DNA from: Gilliamella sp. App4-10
GTDB taxonomy: Bacteria > Pseudomonadota > Gammaproteobacteria > Enterobacterales > Orbaceae
DNA length: 64,000 nt
Reading direction: 5' to 3'
Assembly: GCF_001690495.1 (NCBI RefSeq)
Contig: NZ_LZGS01000018.1
Span: 1 to 64,000 of the forward strand
In this document: positions 1-64,000 of the stretch, piece after piece
Layout: each line of letters begins with the position of its first letter
How positions within the stretch are numbered: position 1 is the stretch's first letter
Made by a program: the position numbers and the translations under genes
Notes under the pieces: generated by a model
The model's database searches: none
Told to the model about the DNA's origin: nothing
Seen by the model: only the letters and a program-made list of their open reading frames with translations

Positions 1-43
1 GCCGCCAGCGTTCAATCTGAGCCATGATCAAACTCTTCAATTT
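1..43 (-). rRNA. rrs: 16S ribosomal RNA, 5' end only
   Basis: The reverse complement begins AAATTGAAGAGTTTGATCAT and continues through GGCTCAG to the window edge, which is the conserved 5' end of bacterial 16S rRNA. Only the first 43 bases are inside the window; the rest of the rrn operon lies to the left. The mature end is placed by analogy with E. coli. The leader and promoters follow at higher coordinates, so the operon is transcribed leftwards out of the window. Confidence 0.95.
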
Positions 44-183
44 AAAGTTTGATGCTCAATAACTGTCTCTGACATATTCAAATGAATCTTCAGTGTCACT
101 TATCAAGACTTGATTCTTTTAAGTCCGTAGACTTTTCATTCTTCGTCTCGCAAGTGCCCACACAGATTGTCTGTTTCTTCTTT

Positions 184-192
184 TTAAAGAGC
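184..192 (-). promoter_or_regulatory. rRNA leader boxA antitermination site
   Basis: On the minus strand the leader reads GCTCTTTAA, the boxA core bound by NusB/NusE (S10) for rRNA antitermination. Just downstream the leader carries CAGACAATCTGTGTGGGCAC, very like the E. coli rrn leader between boxA and 16S, a region that also contributes to the RNase III processing stem. Assignment rests on sequence resemblance and position about 140 bases before the 16S start. Confidence 0.8.
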
Positions 193-253
193 TGACAGCT
201 TCAATATCTAATCAACTTTTTGTCAATTTAGTTTGCTGTCTCAAGGGCTGCGT

Positions 254-282
254 ATACTACGCTACACCTTTTAATTCGTCAA
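254..282 (-). promoter_or_regulatory. rrn P2 promoter
   Basis: On the minus strand a -35 TTGACG (277-282) is separated by exactly 17 bases from a -10 TAGTAT (254-259). It sits about 110 bases downstream of P1, where the second tandem promoter of enteric rrn operons lies. In enterics P2 is the more constitutive promoter. Start-site position is inferred. Confidence 0.7.
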
Positions 283-363
283 GATCTTTTTTTCAATTTT
301 TCGATCTTATTTTTTAACTCACTCACTGTCTGCTTGTCGCTGACTGCGTGTCAGTGGATGCGC

Positions 364-391
364 ATTATAGGGGGTTTAAAAAATCATGCAA
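364..391 (-). promoter_or_regulatory. rrn P1 promoter with AT-rich upstream element
   Basis: On the minus strand the -35 TTGCAT (386-391) is followed after 16 bases by a consensus -10 TATAAT (364-369) and then GCGC, with CACTGACACG shortly after. The 16-base spacer and GC-rich discriminator are the hallmarks of growth-rate and ppGpp-controlled enteric rrn P1 promoters. Upstream (about 418-450) long A and T runs resemble an UP element and Fis-binding DNA. Control by Fis, ppGpp and DksA is inferred from the family. Confidence 0.85.
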
Positions 392-685
392 GTATTAATT
401 TCATTTTCTTCTCCGTTTGATTTTTTTTTGATCGTTTTTTTTGTTCAGCACTTTTAATATAAATAAAATAAATATCATTTGCTATTGAAAAACAATTTAT
501 TAAGTTAATTTATATTCTAATACGCAGTCTATTGTATTTTCAGTATAAACTTCGAGCTTTGATTTATATTCTGAAAATATTATTCAATTAAAAAGCTATT
601 TATTTTTCTAGATATAAAAGTCATACAGTTTCTTTTAATAAAAATTTACCTTGAAAGAGCTAAATTAAAATGAGAATGTCATTAC
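392..685. other. AT-rich intergenic stretch upstream of rrn P1
   Basis: Between the rrn P1 -35 element and the stop codon of the acyltransferase gene I see only AT-rich DNA: the homopolymer runs at 418-450 that probably serve the rrn promoter, and no reading frame, tRNA or clear terminator. Confidence 0.5.
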
Positions 686-1756
686 TTACCGAATTCCGCC
701 AATGAGATATTTTGTTTTATTTTTAAAAATAAATTTTATTATATTAGCAATAATGATACTTACAACTAAAGTAGATACTAAAAAGATCACCGCGCCCAAA
801 GAAGCTAACCAACCATTGTCAGTTTTGATTATATTACTGAGCGGAGACATATACAGTAGTCTTTCAAGTTCTAATACAATAATTTCATGAATAAAATAGA
901 TAGGAAAGCTTACATTAGCCATATAAGAAAAGAATTTATATAGCTTTCCTTCATTTGTTCTATAATTGAGCCCATCTAAAAAATAAAGTGCTAATATAAA
1001 TAAAATAATCTTTTGTAATGTATCGTAATAAAGACTTTCAACACCTAAATGGCTCACATAACGATAAGTAAATGAAACCAAAAAACATAGACAAAAAAAG
1101 AATATGACTAAGAACAAATTATCTTTTACTGACTTCATAATGGTTTCATAATTTTGTTTTATCATCATACCAATTAGATAAACTGGACCATAATGCAACA
1201 AATTTAAGATAGGTTGAGTAAAATCAGGTTTAGTAAACATTACAACCCAAAACATAGAAATAAGTCCTGCTACCATTAAACTTTTTTTTGACCAAAAATA
1301 TAACAATGGAGCCATTAGATAAATAATAATGATCATCGGCATAAACCACAATGGTAGCAATTGTGTTCCAGTTAACATCATCTTAATTATTGTGCTAATA
1401 ACGCTAGGTTCAGTCGATGAATACCACGGTAAATTAGATAAATACGGATAATGAAAAAAAATAAAACAAAAAATAGATACAGAAATATAAGGACATACTA
1501 CTGTCTTAAATTTAGATAAATAATAAGTCTCAGTATCAAATTTATAAGTTAGATGTTGAAATAAGAAACCAGCAATTAATACAAAAAAAGTGGTAAAATT
1601 AAAGGCAAATAAATTTAAAAAAGAAAACAAATAGCTATTAGCAATTAAATGGGTATTTTTAAATACTCCTAAACAATGGCTAAAAACAATCATAATAATT
1701 GCAACACCACGTAATACGTGAATGGAGTTAATCTTTTGCGACTTTTTTGTTATCAT
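686..1756 (-). CDS. acyltransferase family 3 (OafA/WecH-like) membrane protein
   Basis: About 356 residues with roughly ten hydrophobic segments. The N-terminus carries the acyltransferase-3 signature HVLRGVAIIMIVFSHC, whose His is the conserved catalytic-type residue of the family; near the C-terminus FPIYFIHE is the second typical motif. These inner-membrane enzymes move acetyl or other acyl groups to sugars of LPS O-antigen, enterobacterial common antigen or other glycans. The substrate cannot be told here: no glycosyltransferase genes adjoin it. Start: the ATG at 1756 directly precedes the conserved domain; a GTG at 1801 would add 15 residues. Neither has a convincing ribosome-binding site. 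It is monocistronic and converges on the rrn promoter region. Confidence 0.8.
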   Translation of the reverse strand: MITKKSQKINSIHVLRGVAIIMIVFSHCLGVFKNTHLIANSYLFSFLNLFAFNFTTFFVLIAGFLFQHLTYKFDTETYYLSKFKTVVCPYISVSIFCFIFFHYPYLSNLPWYSSTEPSVISTIIKMMLTGTQLLPLWFMPMIIIIYLMAPLLYFWSKKSLMVAGLISMFWVVMFTKPDFTQPILNLLHYGPVYLIGMMIKQNYETIMKSVKDNLFLVIFFFCLCFLVSFTYRYVSHLGVESLYYDTLQKIILFILALYFLDGLNYRTNEGKLYKFFSYMANVSFPIYFIHEIIVLELERLLYMSPLSNIIKTDNGWLASLGAVIFLVSTLVVSIIIANIIKFIFKNKTKYLIGGIR

Positions 1757-1895
1757 TTTAGATATTATAAACAATGGAAGTGAATATGCATACAATACCA
1801 CATATTCGTGTAACTAGAACCACCATTTACAAAAATAAAAATAGGGCATAATATAATTAATATATCAATTAATTACATCATTTAACTTAATCTAA

Positions 1896-2147
1896 TTATC
1901 TAGCCAATTTATTAACCGCAAATGAACAAATTGGGATAATTTCACGTTCCTCTTGCTGTAATTTTTTTACCACTATGTCTAATAAACTATCAGCAATACC
2001 TTGACCACGATATACTGGATCGATGTAAATATGATTAATAGTAGCTTTATCTTTCCCTACTCTTGTAAAAGTCATTTCAGCTATTTCTTTATTATTAGCA
2101 TCACAAGCATAAAAACGATCATTATCTTCTAAGAAATATAACGACAT
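1896..2147 (-). CDS. small GNAT-fold N-acetyltransferase (YjdJ-like)
   Basis: 83 residues. The segment HIYIDPVYRGQGIADSLL contains the acetyl-CoA pyrophosphate-binding R-G-Q-G-I-A motif of GNAT enzymes. The protein is about half the usual GNAT length and fits the short COG2388-type family (around 80-100 residues), which keeps the central beta4-alpha3 core. The acetyl acceptor is unknown. It ends FAVNKLAR soon after a conserved Cys. It stands alone between the acyltransferase and pfkA. Confidence 0.75.
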   Translation of the reverse strand: MSLYFLEDNDRFYACDANNKEIAEMTFTRVGKDKATINHIYIDPVYRGQGIADSLLDIVVKKLQQEEREIIPICSFAVNKLAR

Positions 2148-2272
2148 AGAAATTACCTATATACCATTGTAATTCATTTATTATGAAGCACATTCATACT
2201 TGATAAATTCAAAACTTTTTTATAGTAGAATCTCCCAATATCAATTGACTTTAAAAGAAGATAATATAAATA

Positions 2273-2309
2273 GGTGACTGTTTTAAAATTTCATTTTCAA
2301 CAGTTCACC
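2273..2309. other. imperfect hairpin between pfkA and the GNAT gene
   Basis: GGTGACTGTT (2273-2282) can pair with AACAGTTCACC (2299-2309) with one bulged base. It lies downstream of the pfkA stop codon and upstream of the GNAT gene, so it could be the pfkA terminator, but no strong T-run follows on the minus strand. Confidence 0.35.
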
Positions 2310-2369
2310 AATAATCAAATAGCTAGATCTTTATCAAAACAGATCATGCTTACGTGACACAACTAATAA

Positions 2370-3332
2370 TTAAAATAAACGTTTAGCTGTATTATAAAGA
2401 TCCATATCAAATGGTCGTTTCATATTATTGATAGCATCTATAATATCATGATGAACTAATTTACCATTTTGCACACCAACACTTCTACCTGCATGACCTT
2501 GTAACAATAATTCAACAGCATAAGCTCCCATACGAGAACCTAAAATACGATCATAAGGAACAGGAGAACCGCCACGTTGAACATGTCCCAATACCGTTGC
2601 ACGTGTTTCATGGTGAACTGCAGCTTCAATGTCTGCTGCAAGTTGATTTACATCACACATATGCTCTGTAACAGTCACAATTGCATGTTTTTTACCTTTT
2701 GCAAAGCCAAGTTTAATTTCTTCGATTAGATCTTCTTTAGTATAAGAAACCTCAGGAATAATCATAAATTCACAACCACCAGCAACAGCGGCATTTAAGG
2801 TTAAATCACCACAGTCTCTCCCCATAATTTCAATAACTGAAATTCGATTATGTGAAGAGCAAGTATCACGTAATCTATCGATTGCTTCAACTGCAGTACT
2901 AAGTGCAGTAAAATAACCAATTGTATAATCAGTACCACGAATATCATTATCGATAGTACCTGGTAAGCCGATACATGGAAAACCTTCTTCGGTTAAACGC
3001 ATTGCCCCCATATATGAACCATCACCACCAATAACCACTAAAGCATCAATTTGATGTTTTTTTAAATTGGCAAGGGCTTTTTGCCTTACGGCTTTATCTT
3101 TAAACTCGGGAAATCTAGCCGAGCCAAGAAATGTACCACCACGGGTAATGATATCTGACACACTTGAACGCTCTAGTTGAATAATACGATCTTCACAAAG
3201 GCCCATATAACCATCATAAACACCAAAAACATCCAAACCTTCTGTTAATGCAGTTCTCACTACACCACGGATAGCTGCATTCATTCCTGGAGCATCGCCA
3301 CCACTGGTTAAAATACCTATTTTTTTTATCAT
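2370..3332 (-). CDS. pfkA: ATP-dependent 6-phosphofructokinase
   Basis: 320 residues, the length of E. coli PfkA. It phosphorylates fructose 6-phosphate to fructose 1,6-bisphosphate, the committed step of glycolysis, as a cytoplasmic tetramer. Visible signatures: [18 protein letters not shown] at the N-terminus (ATP binding), [12 protein letters not shown], and PGTIDND with the catalytic Asp. Start: the ATG at 3332 is preceded by GGAG at nine bases; an in-frame TTG fifteen bases further upstream overlaps this ribosome-binding site and is unlikely. It is last in the minus-strand series murA, yajL, fieF, pfkA; fieF-pfkA adjacency is also found in enterics. Confidence 0.97.
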
Positions 3333-3425
3333 ATAAACTAACTCCAAATTATTAACTTTTAGTTATTATAGAGGCTTAACAGATATCTAACAATAGACGA
3401 TAAAGGCTATTTTTGATTAATTTTC

Positions 3426-4322
3426 CTACTTCATCATTTCGATCGGTACAACAGAAATTGGATCTTGATGAATAATTACTGTCGCAGGAGAGAATTCTTT
3501 AGAAATATGTTTTTCAATAGCATCAGCAATAGCGTGTGCCGTGACTAAAGTCATATCATCATCCAATTCAAGATGCAATTGAATAAATTTTAGAGTACCA
3601 GCTTGCCGGGTCTTTAGATCATGAAAGCCTCGTACTTCAGGATATGAAGCAACAATTTCAGCAATTCGTACATTATCACTATCAGGTAAAGCGCGATCAA
3701 GCAGATCCTGAATGGCTTTATAGGCAATATAATATGCACTATAACAAATATATAAAGCAATAAATAATGCAAAAGTCACATCAGCATAAGTAATGCCATA
3801 CCAACTTAAACAAAGTGCAACGATAACGGCAATATTCATCAACATGTCGGAAAAATAATGCAACATATCAGCCTGTATAGCATTACTGTTAGTAATTTCT
3901 ACTACATATCTTTGATATAAAACAAGAACACCTGTAATTACAGCAGAAACGGTAGAAACAGCTATTCCTAATAAAGGTGCCTGAAGTTCACTCGGATGAA
4001 TAAAATATCGAATACTAGAAAGTAATAAAATTATCGCTGAGCCAATAATAAATGCGCTTTGTGATAATGCGGACAAGGACTCAGCTTTACCATGACCAAA
4101 GGTATGATCAGCATCAGCAGGTTTTAGTGCATAACGGACTAAAAAGAAATTAAAACCAGAAGCAAGTAGATCGATACTTGAATCCAATAATGACGCAAAT
4201 AAACTTATTGAACCTGTAAACCAACAAGTAATAAATTTAATTAAAATCAGCACAATAGAGGTTAAAACAGCAATTAACGTCGCTCTTTTAACTAATTTTT
4301 CGTACAAATGTAAATTTGACAT
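3426..4322 (-). CDS. fieF: cation diffusion facilitator, Fe(II)/Zn(II) efflux
   Basis: 298 residues (E. coli FieF 300). Six transmembrane segments are followed by a cytoplasmic ferredoxin-like domain from about residue 210. The transport-site ligands are visible: Asp47 and Asp51 in SLLDSSIDLLAS (helix 2) and His155 and Asp159 in HYFSDML (helix 5). The family exports divalent metal as a proton-driven homodimer in the inner membrane. The start lies 11 bases from the stop of yajL, so the two are probably cotranscribed; pfkA follows after about 90 bases. Confidence 0.93.
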   Translation of the reverse strand: MSNLHLYEKLVKRATLIAVLTSIVLILIKFITCWFTGSISLFASLLDSSIDLLASGFNFFLVRYALKPADADHTFGHGKAESLSALSQSAFIIGSAIILLLSSIRYFIHPSELQAPLLGIAVSTVSAVITGVLVLYQRYVVEITNSNAIQADMLHYFSDMLMNIAVIVALCLSWYGITYADVTFALFIALYICYSAYYIAYKAIQDLLDRALPDSDNVRIAEIVASYPEVRGFHDLKTRQAGTLKFIQLHLELDDDMTLVTAHAIADAIEKHISKEFSPATVIIHQDPISVVPIEMMK

Positions 4323-4333
4323 TTGGTACCTAA

Positions 4334-4909
4334 TTATTGATAGGCTTCAATCCCCAAAGGAAGAACTAATTGCCGCGCAACCTCAGCAGCTTTAATTCTC
4401 CCCAACAACACATCGATAATTTTTAAAGCAAAATCAATCGAAGTTGCTGGACCTTGACTTGTAATAACTTTATTCGGCTCATCAAAATAAACTCTATCGT
4501 TTTTCCAATTTTTGAATGCTTCTTTAGTGGTTGGATAACCGGTCATATCAGCGTGTGGGAATAAATTATGATGTTGTAAAACCATAGCTGGCGAAGCACA
4601 GATTGCAGCAACAATACCACCACTCTGATGTGTTTGTTTTAATTTCTCGATCAATAATGGACAGTCTCGAAAATTTTCTGCGCCTTTTACACCACCAGGT
4701 AAAATGACAACGTCAAAATCAATGTATTGAATATCTAAAATCGTTTTTTTAGCTAAAATTGTTACTCCTCGGGAACATTCAATTTCACGAATATTCGAGA
4801 TACTCGCGGTAGTCACTTTAATATCGGCTCGGGTTAATAAATCAATTGTCGTGACTGCTTCTGTTTCTTCACAACCATTTGATAAAAATACCAACGCTTG
4901 TTTTGTCAT
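4334..4909 (-). CDS. yajL: DJ-1/PfpI family protein deglycase YajL
   Basis: 191 residues (E. coli YajL 196). The catalytic Cys104 lies in the nucleophile elbow AAICASPAMV, and Glu14/Glu15 in the N-terminal NGCEETEAVT supply the conserved acidic partner. YajL, the closest bacterial relative of human DJ-1, is reported to repair methylglyoxal-glycated proteins and nucleotides and to protect against oxidative stress; the chaperone-versus-deglycase role is debated. It lies between murA (54 bases upstream) and fieF (11 bases downstream) on the same strand. Confidence 0.93.
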   Translation of the reverse strand: MTKQALVFLSNGCEETEAVTTIDLLTRADIKVTTASISNIREIECSRGVTILAKKTILDIQYIDFDVVILPGGVKGAENFRDCPLLIEKLKQTHQSGGIVAAICASPAMVLQHHNLFPHADMTGYPTTKEAFKNWKNDRVYFDEPNKVITSQGPATSIDFALKIIDVLLGRIKAAEVARQLVLPLGIEAYQ

Positions 4910-4963
4910 TGTTGTCCCTCTTTTGAATAAGTAACTGACTTATCATATTTAATAAAATGAGAT

Positions 4964-6528
<1,565 letters not shown>

Positions 6529-6726
6529 ATGTTCAATTCACTCGCAAAAGCCGGAAAATATCTTGGTCAAGCAGCTAAACTAATGGTTGGTATTCCTGAT
6601 TATGATAATTATGTTCAGCATATGAAGCTCACTCACCCAGAACAAATACCCATGACTTATGAAGAGTTCTTCAAAGAGCGTCAAGAGGCGAAGTATAATG
6701 GTAAAGGTGGATTTAAGTGTTGCTAG
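6529..6726 (+). CDS. yjiX: YbdD/YjiX family small protein
   Basis: 65 residues, nearly colinear with E. coli YbdD/Yji[20 protein letters not shown], then [28 protein letters not shown]-like, and a C-terminal GGFKCC with a Cys pair. The family (DUF466) usually follows a CstA/BtsT pyruvate or peptide transporter. Here no such transporter is adjacent; instead the CobW-type GTPase yjiA follows after 17 bases, as in the E. coli btsT-yjiX-yjiA order. Molecular function is unknown; the Cys pair and the metal-chaperone neighbour suggest, but do not show, metal handling. Confidence 0.9.
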
Positions 6727-6743
6727 CAATTAAGAAACTATAA

Positions 6744-7784
6744 ATGACAAACCTTATCTCATTTCCATTATTACCTGTAACGTTATTAACTGGATTTCTT
6801 GGCTCAGGTAAAACAACACTCATCAATTATTTACTAAAATATAACCATAATGAGAAAATAATTATTATCGAAAACGAATTTGGTCCAGTAAACATTGATA
6901 GCAATGTATTAAATGTTAGTCCTAAAATTCAAATTGTCGAAATGACTAATGGCTGTATTTGTTGTACCGTGCAAGGCGAACTTACTGAAGCATTACATAA
7001 ATTACACGCAAAGCGTTTAACAGGTGAATTACAAGTTGACCGACTGATTATCGAAACAACCGGACTTGCCGATCCAGCACCAATCATTCAAACTTTTTTT
7101 ATTGATGATTTAATTCGAGAAACAATTCAACTTGATGGCATTATTACTCTTGTCGATGCCAATCATATTTTAAAACATCTTAATGAACATCGGGTAGCTC
7201 TTTCACAAATTGGTTTTGCAGATCGCATTATTTTAACTAAAACCGATTGTATTAGTAATCAACAAAAAGCCGAAGTGATTAATCGAATTCATAAAATCAA
7301 TCATAAAGGCATTATCTTTGAAGCGATAAAAGGGCAAATACTAAAATCACAATGGCTTGATATACATGCCTTTGATCTCAGTGATGAATTAACAATAAAT
7401 AAAGGCTTTTTTGTTATCAACCCAACTAAAAAACTTGAAGCAAATTTTCAACCACTCCCAATCCAAAAACAAGTTACATCATGGGATGATAATATTTGTT
7501 CATATCTTTTTGAAGCCGGCGAGCTAGATCTGAAAAAAATTGGCACTTTTATGGAGAGTTTGGTCGAACAATATGGCAATGACATGTTACGCTACAAAGG
7601 TGTTTTAGCTATTAAAGGTAATGAGCAACGATTAATTGTTCAAGGTGTACATAAAGTCGTAGGATTTGACTATGGTTCTCCCTGGCAACATTTATCAGAA
7701 AGAATATCTCGATTAGTAATAATCAGTCGAACACTACCTTTTAATGATTTAAACAAAGCATTTTTGAAAACAATATCAGACTAA
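6744..7784 (+). CDS. yjiA: CobW/COG0523 metal-binding GTPase YjiA
   Basis: 346 residues. The P-loop GFLGSGKTT (17-25) and the CxCC metal motif Cys71-Ile-Cys73-Cys74 in NGCICCTV identify the COG0523 subfamily of SIMIBI GTPases. TKTD near residue 170 is the guanine-specificity loop. The CobW C-terminal domain occupies roughly residues 240-340. E. coli YjiA (318 residues) binds zinc and cobalt with GTP-dependent metal affinity and is a putative metallochaperone; the client is unknown. Expected to be cotranscribed with yjiX. The ATG follows an A-rich stretch with only a weak ribosome-binding site. Confidence 0.92.
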   Translation: MTNLISFPLLPVTLLTGFLGSGKTTLINYLLKYNHNEKIIIIENEFGPVNIDSNVLNVSPKIQIVEMTNGCICCTVQGELTEALHKLHAKRLTGELQVDRLIIETTGLADPAPIIQTFFIDDLIRETIQLDGIITLVDANHILKHLNEHRVALSQIGFADRIILTKTDCISNQQKAEVINRIHKINHKGIIFEAIKGQILKSQWLDIHAFDLSDELTINKGFFVINPTKKLEANFQPLPIQKQVTSWDDNICSYLFEAGELDLKKIGTFMESLVEQYGNDMLRYKGVLAIKGNEQRLIVQGVHKVVGFDYGSPWQHLSERISRLVIISRTLPFNDLNKAFLKTISD

Positions 7785-7970
7785 AAGCGAAAATAAATAC
7801 ATTGAAAAAGTAAATTTACATCCTGTTTTTATACTGAAACAAATACTTCACTGAAATTTTTAATAAGCTAATTAATGTAGAGATGCTTACATCTTTAATA
7901 GCCACACTTCATTTAATTTGCTAACATGCCTCCCCCCCTTTAAACGTTATAATACAAGCAGCACAATAAC

Positions 7971-9038
7971 ATGAATTACGATATAGCAATCATAGGTCTT
8001 GGACCGGCTGGCTGTCCGCTAGCTCGTTTACTTAGCCCTTCTTTCAAAGTCATTGCATTAGATACCAAACTTCAAACAGAAGATGAAGGATTTCATAAAC
8101 CTTGTGGTGGACTATTAGTGGATGATGCGCAAAGGTCCTTTGTTCGGCAAAATTTAAACTTACCAGCTGATATTTTAACGGATCCTCAAATTTTTAGTGT
8201 AAAAACTTATGACTTACAAACCAAACTTATTCGCAATTATCAACGAAGTTATGTGAGTTTTGATCGGCACAAATTCGATCTGTGGCTAAAATCACTGATA
8301 CCATCAAAAGTAACCATTCTTCATAATACGCTTTGTAAAGAAGTAAGACGTATCATTGATGGTTATCAAATCACCTATATTGATGAAAATAAAACTGAAC
8401 ATAATATCACAACGCAATATGTGGTCGGTGCTGACGGTGCCAATTCTCTTGTTAGGCGAATGCGATATCCTCAGCATACAATAAGACAATATGTGGCGAT
8501 ACAGCAATGGTTTACAGATCTGCACCCAAATCCATTTAATTCGTGTATATTCGATAATGAATCAACAAATTGCTATGCTTGGAGTATTTCGAAAGATGGT
8601 TATTTTATCTTTGGTGGCTCTTTTCCTAAAAAAATAGCAAATGAAAAATTTGAACAATTAAAAGAAAAATTAGCAACACAAGGATTTATTTTCGGTAAAC
8701 CACTCAAAACGGAAAAATGTTTAGTGGTTTACCCAAATAGGTTTGGTGATTTTCACACAGGCAATGAAAATATCTTTCTAATTGGAGAAGCCGCTGGTTT
8801 TATTAGTGCAAGCTCTTTAGAAGGTATTAGTTATGCTTTGGATAGCGCTGAAATTTTAAGCAAAATTCTAAATAGTGGTAATCCAAACCCCAACAAATGT
8901 TATTATCAACGTACAATTCCATTACGTTTAAAACTTTATAGCAAAATTGTTAAAGCTAAACTATTAACAACTCCTTTATGGCGTAAATTGATAATGAAAA
9001 GTAAAGTTCAGTATATTGAACAATATTGGATAACATAA
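7971..9038 (+). CDS. cbrA: FAD-dependent oxidoreductase CbrA (geranylgeranyl reductase-like)
   Basis: 355 residues, matching E. coli CbrA (YidS, 354) along its length. The N-terminal dinucleotide-binding fold begins YDIAIIGLGPAGCPLARL (GxGxxG). KPCGGLL near residue 45, VGADGANSLVRR near 152 (FAD contact) and the C-terminal FLIGEAAGFISASSLEGISY (second FAD motif) are characteristic of geranylgeranyl-reductase-like flavoproteins. In E. coli cbrA is induced through CreBC and its product affects sensitivity to colicin M and membrane-acting stress; its substrate, probably an isoprenoid, is not established. It stands 39 bases before can, possibly cotranscribed. No strong ribosome-binding site is seen before the ATG. 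Confidence 0.88.
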   Translation: MNYDIAIIGLGPAGCPLARLLSPSFKVIALDTKLQTEDEGFHKPCGGLLVDDAQRSFVRQNLNLPADILTDPQIFSVKTYDLQTKLIRNYQRSYVSFDRHKFDLWLKSLIPSKVTILHNTLCKEVRRIIDGYQITYIDENKTEHNITTQYVVGADGANSLVRRMRYPQHTIRQYVAIQQWFTDLHPNPFNSCIFDNESTNCYAWSISKDGYFIFGGSFPKKIANEKFEQLKEKLATQGFIFGKPLKTEKCLVVYPNRFGDFHTGNENIFLIGEAAGFISASSLEGISYALDSAEILSKILNSGNPNPNKCYYQRTIPLRLKLYSKIVKAKLLTTPLWRKLIMKSKVQYIEQYWIT

Positions 9039-9077
9039 AATAAAAATAGTAATGAAATATATAGGAAAATATTAGTT

Positions 9078-9740
9078 ATGTTTGATGTAAACGATTTAAT
9101 TCATTTGAATCACGAATGGTCAGAAAAAATTGAGCAAGAAGATCCGGAATTTTTTAAACAGCTTGCTGTTGCACAAAATCCAAAATTTTTATGGATCGGT
9201 TGTTCAGATAGCCGTGTTTCAGCAGAAAAACTTATTCAGTTAAAACCAGGTGAGCTATTTGTTCATAGAAACGTAGGCAATCTTGTTATTCATACCGATC
9301 TCAACTGTTTATCTGTAGTCCAATATGCTGTAGATGTACTTAAAATTGAAGATATCATTGTTTGTGGGCATTTAGGTTGTGGTGGAATTCGTGATGCAGT
9401 TGAAAATCCTGATTTAGGGTTAATTAATAACTGGCTACTGCATATTCGTGATCTGTGGTTTCGAAACAGCTCACTACTGGGCCAATTTCCACCCGATATC
9501 CGCTTAGATGTGTTATGTGAACTCAATGTAATTGAACAAGTTTACAACCTTGGTCACTCCACAATAATCCAATCAGCTTGGCAACGAGGTCAAAAAGTCA
9601 ATTTACATGGTTGGGTTTACGGTATTGATAACGGTAAAATAACCGATTTACATATCACATCATCCAGCAGTGAAAATCTTGAAATTAATTATCGTGAGGC
9701 AATTTCTTATCTTTTAAATTTACATAAGTCACAAAAATAA
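9078..9740 (+). CDS. can: beta-carbonic anhydrase
   Basis: 220 residues, like E. coli Can (YadF). It interconverts CO2 and bicarbonate, supplying bicarbonate to carboxylases, and is often essential in air. Zinc ligands Cys42, Asp44, His98 and Cys101 fall in GCSDSR and CGHLGCGG; Arg46 forms the Asp-Arg dyad. Trp39, Arg64 and Tyr83, the allosteric bicarbonate-pocket residues of type II beta-carbonic anhydrases, are all present, so bicarbonate inhibition at low pH is likely conserved. The can stop lies ten bases from the nrdG stop on the opposite strand. Confidence 0.95.
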
Positions 9741-9749
9741 CCCAATTTT

Positions 9750-10214
9750 TTATTTAAAACGATAAATAACTTGATTGCTGCTTCCTCGCCACAATAAGCG
9801 TGGATCAGCAAGTTCTTGTATAAATTTTCCATCAATTAGCACATCAATGTAAGGAATAACGGCTTGTTGTTCGACGGTTAACTCATTAAGTTTATACCCC
9901 GTCCAAAGCCAGATATCTTTACTATCACACTCGGATTTAACACGTTGAACCAGTCTTAATATCGTTGACACATTTTGTGGATGCAAAGGATCACCGCCAG
10001 ATAACGATAATCCTTGCCGTTTTATCTCAGTGTCTTGTAAATCTTTGATAATTTGATCTTCAAGCGATTGCGTAAATGGCAAACCAGAATTTACTCCCCA
10101 TGTACTTTTGTTAAAGCAGCCAGGGCACTGATGTACACAACCTGCAACAAAAAGCACACAGCGAGTTCCCTCTCCATTAACAACATCGACAGGATAATAA
10201 CGATGATAATTCAT
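9750..10214 (-). CDS. nrdG: anaerobic ribonucleotide reductase activating protein
   Basis: 154 residues. A radical-SAM enzyme that installs the glycyl radical on NrdD using S-adenosylmethionine and a 4Fe-4S cluster. The cluster motif CxxxCxxC is seen as Cys26, Cys30, Cys33 in GCVHQCPGCFN; SLSGGDPL follows as the SAM-binding GGDP motif. It starts 14 bases after the nrdD stop, so the pair is an operon and shares the NrdR-controlled promoter upstream of nrdD. Confidence 0.96.
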   Translation of the reverse strand: MNYHRYYPVDVVNGEGTRCVLFVAGCVHQCPGCFNKSTWGVNSGLPFTQSLEDQIIKDLQDTEIKRQGLSLSGGDPLHPQNVSTILRLVQRVKSECDSKDIWLWTGYKLNELTVEQQAVIPYIDVLIDGKFIQELADPRLLWRGSSNQVIYRFK

Positions 10215-10228
10215 AAATATTGTATTTA

Positions 10229-12364
10229 TTAACCAATTTGGCCATTATTCAAATGTTTGACGCGACGTTTTACCTCTTCTTGTTTACCTGCATTAAATGG
10301 ACGAGCATCAGGACTACCTAAATATCCACAAACACGGCGAGTAACAGACACTTTTGAAGAATCATGATTACCACAGCTTGGACATACAAAACCTTTACTA
10401 GTGCATGAAAATTCACCTGTATAGCCACATTCATAACATTCATCAATTGGCGTGTTAGTTCCATAATAAGGCACTCGAGTATAACTGTAATCCCAAACGT
10501 CCTCTAATGCCTTGATATTATTAATCATATTTGGATACTCACCATAGCAGATAAATCCCCCATTTGCGACAGAAGGATAAAGTTTTTCAAATTCGATTTT
10601 TTCATACGGATTAACTTTCTTTTCAACATCAAGATGAAAACTATTTGTATAATAACCTTTATCTGTGACGCCAGGAATCGCTCCAAATTCAGCAGTATCA
10701 AGTCGGCAGAATCGATCACATAAGTTTTCACTTGGTGTGCTATACAAACTAAAACCATAACCAGTTTCTTCCTTCCATTGATCTACCGCCTTACGTAATC
10801 GCTCAACAATTTCTATCCCTTTTTCGCGTAATTTATCACTATCAAAAGGGTGAGTTTGGGATCCGTAAAGTGCATTTAAGGTTTCATGGATTCCAATATA
10901 ACCTAAAGAGATTGAAGCACGACCATTTTTGAAAATTTCAGAAACACTATCGTCTTCGTTAAGTCTCACACCACAAGCGCCTTCCATGTATAAAATAGGA
11001 GCTACACGTGCTTTTACGCTATCAAGTCGAGCAATACGCGTCATTAACGCTTTTTTACATAGCGCTAAACGATTATCTAAAATTTCCCAAAAACGCATTT
11101 CATCGCCTTTAGCTTCAATCGCTATACGCGGCAAGTTTAGACTAATTACACCTAAATTATTACGACCATCATGAATTAATTGCCCCTCTTCTTCATAAAC
11201 ACCTAAAAAGCTTCGGCAGCCCATTGGTGTTTTAAATGAGCCAGTCACCTCAATAACTTTATCATAATTTAGAATATCTGGGTACATACGTTTACTAGCG
11301 CACTCTAAAGCAAGTTGTTTAATATCATAATTTGCATCGCCTGGTTTATGATTAATACCCTCTTTAATTGCAAAAACCAATTTCGGGAAAACAGCCGTTT
11401 TATGATTTTTACCTAGCCCTTTAATCCGAACTTTTAAAATAGACTCTTGAATTAAACGTGATTCCCAACTAGTTCCCAAGCCAAAGCCAAAAGTAACGAA
11501 CGGGGTTTGACCATTAGCGGTGTGTAAGGTATTAACTTCATATTCTAGAGATTGAAATGCATCATAACACTCTTTTTGGGTACGACTTTCAGCATAAGCC
11601 ACTGGACTTGGAATATTCCATTCCTCAGCCACTTGTTTATGTTTGTTATAACTAATGGTCACAAATTTTGATAAAACTTCATCGATGCGATTAATAGTCG
11701 TCCCACCATAAATATGGCTAGCGACTTGAGCAATAATTTGTGCAGTTACTGCTGTCGCTGTTGCAATTGATTTTGGTGGCTCAATTTCCGCATTACCCAT
11801 TTTAAATCCATTAGTTAGCATATCATCCAAATCAATTAACATACAGTTAAACATCGGGAAGAATGGTGCATAATCTAAATCATGATAATGAATTTCACCA
11901 CAATCGTGGGCGTGTGCAATGTCTTTTGGTAATAAATATTGTTTAGCATAATGCCTTGCCACAATACCAGCGAGTAAATCACGTTGAGTAGGAATAACCT
12001 TACTATCTTTATTAGCATTTTCATTTAAAATAGCAACGTTACTTTGCTCAATTAGTCCACGAATATCTTGATTTAGAAGGCTACGTTCTTCACGAGCGCG
12101 ATCACGATCGTGGCGATACTCAATATAAGTTCTTGCTAATTTTTTATAAGGGCCTGACATCAACTGATTTTCAACTGCATTTTGAATTTCGTTAATATCA
12201 ACTCTTTCTCGCTCACTCATTTGATTGGTAACAATACGAGCAACCGCTGCACAATAATCTGGATCATGTACATTGGCCGCCACCGCAGCTTTGACAATGG
12301 CATCTTTGATTCGAGTCTCATTAAATGCAGTTTGACAACCATCACGTTTAATTACAACAGGCAT
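10229..12364 (-). CDS. nrdD: anaerobic (class III) ribonucleoside-triphosphate reductase
   Basis: 711 residues (E. coli 712). It reduces ribonucleoside triphosphates to deoxy forms without oxygen. The ATP-cone occupies the first ~95 residues (VVIKRDGCQTAFNETRI). Near the C-terminus, CYECGY and CPSCG provide the zinc site and RRVCGYLG carries the glycyl-radical Gly. Start: the ATG at 12364 follows AGGAG; an in-frame TTG twelve bases upstream overlaps that ribosome-binding site and is rejected. Two NrdR boxes lie 119-166 bases upstream. The gene shows the organism can replicate anaerobically. Confidence 0.97.
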   Translation of the reverse strand: MPVVIKRDGCQTAFNETRIKDAIVKAAVAANVHDPDYCAAVARIVTNQMSERERVDINEIQNAVENQLMSGPYKKLARTYIEYRHDRDRAREERSLLNQDIRGLIEQSNVAILNENANKDSKVIPTQRDLLAGIVARHYAKQYLLPKDIAHAHDCGEIHYHDLDYAPFFPMFNCMLIDLDDMLTNGFKMGNAEIEPPKSIATATAVTAQIIAQVASHIYGGTTINRIDEVLSKFVTISYNKHKQVAEEWNIPSPVAYAESRTQKECYDAFQSLEYEVNTLHTANGQTPFVTFGFGLGTSWESRLIQESILKVRIKGLGKNHKTAVFPKLVFAIKEGINHKPGDANYDIKQLALECASKRMYPDILNYDKVIEVTGSFKTPMGCRSFLGVYEEEGQLIHDGRNNLGVISLNLPRIAIEAKGDEMRFWEILDNRLALCKKALMTRIARLDSVKARVAPILYMEGACGVRLNEDDSVSEIFKNGRASISLGYIGIHETLNALYGSQTHPFDSDKLREKGIEIVERLRKAVDQWKEETGYGFSLYSTPSENLCDRFCRLDTAEFGAIPGVTDKGYYTNSFHLDVEKKVNPYEKIEFEKLYPSVANGGFICYGEYPNMINNIKALEDVWDYSYTRVPYYGTNTPIDECYECGYTGEFSCTSKGFVCPSCGNHDSSKVSVTRRVCGYLGSPDARPFNAGKQEEVKRRVKHLNNGQIG

Positions 12365-12482
12365 ACATCTCCTCAATATTCATTAATAATTAGCAATTGG
12401 CATAGGTTTTATATCACTAAAAATATTCCTGTAATTATTACGCTTGTATGATATAAAACTGAGTTTTCACATCGCTTAAATA

Positions 12483-12500
12483 AATACTATATATAGTATT
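12483..12500 (-). promoter_or_regulatory. NrdR box 1 upstream of nrdDG
   Basis: AATACTATATATAGTATT is a perfect 18-base palindrome matching the NrdR operator consensus (acaCwATATaTwGtgt). Its centre lies exactly 31 bases, about three helical turns, from the centre of the second box at 12515-12530, the usual arrangement for cooperative binding by the ATP/dATP-sensing repressor NrdR. Repression of nrdDG when dNTPs are plentiful is inferred from the family. Confidence 0.88.
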
Positions 12501-12514
12501 TATTTTAAAATTAT

Positions 12515-12530
12515 ACACCATATATAGTGT
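12515..12530 (-). promoter_or_regulatory. NrdR box 2 upstream of nrdDG
   Basis: ACACCATATATAGTGT matches the NrdR consensus with one asymmetry (CC versus AG arms). It is paired with box 1 at a centre-to-centre distance of 31 bases. The nrdR gene itself is not in the window. Confidence 0.88.
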
Positions 12531-12651
12531 TTTTCTAGGTTTTTTAATAAATAAAATAACTTGACAAGTTTAAAGTCAATAATGACAAGCATTTATGAAA
12601 TACTAAGATATAAGACGGGAAAAAAAGAAATAAATCCACTAGAAAAACAAA

Positions 12652-12688
12652 TATACAAAAGTGCAAGTAAGCCTTGCACTTTTGTATA
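12652..12688 (-). terminator. intrinsic terminator of gnd
   Basis: A perfect 16-base-pair stem (12652-12667 with 12673-12688) encloses a five-base loop and contains AAAAGTGCAAG and its complement. On the minus strand it is followed by TTTGTTTTTC. It lies 27 bases beyond the gnd stop codon. Confidence 0.85.
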
Positions 12689-12715
12689 CCAAAATAAGAT
12701 TATTAATCAAACAAA

Positions 12716-14131
12716 TTATGATTCAATATTTAGCCAATCCGTATGGAACACACCTTCTTTATCAATACGTTGATAAGTATGAGCACCAAAATAATCTCGT
12801 TGTGCTTGAATCAAATTAGCGGGTAATACCGCCGAACGATAGCTATCATAATAAGTAATAGCCGCCGAAAGTGTTGGAACAGCAATACCTTGTTGTACGG
12901 CTAAAGACACCACATCACGCAATGATTGTTGATAAGCTTCTGCCGTTTTATTGAAATAAGGGGCTAGCAACAAATTATCAATCTCGTTATTTTCAGCATA
13001 AGCGTCCGTAATTTTTTGTAAAAATTGCGCACGAATAATACAACCTGCCCTAAAAATTTTAGCTATTTCACCATAATTCAAATTCCATTGATATTTATGG
13101 GATGCGGCTTTCAACTGAGCAAAACCTTGTGCATAAGAAATAATTTTCCCCATATATAGCGCCTTACGAACTTTCTCTATCAGTTCTTTCTTATCGCCAC
13201 TATAAGACTGTTTTTCAGGACCTTTTAATAATTTTGCGGCCACGACTCGCTGATCTTTAATAGCTGATAAATAACGAGCAAATACAGACTCAGTGATTAA
13301 TGATAAAGGCTCACCTAAATCTAACGCACTCTGGCTGGTCCATTTACCTGTACCTTTATTGCCTGCAGCATCTAAAATCACATCAACTAAATAATTACCT
13401 TCTTCGTCTTTATGTTTGAAAATATCGGCGGTAATTTCGATCAAATAACTGTCTAATTCACCTTTATTCCAATCGGTAAACACGTCAGCAAGTTCATCAT
13501 TAGTTAAATCACCAGCATGTTTTAATATAGAATAGCTTTCAGCTATGAGTTGCATATCGCCATACTCAATACCATTGTGAGCCATTTTCACATAATGGCC
13601 TGCCCCATTTGGGCCGATATAAGTCACACAAGGTTCACCACTAGCCTTAGCGGCAATTTGCTCTAATATAGGTGCAACTAATTCATAAGCCTCTTTTTGT
13701 CCACCCGGCATAATTGATGGCCCCTTAAGTGCACCCTCTTCACCACCAGAAACACCCGCACCAATAAAGTTAAACCCTTCAGCTGATAACATTTTATTAC
13801 GACGAATTGTGTCTTCAAAATAAGCATTACCTCCATCGATAATAATATCGCCTTTATCTAAAAGTGGGCGTAGTTCATCAATTACAGCATCAGTACCTTT
13901 ACCTGCTTGAACCATAATTAGGATACGACGTGGTTTTTCTAAAGAATTGACGAAATCTTCAATGGTAAAATAAGGAACCAATTTTTTATCAGAATGTTCA
14001 GTCATGACTTGCTCTGTTTTATCTTTAGAACGATTATAAATAGCAACAGAAAATCCACGACTTTCAATATTGAGCGCAAGATTTCGCCCCATAACTGCCA
14101 TTCCAATAACACCGATTTGTTGTTTTGACAT
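12716..14131 (-). CDS. gnd: 6-phosphogluconate dehydrogenase, decarboxylating
   Basis: 471 residues (E. coli 468). It oxidises 6-phosphogluconate to ribulose 5-phosphate, CO2 and NADPH in the oxidative pentose phosphate pathway. The N-terminal Rossmann motif is [35 protein letters not shown] is the substrate-binding signature, with the catalytic Lys in [17 protein letters not shown]. The ATG is preceded by AAGGAG at seven bases. Together with gntT elsewhere in this window it provides a route for gluconate if gluconokinase is encoded elsewhere. Confidence 0.97.
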
Positions 14132-14238
14132 GAGTTGGCTCCTTTATTAAACCTTTATAACCTTAACCATAAGGTTTTTTAACAACATCTAAAACTTAAT
14201 TAAGTTTTATAAATTACGCTATATTTTGCCATAAAAAA

Positions 14239-14263
14239 AGCCGTATCAGAATATAATACGGCT
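14239..14263 (-). terminator. intrinsic terminator of rho
   Basis: AGCCGTAT (14239-14246) pairs with ATACGGCT (14256-14263) around a nine-base loop. On the minus strand the stem is followed by TTTTTTTAT. It lies about 45 bases beyond the rho stop codon. A T-run also follows on the plus strand, so it could act in both directions. Confidence 0.85.
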
Positions 14264-14305
14264 CTTTTTCATTACTTTAATGATATTTACTAACAACTGA
14301 GTAAA

Positions 14306-15568
14306 TCATGAACGCTTCATCATTTCGAAAAACTCATCGTTGGTCTTAGTCATGGCAAGTTTGTCAATCAAAAATTCCATCGCATCAGTTTCGCCCATTG
14401 GGTTAAGAATTTTGCGTAAAATCCACATTTTTTGTAGTTCATCTGGTGAAGTCATTAAATCTTCTTTACGGGTACCAGAACGGTTAAAGTCTATGGCTGG
14501 GAACACACGACGTTCAGCAATTTTACGAGATAAATGGACTTCCATATTCCCCGTACCTTTGAACTCTTCGTAGATAACCTCGTCCATTTTAGACCCCGTA
14601 TCAATCAGTGCAGTTGCAATAATTGTCAAACTACCGCCTTCTTCTACATTACGGGCAGCTCCAAAAAAGCGTTTTGGACGATGTAACGCATTAGCATCGA
14701 CACCACCAGTTAATACTTTACCGGATGATGGAACAACCGTATTGTATGCACGAGCCAAGCGGGTGATTGAGTCTAATAAAATAATCACATCTTTTTTATG
14801 TTCAACCAAACGTTTTGCACGCTCAATAACCATTTCAGCGACTTGAACGTGCCTTGCTGCTGGTTCATCAAATGTCGACGCAACAACTTCGCCTTTAACT
14901 AAACGCTGCATTTCAGTCACTTCTTCAGGGCGTTCATCAATCATCAATACCACTAATTCACATTCAGGATGATTGACTGCTAGACTTTGAGCAATATTTT
15001 GCAAAAGCATTGTTTTACCTGCTTTTGGCGGCGCAACAATCAAACCACGTTGACCTTTACCTATTGGCGATGCCAAATCGAGTACCCTTGCTGTGATATC
15101 TTCGGTTGAACCATTACCTCTTTCCATTCGTAAACGGGAATTTGGATGAAGTGGCGTTAAGTTTTCGAATAGAATTTTATTGCGGGCATCTTCTGGCTTA
15201 TCGTGATTAACTTCGTTAACTTTTAATAAAGCAAAATAACGCTCACCTTCTTTTGGTGGGCGGATTTTACCCGCAATGGTATCACCAGTCCTTAAATTAA
15301 ATCGTCGAATCTGACTTGGTGACACATAGATATCATCAGGCCCAGCTAAATAAGAGCTATCGGCTGAACGCAAAAAGCCAAATCCATCTTGCAAAATTTC
15401 CAGTACGCCATCACCAAAGATATCTTCACCACTTTTTGCATGTTGCTTTAAAATTGCAAAAATAATGTCTTGTTTTCTAAGGCGAGCAAGATTTTCAAGC
15501 CCCATTTTTTTTTCACCAAGCGCGACAAGCTCGGAAACAGAAGTGTCTTTTAATTCAGTTAAATTCAT
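14306..15568 (-). CDS. rho: transcription termination factor Rho
   Basis: 420 residues (E. coli 419). A hexameric RNA-dependent ATPase that terminates transcripts lacking intrinsic signals. The N-terminal helical domain [18 protein letters not shown] and the cold-shock-like primary RNA-binding domain ([17 protein letters not shown], about residues 52-125) precede the ATPase core with Walker A APPKAGKT and Walker [13 protein letters not shown]. Adjacent to trxA and rhlB, as in enterics. The upstream region of about 290 bases could hold an autoregulatory leader. Confidence 0.98.
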
Positions 15569-15861
15569 AATTTTAAAAATTCTTGAGGATAAAGTTGATA
15601 TGTTTGCAATTTAATATTATTTTTGTATATTCGTTCCATTTACTTATAAAAAATTTCTCTCTACTTACAACACATAAATTCAATCGATTACTTAGCTTTT
15701 GATGATAATTGAAGATATGAATATAGATTTTCACCACTTTACCAATAAAAACAATGAATTGTAGAAAGGAATATTGTAAGAGGTTAGCAATTTACACTAA
15801 AAACATTAATATGTCTATATTTAATTGAATTAGTTATTAATAGATCACTAAATCTAACAAA
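15569..15861. other. rho upstream region
   Basis: These AT-rich bases separate rho from the trxA terminator. The rho promoter and leader must lie here; in E. coli the equivalent leader is the site of Rho autoregulation. I see no leader-peptide frame I would defend and no other gene. Confidence 0.4.
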
Positions 15862-15885
15862 AAAAGAGTAAATTATTACTCTTTT
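15862..15885 (-). terminator. intrinsic terminator of trxA
   Basis: AAAAGAGTAA (15862-15871) and TTACTCTTTT (15876-15885) form a ten-base-pair stem with a four-base loop. It lies 34 bases beyond the trxA stop on the minus strand, followed there by TTTGTTAGATT. Confidence 0.75.
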
Positions 15886-15919
15886 AGTTTAGCTATTCTT
15901 ATTAGATATATGATATTTG

Positions 15920-16246
15920 TTATAATTGAGGTTCTATGAAATTTTTAAGTTGAACTTTAGATAAAGCCCCAACTTGAGACGCAACAACTTGCCCATTTTT
16001 AAAAATCAATAAAGTAGGTATACCTCGAATGCCAAATTTAGGCGCTATATTAGGATTTTCTTCAACATTTAATTTAGCGATAACGATCTTATCGCCATAT
16101 TCTTCAACTATTTCTTCCAAAATTGGAGCAACCATTTTACAAGGCCCACACCATGGAGCCCAAAAATCAACGAGTACTGGTTTTGCTGATTCATTGACTG
16201 TTTTATCGAAGGTTACTTCCGATAACTGAACGATATTATTACTCAT
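15920..16246 (-). CDS. trxA: thioredoxin 1
   Basis: 108 residues. Cytoplasmic dithiol-disulfide oxidoreductase; the active site is WCGPC with Cys33 and Cys36, and the cis-Pro lies in GIRGIPTLLIF. Start: the ATG at 16246 follows GGAG; a TTG fifteen bases upstream would overlap the ribosome-binding site. Divergent from rhlB and upstream of rho, the enteric order rhlB / trxA / rho. Reductant for aerobic ribonucleotide reductase and methionine sulfoxide reductases by family knowledge. Confidence 0.97.
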   Translation of the reverse strand: MSNNIVQLSEVTFDKTVNESAKPVLVDFWAPWCGPCKMVAPILEEIVEEYGDKIVIAKLNVEENPNIAPKFGIRGIPTLLIFKNGQVVASQVGALSKVQLKNFIEPQL

Positions 16247-16397
16247 TTTTATCTCCAACACTTTTTAACTAAATCCATAATAGATTACTTTAAATTTCAC
16301 TACTAGTAATTAGTATAATAGGGCATAATTATTAGTGATGTCACTGTATTTAGTGTGTTATAATCTCACAATTCTGATAATTATATTTGCAACCATA

Positions 16398-17627
16398 ATG
16401 ATTCAATCATATTTTACCCAAACAACTTTTAGCCAATTCCCTCTTCATCCTTTAGTGTTAAAAGCGCTTAATAAAAAGGAGTTTGTTTATTGTACTCCTA
16501 TCCAAGAAAAAACTTTACCACTAACCACTAAAGGAATTGATATTGCTGGACAAGGGCAAACAGGTACAGGCAAAACCATGGCATTTTTGGCATCAACATT
16601 TAATCACTTGTTGAATCATGAACCTTTACCCGATCATCAAACCAATCAACCAAGAGCTATCATTATTGCACCAACGCGAGAATTAGTTGTGCAAATTTAT
16701 CATGATGCTGAACTATTATCTAAAGAAACAGGTTTACAATTAGGATTAGCTTTTGGTGGCGATGGCTATGATAAACAATTAAAAATGATCTCCACAGGAG
16801 TCGATATTTTAATTGCAACAACAGGGCGATTGATTGATTATGCGAAGCAAAATTACGTTAATTTAGACTCAATTCAAGTTGTTGTGTTAGACGAAGCGGA
16901 TCGCATGTTTGATTTAGGGTTTATCCGCGATATACGTTGGATCTTTAAACATATGACTCCACCGCAAAAAAGGTTAACTATGTTGTTTTCTGCAACATTA
17001 ACGCATAGCGTGCGTGAATTAGCCTTTGAACATATGAACAATCCCCAGTATGTCGAAGTTGAACCAGAGCAAAAAATTGGTCATCGAATCAAAGAAGAGC
17101 TATTTTTCCCTTCTAATAAAGATAAATTAGCACTTTTGCAAACTCTCATTGAGGAAGAATGGCCTGATCGCTGTATTGTGTTTGCCAATACCAAAGTGAC
17201 TTGTGAAAAGATTTGGCGACATCTCTTTGTTGATGGTCATCGTGTTGGATTATTGACCGGCGATATTGCCCAGAAAAAACGTTTATCAATTTTAGAACAA
17301 TTTACCCAAGGTCATCTTGATATTTTAGTCGCCACCGATGTCGCAGCTAGAGGATTGCACATACCAAATGTTACTCACGTATTCAACTATGATCTACCAG
17401 ACGATTGTGATGATTATCGTCATCGAATTGGGCGAACAGGGCGAGCTGGAGCAAAAGGTTATTCGATTTCACTAGCCTGTGAACGTTATTCACAAAACTT
17501 ACCTGCTATTGAAAAAGCAATTGATCATGCTATTCCAGTTAGCCAGTATGACCCTTCTGCATTATTGGTTGATTTACCAATCCCAAAACCTTTTAGACGG
17601 CCACCACGTAGAAAAAATTCAAACTAA
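16398..17627 (+). CDS. rhlB: DEAD-box RNA helicase RhlB
   Basis: 409 residues. It unwinds RNA for the degradosome, stimulating PNPase and RNase E. Q motif near [11 protein letters not shown], Walker [15 protein letters not shown] as [12 protein letters not shown] as LFSATL, and the C-terminal [10 protein letters not shown] are present. Start: ATG at 16398 gives [18 protein letters not shown], aligning with the E. coli N-terminus; an upstream in-frame ATG would add a hydrophobic leader not expected in this family. The basic tail (RRPPRRKN) is shorter than in E. coli. Divergent from trxA. Confidence 0.95.
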
Positions 17628-17656
17628 CTAAATAAAAAGGCAGATAAAAATAACAT

Positions 17657-17726
17657 CAATCATAAAAAACTAGTTAAAGTAATTATGCTTTACTATACAC
17701 TAATTTTAGATAGCTTTTTATGATTG
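17657..17726. other. long imperfect inverted repeat between rhlB and sxy
   Basis: CAATCATAAAAAACTA near 17657 is nearly complementary to TAGCTTTTTATGATTG ending at 17726. The structure lies between the convergent genes rhlB and sxy and may act as a weak bidirectional terminator. The loop of about 40 bases makes this uncertain. Confidence 0.4.
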
Positions 17727-17763
17727 TATTGTTAATATGCCTTATTAATACTGCGATCCAAAT

Positions 17764-18390
17764 CTATTCTTTATATGAATCATGATCCATCTGCTTTAAG
17801 AAACTTTGATATTCAAGCTCAATTTCTTTTTTAGTTTCCTGCGATAAGGTAGCAACATGAAATCGATGTAATGAACTATATAAGATAAATAATATATTAA
17901 TTGAAATAGCCTCTTTTTTCTGTTTTATTTTAAAATACGCATTTAAATACCCTACTTTTTGAAGTGTTTCGACATCTTTGATCCCGACGCTACATAATAA
18001 TCTTTCTAATGACAAAGTCATATTTGGCAGCTCTTTTATTCGTTTTGCTTTAATTTCATTTTTTTCATCTTGCTCTTTTATAGTGTATTTGATCACCATG
18101 TTTATCATAGCTAGCAATTTTTCATGATCATTAAAAAGCTCATCATCAACTTTATAATAATCAAGTAATTTATTTGACATACCTGTTGTTATACTTAACG
18201 GCTGCATACCTAAATTAATAAACAATGAGCGATAATCAGGATGTCCCCTTAAATAAAAATCTTTCTGACTAATCCAACCAAACATTATATCCTTACTATT
18301 AACGCTAAATCCTCCAAAAAATGTTTTAATTGAAATATCTTTAACATCAGAAAGCTCTGTTAAAATTCGATTTGCAAATATTGAGCACAT
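17764..18390 (-). CDS. sxy: Sxy/TfoX-family competence regulator
   Basis: 208 residues (E. coli Sxy 209). Two domains: TfoX_N, about 1-100, with IKTFFGGFSVNSKDIMFGWI and DFYLRGH, and TfoX_C, about 110-205, with RIKELPNMTLSLERLL and VGIKDVETLQKVG. Sxy works with CRP at CRP-S promoters to switch on DNA-uptake and type IV pilus genes. Residues LPN and GIKDVETL align closely with the enteric protein. The gene is monocistronic and convergent with rhlB. Its presence suggests a competence regulon, though no uptake genes are visible in this window. In Haemophilus and E. coli the sxy leader is autoregulatory; this was not resolved here. Confidence 0.85.
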   Translation of the reverse strand: MCSIFANRILTELSDVKDISIKTFFGGFSVNSKDIMFGWISQKDFYLRGHPDYRSLFINLGMQPLSITTGMSNKLLDYYKVDDELFNDHEKLLAMINMVIKYTIKEQDEKNEIKAKRIKELPNMTLSLERLLCSVGIKDVETLQKVGYLNAYFKIKQKKEAISINILFILYSSLHRFHVATLSQETKKEIELEYQSFLKQMDHDSYKE

Positions 18391-18716
18391 AATTAATTTC
18401 CATCTAAACTTTATTAAGTAACTAAAGTAACTTATCGATTAATCTAAATTATAGTGATTCTATATTCAAACTATTTCCAAATAAATTCATAATTATGCGA
18501 TCTGCATTCCATATATAAACATTAAGTATATTATTACTTGATAAATTATAATTTTGTGAGATTAAATTAATTTTTGTAAAAGACACCATCAAGAAAAACA
18601 AATCTTAATAATGTTTAAAAAGAAAAATAGCTTTAACATTGTTATTCTGTCGTAATAATTATACAATCATGGCCAACTAATTTAATGGTACTTCATTTTT
18701 GTCAAATTCAATCAAC
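18391..18716. other. divergent intergenic region sxy / secreted protein
   Basis: This AT-rich region of about 326 bases must contain the leftward sxy promoter and leader and the rightward promoter of the gene at 18717. I find no clear CRP palindrome, hairpin or small gene. Confidence 0.4.
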
Positions 18717-19340
18717 ATGATAAAAAACATTATTGCTTTACTTTTTATGTTTTACTCTTTTGTCGCGTCTGCCGATAAGTTACCATTAATTGATTCGTTA
18801 ACACTTTGCACATCTGACTTTTTTAGAAACATTTATAACAATAAAGATGAATTAGAGAAATATACTCACATTAAGCTTTTTAACCAAAACCAAGCTTATA
18901 TTCCTGTCGAAAATCGTTCTGATATAGCCAAAAACTATGTTTATTTCAAAACTCCCATGACTTATAAAAACTTAACAATCACAGGCTATTACGATAATGC
19001 AATGGATCTTGGAAAAATAGGAAAATATTATTTCTGGGGATTTATTATCGATAATGATATAAATCAAATTAAAGAGGCATTGAATTTTATAGATTGGAAA
19101 AATATGGAGGATAACCTTCTCTATATTGGGAATCCAATGATTCGCAATATAGATGATAACATTCAAGTCTGGCATAAAAATACTGGCACTGTTGTTGGTG
19201 TAAAAACGATCCCAGCACCGGATACAACCGAAAAACTACTATTACTTGAAACAGGTTCAAATATGAACCTTCTTATTTGTTCGATTCAAGGTTTTGTGAC
19301 TGCTGAATTACTCAGACAAGAGCGGCCTGACATTCAATAA
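18717..19340 (+). CDS. putative exported protein of unknown function
   Basis: 207 residues from the ATG at 18717, which starts MIKNIIALLFMFYSFVASADK, a typical Sec signal peptide with a likely AxA-type cleavage after VASA. An in-frame TTG at 18699 would add six residues. No ribosome-binding site is convincing for either. The mature part has several aromatic residues (YYFWGFIIDN) and a single Cys near the C-terminus (LICSIQG); I recognise no domain. It converges on glnB with only six bases between the two stop codons. Periplasmic location is inferred from the signal peptide alone. Confidence 0.7.
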   Translation: MIKNIIALLFMFYSFVASADKLPLIDSLTLCTSDFFRNIYNNKDELEKYTHIKLFNQNQAYIPVENRSDIAKNYVYFKTPMTYKNLTITGYYDNAMDLGKIGKYYFWGFIIDNDINQIKEALNFIDWKNMEDNLLYIGNPMIRNIDDNIQVWHKNTGTVVGVKTIPAPDTTEKLLLLETGSNMNLLICSIQGFVTAELLRQERPDIQ

Positions 19341-19346
19341 GTTAAA

Positions 19347-19697
<351 letters not shown>

Positions 19698-19708
19698 TTA
19701 ATTCGAGA

Positions 19709-21313
19709 TTACCAATTTTTAAAACCAAAAGCAGAAGTGATTGGATAACGACGACCTTTACCAAAGTTACGAGTGGTGATTTTAGGACCAACTGCTGATT
19801 GACGTCGTTTGTACTCATTCATATCCACCAATTTAATAACACGTCTTACTGTCGCCTCATCATAACCTTGTGCAATAAGTTGTTCAATGGAAAGATCGTG
19901 TTCAACATAACCTTTCAAAACTCCATCTAAAATATCGTAAGGCGGTAAGCTATCTTCATCTTTCTGATCAGGTGCTAACTCCGCTGAAGGTGGTCGTGTT
20001 ATTACTCTCTCAGGAATAACATACGAACGCGTATTTCGATATTTTGACAATGCAAACACCATAGTTTTAGGTACATCTTTCAATACATCAAAACCACCAG
20101 CCATATCACCATAAAGGGTTGCATAACCTACCGACATTTCACTTTTATTACCCGTTGTTAGTACCAGACTACGATGTTTATTTGATAGTGCCATTAAAAT
20201 AACACCACGGCAGCGGGCTTGCAGGTTTTCTTCTGTTGTATCTTTTTGTGTGTCTAAAAACATTGGGCTTAAAGATGACATAAACGCATCAAACATCGGT
20301 TCAATTGAAACAATATCAAATTCAACCCCTAATATTTCAGCTTCTTCTTTGGCATCTGCAATACTAATATCGGCGGTATAACGAAATGGCATCATTACCG
20401 CTTGCACTTTATCTTTACCTAAAGCATCAACCGCAATAGCAAGGGTTAAAGCAGAATCAATACCGCCAGAAAGCCCTAATACGGCGCCTTGGAAGCCATT
20501 TTTAGTCACATAATCGCGAGTTGCAAGTACCAATGCATCATAAACTGAAGCTAGTGGATTATTTTCACTCTTATCAATTATCGCGGGATGATTTATACCC
20601 AATTCAAAAGCGACAACTTGTTCTTCAAATGAATTTAGCTGACAAACAATTCTACCGTCTTCATTACAAACAAAAGATCCACCGTCAAAGACTAACTCAT
20701 CTTGCCCCCCAACTTGGTTGACATAAACAATGGCTAAACCGGTGCGTTTTGCATGCTGTTTAACTAAATTATATCGTTGTTGCTGTTTTTCATAATCATA
20801 TGGCGAAGCATTAATTGCCACCACAAAATCAACTTGAGCTTGTTTAATATCATCGATTGGCTGATTTTGCCAAAGATCTTCACAAATTAACAAACCAATC
20901 TTTTGACCTTTAAAATTGACTGCGCAAGTTTGATTGTCAGCAGAAAAATAACGCTTTTCATCAAATACATCATAATTAGGTAGCCATTGTTTATGATAGC
21001 GAGCTAACAATTTTCCATCACAGAAAAAGGAAAGTGCGTTATAAATATTTTGATCTTGCCAATGCGGATGACCAACAACGACTGCACACTGTATACTTGC
21101 TTGTTGAATTAATGACAATGCGTTTTGACAACGTTCTTTAAAATCCACACGGAAAATTAAATCTTCGGGTGGATACCCACACAAAGCAAGTTCTGAAAAA
21201 ATAATGAGATCATCGGATGAGTGGCTATTTATCAATTCAATAATCTGTTGAGCGTTCCCTTCAATATCGCCCACACGCCAATTTTTTTGTGCTAAAACAA
21301 TAGATAAAGACAT
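19709..21313 (-). CDS. nadE: glutamine-dependent NAD+ synthetase
   Basis: About 534 residues from the ATG at 21313. The N-terminal nitrilase-fold glutaminase domain (to about residue 260) shows ELALCGYPPEDL (catalytic Glu), a KQWLPNYDVFDEKRYF segment (Lys) and GLLICEDLW (nucleophile Cys). The C-terminal ATP-pyrophosphatase domain carries LGLSGGIDSAL (P-loop SGGxDS) and TGNKSEMSVGY. It amidates nicotinic acid adenine dinucleotide to NAD+ using glutamine as ammonia source, unlike the ammonia-only NadE of E. coli. A longer start at 21346 would add 11 residues without support from the family. Divergent from aroB. Confidence 0.93.
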   Translation of the reverse strand: MSLSIVLAQKNWRVGDIEGNAQQIIELINSHSSDDLIIFSELALCGYPPEDLIFRVDFKERCQNALSLIQQASIQCAVVVGHPHWQDQNIYNALSFFCDGKLLARYHKQWLPNYDVFDEKRYFSADNQTCAVNFKGQKIGLLICEDLWQNQPIDDIKQAQVDFVVAINASPYDYEKQQQRYNLVKQHAKRTGLAIVYVNQVGGQDELVFDGGSFVCNEDGRIVCQLNSFEEQVVAFELGINHPAIIDKSENNPLASVYDALVLATRDYVTKNGFQGAVLGLSGGIDSALTLAIAVDALGKDKVQAVMMPFRYTADISIADAKEEAEILGVEFDIVSIEPMFDAFMSSLSPMFLDTQKDTTEENLQARCRGVILMALSNKHRSLVLTTGNKSEMSVGYATLYGDMAGGFDVLKDVPKTMVFALSKYRNTRSYVIPERVITRPPSAELAPDQKDEDSLPPYDILDGVLKGYVEHDLSIEQLIAQGYDEATVRRVIKLVDMNEYKRRQSAVGPKITTRNFGKGRRYPITSAFGFKNW

Positions 21314-21433
21314 ATAAAATTTAATATCACAAATCGAAATTATCATTAAGTTTAAATGATTCTAAGTTGCACTGCCACTTTTTTATCGCTAACATGCAAT
21401 AATAAATTGGCTTTGACTTGTCTGGAAATTATT

Positions 21434-22513
21434 ATGCAAAAAATATTAAATGTGGCATTAGCTAAACGCAGTTACCCAATCACTATTGGTGAAAATCTAC
21501 TAAGCAAATTTCAACATTTTAAACTCCAAGCTGGTCAACGCGTGCTCATTGCTACGAATGAAACTATCGCGCCCCTTTATTTACAAACATTAATTGATAT
21601 GCTTGAAAAGCATGGTATAAGGACCGAGTCAGTCGTTGTTCCTGATGGTGAGCAGTATAAAACGATGGAAACATGGAATATGATACTCACAGCCTTGCTT
21701 GCCCATAATCATACCCGAAGCTCAATACTGATTGCATTAGGTGGAGGCGTAATTGGTGATGTTGCTGGATTTGCCGCTTCAGCTTATCAACGTGGCATTA
21801 AGTTTATTCAAGTACCCACCACACTACTGTCCCAAGTTGACTCATCTGTAGGTGGCAAAACCGCGATTAATCATCCACTGGGTAAAAATATGATTGGCGC
21901 ATTTTATCAACCGCAATCAGTTGTCATTGATCTCCATTGTTTAAAAACATTACCGCAACGAGAACTTTCGGCAGGACTTGCTGAAGTGATAAAATACGGT
22001 ATTATTTTAGACTCCGAATTTTTTAATTGGCTAGAACAGCATATAGAAGATTTATTAAATTTAGATGTTAACGCATTAAGTTACTGTATTTACCATTGCT
22101 GCGAACTAAAAGCAAAAGTGGTGGCTGCTGATGAGACTGAACAAGACATGCGCGCTATTTTAAATCTTGGTCATACTTATGGCCATGCGATAGAAGCAGA
22201 ATTAGGCTATGGAAACTGGCTACATGGCGAAGCCGTCAGTGTCGGTATGCTAATGGCTGCACAAACCGCAAAATTACTTGGCAAATTAACCCAAGCAGAT
22301 ATTGAACGGATTAAAAACTTATTAATTCGCGCTAAGCTACCAGTTAACAGACCAACAACAATGCCGATTGAATCTTACCTACCACACATGTTACGAGACA
22401 AAAAAGTACTATCAGGACAATTACGGCTAGTTGTACCCACTAAAATTGGGCATGCTGAAGTGATGGATGGCATTGATAAAGACGTGGTATTTCAATCTAT
22501 AAAACTGACTTAA
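21434..22513 (+). CDS. aroB: 3-dehydroquinate synthase
   Basis: 359 residues (E. coli 362). It converts DAHP to 3-dehydroquinate, the second step of the shikimate pathway, with NAD+ and a metal. [21 protein letters not shown] is the NAD-binding and substrate signature; [12 protein letters not shown] carries metal ligands. Start: ATG at 21434 with GGA eight bases upstream and a family-like N-terminus; a start at 21356 would add 26 residues of non-family sequence. The first-step gene aroF follows about 950 bases downstream, separated by a transposase remnant. Confidence 0.95.
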
Positions 22514-22568
22514 TCAATGATTGATAAAACTAGTTGCATCGTTGACAGTAAGTTAAGAAGCTACGTTA

Positions 22569-23217
22569 ATGAATATACATCACAAAACTAACGCCGTATC
22601 ACAAACAAGCGATATGGCGCTTATATCATAAAGAAAAATAACCGTCACTGATTTGTCTAAACATATTATGATCAATCGTTCGACCATTTATAACGTGCTA
22701 AAAAAGCCCTATTGAGGTTATTCGTCCCTTTAACCCGTAAGAACTAACGTTATGAAACCATCATTTATGACATTAAACATCTGGTTAAAGTTCAAAAGTC
22801 CATTGAAAATAAATTAAGATACCAAGCTAAACGTGATAAAAAACCTATTTGGGTGACATTTGACCTCTTTTATTTAGAACATTTCATTTATAACACCGAA
22901 AGACCCCATGAGGCATTCAATAATATGCCATTTATTAAATATAAAACACTAAAAACAGACAGCGTAATTTTCTACATGAATTGTGTCGGTCAAAAATTTA
23001 ATAAGCCTGCCTGCCCACAAACAAATGGCAAGACCGAAAACCTGATACGGAAATTTATGAAGAAGTAGCATAATCAACAATAGTTAGCAATTCAAAAGAT
23101 AGAAAATAAAAGGTTAAGCGATTTATTACCTTTTATAATACGTTTAAACCATATAATGCGATTTCAAGTAAAACGCTTTATGCACTGTTAGCGAATTATT
23201 TTAATCATGAAGTGTAA
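22569..23217 (+). pseudogene. decayed IS481-type transposase remnant
   Basis: Fragments of an IS481-family transposase can be read in shifting frames. N-terminal helix-turn-helix part: MNIHHKTNAVSQTSDMALIS, then ITVTDLSKHIMINRSTIYNV. Linker: RYETIIYDIKHLVKVQKSIE. C-terminal part: KFNKPACPQTNGKTENLI, the PQTNGK-E motif of the DDE core, and RFITFYNTFKPYNAISSKTL to the TAA at 23217. Several stops and frameshifts break the frame, and the middle of the catalytic core is gone, replaced by about 100 bases of IS3 3' end (22886-22985). No active transposase can be made. Confidence 0.8.
22886..22985 (+). repeat. IS3-family 3' end scrap inside the IS481 remnant
   Basis: This stretch is closely similar, without large gaps, to about 29726-29825 of the intact IS3-family element in this window. 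It encodes the same NTERPHEA-NN-M tail and runs on into the terminal TTTTCTAC of the right inverted repeat. It is a relic of an earlier copy of the same or a closely related element. The similarity begins abruptly at ATTTATAACACCGAAAGACC. Confidence 0.85.
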
Positions 23218-23249
23218 ACAACCCGGTATTTTCCTGCAACCTATCGAAA

Positions 23250-23267
23250 TGTAAACATTTGATTACA
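23250..23267 (+). promoter_or_regulatory. TyrR box 1 upstream of aroF
   Basis: TGTAAACATTTGATTACA fits the TyrR consensus TGTAAA-N6-TTTACA with one mismatch. It is the distal of three boxes and lies 33 bases beyond the end of the IS481 remnant. Confidence 0.75.
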
Positions 23268-23378
23268 CAATTTTATATTTAGCTTGCTTAGATACCCGTT
23301 TTGCAAGTACCTTTTTATCAAATTACAAAATATAAAAATGAATCATTTAATAAACAGCTAAAATTTCATTTACTATTA

Positions 23379-23396
23379 TGTAATTTTGTGTTTACA
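23379..23396 (+). promoter_or_regulatory. TyrR box 2 upstream of aroF
   Basis: TGTAATTTTGTGTTTACA fits TGTAAA-N6-TTTACA with one mismatch. It starts exactly 31 bases before box 3, about three helical turns, allowing binding on one face of the DNA. Confidence 0.8.
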
Positions 23397-23409
23397 TAAT
23401 AAACGTTTA

Positions 23410-23427
23410 TGTAATTAATATTTTACA
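23410..23427 (+). promoter_or_regulatory. TyrR box 3 upstream of aroF
   Basis: TGTAATTAATATTTTACA fits TGTAAA-N6-TTTACA with one mismatch and ends 36 bases before the aroF start codon, so it could overlap the promoter. E. coli aroF also has three TyrR boxes mediating tyrosine-dependent repression. Confidence 0.8.
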
Positions 23428-23463
23428 TATAAAGTTTAAATGATTTTAACAAGGAAAATAAAA

Positions 23464-24549
23464 ATGTTAAAAGATACCCTAAATAATGTCCGAATCCGAG
23501 ACGAACACATGTTAATCACCCCCGAAGAAATTAAACAGCTTTATCCTCTTTCTGAAGATTTAAAAAATCAAATAGCTTCATCTCGTCAAACTGTTGTGGA
23601 TATTTTAGAAAGGCGAGATCACCGATTACTTATCGTCTGTGGTCCTTGCTCTATTCATGATCCTATTGCAGCACTTGAATATGCGCATAAATTAAAAAAA
23701 CTCTCAGACGAAGTTAAGGATCACTTATTTATCGTCATGCGTGTTTATTTTGAAAAACCAAGAACCACTGTTGGTTGGAAAGGTTTGATTAACGATCCTC
23801 ATATGGATAGCTCATTTGATATTGAACATGGACTAAAAAAAGCACGTAAATTACTGCTCGATATTGCTGAAATGGGCTTACCTATTGCAACCGAAGCATT
23901 AGATCCCAATACACCACAATATATCGCTGATTTAATTAGCTGGTCTGCAATCGGTGCAAGAACCACTGAGTCACAAACTCATCGAGAAATGGCCTCAGGG
24001 CTTTCGATGCCTGTCGGTTTTAAAAATGGGACAGATGGTAGTTTGGATGTGGCCATTAACGCCATGAAATCAGCCTCTATGCCTCATCGTTTTGTAGGCA
24101 TTAATCAACAAGGGCAAGTGACCGTTTTACAAACAATGGGCAATCCACATGGTCATGTTATTTTGCGTGGTGGTAAAACACCTAACTTTGATGCTGAAAA
24201 TGTCGCATTATGTGAAATTCAAATGCAAAAAGCAGGATTATTACCTAACTTAATGATTGACTGTAGCCATGCTAATTCCAATAAAGATTATCGCAATCAA
24301 CCGATTGTTGCCGACGCAATTATTGAACAAATTAAGCTTGGTAATAATTCAATTATTGGCGTGATGATTGAAAGTAACTTGTTTGAAGGCAATCAATCTT
24401 CTGAACAATCACAAGAAAATTTTAAATATGGTGTGTCAGTGACCGATGCTTGTATCAATTGGCAAACCACTGAACAAGTGTTGCAAAAAATGAATAGCCA
24501 GTTAGCGAAACCACTAACTGAAAGACAAAAACAACCACCTAAAGCGTAA
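23464..24549 (+). CDS. aroF: DAHP synthase, tyrosine-sensitive type
   Basis: 361 residues. It condenses phosphoenolpyruvate and erythrose 4-phosphate to DAHP, opening the shikimate pathway. LLIVCGPCSIHDP carries the metal-binding Cys, RVYFEKPRTTVGWKGLINDP and GARTTESQTHREMASGLSMP are core motifs. LMIDCSHANSNKDYRNQP and the N-terminus LNNVRIRDEHMLITPEE resemble AroF rather than AroG or AroH, and the three upstream TyrR boxes agree. The ATG at 23464 follows AAGGA; an in-frame ATG 24 bases upstream is less likely. Feedback inhibition by tyrosine is inferred from the paralogue class. Confidence 0.93.
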   Translation: MLKDTLNNVRIRDEHMLITPEEIKQLYPLSEDLKNQIASSRQTVVDILERRDHRLLIVCGPCSIHDPIAALEYAHKLKKLSDEVKDHLFIVMRVYFEKPRTTVGWKGLINDPHMDSSFDIEHGLKKARKLLLDIAEMGLPIATEALDPNTPQYIADLISWSAIGARTTESQTHREMASGLSMPVGFKNGTDGSLDVAINAMKSASMPHRFVGINQQGQVTVLQTMGNPHGHVILRGGKTPNFDAENVALCEIQMQKAGLLPNLMIDCSHANSNKDYRNQPIVADAIIEQIKLGNNSIIGVMIESNLFEGNQSSEQSQENFKYGVSVTDACINWQTTEQVLQKMNSQLAKPLTERQKQPPKA

Positions 24550-24562
24550 TTTTTTGATATCT

Positions 24563-24590
24563 TCCTCCGCCTCAAAAGGTGGAGGATTTT
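24563..24590 (+). terminator. intrinsic terminator of aroF
   Basis: TCCTCCGCCT (24563-24572) pairs with AGGTGGAGGA (24577-24586) with one G-U pair, followed by TTTT. It begins 14 bases beyond the aroF stop. Confidence 0.75.
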
Positions 24591-24742
24591 GCTACAGTCA
24601 CCCAATGAACTACACTGTCTTTTCAGATATAGCCTATCCTCAATATAGCTAATACGGTAATCTTATCGATATTTTTTCCCAAATAATATTTATTACTTGT
24701 AAGAAAACGACAAGTTATTTCCTAACAAATAAATGAAGATAA

Positions 24743-24774
24743 ATATATCGCCAACAATAGTACCAGCGATATAT
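24743..24774 (-). terminator. possible terminator of purL
   Basis: ATATATCGC (24743-24751) is exactly complementary to GCGATATAT (24766-24774), eight bases beyond the purL stop on the minus strand. The stem is AT-rich and the following T-run is broken, so the call is tentative. Confidence 0.45.
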
Positions 24775-24781
24775 CGGTTAG

Positions 24782-27700
24782 TTAACCTAACTGCTTACGA
24801 GCATTACGGAACATTCTCATCCATGGGCTATCTTCGCCCCAATTATCTGGATGCCATGAATTAGCAACTGTTCTAAATACCCTTTCTGGATGTGGCATCA
24901 TAATAGTTGCTCGCCCATCTTCAGATGTCACCGCAGTAATACCGTTTGGTGAACCATTGGGATTGGCAGGGTACTGCTGTGTTACTTTGCCATAATGGTC
25001 AATATAACATGCCGCTATTAATGCTGATGCTTCTAAATTAGTTAGATGCGTATCATCACAAACCTCAACACGCCCTTCGCCGTGTGAAACCGCAATTGGC
25101 ATATGCGAACCCGCCATATCAGTAAATAGCAACGAAGGGCTTGATTGAATTTGCACTAAGCTAAAGCGCGCTTCAAAACGTTCTGACAAATTACGCACAA
25201 AACGAGGCCACAAATCAGCCCCTGGAATCAGATCCTTAAGGTTTGACATCATCTGACAACCGTTACAAACCCCTAACGATAACGTATCTTGGCGATGAAA
25301 AAATCGTTCAAATTCATCACGCACCTTTTCGTTAAATAAAATCGATTTAGCCCAACCTTCTCCCGCGCCTAACACATCACCATAAGAAAAGCCACCGCAA
25401 GCAACCAGTGTACTAAATTGGTTAAGTGTAATGCGACCTGAGAGTAAATCAGTCATATGCACATCGATGGCCTCAAAACCAGCTCGATCGAATGCGGCGG
25501 CCATCTCGACATGCGAGTTAACACCTTGTTCACGCAAAATGGCCACTTTAGGTTTTGCACCTTTCGCAATATAAGGTGCAGCAATATCCGTTTGTGGGTC
25601 GAAAGTTAAGTGCACATTTAAGCCAGGATCATCTTTATTTTGTTTCGCTTGGTGTTCTTGATCAGCACACTCAGGATTGTCACGTAAACGTTGCATCTGC
25701 CAAGTCGTTTCGGCCCACCATGTTCTTAACATTGAGCGCGACTCACTATAAACCACAGCAGATTTGTTACGCACAATAAATTGTTGTCCTGCTTTAGCAC
25801 TACCCAAAGCATGAACCGCATGGGATAAGCCAAACTGCTTAAAGTAAGCCCTCACCTCGTCTAAACAACTATTGGCCACTTGAATAACAGCGCCAAGCTC
25901 CTCATTAAATAGCGAAGCAATCACATCTTGGCCTAATTGAGAAATATCAACATCAACACCACAATGCCCAGCAAAAGCCATCTCGGCTAATGTCACAAAC
26001 AGCCCCCCATCGGAACGATCATGATAAGCCAGCAACACATTTTGACTGACTAAAGCTTGAATGGCTTGATAAAAAGCAAGCAGCTCTTTAGGATCATGAA
26101 CATCCGCTGTTTGTTGGCCTAAATGACGATACACTTGCGCAAGTGCGGTTGCCCCTAATGCTTGATGACCTTTCGATAAATCAACCAACAATAACGTATT
26201 ATCTTGATCGGTACGCAATTGTGGTGTTACGGTTTTACGCACATCTTCAACGCGCGCAAATGCCGAAATCACCAATGATAACGGCGATATCACTGCTTTT
26301 TGTTCACCATCTTGTTGCCATGTGGTTTTCATCGACATCGAATCTTTACCAACCGGAATTGCAAGTCCCAATGCTGGGCATAGATCTTCACCTATTGCTT
26401 TAACGGCCTGATAAAGCCCAGCATCTTCGCCCGGATGGTCAGCAGCGGCCATCCAGTTAGCTGAAAGCTTAATGCGTTTGATATCGCCAATATTCGTTGC
26501 GGCAATATTGGTAATCGCCTCACCAACGGCAAGCCTTGCCGAGGCGGCAAAGTTAAGCAAAGCAACGGGTGCACGCTCACCGATTGACATAGCTTCTCCG
26601 TAATAGCTATCTAAGCTTGCAGTCGTAACCGCACAATCAGCAACTGGCACTTGCCATGGGCCAACCATTTGATCTCGCACCACCATCCCCGTCACAGAGC
26701 GATCACCAATGGTAATTAAAAAGGTCTTTTCGGCAACCGTTGGTAAGTGTAAAACCCGTTTGACCGCATCATATAAATTAATATCAGCAGTTGAAAAATT
26801 ATCACCATGCGCCTGATGTGTTTTTACATCACGTTGCATTTTAGGCGTTTTACCAAGCAGTACATCCAGTGGCAAGTCTATCGGGTTATTATTAAAATGC
26901 TCATCATGCAAAAACAGCGCTTTATTTGCTGTTGCCTCACCAATAACGGCATAAGGCGCTCGTTCACGCTGACAAAGCTCATCAAACAATGCCAATTTAT
27001 TGGAATGGATGGCAAGAACATAACGCTCTTGCGATTCATTACACCAGATTTCTAACGGGGACATACCCGGCTCATCGCTGAGTATTTTTCGGAGCTCAAA
27101 TTGACCGCCACAGCCACCATCACTAACCAGCTCAGGCATCGCATTAGATAACCCACCAGCACCCACATCATGAATAAACAAAATAGGGTTATCTTCACCT
27201 AGTTGCCAGCAACGATCGATAACTTCTTGACAACGGCGCTCCATTTCAGGGTTATCACGCTGAACAGAAGCAAAATCCAGATCTGCATCGGATTGACCTG
27301 ATGTCATAGATGAAGCAGCGCCACCGCCTAAACCAATATTCATTGCTGGACCACCTAACACAATGAGCTTAGCGCCAGCAGGAAACTCATCTTTTTGGAT
27401 ATGTTCACGACATATATTACCCATACCACCCGCTAACATAATCGGTTTATGATAACCTCTCACTTCTTCGCCATTATGGCTATTTACTCGCTCTTCATAA
27501 GTGCGAAAATAACCCAATAAAGCCGGACGACCAAATTCATTATTAAACGCTGCTCCCCCTAAAGGCCCCTCCATCATAATATCAAACGCACTGACAATAC
27601 GATCAGGCTTACCAAAATCTTGCTCCCAAGGTTGTTCAAAATTAGGGATCCGCAAGTTAGAAACCGAAAAACCCACTAAACCAGCTTTAGGTTTAGCCCC

Positions 27701-28600
27701 GCGCCCTGTTGCACCCTCATCACGAATCTCACCCCCACTCCCCGTTGCTGCACCCGGCCAAGGTGATATGGCAGTTGGATGATTATGCGTTTCAACTTTC
27801 ATTAAAATATCCGCATATTCTTGATGATAGCCGTAGGTTTTATTCTCATTATCCGCAAAAAAGCGCCCAACTTTCGACCCATCCATCACCGCTGCATTAT
27901 CTTTATAAGCGGACGAAACATAATCAGGGGTGTGTTCAAAAGTATTTTTGATCATCTTAAACAGTGATTTAGGCTGTTTTTTACCATCAATAATCCAATC
28001 AGCGTTAAAAATCTTATGGCGACAATGCTCAGAGTTAGCTTGTGCAAACATATAAAGTTCAATATCAGTCGGATTTCGTTTTAATTTTTCAAAATTTTCA
28101 ACTAAATAATCCATTTCATCAGGCGCTAATGCCAAACCTAATTTAAGATTGGCCCGTTCCAAAGCCTTACGACCTTGCCCCAATAAATCAATTATGGTTA
28201 TTGGCACTGGTAGGTCAACTTTAAACAACTTTTCAACTTTGTCAAAATCAGTTAGCACGGTCTCCATCATGCGATCATGAATCAACGCTTCAAAAGCGAC
28301 TTGCTGCACTTGAGTCAAAGGCGAACGAGTTTCGACATAATACGCAATACCGCGTTCAATGCGACGAATCTGTGTTAATCCACAATTATGCGCAATATCG
28401 GTTGCCTTTGATGACCATGGTGAAATCGTTCCAGCCCGAGGCGTGACTAAAAAGAGTAGTTTACTGGATTTATCTATGACATTTATTTGTGCAGTTTTAG
28501 GACCATATTGCAATAATTTATCGAGCGTTAACCGTTGTTCATCCGTCAATTTATCAGTCAAATCAACAAAATGAATATATTGTGCATCCAGGTTAATCAC
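24782..28600 (-). CDS. purL: phosphoribosylformylglycinamidine synthase, 5' end removed by IS3
   Basis: 1272 residues from a GTG at 28600; the frame stays open to the IS junction at 28651. Large-type PurL makes FGAM from FGAR, ATP and glutamine (purine step 4). [39 protein letters not shown] and [16 protein letters not shown] mark the synthase domain; C-terminal glutaminase has [11 protein letters not shown] (Cys) and PHPERVF (His). Upstream of the GTG the frame still encodes [17 protein letters not shown], aligning without gaps to E. coli residues 13-29, then hits TAG exactly at the insertion element. Start codon, first 12 residues, ribosome-binding site and promoter are therefore lost. The GTG has no clear ribosome-binding site. 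It could be an expressed shortened enzyme or a recent pseudogene. Confidence 0.93.
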
Positions 28601-28719
28601 AGGAATCGATTTTTCACGACAAACAGATAGGATTTTACTAATACGATGTAACTATCCCCTAAAATAGTACAGCAAAAAAGTAGAAAATTCTCTATGATAC
28701 AAGTAAAGGGGATTTAATT

Positions 28720-28977
28720 ATGAAAAAAATGACTGAACATCAAATCGTCGCTATTTTAAAAGAAGCTGAAGCAGGTATTCCTGTCAAGGAACTCTGCCGT
28801 AAATATGGCATGGGGAATTCAACTTTCTATAAATGGCGAGATAAATACGGTGGTATGGAAACCTCGGATATCAAACGTTTAAAGGAGCTGGAGGCCGAAA
28901 ACCGTAAACTTAAACAGATGTTTGCTGAGCTCAGTTTAAAATCTCAGCTTCAGGAAGAAATCATAAAAAAGCTTTAG
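28720..28977 (+). CDS. IS3-family transposase OrfA
   Basis: 85 residues. An N-terminal helix-turn-helix (IVAILKEAEAGIPVKELCRK, then YGMGNSTFYKWRDKYGG) is followed by a leucine-zipper-like segment (LKELEAENRKLKQMFAEL). This is the DNA-binding and multimerisation part of IS3-family (IS407/IS51-like) transposases. ATG preceded by AAAGGGG at about ten bases. It ends at a TAG immediately after the slippery AAAAAAG, so translation can pass into orfB. Confidence 0.93.
   Translation: MKKMTEHQIVAILKEAEAGIPVKELCRKYGMGNSTFYKWRDKYGGMETSDIKRLKELEAENRKLKQMFAELSLKSQLQEEIIKKL
28965..28971 (+). promoter_or_regulatory. programmed -1 frameshift site (A6G)
   Basis: AAAAAAG is read in orfA as A-AAA-AAG just before CTT TAG. 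Slipping back one base gives AAA-AAA-GCT-TTA-GTG and continues into orfB. A6G is the standard slippery sequence used by IS3-family elements to make the OrfAB transposase. Confidence 0.8.
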
Positions 28978-29801
28978 TGCCAACTGGGGCACGTAAAACG
29001 TGGGCACAGCAACTACAACAAAATCATTTGGTTACTATTGCTATGAGTTGTGCCATTGTTGGCTTAAGTCGTTGTGCTTACTATTATCAACCTAAGTTAC
29101 AGGATGATTCGGTGATTGTTTCGGTATTGAATGCTATCACAGACCGGCATTTACGCTGGGGCTTTCCTAAATGCTTTAATCGTATCAGAAAGCTCGGCTA
29201 TAAATGGAATCATAAACGGGTATATCGGGTGTATTGTGAATTAAAGCTTAATCTCAGGGTAAAGCGTAAAAAACGTATTCCTCCACGAAGCCCAGAAAGG
29301 CTATTGGTTCCTAATAAACAAGGTGAATGTTGGTCAATGGATTTTATGAGTGACAGTAGCTGTAATCAACGTCGCTTTAGGACATTCAATGTCATTGATG
29401 ACTTTAATCGTGAGGCGTTAGGTATTGATATTGCAGTAAGCTTACCGGCAGTGAGAGTTACCCGTTACTTAGATAAACTGGCTGAATATCATGGCTATCC
29501 ATTAAAAATACGCGTCGATAATGGACCAGAATTTACAGGAAAAACCTTTATAAACTGGGCTAAATCACATGATATAGCCATTGATTATATAGAGCCCGGT
29601 AGCCCATATCAAAACGGGTACATTGAACGATTTAATCGCACCTATCGTACTGAAGTACTCGATTTATATCTTTTTAACAACTTAGCGCAAGCAAGGAGAA
29701 TAACCGAAGAATGGTTAACGATTTATAACACCGAAAGACCGCATGAGGCATTAAATAACATGACACCGCTCGAATATAAAACACTAAAACAAACAGCATG
29801 A
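28977..29801 (+). CDS. IS3-family transposase OrfB (DDE integrase core)
   Basis: 274 residues in the -1 frame relative to orfA, overlapping its stop by one base (GTG at 28977). The DDE residues are visible: Asp in CWSMDFMSD, Asp in IRVDNGPEF, Glu in NGYIERFNR, with the usual spacing and the following K/R. An HTH_21-like part near the N-terminus (DRHLRWGFPKCFNRIRKLGY) is typical of OrfB. The functional product is probably the OrfAB fusion spanning 28720-29801. No stop or frameshift within, so it may be mobile. Confidence 0.93.
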   Translation: MPTGARKTWAQQLQQNHLVTIAMSCAIVGLSRCAYYYQPKLQDDSVIVSVLNAITDRHLRWGFPKCFNRIRKLGYKWNHKRVYRVYCELKLNLRVKRKKRIPPRSPERLLVPNKQGECWSMDFMSDSSCNQRRFRTFNVIDDFNREALGIDIAVSLPAVRVTRYLDKLAEYHGYPLKIRVDNGPEFTGKTFINWAKSHDIAIDYIEPGSPYQNGYIERFNRTYRTEVLDLYLFNNLAQARRITEEWLTIYNTERPHEALNNMTPLEYKTLKQTA

Positions 29802-29833
29802 TTTTCTACTTGAATCTTGTACTAAGTTTGGGG

Positions 29834-31797
29834 TATTTACAGCAACAAAAATGCCTTTTGATATCAAAGATATTCCTCAAACGATTAATTCTGTTAACCT
29901 AGAGCAACAAAAAATTTACGGGCAAAACGATCTCAATGTGATAATCAATAAATTGCCAAGCGTTGATACAACTTATGATATGAGAGATGAGGGTATAAAA
30001 ATCCGTGGTTTTTCAGCAAGTTCTGGTGATATTTATCGTGATGGTGTTCGTGCAAGTGGACAGGTTAGGCAAAGTACCGCAAACATAGAACGGATTGAAG
30101 TGTTAAAAGGCCCGGCATCTGTGCTTTATGGACGTGGGTCGGGTGGTGGCATCATTAATATGATTAGTAAACAAGCTAATTTTGATTCGCCTTCGATTTT
30201 AAGCTTACGTAGCGGTTCATGGGATAAGTATGGCGGTATGGTGGATATCAATCACGTTTTACATGATAAACTTGCGATGCGAATGACTGTTGATCATCAA
30301 TCAAACAGAAGCTTTCGTAAAGGCATTAAGCAAAGGGATACAATGGTCTCACCAAGTATACTTTATGATAATTTAGATGGATTTAATTGGTTAGTTCAAT
30401 ATACTCATGATAATTTGTGGCGTAAGCCTGATAGGACACCGGCTTATTATGATTTACCTAAAGGCGTATCGATTAAAACGGCCTATGCTCATTCTAATGA
30501 TTATGTGAAAGATAATTATCGTTCATTACGTTCTGTCATGGGATTTGAATTCAACCATGACTGGTCTATTAAATTAACCAATCAATACCGTCAAGCGTCT
30601 CAAAATTTTGATCACATTTATGCAGGTAATTATTGTCATTTAAATGGCAAACTGAATAATGGTAAAGATTGTCATCATCAAGGTAAATTGCAATTTCGCC
30701 GAGCTTGGCAAGAAACTGCTAATAAGACATATAGTAACACTGCTGATTTAATGGGTAAATTTAATACAGCAAGTATTGTTCATGATATGCTTATTGGTAT
30801 TGAATATAACATTGAAAAGCGCCAACCAAGATTAGCCTTAACCAACGTTTATCCAGAGGTGGTTGATCCGTTTCATCCGCATTGGCATTCCAAAAAGCCT
30901 CATTATAGTAAATTGAATACTAAAACTAATCATAAAGCCACATCGAAAGGATTTTATTGGCAAGACTTAATTAGTTTTACAGCACAATGGAAATTATTAG
31001 CAGGATTACGTTACGATAATTATAATTTTGCATCAAATGACAAATTAAAACATCAAAACCGTTCATATGATGGGCACTCGTTAAGTCCTCGATTTGGTTT
31101 AATTTGGCAACCTGTGGAATCGCAGAGTTTTTATGCTTCTTATAGTAAAAATTTTGCACCTTATGGAGGTCGAGGTCTTATTACAATTTCGACCAACTCA
31201 AAAACAGTTTATGATGATAAACCCCAATATTCGCGTCAATATGAAGTGGGAATTAAAAGCGATTGGCTAGCTGATAAACTTTCCTCTCAAATCGCCCTTT
31301 ATGATCTCGAACTATATAATGTCCGTTACTAGCCGGATGCCGTTAATGATCCTTATAATTGGCAGGTAAAAGGGAGCGATCGTAGCCAAGGCATTGAGCT
31401 AAGCGCTATTGGTCAGCTGGCATCAAAATGGTACATTAATAGCGGTATTGGTTATCAACAAGCCAAAGTCCATAAAGATAAAAAAACACCAGCCAATTAG
31501 AACAAATATTTGCCTAACACGGCTAAGCATAGTGGTTATTTAAGCGTTCGTTATTTACCTTACGATAATTGGTTTATTGAAGTGGAACTTAATTATAAAG
31601 GATCGATGTATAACGATGATAAGAACGAATTTAAACGCCCTGGTTATACCGTATGGAATTCTGCGGTTGGTTATCAATCTCGCTACTTTGATGTAACTTT
31701 AGCATTCACTAATTTACTGGGTAAAGAGTATTGGCGTTCAAGTAGTATGCCGGGTACACCTAGAGCCTTTTTGTTGACCGCTAGTTATAGACTGTAA
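29834..31797 (+). pseudogene. TonB-dependent siderophore receptor, 5'-truncated and interrupted
   Basis: The frame opens at the IS3 boundary as FTATKMPFDIKDIPQTIN, the start of a plug domain, so the signal peptide and TonB box are missing. The plug has IKIRGFSASSGDIYRDGVRA and VEVLKGPASVLYGRG-like sequence (IEVLKGPASVLYGRGSGGG), typical of ferric-siderophore receptors. The barrel continues to the C-terminal ending RAFLLTASYRL with a terminal aromatic strand. Two in-frame TAG codons occur, at 31330-31332 and 31498-31500, with no frameshift. Without a signal peptide it cannot reach the outer membrane. Substrate cannot be assigned beyond a siderophore. Confidence 0.9.
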
Positions 31798-33981
<2,184 letters not shown>

Positions 33982-34017
33982 TTTTGAATTAACATTATTA
34001 ATATATCTGTCATATAG

Positions 34018-35331
<1,314 letters not shown>

Positions 35332-35361
35332 TTAGTTTTTTATAAACTATAATTATCACTT

Positions 35362-35392
35362 AAAAAAACGGTGACTAGTTCACCGTTTTTTT
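35362..35392 (+). terminator. intrinsic terminator of pyrG-eno
   Basis: A7-CGGTGA (35362-35374) pairs with TCACCG-T7 (35380-35392) around a five-base loop. It begins 30 bases beyond the eno stop. Confidence 0.92.
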
Positions 35393-35562
35393 ATTTTCAT
35401 ATAATTTAAACATTACTTGATGTAGGAATAGTTGCGCCGAATAAGGTTGTGTTGTACTCTTAATGTTTGATTTTTTTATGGCTTATTAATAAATAATGCA
35501 TATTGATTAATTTAGCCACTCTATAATAGATAAAATAACTAACTCGATTTAAAGTTCTACTT

Positions 35563-36507
35563 ATGAATAATATTACGAATATGTCTCGGCCAAAAAGTAA
35601 ATGGCAACTCTTTAACTGGCTCTATGCTGGTAAATTACCACTAAATGAATTATGGCTTAACCCGACCTATCGTTATAAGTTTTTTTTAAGAACCTTATTC
35701 TTAAGCCCAATTACTCTAAAATGGCTTAATAAATTAAGACAATACCCATTACTTGGTTATTATCTTTCGTGCCAAACTAATTTACCATGCAAATTACAGC
35801 GACCTTATTTAGCATCTTGTTTAAGCCAAAAAGTACGCTATGCTGCATTAGCCTATCATTATGACTTTTTAGCAAAACAACCCGACAGCGTAACCAAAGC
35901 TTTTTATAATCCAGATTCGCCGTTTGTTTTGGCTAATGTTATTGTTAAAAATGAAACAAATATCCAAATTGCGGTTCAAGCTCGTAACAAATTTGCCAGA
36001 GAAGGCGAAGTAAGCCTTTATTTTTATGATAGTGATGGGATTGATTTAACCACTTTAACGTTTTCAATTGTTGAATATCAAGGTAAGCCAACGCTCTTTA
36101 TTGCTGGTTTACAAGGTACAGGTCACGATGACGCACGTACTCGTGTACAAAAAGCAACTAAAGCCTGTTATGGGCTATTCCCTAAACGTGTTGCAGTTGA
36201 AGCTGCATTAACCGTTGCACGTTACTATCAATTAACGCAAATTGTTGCTGTAGGTAATAAAACACATATCTATAACAATTGGCGTTACAATAGCCGTCAA
36301 GAACGAGTGTTGTCTGATTATGACGATTTTTGGTTAACCCTTGATGGAAAACCAGATACCAATGGTTTATTTATACTACCAAACCAAATTAATCGAAAAA
36401 CAATTGAAGAAATTGCCAGTAAAAAACGTTCAGAATACCGTAACCGCTATGCTTTATTGGATCAGCTTCAATTTAATATTGAACAAAATTTAGCATCATT
36501 AACATAA
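35563..36507 (+). CDS. ybjX: VirK/YbjX family (DUF535) protein
   Basis: 314 residues resembling E. coli YbjX and Shigella VirK. Recognisable DUF535 features: KFAREGEVSLYFYDSDG, LTTLTFSIVEYQGKPTLFIAGLQGTGHDDA, KATKACYGLFPKRVAVEAALTVA, and VAVGNKTHIYNNWRY. No transmembrane segments or signal peptide. The family is linked to resistance to membrane damage and to surface virulence protein localisation in enterics, but its biochemistry is not known. lysO follows after 79 bases; in E. coli the two genes lie near each other in the same region. The start is uncertain: ATG at 35563 or at 35581, both without a clear ribosome-binding site. Confidence 0.85.
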   Translation: MNNITNMSRPKSKWQLFNWLYAGKLPLNELWLNPTYRYKFFLRTLFLSPITLKWLNKLRQYPLLGYYLSCQTNLPCKLQRPYLASCLSQKVRYAALAYHYDFLAKQPDSVTKAFYNPDSPFVLANVIVKNETNIQIAVQARNKFAREGEVSLYFYDSDGIDLTTLTFSIVEYQGKPTLFIAGLQGTGHDDARTRVQKATKACYGLFPKRVAVEAALTVARYYQLTQIVAVGNKTHIYNNWRYNSRQERVLSDYDDFWLTLDGKPDTNGLFILPNQINRKTIEEIASKKRSEYRNRYALLDQLQFNIEQNLASLT

Positions 36508-36586
36508 TTATTAGCATTAATAGATTAAAACGTATACTTGATTCAATAATTTAAAAATTAATGAATGGATAGTTAAGGAATAAAAT

Positions 36587-37495
36587 ATGTATTTTGGCAT
36601 TCTTATTGCGCTAGTGCCGCTTTGTATAGGTTATTTAATTAAAATAAAAAATAGTAATTGGCTAACAAAAATTAATCTAATTTTGAGTTGGATGATATAT
36701 CTTATTTTGTTCATTATGGGAGCCGAACTTGCACAGTTGGATAATTTAACCACTAATTTGCAAGTTATTTTATGCTATGCAATTGTTCTTTTTATTTGCA
36801 CGTTCGGCGGGAATTTTGTTGTTTTAATGATGTTGGATTTTTTTTCCACCTCCAAAAGTGAAAATTTAAATCAAACTTATACGTCACATTTTAAGATGAT
36901 TCTTGAATCATTACGTGTGTGTATTGCATTAATTGTTGGGTTTATTTGTGGATTATTACCATTATTTATTTGGCAATATGCTGAAAATGTAACTCAAATT
37001 ATCCTAGTTTTTTTATTATTTTTAGTCGGAATTCAATTACGTAGTAATAATATTTCGATTAAGCAAATTTTACTCAATAAAGTTGGGATGACGACATCCA
37101 TATTGGTTGTAATGAGCGTTTTATTGGGCGGGATCGTTGCTTCATTTATTTTAAACTTGCCTGTTCGCGTTGGTCTTGCCATGTCATCTGGCTTTGGCTG
37201 GTATTCATTGTCAGGTATTTTAATGACAGAAGCGCACGGGCCAATTATTGGTAGTGCTACATTTTTAAATGATATGTTACGAGAATTGTGCGCAATTATT
37301 TTAATTCCTACATTGATTAAGCGTTTTAAATTCACAACATTAGGATTGTGTGGTGCAACATCAATGGACTTTACACTACCAATGCTACAAAAAGGAGGAG
37401 GGATAACCATTGTTCCTGCAGCTATTGCCCAAGGTTTTTTATTGACTCTCCTTATGCCTATATTTATTACCTTGCTTAATTATAGTGTGTTTTAA
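36587..37495 (+). CDS. lysO: LysO-family L-lysine exporter
   Basis: 302 residues (E. coli LysO/YbjE 299) with about eight hydrophobic segments. SGFGWYSLSGILMTEAHGP, ATFLNDMLRELCAIILIP and GATSMDFTLPMLQKGGG are the DUF340/LysO signature, including the acidic residues implicated in lysine-proton exchange. It exports lysine and thialysine from the inner membrane in E. coli, under ArgP control; no ArgP site was identified here. ATG preceded by AAGGA. Confidence 0.9.
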   Translation: MYFGILIALVPLCIGYLIKIKNSNWLTKINLILSWMIYLILFIMGAELAQLDNLTTNLQVILCYAIVLFICTFGGNFVVLMMLDFFSTSKSENLNQTYTSHFKMILESLRVCIALIVGFICGLLPLFIWQYAENVTQIILVFLLFLVGIQLRSNNISIKQILLNKVGMTTSILVVMSVLLGGIVASFILNLPVRVGLAMSSGFGWYSLSGILMTEAHGPIIGSATFLNDMLRELCAIILIPTLIKRFKFTTLGLCGATSMDFTLPMLQKGGGITIVPAAIAQGFLLTLLMPIFITLLNYSVF

Positions 37496-37560
37496 AAAAT
37501 CACATAAAATCAATATTCTACCTGAAGTTTTTTATTTTTTAGGTTATGTTTTATACACGC

Positions 37561-38088
37561 TCATTTTTTAGGAACAAAAAAAGGCGTAGTGTCGACGCCT
37601 TCGTGTTGTAGCAGTTGGATTTTTTTATCAATCCCCCCAGCGTAACCCGTTAAATTGCCGTTAGCACCAATGACCCGATGGCAAGGAATGATAATTGATA
37701 TTGGATTATGACCAACAGCACCACCCACTGCTTGATTAGACATGCGTGGTTTGTCTGTTTTTAGTGCAATCTGTTTTGCGATATCGCCATAAGTTGTGAC
37801 CTTACCATATGGGATTTCACATAAGATTTTCCATACTAAATGTCGAAAAGGTGTACCGTTTGGCGCAAGCTCTAGCTGATATAGATTTGGTTTCTTTTCT
37901 AAAAAATAATCATCAAGCCATTTTTTTGTAGAATTAAAAATAGGCAAATTAGGTTTTTCTTCTTTTTGTGCACTGACTATATTGCCAAAATATTTTTGCC
38001 CTTCAATCCATGCACTAACTAGCTTATTTTGTTGGCTAACCAAGGTAATTAATCCCATGGGAGATGAATAATTACATAAATAAAACAT
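37561..38088 (-). CDS. ogt: methylated-DNA--protein-cysteine methyltransferase
   Basis: 175 residues (E. coli Ogt 171). It directly removes alkyl groups from O6-alkylguanine onto Cys136 in the active site SIIIPCHRVIG; the helix-turn-helix with RxxG-type arginine lies in PYGKVTTYGDIA and PRMSNQAVGGAVGHNP. There is no AdaA-type N-terminal domain, so it is the constitutive Ogt form. It is monocistronic and convergent with lysO. Confidence 0.95.
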   Translation of the reverse strand: MFYLCNYSSPMGLITLVSQQNKLVSAWIEGQKYFGNIVSAQKEEKPNLPIFNSTKKWLDDYFLEKKPNLYQLELAPNGTPFRHLVWKILCEIPYGKVTTYGDIAKQIALKTDKPRMSNQAVGGAVGHNPISIIIPCHRVIGANGNLTGYAGGIDKKIQLLQHEGVDTTPFFVPKK

Positions 38089-38196
38089 ATTGACCTTTTA
38101 TAATTTTCTATAAAAAATGATGATACATGATGCTTTTTTATAGTGATAAATACGACAAATTTATCTATCAATATTGTACATGAACGATAAAAAGGA

Positions 38197-38220
38197 ATAT
38201 GGCTCATTGACGAGCCATAT
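38197..38220 (-). terminator. terminator of the histidine phosphatase gene
   Basis: ATATGGCTC (38197-38205) pairs with GAGCCATAT (38212-38220). On the minus strand it is followed by TCCTTTTTATC and lies eight bases beyond the stop codon at 38229. Confidence 0.75.
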
Positions 38221-38228
38221 GTTTAAAA

Positions 38229-38993
38229 TCATTTAGCTTGATTTTTACCTTTTTCGACGTAGCTCATGTCGCCAAGGCTTTCAACAACAAATTTACCGTC
38301 GTCGGTGTAACGAATTTTAGTGATACTGGCGTTGCCTAATCCTGCCGTAATTGGTTTATCTAGCCATTCTTCAACCATAGCTGTAATTGCCATACCGTGT
38401 GATACCACTAAAACATTACCACCGCCTTGTGCTTTGGCTGATTCGGCAATGGTTTTTAATGAAGACTGCATGCGTGTTTTTACTTTATTATAGTTTTCAG
38501 CCTCACCAGATTTTTCAACTGCAGCAATAGCATCTATCATTTTTTTTAGGGTAACTTTACCTTTTGCCATATCTGCCATTAGATCTTTATCTGATGCATA
38601 ACCTAAGTGTTGGGCTGCAGGATTCCACATATTAGGGTCAAGATCGCCTTCAAAATCGCCAAAACAGACTTCACGCAATCCTTCCATTTCATTAATTTGA
38701 ACTTGATCGCCTTTGGTTTCTAAAACAATGCGAGCTGTTTGGCGTGCTCTACCTAAATCACTAGAATAAGCCGAAATAAATTTAACATCTTTTAAACCTT
38801 GACCTAATTGCTCGGCCACTTCAACACCAGGTTTTGTTAAAGGCGTATCTGACCACCCTTGTGCACGATGAACATTATTAAACATGGTTTTACCATGTCG
38901 AGCCACATAAAGATAAATATCATCAGCAAAAGCTTGCGATACACTTAATATTGAAATAATTAACGAGCTGGTTAGTATAATAAATTTTTTCAT
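38229..38993 (-). CDS. exported histidine phosphatase (phosphoglycerate mutase-like)
   Basis: 254 residues. MKKFIILTSSLIISILSVSQ followed by AFA is a Sec signal peptide, so the enzyme is expected in the periplasm. The catalytic RHG motif is ARHGKTMFN (His33), with the second His in VVSHGMAITAM; SSDLGRARQTA supplies the phosphate-binding Arg. The branch-1 histidine phosphatase fold is clear, the substrate is not. Start: ATG at 38993 with GAGG eight bases upstream. It begins 13 bases after the stop of the OprD-type porin gene, so the two are probably cotranscribed: a porin and a periplasmic phosphatase suggest uptake of a phosphorylated compound after dephosphorylation. Confidence 0.88.
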   Translation of the reverse strand: MKKFIILTSSLIISILSVSQAFADDIYLYVARHGKTMFNNVHRAQGWSDTPLTKPGVEVAEQLGQGLKDVKFISAYSSDLGRARQTARIVLETKGDQVQINEMEGLREVCFGDFEGDLDPNMWNPAAQHLGYASDKDLMADMAKGKVTLKKMIDAIAAVEKSGEAENYNKVKTRMQSSLKTIAESAKAQGGGNVLVVSHGMAITAMVEEWLDKPITAGLGNASITKIRYTDDGKFVVESLGDMSYVEKGKNQAK

Positions 38994-39006
38994 TTTTCTG
39001 TCCTCT

Positions 39007-40335
39007 TTATAATAAGTTAAATTTGTAATCAATAACGGTTTCTGCTGAAAGTGAAGGTGAACGTTGATATTTTCCGTGTCTAAGTTTTGGCGTAAGGTCT
39101 GAGGTACTTAATGTTTTATAAGACCATCCATAACCAACCTTTGATAAAATAGAAAGATTTTTAAATGCACTACTAGTTGGTCTCCATATATCGAAAACGT
39201 TTATTTCGCCATTTTTCAATGTATTATGTTTGTAGTTAAATTGACCATAATTCATATATAAGCCTGTGCTATTATCTTTAACAAAATCATAGCTCATTAC
39301 AGTGGTTAGCACTAGTTCACCATCGCGTAAATAGTCTGCACCTGCAGCAGCCAAACCATTAAAACGAGCCCGTGTATTTTTGCCTAAATGCCGATTATAA
39401 TGCCCAATTGCATTGTGTTTATTAGCATCAGTGTAAGCTAATCCGATTTTAACACTCCAATCTTTTTCTTTCCATTCTATATCAGTTGCATAATGCCACG
39501 CATGATTTTCAAACTCTTTTTTGTTTTGCTTCATAGAATCATAATTATCAAGCGCATAACTACCGTAGAATTGCCCGCCTAAAATCAACTTTTGCATTGG
39601 TTTATAGGATAATTCAATAACATGGCGTCTTAGATAGTCTTTGGCAACACCATAAGAATAATCTAAAGTAAGATCTTTATCTTTATAAGCGATTTCAACT
39701 GTTGAAATATTATTAATGACTTTTTTACTATCTTTGGTTAAAAAATGTACTTTTCTGGCGGATTCTCGAGGTAATGTGCTATCTATATAAGCTAACGATA
39801 AGTAAATATTATCATATTTTAGAATTCCGCTATAACCCAGATAACTATTGCGAGTAAGGTGTTTAGATGAACTTATTATTCCAAAATTTTTCAAACTATG
39901 CCAGCCAATTTTACCGTTGAAATGAATGGCATTATTGTCAAATTTAATTTTTGCATAACGTTGGGTCATTTTATTAAAACCATGGGCATAATGTTTGTTA
40001 TAACTTTTACCATCATTATAAAGTAAATTACGTGTTGCAAAATAATCACTAGCACCTAATTTTATTACATTATCATATGTGACATCAAAACCAATAGTGT
40101 TGAATAAGAAGCCTGATTTATAATCCAAAGTGAATACTTGCCCCCAAGCGCTGTGTACCTCTTTTTGTTGGGCTGCATTTTCTTTTAAATACTTCCAATG
40201 ATTACGAGTAGAAAATTCAAACTTAGAATTTTTAAAAAATAGATTATCGAAGAGTGAATTATTCGTTAGTTCATTTGCCGATGCCGAAGAGCTCGATATC
40301 CCCAGTAGCATCATTGTGAGATATTTGATTTTCAT
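39007..40335 (-). CDS. OprD-family outer membrane porin
   Basis: 442 residues. The signal peptide MKIKYLTMMLLGISSSSASA is followed by a mature N-terminus, SLFDNLFFKNSKFEFSTRN, close to the OprD family opening, and by about eighteen alternating amphipathic strands rich in aromatic residues. SGFLFNTIGFDV and the repeated Y-x-[LI]-x patterns support a monomeric barrel. The C-terminus ends FNLL rather than in the usual terminal Phe or Tyr, a small oddity for outer-membrane targeting. OprD porins pass small organic solutes such as carboxylates, basic amino acids or sugars. It lies downstream of bglB beyond a terminator-like hairpin and upstream of the periplasmic phosphatase. Confidence 0.82.
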   Translation of the reverse strand: MKIKYLTMMLLGISSSSASANELTNNSLFDNLFFKNSKFEFSTRNHWKYLKENAAQQKEVHSAWGQVFTLDYKSGFLFNTIGFDVTYDNVIKLGASDYFATRNLLYNDGKSYNKHYAHGFNKMTQRYAKIKFDNNAIHFNGKIGWHSLKNFGIISSSKHLTRNSYLGYSGILKYDNIYLSLAYIDSTLPRESARKVHFLTKDSKKVINNISTVEIAYKDKDLTLDYSYGVAKDYLRRHVIELSYKPMQKLILGGQFYGSYALDNYDSMKQNKKEFENHAWHYATDIEWKEKDWSVKIGLAYTDANKHNAIGHYNRHLGKNTRARFNGLAAAGADYLRDGELVLTTVMSYDFVKDNSTGLYMNYGQFNYKHNTLKNGEINVFDIWRPTSSAFKNLSILSKVGYGWSYKTLSTSDLTPKLRHGKYQRSPSLSAETVIDYKFNLL

Positions 40336-40473
40336 TGTTATTTTCTTAACCTATTCCTGTTTGTATATAGCAAAACGATTTTAATTATTAAATTGATTCA
40401 ATTATTTTTTTATATTGTTCTCTTTTTACTGGTATCTGCTTCTATGTTGATCTGTTTATTTTGAATGAAATAA

Positions 40474-40502
40474 AGGGGGAAGTTGCTAAGCATAATCCCC
40501 CT
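40474..40502 (-). terminator. terminator-like hairpin after bglB
   Basis: AGGGGGA (40474-40480) pairs with TCCCCCT (40496-40502) with a 15-base loop; on the minus strand TTTATTTC follows. It is 12 bases past the bglB stop, separating the PTS genes from the porin gene. Some readthrough to the porin is possible. Confidence 0.7.
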
Positions 40503-40513
40503 AAGTTATCTTA

Positions 40514-43807
<3,294 letters not shown>

Positions 43808-43828
43808 TTATCCTTTCTAATGCAAAAA

Positions 43829-43866
43829 AAAACCTAAATCCCTTTAATTTAAGGAATTTAGGTTTT
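43829..43866 (-). terminator. BglG-controlled terminator upstream of bglF
   Basis: On the minus strand AAAACCTAAATTCCTT and its near-complement form a 16-base-pair stem with one G-U pair, followed by a long T-run (nine T). The upstream arm overlaps the 3' end of the RAT sequence (shared AAAACC), so the two structures are mutually exclusive. Confidence 0.92.
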
Positions 43867-43905
43867 GCTCGCATAGCTAGTTATTTCACTATGCAATAAC
43901 AATCC
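43861..43905 (-). promoter_or_regulatory. ribonucleic antiterminator (RAT) bound by BglG
   Basis: On the minus strand the RNA begins GGATTGTTATTGCATAG and ends CTATGCGAGCAAAACC. The conserved outer parts, GGATTGTTA-TGC and G-GCAAAACC, match the bgl/lic RAT consensus. Canonical RATs are about 29-32 nucleotides; this one is 45 because an extra stem GCATAG/CTATGC with a 12-base loop (TGAAATAACTAG) is inserted at the tip. BglG dimer binding would stabilise the RAT and prevent the overlapping terminator. Confidence 0.88.
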
Positions 43906-43992
43906 AAAAATGATTTGCTAAGATTAGCATGATTTAAGAAAAGTGAGTATAGATTGTTTAATCGTAATGATTAAATCGTGACTTATATCACA

Positions 43993-44844
<852 letters not shown>

Positions 44845-44864
44845 TCAATTCCTTATGTTTATTT

Positions 44865-44925
44865 ATTATGAATCGGCATAAAAAAATCGGAAGCAAAAAA
44901 ATAAAAAAGTGTGATAAACATCATA
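44865..44925 (-). promoter_or_regulatory. bglG promoter with CRP-like site
   Basis: TGTGATAAACATCATA (44910-44925) matches the CRP consensus TGTGA-N6-TCACA with one mismatch in the second half. A CATAAT -10 candidate lies at 44865-44870 on the minus strand. The predicted start near 44858 puts the CRP centre about 60 bases upstream, the class I spacing near -61.5. No good -35 is present, as expected of a CRP-dependent promoter. Catabolite control of bgl is known in enterics. Confidence 0.55.
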
Positions 44926-44969
44926 CTATTTGAAAAAATATAGTTGGCCTTTTTTTACAAGTATAAAAA

Positions 44970-44998
44970 AGCCCCGATAGAGTTAACTTATCGAGGCT
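44970..44998 (-). terminator. intrinsic terminator of htpG
   Basis: AGCCCCGATA (44970-44979) pairs with TATCGAGGCT (44989-44998) with one mismatch. On the minus strand it is followed by TTTTTTATAC. It lies 20 bases past the htpG stop. Confidence 0.88.
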
Positions 44999-45018
44999 AG
45001 TTAGTCAATATTTTCTTA

Positions 45019-46893
45019 TTATTGCGCTAATAGTTTATTCATGGTTTGAATAAATTTACTTGGATCGCTAAGCGAGCCTTTTTCAGCAAGTAAAGCTTGA
45101 TCAAGCAATAATTCAACCCAATCGTTAAATGCGCTTTCATCTTGCGTATCGGCAATACGTTTAACCAATTTATGATCTGGATTTATTTCAAACGTGTATT
45201 TGATTTCCGGCGCTTTCTGACCTGCTGCTGCAAACAATTTAGCCATTTGCGTGCTCATTTCGTCAGCGGCAGTGGTGACAATTGCTGGTGTGTCGGTTAA
45301 GCGATGGGTTAATTTCACTTCTTTCACTTTATCGCCTAATACGGTTTTAACACGTTCAATAAATGGTTCAAGTTCTTTTTCGACTTGTTTTTGCTCTTCA
45401 CTATCTTGATCAGCTAATTTTTCGATTGATTCGTCTGATTTACTAATAGATTGGAATTGTTTGCTATCAAATTCAGTTAAGTTACTCATCATCCATTCAT
45501 CAACACGATCGGACAACAATAAGACTTCAATGCCTTTTTTACGGAATAGCTCAAGATGAGGACTATTTTTAGCGGCACCATAGCTGTCAGCGGTAATAAA
45601 GTAGATCTTTTCTTGACCTTCTTGCATACGGCTAATGTAATCCTCTAGTGACACAGTTTGTGCATCGCTATCAGTATGGGTTGATGCAAAACGAAGTAAT
45701 TTAGCAATCGTTTCACGGTTAGCAAAGTCTTCGCCGGTACCTTCTTTTAATACTAAACCAAACTCACTCCAAAACTGTTGATATTGTTCTTTGTCGTCTT
45801 TGGCAAGTTTTTCTAGCATTTGTAACACACGTTTAGTACACGCATTACGCAAGTTTTGGGTAATTTTGTTATCTTGCAAAATTTCACGCGATACATTTAA
45901 TGGCAGATCATTTGAATCAATCAGGCCTTTTACAAAACGTAAATAGTTTGGCATAAATTGTTCCGCATCATCCATAATAAATACGCGTTGCACATACAAT
46001 TTTAAGCCATGTTTATTATCGCGATTCCACATATCCCAAGGTGCTTTTGCTGGGATATAAAGTAAGCTGGTATATTCTTGCTTACCTTCCACACGATTAT
46101 GGCTCCAACTTAGTGGATCAGCAAAATCGTGTGACAGGTGTTTATAAAATTCTTTATATTCCTCGTCGGTCACTTCAGATTTGCTACGCGTCCACAGTGC
46201 TTGGGCTTTGTTGACTTTTTCCCATTTAACTTCTTTGCTTTCTTCGTCAGTGGTTTGCACTTCAACAGGAAGTGAAATGTGATCAGAATATTTGCTGATA
46301 ATAGAACGCAAGCGCCAATCGTCTAAAAACTCTTTTTCGTCTTCTTTTAAGTGTAAAATGATTTCGGTACCGCGAGTTTCTTTATTATCGTCCGATATTG
46401 TATACTCGCCTTCACCTGATGATTCCCACATAACCGCTTCGTCAGCTTTTGCAGTGGCTGCGCGTGTTCTAACAGTGACTTTATCGGCAACAATAAAAGC
46501 AGAATAAAAACCTACGCCAAACTGACCAATTAATTGGCTGTCTTTGGCTTGATCGCTACCAATAGATTCTAAAAACGCCTTAGTACCAGATTTCGCAATA
46601 GTACCTAAGTTTTCAATCACTTCATCACGCGTCATACCAATACCGTTATCGGCAATCGTTAAAGTACCGGCTTCTTTATTGGTAGAAATACGCACACCAA
46701 GTTCACCATCACCAGCATATAGATCTGGATTTTCAAGAGCTTTAAAACGAAGTTTGTCGGCGGCATCAGATGCGTTAGAAATAAGCTCTCTTAAAAAAAT
46801 TTCTTTATTTGAATATAAAGAGTGAATCATTAAATGTAGAATTTGTTTAACTTCGGATTGAAATCCACGAGTTTCAGTGCCTGCTTTGCTCAT
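45019..46893 (-). CDS. htpG: Hsp90-family chaperone HtpG
   Basis: 624 residues (E. coli 624). N-terminal GHKL ATPase: [15 protein letters not shown] (catalytic Glu and Mg-binding Asn), [23 protein letters not shown]. Middle domain to about 500 with [11 protein letters not shown], then the C-terminal dimerisation domain. It is a cytoplasmic ATP-dependent chaperone cooperating with DnaK. A GAGGT ribosome-binding site precedes the ATG. I did not find a convincing sigma-32 promoter in the AT-rich upstream region. Confidence 0.98.
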
Positions 46894-47254
46894 TGATTAG
46901 TACCTCAAATATAATTAATTAGCTCAAGTAACATAAAAGATAAAATAAGCGATATTTAAATTTGACCTTTTTGTTTAGGTGACGCTTTGTAAAATTATCT
47001 TTAACATTAATTAAGCATAAATAGCTTAATGGTTTGATTAATTGATGTATTGTTATATGGGAATAAAAAAATGAATTTCAAGGGATACAGAAATGAATTT
47101 TATCGCATAACTTTTGGTAAAAATTGAATTATGACCCCATCACTTTAGCAAAAATGGATATAGGAATAAATCGCTGTACTAAATTTAACCTAGCTGTCAC
47201 CTATAAAAACTAGCACTTGTCATGTTAGGTTTAAATAAGAGTCAGTTTTATTTG
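46894..47254. other. intergenic region upstream of htpG
   Basis: 361 AT-rich bases between htpG and the decayed NYN gene. The htpG promoter must be here. I see no gene, repeat or convincing heat-shock promoter motif. Confidence 0.4.
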
Positions 47255-48000
47255 TCAAAGTTTAATTCGTAACGATGATATTTTTGTATTCGGGTGTACT
47301 CTGACATTTGTTGTATGTTTTGATAATTTAATTTTCAATAAATTAATAGTTTTTATTAGGTTTAATAGCTTAGTGTAGCCATGATTTTTAACATTAAAAT
47401 TAGGTTTAGTTTTCTTAATATAGCTACCAATTTGCCTTAGTGATGCCCAACCAAGGTCATTTTCTTTTTTAACTGAATTTTTAATAAAATAAATCAACTA
47501 GACATATTTTTCATTCCTCTAGAGCTTTACGTCCAGATATATTTGAAGTTTAGTTTTTTCAATTTTAATTAAATTTTCAAGATAAATATATTTATTACAA
47601 GCTTTTATTAATGATTCAGGGATCTTATTCAATCCAAAATCATAAACAGCGATACTATTTTCTCTTATGCAAGAAGCAAGTCTAGTAAAATCGCTGTCAC
47701 TAGAGACAATACAAAAAATATTAAAGAGATTGCTATATAGTAAATCCATAGCATCAATGACAATAGCTATATCCTAGCATTGTTTCCTTTTGTGTAAGCA
47801 AACGGTTGAGTTGATGTAATGGAATGAGGTAATAATTGTTCTTTCCATTTATTATCATTTAGATGAGCTCCCATGACCCTATATGCGTTTAACACTAATG
47901 ACTCTATATTTGGCTATTTCATCAGGTAAAGATCCTATAATATCAGAAGATATATTGTTCGTATCAATAAGCACAACTAATTTTGGGGCAATTTACTCAT
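47255..48000 (-). pseudogene. decayed NYN-domain / LOTUS (OST-HTH) protein
   Basis: Reading the minus strand in three shifting frames recovers a protein of the LabA-like NYN family. From an ATG at 48000: KLVVLIDTNNISSDIIGSLP (first NYN Asp), IAKYRVISVKRI, then KWKEQLLPHSI, FAYTKGNNA, then DIAIVIDAMDLLYS, FCIVSSDSDFTRLASCIRE and IPESLIKACNKYIYLENL. After a stop a C-terminal part, LGWASLRQIGSYIKKTKPNF, matches an OST-HTH/LOTUS domain. NYN domains are PIN-like nucleases; LOTUS domains bind RNA. At least three frameshifts or stops show the gene is dead here. Confidence 0.85.
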
Positions 48001-48104
48001 TTTAGTTATTTTTCCTATAAAATTTATATGTATATTCTAGTTATTGTTATAAATGCAAAGTAATACACATAGCCATTACCTTATGATGATTGTTTTAAAT
48101 TTAA

Positions 48105-48134
48105 AAAAAAGCCTTGATAGTTCAAGGCTTTTTT
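48105..48134 (-). terminator. intrinsic terminator of the NSS transporter gene
   Basis: AAAAAAGCCTTGA pairs with TCAAGGCTTTTTT around TAGT (48105-48134), 26 bases past the stop codon at 48161. T-runs on both strands make it potentially bidirectional. Confidence 0.9.
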
Positions 48135-48160
48135 GTGAAAAATAAATTTGTAATGGTCTT

Positions 48161-49522
48161 TTATACAAAACCGTAAACCAAAATTATGATAACCGCAACA
48201 GGAACAATGTAACGAGTTAATATAGTCCAAATGCTAAACCAGACCGAGCTTAAGTTTAGCTCTTGGCGAATTAGCTTTTGATTCATCATCCAAGCACCAA
48301 ATACCACAGTACCTAATCCTGTAAGTGGTAACATGATTTTACTAGTCAGGTAATCAAGTAAATCAAAAATATTTTTACCAAATAGTTTGACTTCAGCCCA
48401 TTCATTAAATGCTAATAAACAAGCAATACCTAAAGCCCAAATAACTAAACTACTTAAAATAGTAGCTGATTTTCTACCCAATGGTGTTTTTTCTTCTAAT
48501 AATTCAACGGTTGGCTCAAGTAATGAAATTGAAGAGGTTAGCGCCGCAAAAGTTAGGAATATAAAGAATAAAACACCTAAAACAGTACCACCAGCCATAT
48601 TACCAAAGGCAATAGGTAAAGTAACAAAAATAAGACCAGGACCTTCACCAGGTTGTAAACCATTAGCAAACACGAGAGGAAATATTGCCATGCCTGATAG
48701 CATTGCTACGATGACATCTAAGATGACCACAGTGCGCGCAGTAGATAATAGATTAACATCTTTACCAAGGTATGAACCATACGCCATCATAATACCCATA
48801 CCTAAAGATAGGCTAAAGAACGCATGACCTAATGCCGCTAATACGGCAGTGCCATTAATTGCAGACCAATTTGGAGTGAATAAGAATTTAAAGGCTTCAC
48901 CAAAAGATGGCCCACTCACATAGGCAGCATACCCAACTAATGCTAATAGTAATACCCCTAGACCAGGCATCATAATTTTACAGGCCCGTTCTAAACCGGC
49001 TCCCACCCCCATAGCAACGATAGATGCGGTGGCAAACATAAATACGGTGTGCCAAGTTAATAAATGGCTTACGTTACCAAGAAAGTTATCAAAAATTTGG
49101 CCTGTAACTTCACCATGAGCACCTTCGAAAGTACCTTGTGCGGCTAAAACAATGTAATCTGTCGCCCAACCACCAATAACACTATAAAATGACAGAATTA
49201 AAAATGAACCCACTACGCCAATGATACCTACCCAACGCCATGATTTAGAACGACCTTCAGAAACAGCTACATCCTCCATAGTATGAATTGGATTTTTTTG
49301 CCCACGACGACCAATTAACCATTCTAAAACTAAAATTGGCAAGCCAATAACAAACATAAAAAGTAAATAGGTAAGCACAAACGCAGAGCCGCCCATTTCA
49401 CCGGCCATATATGGGAATTTCCAAATGTTACCCAAACCAACAGCAGACCCGGCTGCGGCAAGCATAAAACCCATGCGCGAGCTCCATTGTGAGTGACTTT
49501 TTTTCATAGTATCAGTACTCAT
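48161..49522 (-). CDS. NSS-family sodium-dependent amino acid transporter
   Basis: 453 residues with eleven to twelve membrane segments. SRMGFMLAAAGSAVGLGNIWKFPY is the unwound TM1 region of neurotransmitter:sodium symporters, with the Na1/Na2 and substrate contacts (LeuT, MhsT, TnaT relatives). GHAFFSLSLGMGIMMAYGSY corresponds to TM6 and SSISLLEPTVELLEE to the TM8 region. The substrate is probably a neutral, aromatic or branched amino acid but cannot be set from sequence. AAGGA precedes the ATG. Monocistronic. Confidence 0.9.
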   Translation of the reverse strand: MSTDTMKKSHSQWSSRMGFMLAAAGSAVGLGNIWKFPYMAGEMGGSAFVLTYLLFMFVIGLPILVLEWLIGRRGQKNPIHTMEDVAVSEGRSKSWRWVGIIGVVGSFLILSFYSVIGGWATDYIVLAAQGTFEGAHGEVTGQIFDNFLGNVSHLLTWHTVFMFATASIVAMGVGAGLERACKIMMPGLGVLLLALVGYAAYVSGPSFGEAFKFLFTPNWSAINGTAVLAALGHAFFSLSLGMGIMMAYGSYLGKDVNLLSTARTVVILDVIVAMLSGMAIFPLVFANGLQPGEGPGLIFVTLPIAFGNMAGGTVLGVLFFIFLTFAALTSSISLLEPTVELLEEKTPLGRKSATILSSLVIWALGIACLLAFNEWAEVKLFGKNIFDLLDYLTSKIMLPLTGLGTVVFGAWMMNQKLIRQELNLSSVWFSIWTILTRYIVPVAVIIILVYGFV

Positions 49523-49886
49523 TAATATTTTTCCTTTAATCTCAATTAGTTTAATTTAGCGTTGTGAAAAAAGTGTGCCTTTTATAAGTGAATTTTTAAT
49601 CATGCCATGAAATAAGGCTATAAACAAGATTTCATTAGGTTATTAGTTATGTCTGTATAAAAATTTAGCGAGTAGTAATAAACTATATTCATTTTTAAGA
49701 CAATTGTATTAATTTCTGAGCATATTAAATATTTTTAATATACCCAAAAGAAAAATAATTAAACGGCTAATCTTGTTTGATATGCCATTTTTAAAAGCAG
49801 AAAAGAATTATTAGAGCTATTTATTGATAATTACAAGCACATAGCATATAGTTGCTTTCAGCTTTTATTGATATTAAAGAGTTTCT
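49523..49886. other. divergent intergenic region transporter / ubiG
   Basis: 364 AT-rich bases holding the leftward transporter promoter and rightward ubiG promoter. No operator, hairpin or small gene I can support. Confidence 0.4.
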
Positions 49887-50597
49887 ATGTCACAAAATAT
49901 CGACCAAAATGAAATCGACAAATTTTCACGACTTGCCGCCGATTGGTGGAATCCAAATGGCAAATGCAAACCATTACACATAATTAATCCACTACGTGTG
50001 GATTATGTAAAACAAAAATGCGGATCATTGACTAACAAAACCGTGCTTGATGTTGGCTGTGGTGGTGGTATTTTGTCTGAAAGTCTAGCAAAATTAGGAG
50101 CGAATGTTACCGCTATTGATCTTGCTGATGAATCGCTTGCCATTGCCAAAATACATGCCTCGCAAAATGGTCTTTCGATTGATTATCAAAAACAAACGGT
50201 TGAAGATCATGCACAACAACATCCATCCCAATATGATGTTATTACTTGCATGGAGTTATTAGAACATGTGCCTGATCCGTTTTCTGTCATACAAGCTTGC
50301 GCAAAATTGTTAAAACCTGGTGGAAAACTATTTTTATCGACTATTAACCGCAATCATAAGGCCAAATTGCTATTAATTTATGGAGCAGAATATATTGCAC
50401 GGCTAGTGCCTAAAGGCACGCACGACTTTAATCGCTTTATTCGTCCGTCAGAATTGATGGTTTGGGTTGAGCAAGCAAAATTGGACGTGCAGGCTATTGT
50501 TGGTATGGAATATCATTTATTTAAAAATCAATTTAAATTAAGTTCAAATGTAGATGTAAATTATATATTAATGGCACAAAAATCAGATTTATTCTAA
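49887..50597 (+). CDS. ubiG: ubiquinone biosynthesis O-methyltransferase
   Basis: 236 residues (E. coli 240). It carries out both O-methylations of ubiquinone biosynthesis with S-adenosylmethionine. SAM-binding motif I is VLDVGCGGGILSESLAKLG; DVITCMELLEHVPDP and LKPGGKLFLSTINRN follow. The N-terminal FSRLAADWWNPNGKCKPLH is characteristic of UbiG. KARLVPKGTHDFNRFI-type sequence (ARLVPKGTHDFNRFIRPSE) forms the membrane-contact region. It shows the organism makes ubiquinone, so respires at least partly. Confidence 0.96.
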   Translation: MSQNIDQNEIDKFSRLAADWWNPNGKCKPLHIINPLRVDYVKQKCGSLTNKTVLDVGCGGGILSESLAKLGANVTAIDLADESLAIAKIHASQNGLSIDYQKQTVEDHAQQHPSQYDVITCMELLEHVPDPFSVIQACAKLLKPGGKLFLSTINRNHKAKLLLIYGAEYIARLVPKGTHDFNRFIRPSELMVWVEQAKLDVQAIVGMEYHLFKNQFKLSSNVDVNYILMAQKSDLF

Positions 50598-50709
50598 AAA
50601 TGTGATCAAATTCTCAATTTAGATATTTTTCCCAGTATTTTTTTTTAAATCTTCTATAATTTTGCATGTTACCGATAACACGGATTATTTTATTTTAGAG
50701 GGATTATTT

Positions 50710-52032
50710 ATGCCGTTAATAATAATTGCTATTGGTGTAGCATTGCTACTTATTTTGATGTTACCGCTTCGCGTCAATGGCTTTATTGCTCTTATTTTAG
50801 TTGCACTCAGTGTTGGTGTAATGGAAGGTATGCCGGTTATGGATGTCGTAAAGTCAATTAAAAATGGGGTAGGCGGCACACTCGGTAGTTTAGCCTTAAT
50901 TATGGGCTTTGGGGCAATGTTAGGAAAACTATTAGCCGATTGTGGTGGAGCGCAACGTATCGCAACAACGCTTATTGAAACATTTGGTGATAAAAAAATT
51001 CAATGGGCTGTTACACTTACAGGTTTTATTGTTGGTTTTGCACTTTTTTATGAGGTAGGCTTTGTTTTATTATTACCATTAGTCTTAACCATCGCTGCCA
51101 CGTTACGAATATCACCATTATATATTGGTATTCCTATGGCTGCCGCTTTATCTGTCACTCATGGATTTTTACCTCCACATCCAGGCCCAACCGCAATTGC
51201 CGAAATTTTTAAAGCCGATATGGGGCGAACCTTACTCTATGGTACTATCATTGGCATTCCGACGGTAATTTTAGCCGGACCTGTATTAACAAAATTACCA
51301 TTTATTCGTGTAATTAATCATCCAATTGAAGAAGGTTTATATAACTCTAAAAAATTCACTGATGATCAAATGCCTAGCTTTGCTGTGAGTGTCTTTACTG
51401 CCTTAATTCCTGTTATTTTAATGTCGATTCGTGCAGTTTGCGATATGACTTTAGATAAAGGACATCCAGTATTACCTTATGTAGAATTTTTGGGCGATCC
51501 AGTCATTGCAACTTTAATTTCAGTGTTAGTCGCAGTATTTACCTTTGGGATTTTACGCGGTCGTTCCATGGCTGAAGTTAATTCAACTTTGGTTGATTCA
51601 ATCAAAATTATCTCTATGATGCTATTAATTATTGGTGGTGGTGGTGCATTTAAGCAAGTACTTGTCGATAGTGGTGTCAAGGTTTACATTGAACAGATGA
51701 TGCATTCGTCGAATGTATCGCCGATTGTCATGGCGTGGTTAATTGCTGCATTGCTGCGTTTAGCGCTTGGTTCTGCAACTGTGGCCGCATTGACAGCAGG
51801 TGGCATCGTGTTCCCTTTAATTGCTTCAACAGGGGTAAGCCCTGAACTTATGGTGATTGCAACAGGTGCCGGTAGTGTTGTGTTTTCACACGTAAATGAT
51901 CCTGGCTTTTGGTTGTTTAAAGAATACTTCAACTTAAGTATTACTGAAACCATGAAATCATGGTCATTATTAGAAACAGTGATTTCAGTTTGTGGATTAG
52001 TAGGATGTTTAGTTATTAATATGTTTATTTAA
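50710..52032 (+). CDS. gntT: GntP-family gluconate:H+ symporter
   Basis: 440 residues from the ATG at 50710, which has GAGGG nine bases upstream; an in-frame ATG at 50662 would add 16 residues not found in the family. About twelve to fourteen membrane segments. GGTLGSLALIMGFGAMLGKLLADCGGAQRIA, seen here as its parts GFGAMLGKLLADCGGAQRIA and FLPPHPGPTAIAEIFKADMG, matches E. coli GntT closely, as do FKQVLVDSGV and FSHVNDPGFWLFKEYFN. High-affinity gluconate uptake is most likely. No gluconokinase or gntR in the window; gnd is 37 kb away. Confidence 0.9.
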   Translation: MPLIIIAIGVALLLILMLPLRVNGFIALILVALSVGVMEGMPVMDVVKSIKNGVGGTLGSLALIMGFGAMLGKLLADCGGAQRIATTLIETFGDKKIQWAVTLTGFIVGFALFYEVGFVLLLPLVLTIAATLRISPLYIGIPMAAALSVTHGFLPPHPGPTAIAEIFKADMGRTLLYGTIIGIPTVILAGPVLTKLPFIRVINHPIEEGLYNSKKFTDDQMPSFAVSVFTALIPVILMSIRAVCDMTLDKGHPVLPYVEFLGDPVIATLISVLVAVFTFGILRGRSMAEVNSTLVDSIKIISMMLLIIGGGGAFKQVLVDSGVKVYIEQMMHSSNVSPIVMAWLIAALLRLALGSATVAALTAGGIVFPLIASTGVSPELMVIATGAGSVVFSHVNDPGFWLFKEYFNLSITETMKSWSLLETVISVCGLVGCLVINMFI

Positions 52033-52062
52033 TAGAACTACTACTTCAGTACTTAATTTTTG

Positions 52063-52091
52063 CCTCATCAGTTTTCATTTAATTGGTGAGG
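52063..52091 (+). terminator. intrinsic terminator of gntT
   Basis: CCTCATCA (52063-52070) pairs with TGGTGAGG (52084-52091) with one G-U pair, followed by TTCTTTC. It lies 30 bases past the stop codon. Confidence 0.7.
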
Positions 52092-52245
52092 TTCTTTCAA
52101 TCTATCTTTATTTAATCTGAATTCATTTTATTGGCTATCTTTTCATTCGAATAAAAAAATAAATTCCACTAGCCTTTTGAGTTAAAAGTAAGTAGAATTC
52201 CTCGGCAATATTTTATCAACAATCCAACCAGTGGTGAATATTGTC

Positions 52246-53706
52246 ATGTCTCGTATAGTTAAAGAAGCTCTCACGTTTGACGACGTGTTATTAGTCCCAG
52301 CTCAATCAACGGTATTACCGAACACAGCTGATATTCGTACTCAACTTACCCAAACAATTAAATTAAATATTCCAATGCTCTCAGCTGCAATGGATACAGT
52401 GACCGAATCTGAATTAGCCATCGCGCTAGCGCAAGAGGGTGGCATTGGTTTTATTCACAAAAATATGTCAATTGAAAGCCAAGCCAACCATGTAAGACGA
52501 GTTAAAAAGCACGAAAGCGGCATTGTACAAGATCCTGTATCAGTCTTACCAACCGCAACCCTACAACAAGTTACCGATCTAGCTAAAGAATATGGCTTTG
52601 CTGGTTTTCCGGTTGTGACTGAAACTCAAGAACTAGTTGGTATTATTACCGCACGCGATATCCGATTTGCAACTGACCTATCTTTACCTGTTACCGCTGT
52701 GATGACACCAAAAGAACGGTTAGTGACTGTAAATGAAGGTGAACAACGTGAAATCGTGCTGCAAAAAATGCATGAACACCGTGTTGAAAAAGTGCTCGTT
52801 GTTGATGCTCGATTCCACCTAAAAGGCATGATCACCGTTAAAGATTACAATAAAGCGGAACAAAAGCCTAATGCTTGTAAAGACGAAAAAGGGCGCTTGC
52901 GCGTGGGTGCCGCTGTTGGCGCAGCAGCAGGGAACGAAGAACGCATTGCTGCATTAGTTGAAGCGGGTGTTGATGTATTATTAATTGATTCATCACACGG
53001 CCATTCGCAAGGTGTGCTTGAACGTATTGGCCAAGCAAGAAATGCTTATCCTGATTTACAAATCATTGGCGGTAATGTAGCTACCAGTGAAGGCGCTAAA
53101 GCCCTTATTGATGCAGGCGTTAGCGCTGTTAAAGTGGGGATTGGTCCCGGTTCAATTTGTACAACACGCATTGTTACTGGCGTTGGTGTACCGCAAATTA
53201 GTGCTATTATGGACGCTGTTGAAGTGGCACAAAAACACAATATCCCTGTTATTGCAGATGGTGGAATTCGCTATTCAGGTGACATCGCCAAAGCTATCGC
53301 AGCAGGTGCTTCTTGTGTGATGGTTGGATCAATGTTTGCCGGTACGGAAGAAGCCCCAGGCGAAATTGAGCTATTCCAAGGTAGAGCGTATAAATCATAT
53401 CGCGGAATGGGATCGCTTGGCGCAATGGCAAAAGGATCTTCTGATCGCTACTTCCAAACTGACAATGCTGCCGACAAACTTGTACCAGAAGGTATAGAAG
53501 GGCGCATTGCCTATAAAGGACCATTAAAAGAGATTGTTCACCAGCAGATGGGGGGATTAAGATCTTGCATGGGATTAACTGGCTGCGCAACAATTGATGA
53601 ATTAAGAACTAAATCCAAATTTTATCGTATTACTGGTGCAGGAATGAAAGAAAGTCATGTACATGATGTACTAATTACCAAAGAGCCACCTAATTATAGA
53701 GCATGA
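52246..53706 (+). CDS. guaB: inosine-5'-monophosphate dehydrogenase
   Basis: 486 residues (E. coli 488). It oxidises IMP to XMP, the first GMP-specific step. TIM barrel with two inserted CBS domains (about 90-205: [35 protein letters not shown]). The catalytic Cys is in [15 protein letters not shown] and the mobile flap is [10 protein letters not shown]. Start: the ATG at 52246 begins [15 protein letters not shown] as in the family, with GGTGA upstream; an in-frame start at 52231 is less likely. guaA does not follow, unlike the E. coli guaBA operon; a terminator closes the transcript. Confidence 0.97.
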
Positions 53707-53710
53707 GCTT

Positions 53711-53736
53711 AAAAAAGGGGGAATTTTCCCTTTTTT
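53711..53736 (+). terminator. intrinsic terminator of guaB
   Basis: AAAAAAGGG (53711-53719) pairs with CCCTTTTTT (53728-53736), four bases after the guaB stop codon. Confidence 0.85.
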
Positions 53737-54092
53737 GATCTTCTCTTTCAGGAATTTTTATTTTTCATAAAAAAGAATAAAAACAAATAAAATCAATTGC
53801 TTTCCTGAACACTTTTTATAGAAAACACTCTAATTTTTTATGATGGTCAAATCTTATTTTAGGTGGGTAAGGTTTGAATGCTTGAGCTTTTGATGTAAAA
53901 ATAGCTACAATTATCCTGCCGAATTCAGAGATTTTTTTGCAAAATCCCCTGATATCCGAAGCATAGCTTAGGAATGGAGTCTGAGACACCCTATTGGCTC
54001 TTTTTGATGCCCATTAGTTGAAACATAGCCACGCCAAATATTAATGCTTGACGTGGCTATGTATATTCAGTAACCCGAAAAGTAGGGTACTT
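53737..54092. other. intergenic region guaB / pssA with hairpin
   Basis: 356 bases between convergent transcripts. CATAGCCACG (54024-54033) pairs with CGTGGCTATG (54052-54061); it lies 31 bases past the pssA stop on the minus strand and may be the pssA terminator, though no T-run follows. The rest is AT-rich with no gene visible. Confidence 0.5.
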
Positions 54093-55448
54093 TTATAGCA
54101 ACCGCTTAATAATTCTATCCACTTTTATTCGACTAAGTCGTTTTATTAATTTATGGACTTGGCTTGGATAAAATTGGCTCGCTTGGATTTGTTGAAAGTG
54201 CGTAACCAAAGTGGTTTTTTGGCGAATAGTATTAAGTTCTTGGTTGAATTTGTTACTTAATTCTTGTTTTGGGTCGTGTATTAGTATACCGTTTTCAAGG
54301 TCAAGTCGCCATGCCCGTGGGTTTAGGTTGTTACCAGTTATAAGTACCCATTTATTATCTACCCAGATGCCTTTAAGGTGATAGGTTTGCTGTCCGTCCT
54401 TCCACAAGCGTATGATGAGTTGTTCTTTATCTATAAAGGATTGCAAGCGCTCAATAAAGCTTCTTAAGTTGATTTCGTATAAATAGGGTAGTCCACCTGA
54501 TATATTAAAAGGTTGGTCTGGTGGAATATAAAAGTCGTTAGCTTCTTTGTCGCCAATAATAAGTTCGACTTGGCGTCCCTTGCGTAGTAGGCGAATAATA
54601 TCGCGCACTAAAATGCTCGGCAAATTAAAGTAAGGTGTGCAAAAAGTGACTTTTTGTTCTGTTACGTTAATTAGGTTATGAATAATTTTATTTAATGCGT
54701 TATTGCGTCCAAGTCCCATAATTGGCGCAACCGATAAAGTTTGGTTGTTGGTATTGGCACTGTATTGATAGCTGGCATCCATTAAATGCTGGCGTAGGAT
54801 TTTTATTTCGGATTTGATTTGTTTACGTGTTTTGTTTGTGCCGGTATTAAGCAGTTGGAGAGCTTGATATGATAAAAAGTGGTCGTGAATAAACTGCACC
54901 ATGCTATCAGCTAATAACCTGTTAGTGATAAAGTGGTAACGGTCGTAACGATATTTATCATGTTTGTGTAAATAAACATTATTAATGCTGGCACCGCTGT
55001 AAATGACAGTGTCATCAATAATAAATCCTTTAAGATGTAATACGCCAAGCACTTCACGGCGATTAACTGGAACGCCATAAATGGGAATATCAATGTTGGG
55101 GTGTTGCTGTCTTAGTTGGTAATAATAATTGGCATTGGTATGGGCTTTGTCTTCCCCAATTCGTCCTCGCTGTGCACGGTGCCAATCAACAAATATTTTG
55201 ATATCTAAATTTGGACGTTGTTGTTTTATTTGATACAGTTCATTAAGAATTTCTTGACCTGCTTCGTCTTGCTCCAAATAGAGCGCAACAATATAAATAC
55301 GGTGCTGGGCTTTTTTTATACTTTCAATTAAAGCCAGTCGGTACGCTTTAGGATCATAGCAGATATGGTATTGTTCGGCATCTTGCTGAATTTTGGCTAA
55401 TTCATCAAGATGCTTTTGATGATTATATTTTATAAATGGTATTCTCAT
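54093..55448 (-). CDS. pssA: phosphatidylserine synthase (phospholipase D type)
   Basis: 451 residues, exactly the length of E. coli PssA. It makes phosphatidylserine from CDP-diacylglycerol and serine, the first step to phosphatidylethanolamine. Two HKD motifs of the phospholipase D superfamily are visible: GVLHLKGFIIDD near residue 140 and TYHLKGIWVDN near 360. DWHRAQRGRIG, DKYRYDRYH and LITGNNLNPRAWRLDLENGILIHDP match the enteric enzyme. The basic C-terminus (KLIKRLSRIKVDRIIKRLL) fits its ribosome or membrane association. Monocistronic. Confidence 0.95.
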   Translation of the reverse strand: MRIPFIKYNHQKHLDELAKIQQDAEQYHICYDPKAYRLALIESIKKAQHRIYIVALYLEQDEAGQEILNELYQIKQQRPNLDIKIFVDWHRAQRGRIGEDKAHTNANYYYQLRQQHPNIDIPIYGVPVNRREVLGVLHLKGFIIDDTVIYSGASINNVYLHKHDKYRYDRYHFITNRLLADSMVQFIHDHFLSYQALQLLNTGTNKTRKQIKSEIKILRQHLMDASYQYSANTNNQTLSVAPIMGLGRNNALNKIIHNLINVTEQKVTFCTPYFNLPSILVRDIIRLLRKGRQVELIIGDKEANDFYIPPDQPFNISGGLPYLYEINLRSFIERLQSFIDKEQLIIRLWKDGQQTYHLKGIWVDNKWVLITGNNLNPRAWRLDLENGILIHDPKQELSNKFNQELNTIRQKTTLVTHFQQIQASQFYPSQVHKLIKRLSRIKVDRIIKRLL

Positions 55449-55659
55449 GATTTATTTATCATTATAACTGGCAAGTTACTTTAAAATTTTGTTCTTCTAA
55501 TGTAACATAAGTAAAGCCAGAAAAATAACACTCCTTTTAAATTATGTGCATTTTGACTAAGTTGCTTTAGCGTTAAGTGTGCTATTTAATTAAGTCATAT
55601 TCCGCCGCTTACGCCTCTAGCAACTTGTTTATGCTTTATTATCTATGATGATAAATGGT

Positions 55660-56712
55660 TTAAGATTGTTCATCAACCCATGTTTGAATTATTTTATAAG
55701 TTAATGCTAGCACTACTGGACCAATAAATAATCCCATTATACCAAAACCCAGTAAACCACCAATTACGCCAAATAAGATGAGTAGAAACGGTAAGTTGGC
55801 GCCTTTTTTTATTAAGTAAGCTCGCATTACACTATCTAAAGTTGTTAAGATGATTGCAACAATAATTAATACGATACCAGCAATGGTGTTGCTTGTCCAA
55901 AATTGCCAAAAGCTAGATCCTAGCATAACAACCACTGGGCCAATTTGTGCCACACAGCAAATAAATAAGATTAAAGTTAACACCCCCGGTAGTGGCATAT
56001 TGGTTAATATAAAACTTACCCCTCCTATTAAAGCTAAGGTGATGGCGGTAACCACAACACCAAGTGCCACTGCGCGAATGGATTGCCCTGCTAATGTAAC
56101 GGTGATTGCGCCGTATTGTTTTGATAATCGGTTGGCTAATAAGTAGACGTACTTGGTGATATTTTCGCCTTTTAAAAATAAGAGTAGACTAAAAATAATC
56201 ATCACTCCAGCATGAAAAATGAATATGCCAATGTTGGTAGCTTGGGCAAGTAGCCAGCCTATCATGGTGCCAATATAAGGTTGTATGCTCGAAACTAAAT
56301 CAGAACCATCAGTTTGAATCAGATTTAACCATTTTTGGTGTAGTTCGGGGCCAAAAGCTGGTAGGCTGTCAAGCCACTCAAGCGTTGGTAGCTTTTGATG
56401 TGATAGTGTTTTTGCCCATTCAATAAGGTGATGACCATTTTGTGCTACCGAACTAATAATTAATATAAAAGGTATAATACAAACAAACGCTAATATTAGT
56501 GCCATTACCAGTACTGACAACCAGCGTTTGTTAAACATCTTTTGTTGAATTTTTATCATTAATGGCCAAGTGGCAATCACCACCATTACCGCCCAGAAGA
56601 ATCCAAATAAGAAAACTTCAACAACACGATAGGTAATAATGATTAGCAACCCAATAATTAACAGGTTTAAAATAAGCTTAAGTAAATCTGTAGTGTTTTT
56701 TTCTACTGGCAT
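55660..56712 (-). CDS. ydiK: AI-2E family transporter YdiK
   Basis: 350 residues with about eight membrane segments, resembling E. coli YdiK (370). FGFFWAVMVVIATWPLMIKIQ near the N-terminus and ILFGVIGGLLGFGIMGLFIGPVV near the C-terminus are hallmark AI-2E/PerM family segments. The family includes putative exporters of autoinducer or other small molecules and Na+/H+ antiporters; YdiK itself has no proven substrate. Divergent from the ecotin gene with about 110 bases between. Confidence 0.88.
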   Translation of the reverse strand: MPVEKNTTDLLKLILNLLIIGLLIIITYRVVEVFLFGFFWAVMVVIATWPLMIKIQQKMFNKRWLSVLVMALILAFVCIIPFILIISSVAQNGHHLIEWAKTLSHQKLPTLEWLDSLPAFGPELHQKWLNLIQTDGSDLVSSIQPYIGTMIGWLLAQATNIGIFIFHAGVMIIFSLLLFLKGENITKYVYLLANRLSKQYGAITVTLAGQSIRAVALGVVVTAITLALIGGVSFILTNMPLPGVLTLILFICCVAQIGPVVVMLGSSFWQFWTSNTIAGIVLIIVAIILTTLDSVMRAYLIKKGANLPFLLILFGVIGGLLGFGIMGLFIGPVVLALTYKIIQTWVDEQS

Positions 56713-56822
56713 TTTGGCACCATATTTATTAATCTAGATAGCGTTATTATACGCATTATCACTGAAAATTAATACGATGGTGCGATAGTGCTTATGATTA
56801 ATTATTTTAATGGAGATTTCAA

Positions 56823-57317
56823 ATGAAAAAATTACTGTTATTGGCATTATTAGGTGTGGCGTTAACGGCGTGTGCTAATTCACCGAAAATGAAACCTGTT
56901 ACTCAAAATGCTAATGATACGGCACCATTTCCAAACGCTGAAGTTGGTTTTACGCGTTATGCTATTCATTTGCCAACTATTGCAAACGAAAACAATGCAA
57001 AAGTCGAAGTGATTATTGGTAAAGAGATGAATGTTGATTGCAATTTACAAAATTTAGGTGGTGTTGTTAAGCAAGAAGAGCTTAAAGGTTGGGGATACTC
57101 TTACTATGTCGTTGAAAAGACTATTGGTAATATTTCAACATTAATGGCTTGTCCTGAAGGTAAAAATAAAAATCAATTTGTGACAATTAACCATAATTTA
57201 GGGTTATTTAACTATAATAGTAGTTTGCCATTAGTTTTTTACGTGCCAAACGATTTGCAAGTTAAATATCGTGTTTGGCAACCAAAATCTAAAATCATGC
57301 AAGCCATAGCCGAATAA
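56823..57317 (+). CDS. eco: ecotin-family serine protease inhibitor, predicted lipoprotein
   Basis: 164 residues (E. coli ecotin 162). Ecotin is a dimeric inhibitor of trypsin-fold proteases such as chymotrypsin, trypsin and elastase. Conserved: PFPNAEVGFTRYAIHLP, VDCNLQNLGG, LKGWGYSYYVVEK, FVTINHNLG and DLQVKYRVWQP. The reactive loop reads STLMACPEG: P1 is Leu107 (Met in E. coli) and P1' Met108; Cys73 and Cys110 form the loop disulfide. The N-terminus is not the usual Sec peptide but ends LTAC (Cys17), a lipobox, with Ala at +2, so the protein is probably anchored in the outer membrane. GGAG precedes the ATG by eight bases. Confidence 0.93.
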   Translation: MKKLLLLALLGVALTACANSPKMKPVTQNANDTAPFPNAEVGFTRYAIHLPTIANENNAKVEVIIGKEMNVDCNLQNLGGVVKQEELKGWGYSYYVVEKTIGNISTLMACPEGKNKNQFVTINHNLGLFNYNSSLPLVFYVPNDLQVKYRVWQPKSKIMQAIAE

Positions 57318-57657
57318 TATACGTTCATTAATTGTTAATTGAGTGGCAACTATCTCTTGGGTGGTTAAAGTTTAACCACTCAATACTGAAACTTCCAATA
57401 TTTGATTTTTTAAGTAGACATCTTTTAAAAAAAAGGTATTTTATCCCTCGTAATGCAAGGTTAGCTCTACTCGTTCATTTATTTTATTAATGACTTGTGA
57501 TTGCCTTATTACCTCGGTTTCGCTGGGCGATTATGATATTGGTTATTTACATCATTGTTAGCATCGTCGATAGCAAAATTTGGGGGTCCGTTGTGTCTTT
57601 GCAATGGGCTTGTGTCTGACATGTAATATCCCTACAACTAGAGGAGAAGTGGTGAGC
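57318..57657. other. intergenic region ecotin / potF with palindrome
   Basis: 340 bases. GTGGTTAAAGTTTAACCAC (57361-57379) is a perfect 19-base inverted repeat about 280 bases before potF; ATTGAGTGG upstream and CCACTCAAT around it extend the symmetry. No T-run follows, so it may be an operator as easily as the ecotin terminator. The potF promoter and a long leader lie in the remainder. Confidence 0.5.
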
Positions 57658-58767
57658 ATGTTTACTCAACGTAAAACAATTCTTTCAATCGTGGCTGGTG
57701 TTTCACTAGCGTTATCTCAATCTGCTATTGCTAAAGATCGCGTTGTGCATTTTTACAATTGGGCTGGGCAAATCGGTTCTAATACTATTTCGGATTTTGA
57801 AAAATCAACTGGTATTAAACTGGTTTATGACGTTTATGATTCAAACGAAGCACTTGAAGGCAAATTAATGGCCGGTCATTCTGGCTTTGATGTGGTTTCA
57901 CCTTCAGATAGTTTTTTAGCTAGACAGATTAAATCTGATATCTATCTTCCATTAGATAAAAGTAAATTACCTAACTGGAAAAACCTAGACCCAAATTTAA
58001 TGAAATTAATGGAAACTCATGATCCTAATAATAAATATGCCATTCCTTATGTGTGGATGACAACAGGGATCGGTTATAACATTGATAAAGTTAAAGAGCG
58101 TTTAGGCGATAACGCGCCAGTGGATAGCTGGGATTTAGTGTTTAAACCTGAAAATATGGAAAAACTCAAAGATTGTGGTGTGGCATTTTTAGATGCGCCG
58201 ACAGAAATCTTTGCTAGTGCACTTCAATATTTAGGTAAAGATCCAAATAGTTCCGATGCAAAGGATTATACAGGCACCGCTTATGAGTTGTTAGAAAAGG
58301 TTCGTCCAAATATTCGTTACTTCCATTCTTCACAATATATTACCGATTTAGCAAATGGTGATATTTGTGTGATTTTAGGTTGGTCAGGCGATATTTTACA
58401 ATCACGTGATAGAGCAAATGAAGCGAAAAATGGTGTACATATTGGTTATCAAATTCCAAAAGAAGGCGCATTAGTTTTTTTTGATACCTTTGCTATTCCA
58501 AAAGATTCAGCAAACCCTGACGAAGCTCACGAGTTTTTAAATTTTGTGATGAAACCTGAAATTGCCGCACAAGTCACTAACGATGTGAAGTTTGCTAGCG
58601 CCAATAAAGAAGCTAACGATAACTTTGTAAGACCAGAAGTGAAGAACGATCCAGCGGTTTATCCAAACCCAGAAGTGATGAAAAAACTATTCACTTTAAA
58701 AGTTAAAGATCCTAAACTTGAACGTGTAATTACCCGTACATGGACAAAGCTCAAAACGGGTAAATAA
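57658..58767 (+). CDS. potF: putrescine-binding periplasmic protein
   Basis: 369 residues from the ATG at 57658 (E. coli PotF 370). The signal peptide has an MFTQRKTILSIVAGVSLALS core and SAIA cleavage. HFYNWAGQIGSNTISDFEK, YDVYDSNEALEGKLMAGHSG, YVWMTTGIGYN, PVDSWDLVFKPENMEKLKDCGV and IRYFHSSQYITDLANGDICV match PotF, including the Trp, Asp and Ser residues lining the polyamine pocket. A GTG at 57652 is nearer to the strong GAGGAG (57641-57646) and is an alternative start adding two residues. First gene of the putrescine ABC transporter. Confidence 0.94.
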   Translation: MFTQRKTILSIVAGVSLALSQSAIAKDRVVHFYNWAGQIGSNTISDFEKSTGIKLVYDVYDSNEALEGKLMAGHSGFDVVSPSDSFLARQIKSDIYLPLDKSKLPNWKNLDPNLMKLMETHDPNNKYAIPYVWMTTGIGYNIDKVKERLGDNAPVDSWDLVFKPENMEKLKDCGVAFLDAPTEIFASALQYLGKDPNSSDAKDYTGTAYELLEKVRPNIRYFHSSQYITDLANGDICVILGWSGDILQSRDRANEAKNGVHIGYQIPKEGALVFFDTFAIPKDSANPDEAHEFLNFVMKPEIAAQVTNDVKFASANKEANDNFVRPEVKNDPAVYPNPEVMKKLFTLKVKDPKLERVITRTWTKLKTGK

Positions 58768-58804
58768 TCGATATTTTGTCTATCGAATATTAAGTGATAA
58801 TCCA

Positions 58805-58844
58805 AGACGGAGAGGCTATTTAGTCTTTCCGTCTCGTTTTTTTT
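58805..58844 (+). terminator. intrinsic hairpin between potF and potG
   Basis: AGACGGA (58805-58811) pairs with TCCGTCT (58828-58834), followed by CG and eight T. It lies in the 102-base gap between potF and potG and would end part of the transcripts, leaving more binding protein than membrane components, the usual stoichiometry for ABC importers. Confidence 0.7.
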
Positions 58845-58869
58845 GGCTTGTTGTTATGAGGAAAAAAGA

Positions 58870-60006
58870 GTGAACGATAAAACAACAAATCAGGTACAGC
58901 CTAAAAAAAAGATGATAACTCCACTATTGGAGATCAAAAATTTAACCAAAGTTTTTAATGATGATTATTATGCCGTTGATGATGTCAATTTGACTATTTA
59001 TACTGGTGAAATTTTTGCCTTATTAGGGGCATCAGGGAGTGGTAAATCTACATTATTACGCATGCTTGCTGGTTTTGAACAGCCTACGTCGGGGCAAATC
59101 ATTCTTGATGGTAACGACTTATCACAAGTTCCGCCTTACAATCGTCCTATTAATATGATGTTCCAATCGTATGCTTTGTTTCCTCACATGTCGGTTGAGC
59201 AAAATATTGCTTTTGGTTTAAAACAAGATAAATTAAATCATGACGAAATTAAGCAACGCGTTGAAGAAATGCTAGCACTTGTGCATATGGAACAATTTGG
59301 CAAACGTAAACCACACCAGCTATCAGGTGGACAGCGCCAACGTGTGGCTTTAGCCAGAAGTTTAGCCAAACGGCCAAAATTATTGTTACTTGATGAGCCT
59401 ATGGGAGCGCTTGATAAACAGCTTCGTGATCGAATGCAACTTGAAGTGGTGAGCATTTTAGAACAAGTGGGGGCAACGTGTGTGATGGTGACTCATGATC
59501 AAGAAGAGGCCATGACCATGGCAGGTCGCATAGCCATTATGAATAAAGGTCAATTTGTGCAAATTGGCGAGCCAGAAGAAATTTATGAACACCCAAATAG
59601 CCGTTATAGTGCCGAATTTATTGGTTCAGTTAATATTTTTGACGGGATTTTACAAGAAACTTTAGAAGATGGCTTGATTTTGAGTAGTCCTATGATTAAA
59701 CGTCCTTTGAAAGTGGATTATGATTCGCCAGCGGTAGAAGGTGTACCAATTAAAGTTGCTCTGCGCCCAGAAAAAATCCAATTATGTGACCAAATCCCTG
59801 AAGATGGATATAATTGCGCTACAGGAGAGGTTGTCGAAATTGCTTATTTAGGTGATCTATCGATTTATCATGTTAAATTGCCGAGCGGATTAATTATGAT
59901 TGCACAGCTTCAAAATGAGCATCGTTATCGTAAAGGCATGCCAACTTGGGGTGATACCGTTAACTTGAGTTGGGAAATTGATAGCTGTGTTGTGCTTACC
60001 GAATAA
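58870..60006 (+). CDS. potG: putrescine ABC transporter ATP-binding protein
   Basis: 378 residues from the GTG at 58870 (E. coli PotG 377). Walker A GASGSGKST, Q-loop MMFQSYALFPHM, signature LSGGQRQRVALARSLA, Walker B LLLLDEPMGALD and the H-loop VTHDQEEAM are all present, followed by a TOBE regulatory domain (about 290-378, VALRPEKIQLC). GTG start: it follows GAGGA and gives the family N-terminus (VNDKTTNQ); an upstream in-frame ATG at 58843 would add nine unrelated residues. Drives putrescine uptake with PotH and PotI. Confidence 0.95.
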   Translation: MNDKTTNQVQPKKKMITPLLEIKNLTKVFNDDYYAVDDVNLTIYTGEIFALLGASGSGKSTLLRMLAGFEQPTSGQIILDGNDLSQVPPYNRPINMMFQSYALFPHMSVEQNIAFGLKQDKLNHDEIKQRVEEMLALVHMEQFGKRKPHQLSGGQRQRVALARSLAKRPKLLLLDEPMGALDKQLRDRMQLEVVSILEQVGATCVMVTHDQEEAMTMAGRIAIMNKGQFVQIGEPEEIYEHPNSRYSAEFIGSVNIFDGILQETLEDGLILSSPMIKRPLKVDYDSPAVEGVPIKVALRPEKIQLCDQIPEDGYNCATGEVVEIAYLGDLSIYHVKLPSGLIMIAQLQNEHRYRKGMPTWGDTVNLSWEIDSCVVLTE

Positions 60007-60024
60007 ACAAAAGAGGTTATAGTG

Positions 60025-61197
60025 ATGCGATCCATTTTATTGGGTTTAGGGTTAAATGCATTTGTGTTGCTCAATGTTTATTGGCGTTTTGTAACAACAG
60101 GTGCATTTGATAATTTATTTTTAGATGCGCTATTTACCGCAATGACATTAAGTTTTTTATTGTCATGCTTTGGTTGTTTTTTAGCGGATTACAAACCGTC
60201 TAAATTTGCTTATCGGCTAATTATTGCAGGCAGTATTTTATTTATTCCAATTGGATTAGTTGCAATTTTTTATGCATATAAAAAACTGCGTCAACAACGT
60301 AATGATCCAGATCTAATGACTCTTTATGGTCGATTAACGGTGATTGCGATTCCATATTTATGGATGTTGTTATTGTTTTTATTACCGTTTTTGATTGTGT
60401 TTAGAATTAGCTTTTCTGAAATTGCCTTAGCTGTGCCACCTTATACGGATTTGTTAAATTATGACAATGGTGTGCTTAATATTGCATTAAATTTTGGTAA
60501 TTATTTAAATCTAATTAGTGACACTATTTACATTGATTCATATTTACAATCGCTCAAAATTGCGGCTATTTCGACCGTCCTTTGTATTTTGATTGGTTAT
60601 CCGCTGGCCTGGGCTATTTCGCAATGTAAACAATCAACGCGTAACATTTTATTGTTACTGATCATTTTACCGTCATGGACATCATTTTTGATTCGTGTTT
60701 ATGCGTGGATTGGTATTTTGAATCCAAATGGTTTATTAAATCACTTTTTAATGTGGTTAGGGGTTATTGATCAGCCTTTGATTATTATGAAAACCTACTT
60801 TGCTGTGTACATTGGTATTGTTTATTCTTATTTACCATTTGTGGTATTGCCAATCTATACGTCGTTAAGTAAGGTCGATTCAACGTTAATCGAAGCCGCA
60901 TTAGATTTAGGTTGTAAGCCAATTAAGACGTTTTTCAAAATTATTGTCCCTTTAACCAAAAATGGGGTTATTGCTGGAGGCATGTTGGTATTCATTCCTG
61001 CTGTTGGTGAGTATGTTATCCCCGAATTATTAGGCCCTTCAGAAGGGATTATGATTGGTACCCAGCTTTGGACTGAGTTCTTTAATAACCATGACTGGCC
61101 TGTAGCGTCGGCCGTTGCTAGTGTGATGTTGATGATATTAATTATACCAATTTACTATTTCAATAAATTCCAAAATCGACAATTAGGAGATAAATAG
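60025..61197 (+). CDS. potH: putrescine ABC permease PotH with N-terminal extension
   Basis: 390 residues against 317 in E. coli. From about residue 105 (VIAIPYLWMLLLFLLPFLIVF) it matches PotH throughout, including the EAA loop EAALDLGCKPIKTFFKIIVP that docks on PotG. The first ~100 residues are an extra region with about three hydrophobic segments (near 2-20, 33-53, 62-85) and a basic stretch YKKLRQQRND; E. coli PotH has only a short hydrophilic N-terminus. ATG at 60025 with GAGG nine bases upstream; the in-frame GTG immediately before it is the alternative. potI starts directly after the stop. Confidence 0.92.
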   Translation: MRSILLGLGLNAFVLLNVYWRFVTTGAFDNLFLDALFTAMTLSFLLSCFGCFLADYKPSKFAYRLIIAGSILFIPIGLVAIFYAYKKLRQQRNDPDLMTLYGRLTVIAIPYLWMLLLFLLPFLIVFRISFSEIALAVPPYTDLLNYDNGVLNIALNFGNYLNLISDTIYIDSYLQSLKIAAISTVLCILIGYPLAWAISQCKQSTRNILLLLIILPSWTSFLIRVYAWIGILNPNGLLNHFLMWLGVIDQPLIIMKTYFAVYIGIVYSYLPFVVLPIYTSLSKVDSTLIEAALDLGCKPIKTFFKIIVPLTKNGVIAGGMLVFIPAVGEYVIPELLGPSEGIMIGTQLWTEFFNNHDWPVASAVASVMLMILIIPIYYFNKFQNRQLGDK

Positions 61198-62199
61198 ATG
61201 AACAATTTGACCGTTATTGCACGATCGGCTGTGATCGTATTTATCTCGTCATTGCTTGGTACAATTTTATTGAGTGTTTTGATTTCAGCATCGGGATTAG
61301 CTCTTTTTGGTCAAAGTAACTTTTACTACGGTTGTTTTATTTTTAGTTTCACTATTACGACTTTAATTACCATTGCGTTGTTTTTTCGATGTTTGAAAGG
61401 ACTTATTTTTTTGGTGGTATTTTCGTTTTTATATATTCCTATGATTATTTTGATTGTTTATTCGTTTAATAGCTCCCGTTTGGTGACAGTTTGGGCGAAT
61501 TTTTCTGTCAAATGGTATTTTGAACTAATTCATAATGAAACGTTACTTAAGGCCGTCGGTTTGAGTTTGTCGATTGCTGCAGGTGCTGCAACTTTTGCAG
61601 TAGTGCTTGGTACATTAGCCGCTTATGCGATTATCCGTTTTAGAAGGTTCCGAGGAGCTAATCTGTTTTCATTTATGACAACTGCGCCACTAGTTATGCC
61701 AGATGTTATTACCGGTTTGGCTTTGCTTTTACTATTTGTGGGTATGGGGCAGGTGCTTGGATGGCCAAAAGATCGTGGGGCAATTACTATTTGGATGGCT
61801 CATGCTACATTTTGTACTGCCTATGTGACGGTGGTAATTAGTGCTCGGTTGCGCGAATTAGATAAGTCAATTGAGGAAGCCGCATTAGATCTTGGTGCAA
61901 ACCCATTAAAGGTCTTTTTTATCATTACTTTACCAATGATTGCACCAGCATTAGTTTCTGGTTGGCTTTTAGCCTTTACGTTATCACTCGATGATGTGGT
62001 TATTGCTAACTTTGTAACTGGACCAGGTGCTATGACGTTACCTAAATTGATATTTTCAAAAGTACGTTTAGGAGTCGATCCACAGATCAATGCTTTAGCC
62101 ACCATTATATTGTTAATTGTTGGTATTATTGGCTTTATTTCTTGGTTGTGGATGCGTAAAGCAGAACGACGTCACATCCATGAAACTCGTATGAGTTAA
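61198..62199 (+). CDS. potI: putrescine ABC permease PotI with N-terminal extension
   Basis: 333 residues against 281 in E. coli. From about residue 68 (LIFLVVFSFLYIPMIILIVYSFNSS) it matches PotI, with ITAPLVMPDVITGL-type sequence (TTAPLVMPDVITGLALL) and the EAA loop EEAALDLGANPLKVFFIITLP. The first ~65 residues add two hydrophobic segments (near 8-34 and 42-64) absent from the E. coli protein. The ATG immediately follows the potH stop TAG and has AGGAG upstream, so translation is coupled. Confidence 0.92.
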   Translation: MNNLTVIARSAVIVFISSLLGTILLSVLISASGLALFGQSNFYYGCFIFSFTITTLITIALFFRCLKGLIFLVVFSFLYIPMIILIVYSFNSSRLVTVWANFSVKWYFELIHNETLLKAVGLSLSIAAGAATFAVVLGTLAAYAIIRFRRFRGANLFSFMTTAPLVMPDVITGLALLLLFVGMGQVLGWPKDRGAITIWMAHATFCTAYVTVVISARLRELDKSIEEAALDLGANPLKVFFIITLPMIAPALVSGWLLAFTLSLDDVVIANFVTGPGAMTLPKLIFSKVRLGVDPQINALATIILLIVGIIGFISWLWMRKAERRHIHETRMS

Positions 62200-62310
62200 T
62201 CCTTTCCTTTATAAATATTGCCGCATTTTGTGGCAATATTTCGTTTTAAAATCTCTGTGTTTTTTAGCTATTTTGTATTATAGTGTGATGAGTCAAATTT
62301 TTTGGCAAAA

Positions 62311-62480
62311 TTCTCAGGGCGGGGTGTAAGTCCCCACCGGTGGTATAGCCCACGAGCGCTTAATCTAAATTGTTAACTGCAGCAATTGTTTTTATTGCTT
62401 GGTTAGGTCTGTTAGATTAAGGACAAGCAGATTTGGTGAAATTCCAAAGCCGACAGTTACAGTCTGGATAAAAGAGAGTT
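62311..62480 (+). promoter_or_regulatory. FMN riboswitch (RFN element) upstream of ribB
   Basis: The conserved RFN parts are present in order: CTCAGGGCGGGGTG, AAGTCCCCACCGG, GGTATAGCCCACGAGCG, then GCAGATTTGGTGAAATTCC, AAGCCGACAGTTACAGTC and GGATAAAAGAGAG. A variable arm in the middle is extended by a stem CTTAATCTAA/TTAGATTAAG. After the aptamer, GCCCTGATTCTGGT (near 62531-62544) resembles the expression platform of the E. coli ribB leader. FMN binding would reduce ribB expression. Confidence 0.95.
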
Positions 62481-62645
62481 GCTTATCTTTCCAATATTTG
62501 CTGAAAGGCAAATTCTCGCTGGTCAAGCACTGCCCTGATTCTGGTATTTTTGTTTATACTTAATTATTTGGATAGCTAAATAGCCATTTAAATCTAATTA
62601 GGTAAATAATGAAATGAGCAAGTTAAAAATATATAGGTATTTACC

Positions 62646-63290
62646 ATGAATCAGTTTAATTTAAATGAGTTTGGAACTCCTATTGAACGTGTTAAAAAAG
62701 CTATTGCATCGATTCAAGCTGGCCAAGGTGTGTTGGTTTTAGACGATGAAGACCGTGAAAACGAAGGCGATATTATTTGGGCTGCTGAGTCTATTACAAG
62801 TCAGCAAATGGCGCTGACGATTCGTTATGGCAGTGGCATTGTTTGTTTATGTTTGCCACAAAAACGTTGTGATGAGTTACATTTGCCAATGATGGTGGCA
62901 AATAACACCAGTAAAAACAATACAGCATTTACTATTTCGATTGAAGCCGCTAATGGAGTTACAACAGGCGTATCAGCTGCTGATCGCGTTACTACCATTA
63001 AAGCAGCAGTGAATGATAACGCTAAGCCTAGTGATCTTAATCACCCTGGGCATGTGTTTCCTTTAGTTGCTAAAGAAGGCGGTGTATTAGTTCGCCGAGG
63101 CCATACCGAAGCATCAATTGATTTAGTGACATTAGCTGGTTTAAAACCTGCAGCTGTATTGTGCGAATTGACGAATGATGATGGCACTATGGCAAGAGCG
63201 CCAGAGGTAGTTGAATTCGCTAAGCAATTTCATATGCCAGTTGTGACTATTGAAGATATTGTTGAGTATCGTAAATCATTAACAGCATAG
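62646..63290 (+). CDS. ribB: 3,4-dihydroxy-2-butanone-4-phosphate synthase
   Basis: 214 residues (E. coli RibB 217), the stand-alone form without a RibA domain. It converts ribulose 5-phosphate to the four-carbon precursor of riboflavin and formate. [11 protein letters not shown] is the metal- and substrate-binding acidic loop; [16 protein letters not shown] and [28 protein letters not shown] complete the active site. A TAGGT ribosome-binding site precedes the ATG. Under FMN riboswitch control. Confidence 0.97.
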
Positions 63291-63968
63291 TAAAATTTTC
63301 AATTTTAAAATGTTTAGTGTTTATTAACAAATGTTATGCAAAGTAGGGAGAGACCTACTGTTTGAGATTAATGTCGTCATCTTCCGCCGAAGATACCGGC
63401 GGAATCAGGCTGAAATTAATCAGATACTTTTAAAACATAACTTTTTCTTATTTTAACGCCTTTTTCTAATCCCGAAGTATCAAATTTAATTTCTAAGTGC
63501 TATCCTAGCAACACAAATACAACGCGTTGCTTTGGCACTAATTCTATAAAGATTCGGAATAAACTTGAAAAGGTATAACTATATTTTATATCTTGCCAAA
63601 ATGATACGATATATATAAAGCAAAAAGGATGGGGATGAAGAAAGCTAAACTACATAAACAGTTAAACATTGAATTATACCATTTTGTTCTTGCCATTTAG
63701 ATTTCTCCATTATTTAATTATTTAATTATTTGACAAATAAGAATAAAATTTGTAAAAATATTTCATAAATGTTAGTGTTTTGTTTTAATGATTAAGAACA
63801 TATAACAATTAAGATCTTTTGGTGGCAAATGTTCTGTTTGCGAACCATCTTTTGTTTTGTCGTTGCTTATTGGCAATAGAGCATAGTCAATAGTCAAACA
63901 TTATACTTACAACAGATTGTAACAAAAATTTATTACGGCCTAAATTAAAGTGAAAAATTGAGGTGGCT
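63291..63968. other. long intergenic region after ribB
   Basis: 678 AT-rich bases. AGTAGG and CCTACT (63342-63359) make a small hairpin that may be a weak ribB terminator. TTCCGCCG (63382-63389) and CGGCGGAA (63397-63404) form a perfect eight-base-pair GC-rich stem, striking in this AT-rich context. Near 63712-63732 TTATTTAA is tandemly repeated. I see no gene. Confidence 0.5.
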
Positions 63969-64000
63969 ATGTTTAGCATGAATAAAGAGTGGGCATTTGT
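63969..64000 (+). CDS. start of an unidentified gene cut by the window edge
   Basis: An ATG at 63969 follows GAGG at five bases and opens a frame reading MFSMNKEWAF before the window ends. The good ribosome-binding site supports a real start; ten residues are too few to name a product. Confidence 0.4.
   Translation, partial: MFSMNKEWAF

Follow-up and report, generated by a model that had tools for sequence, protein, structure and literature searches.

The window, as we call the 64,000-nucleotide stretch analysed here, covers bases 1-64000 of contig C18, which is 183,954 bases long and belongs to a draft genome of 53 contigs totalling 2,434,386 bases. It raises the question of how two different genes, both lacking their 5′ ends, came to lie back to back on either side of one insertion sequence (IS). 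The arrangement given in the original prediction, an intact IS3 element between a headless purL on the left and a headless receptor gene on the right, was confirmed (Table 1).

Table 1 Features at the purL/receptor junction of the window.
Feature	Position	Strand	Basis or remark
purL (phosphoribosylformylglycinamidine synthase) without codons 1-13	24782..28646	-	Open frame from IS end to stop
Left flank ACGA, 4-bp target duplicate	28643..28646	.	Partner beside purL start on contig C39; flank reading of copies
IS3-family element, ends TGTAAC...TTTACA	28647..29841	+	1,195 bp; ends from aligned copies
OrfA of IS, helix-turn-helix, 85 aa	28720..28977	+	Frame list, domain match
OrfB of IS, integrase-core transposase, 274 aa	28977..29801	+	Frame list, model match
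Right flank GCAA	29842..29845	.	No partner among IS left flanks read
TonB-dependent siderophore receptor gene without first 54 codons, two in-frame stops near C-terminus	29842..31797	+	Decayed

The ends of the element were set by aligning the window copy with six further copies from the same genome. OrfB lies in the -1 frame relative to OrfA, with which it overlaps at 28977, and an A6G run within OrfA (28965-28971) is the likely frameshift site. OrfB passed the NCBIfam IS3 model NF033516 with 211.7 bits (cut-off 160), OrfA alone scoring 51.2 bits, under that cut-off. The terminal inverted repeats have 33-nt arms that are 76% complementary, with TG...CA ends. Judged by its transposase model, overlapping frames and inverted repeats, the element is an ordinary member of the IS3 family. 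Incomplete forms were also seen. Positions 22886-22981 of the window hold an 84% identical fragment derived from the right portion of this IS, between two open frames that we take to be aroB and aroG. Copies at C35:527708-528822 and C18:121976-122684 have the left end (about 200-265 bases) inverted directly against the remainder, as though part of the element had flipped, and at C44:72638-73102 a short remnant, its left end fused to its right end and the middle gone, adjoins an inverted right-end piece.

The truncation of purL at the IS, originally placed at codon 12/13, stands with a slightly shifted position: the match to the NCBIfam PurL model NF003672 reaches the IS end and starts there at model position 14, so that codons 1-13 are missing and the cut falls at 13/14. 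The frame upstream of the GTG at 28600 is open to a TAG, as had been described, but this codon lies a few bases within the IS and not exactly at its end; no ATG, GTG or TTG occurs between the two. The lost start, MKILAGSSALSAFR, was found where the original prediction had advised looking, beside another IS copy: it lies at the end of contig C39, directly adjoining an IS right end, with the flank ACGA, the same four bases that border the window copy on its left. These flanks show that one ordinary transposition with a 4-bp target duplication interrupted purL at codons 13/14. It was thus the insertion itself, not the rearrangement, that removed the purL start, and because that start is kept beside a matching ACGA, DNA is unlikely to have been deleted on the purL side. 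A search of the same genome gave one purL match and no second purL.

In all 34 congeners the purL frame was open for at least 1,310 codons with no inner stops, against 1,289 codons here. Of 38 loci, 23 showed the site without interruption by a strict motif, the remaining 15 giving no match to this motif, the only one read, and as far as seen the insertion is confined to this genome. The five best PurL matches among named genomes, a collection that may lack records of the genome studied here, were all from Gilliamella (74-80% identity), and we regard the genome as that of a Gilliamella relative. The literature matches listed for purL together with Gilliamella were surveys of bee gut bacteria. 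Long decay of purL was considered and not seen, dN/dS between this genome and congener G017 (0.086) being close to that between G017 and G034 (0.080). Near the purL start, C39 also carries a CRISPR-like array of eight repeats, the last degenerate, at about 16937-17395 of L074 (C39:30000-48612), ending about 75 bases upstream of the start codon; with up to four substitutions allowed, the repeat was absent from 29 congener purL loci (L010-L038), from five further purL-side stretches of relatives and from the window.

The receptor gene is headless at the right end of the IS, as originally proposed, yet it is not cut inside its Plug domain: the Pfam Plug match begins at profile position 2 of 107, so that the domain is almost complete and the truncation falls at its margin, immediately ahead of codon 55 in the G017 homologue. 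The portion lost comprises the signal peptide and the stretch preceding Plug, and two in-frame stops in the C-terminal part mark the gene as decayed. Its best model, TIGR01783, gave 185.3 bits, under the cut-off of 223.5, and we describe the gene as resembling TonB-dependent siderophore receptors. Over the first 493 codons of the open frame, dN/dS relative to G017 was 0.069; the low values of both genes suggest that the two losses are recent, or that purL remains constrained. A close homologue was whole in 16 of the 34 congeners, whereas among the matches listed at least five had remnants (G007, G009, G025, G030 and G033) and 13 had no close homologue; the gene is thus commonly lost among these bacteria of one genus.

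The companion search, for the receptor's signal-peptide segment beside other IS copies, was unsuccessful. A 1,540-base query from G017, spanning the receptor start and the DNA upstream of it, did not recover that start from the assembly: only the portion from window base 29839 onward matched the receptor, and none of the other 28 matches, all weak, covered the start. We infer that a second identical IS copy sits at the receptor gene, its first 54 codons gone or unassembled. In close relatives the stretch between an acetolactate-synthase small-subunit-like gene and the receptor varies (L090 from G017, L093 from G034). Beyond a diverged IS upstream of the receptor, G034 has a gene 95% like one on C51; C51 was dropped as a candidate for the receptor's former neighbour, a copy on C30 being 94% alike and the link not unique. 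On C10 after 48572, the genome studied here has an acetolactate-synthase small-subunit-like gene and then large genes, presumably a secretion or effector island.

With ACGA on its left and GCAA on its right, the window copy carries no target duplication. Five full-length copies have their two flanks on a single contig; duplications of 4 bp were found in two of them (CGAA on C17 and ATAT at C35:272694) and were absent from the window copy, C35:191278 and C35:277923. Eight contig ends break within this IS (C1, C12, C28, C35, C39, C40 and both ends of C51). The IS portion on C39 is identical to the window copy throughout its 1,102 bases, the left-end portions on C35 and C51 are identical over 805 bases, and the right-end portions on C1 and C12 over 377 and 341 bases, respectively, so that no variant in these stretches assigns left flanks to right flanks. 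Over the part seen, the indistinguishable ends comprise four left flanks (C18 ACGA, C35 ATAA, C51 start CTCT and C28 AGAA) and four right flanks (C18 GCAA, C39 ACGA, C1 ATAA and C12 TTAA); C28 was included through a 100% match over 805 bases, the ungapped comparison breaking from base 33, presumably owing to a one-base length difference. Two duplicates pair across contigs, namely ACGA (C18/C39) and ATAA (C35 end/C1 end). Because the window links ACGA to GCAA, the order purL tail/IS/receptor tail is a cross-connection of two IS copies. The original view that a single insertion cannot yield this arrangement was right, as was its naming of both recombination between IS copies and a misjoin at a repeated IS. 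Split target duplicates of this kind show that an insertion was simple even when its flanks have since been rearranged, in the cell or in the assembly.

We consider it about an even chance, or slightly better, that the assembler collapsed the repeat and cross-joined two copies there, the actual chromosome running purL start/IS/purL tail at this site. The IS3-family element transposed into purL at codons 13/14, duplicating ACGA; another identical copy would lie at the receptor gene; and the window would fuse what lies left of the purL copy to what lies right of the receptor copy. The resulting biology would be a purL broken by the IS and, at another place, a decayed receptor gene beside an IS. 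The purL start on C39 with its ACGA and identical IS portion favors such a misjoin, as do the assembly breaks inside this IS at other contig ends, the identical end stretches (C35/C51 and C1/C12) by which flank pairing is not dictated, and the second split pair with its duplicate ATAA. On the other side, the assembler traversed the window copy and, coming from C39, extended 1,102 bases into the element, suggesting that linking evidence existed, and a missing duplicate is common among full-length copies. Somewhat less probable, though a serious contender, is a real inversion, in which homologous recombination between two identical, inverted IS copies at purL and at the receptor flipped the intervening stretch. 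Identical copies are present, the flanks are swapped and the contig runs through the element, all of which suits an inversion. It also predicts a partner junction, purL start/IS/former left neighbor of the receptor, which was not seen as a single contig, C39 ending inside the IS; of the flanks, ACGA is split between C18 and C39 and a partner for GCAA was not found among the IS left flanks read.

Strand geometry bears on both. The IS copy points against purL and with the receptor, so the two copies would be inverted if the genes share a strand; exchange between them should invert the intervening DNA only in that case, and would otherwise split the chromosome in two. With pyrG, the receptor's neighbor in the window, as proxy, purL lay on the opposite strand in six of the nine congeners that have both on one contig (G001, G002, G006, G007, G011 and G026), which favors the misjoin, and on the same strand in the other three (G004, G012 and G029), which permits inversion. 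Six congeners carry purL on one contig together with the receptor itself; the strand was shared in G006, G026 and G029, where the two are about 45 kb apart, with about 41-43 kb between the genes in G026 and G029, and opposite in G001, G002 and G012; in none of these six did the receptor adjoin pyrG. Adding these receptor-based counts left the relative standing of misjoin and inversion unchanged. In G017, G018 and G034, purL and the receptor are on different contigs, pyrG and eno coming after the receptor as they do in the window, and the gene order of the window was found neither in these nor in G026 and G029 (0/5). The layouts vary so widely that they do not fix the layout of this genome.

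GC skew was -0.115 to the left of the IS and +0.045 to its right (to 64 kb), with the sign switching at the IS, as a misjoin would have it; the right side is mixed and slightly negative between 36 and 52 kb, and C39, read in the purL direction, has almost no skew (0.011, and -0.019 across the final 17.5 kb), which weakens the argument. In five relatives the skew was positive in 12 of 12 pieces read in the purL or receptor direction, so that the window joins two leading strands in a head-to-head arrangement. Mismatched flanks and a skew change are, however, predicted by inversion and misjoin alike and separate neither from the other.

A longer real history, with the purL insertion followed by an IS-adjacent deletion that removed the receptor start and by further moves, seems improbable to us. 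The missing receptor start, the lack of a partner for GCAA among the IS left flanks read, and receptor-upstream DNA that differs between G017, G034 and G018, or is unshared with the own contigs compared, would all suit it, but the assembly may simply have omitted the receptor start, if it sits on a short piece flanked by repeats. A deletion beside one IS copy had also been put forward. Between purL and the receptor, beside a single copy, it would by itself fit the missing target duplication; we regard it as very improbable, since the start of purL is preserved at another IS end, next to the matching duplicate. On the receptor side, where the start was not found, a deletion or an unassembled scrap may account for the loss. 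On balance we lean slightly towards the misjoin over the inversion. From either of the two, the junction is an ordinary event in a Gilliamella-like genome, and its gene order is unusable as evidence until confirmed by reads.

Under inversion and misjoin alike, purL is without its start codon and native upstream DNA. The first standard start in the truncated gene is the GTG at residue 29, and no promoter-like site directed outward from the IS left end was found in 28560-28860 (shuffled mean 1.4). The other pathway genes searched, purF and purH, are whole; if purL is truly interrupted, the strain may nevertheless depend on external purines, a requirement that is a guess and not a result. It is conceivable, though we give it very little weight, that a standing inversion, reversible through the identical IS copies, exchanges the DNA beyond the element, upstream of the purL tail, with translation of the tail still beginning internally (at the GTG of residue 29 or at a rare start codon) and purine synthesis tuned, not lost.

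Compared with known IS3 elements, the window element showed no unusual feature, sharing with IS3 and IS407 the two overlapping frames, an A6G run before the -1 frame, an integrase-core transposase and TG...CA ends. Duplications of 4 bp are associated with the IS407 subgroup of IS3 in the available text of PMC10045372. Those found here have the same length (ACGA, ATAA, CGAA and ATAT), the likeness lying in the purL site and the two single-contig copies, and the element perhaps belongs to that subgroup, an assignment based on these duplications. Chromosome rearrangements at repeated IS copies are described for Neisseria gonorrhoeae in the accessible portion of PMC3454330. There, complete genomes were compared, while here a single draft leaves room for a misjoin; the two cases are alike in having flanks swapped between copies and the breakpoint at the IS. 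Assembly cross-joins occur at collapsed IS repeats, and the junction resembles these in the eight contig ends inside the IS, the identical copies and the split target duplicates, differing from the usual case in that the contig passes through the element and does not stop there.
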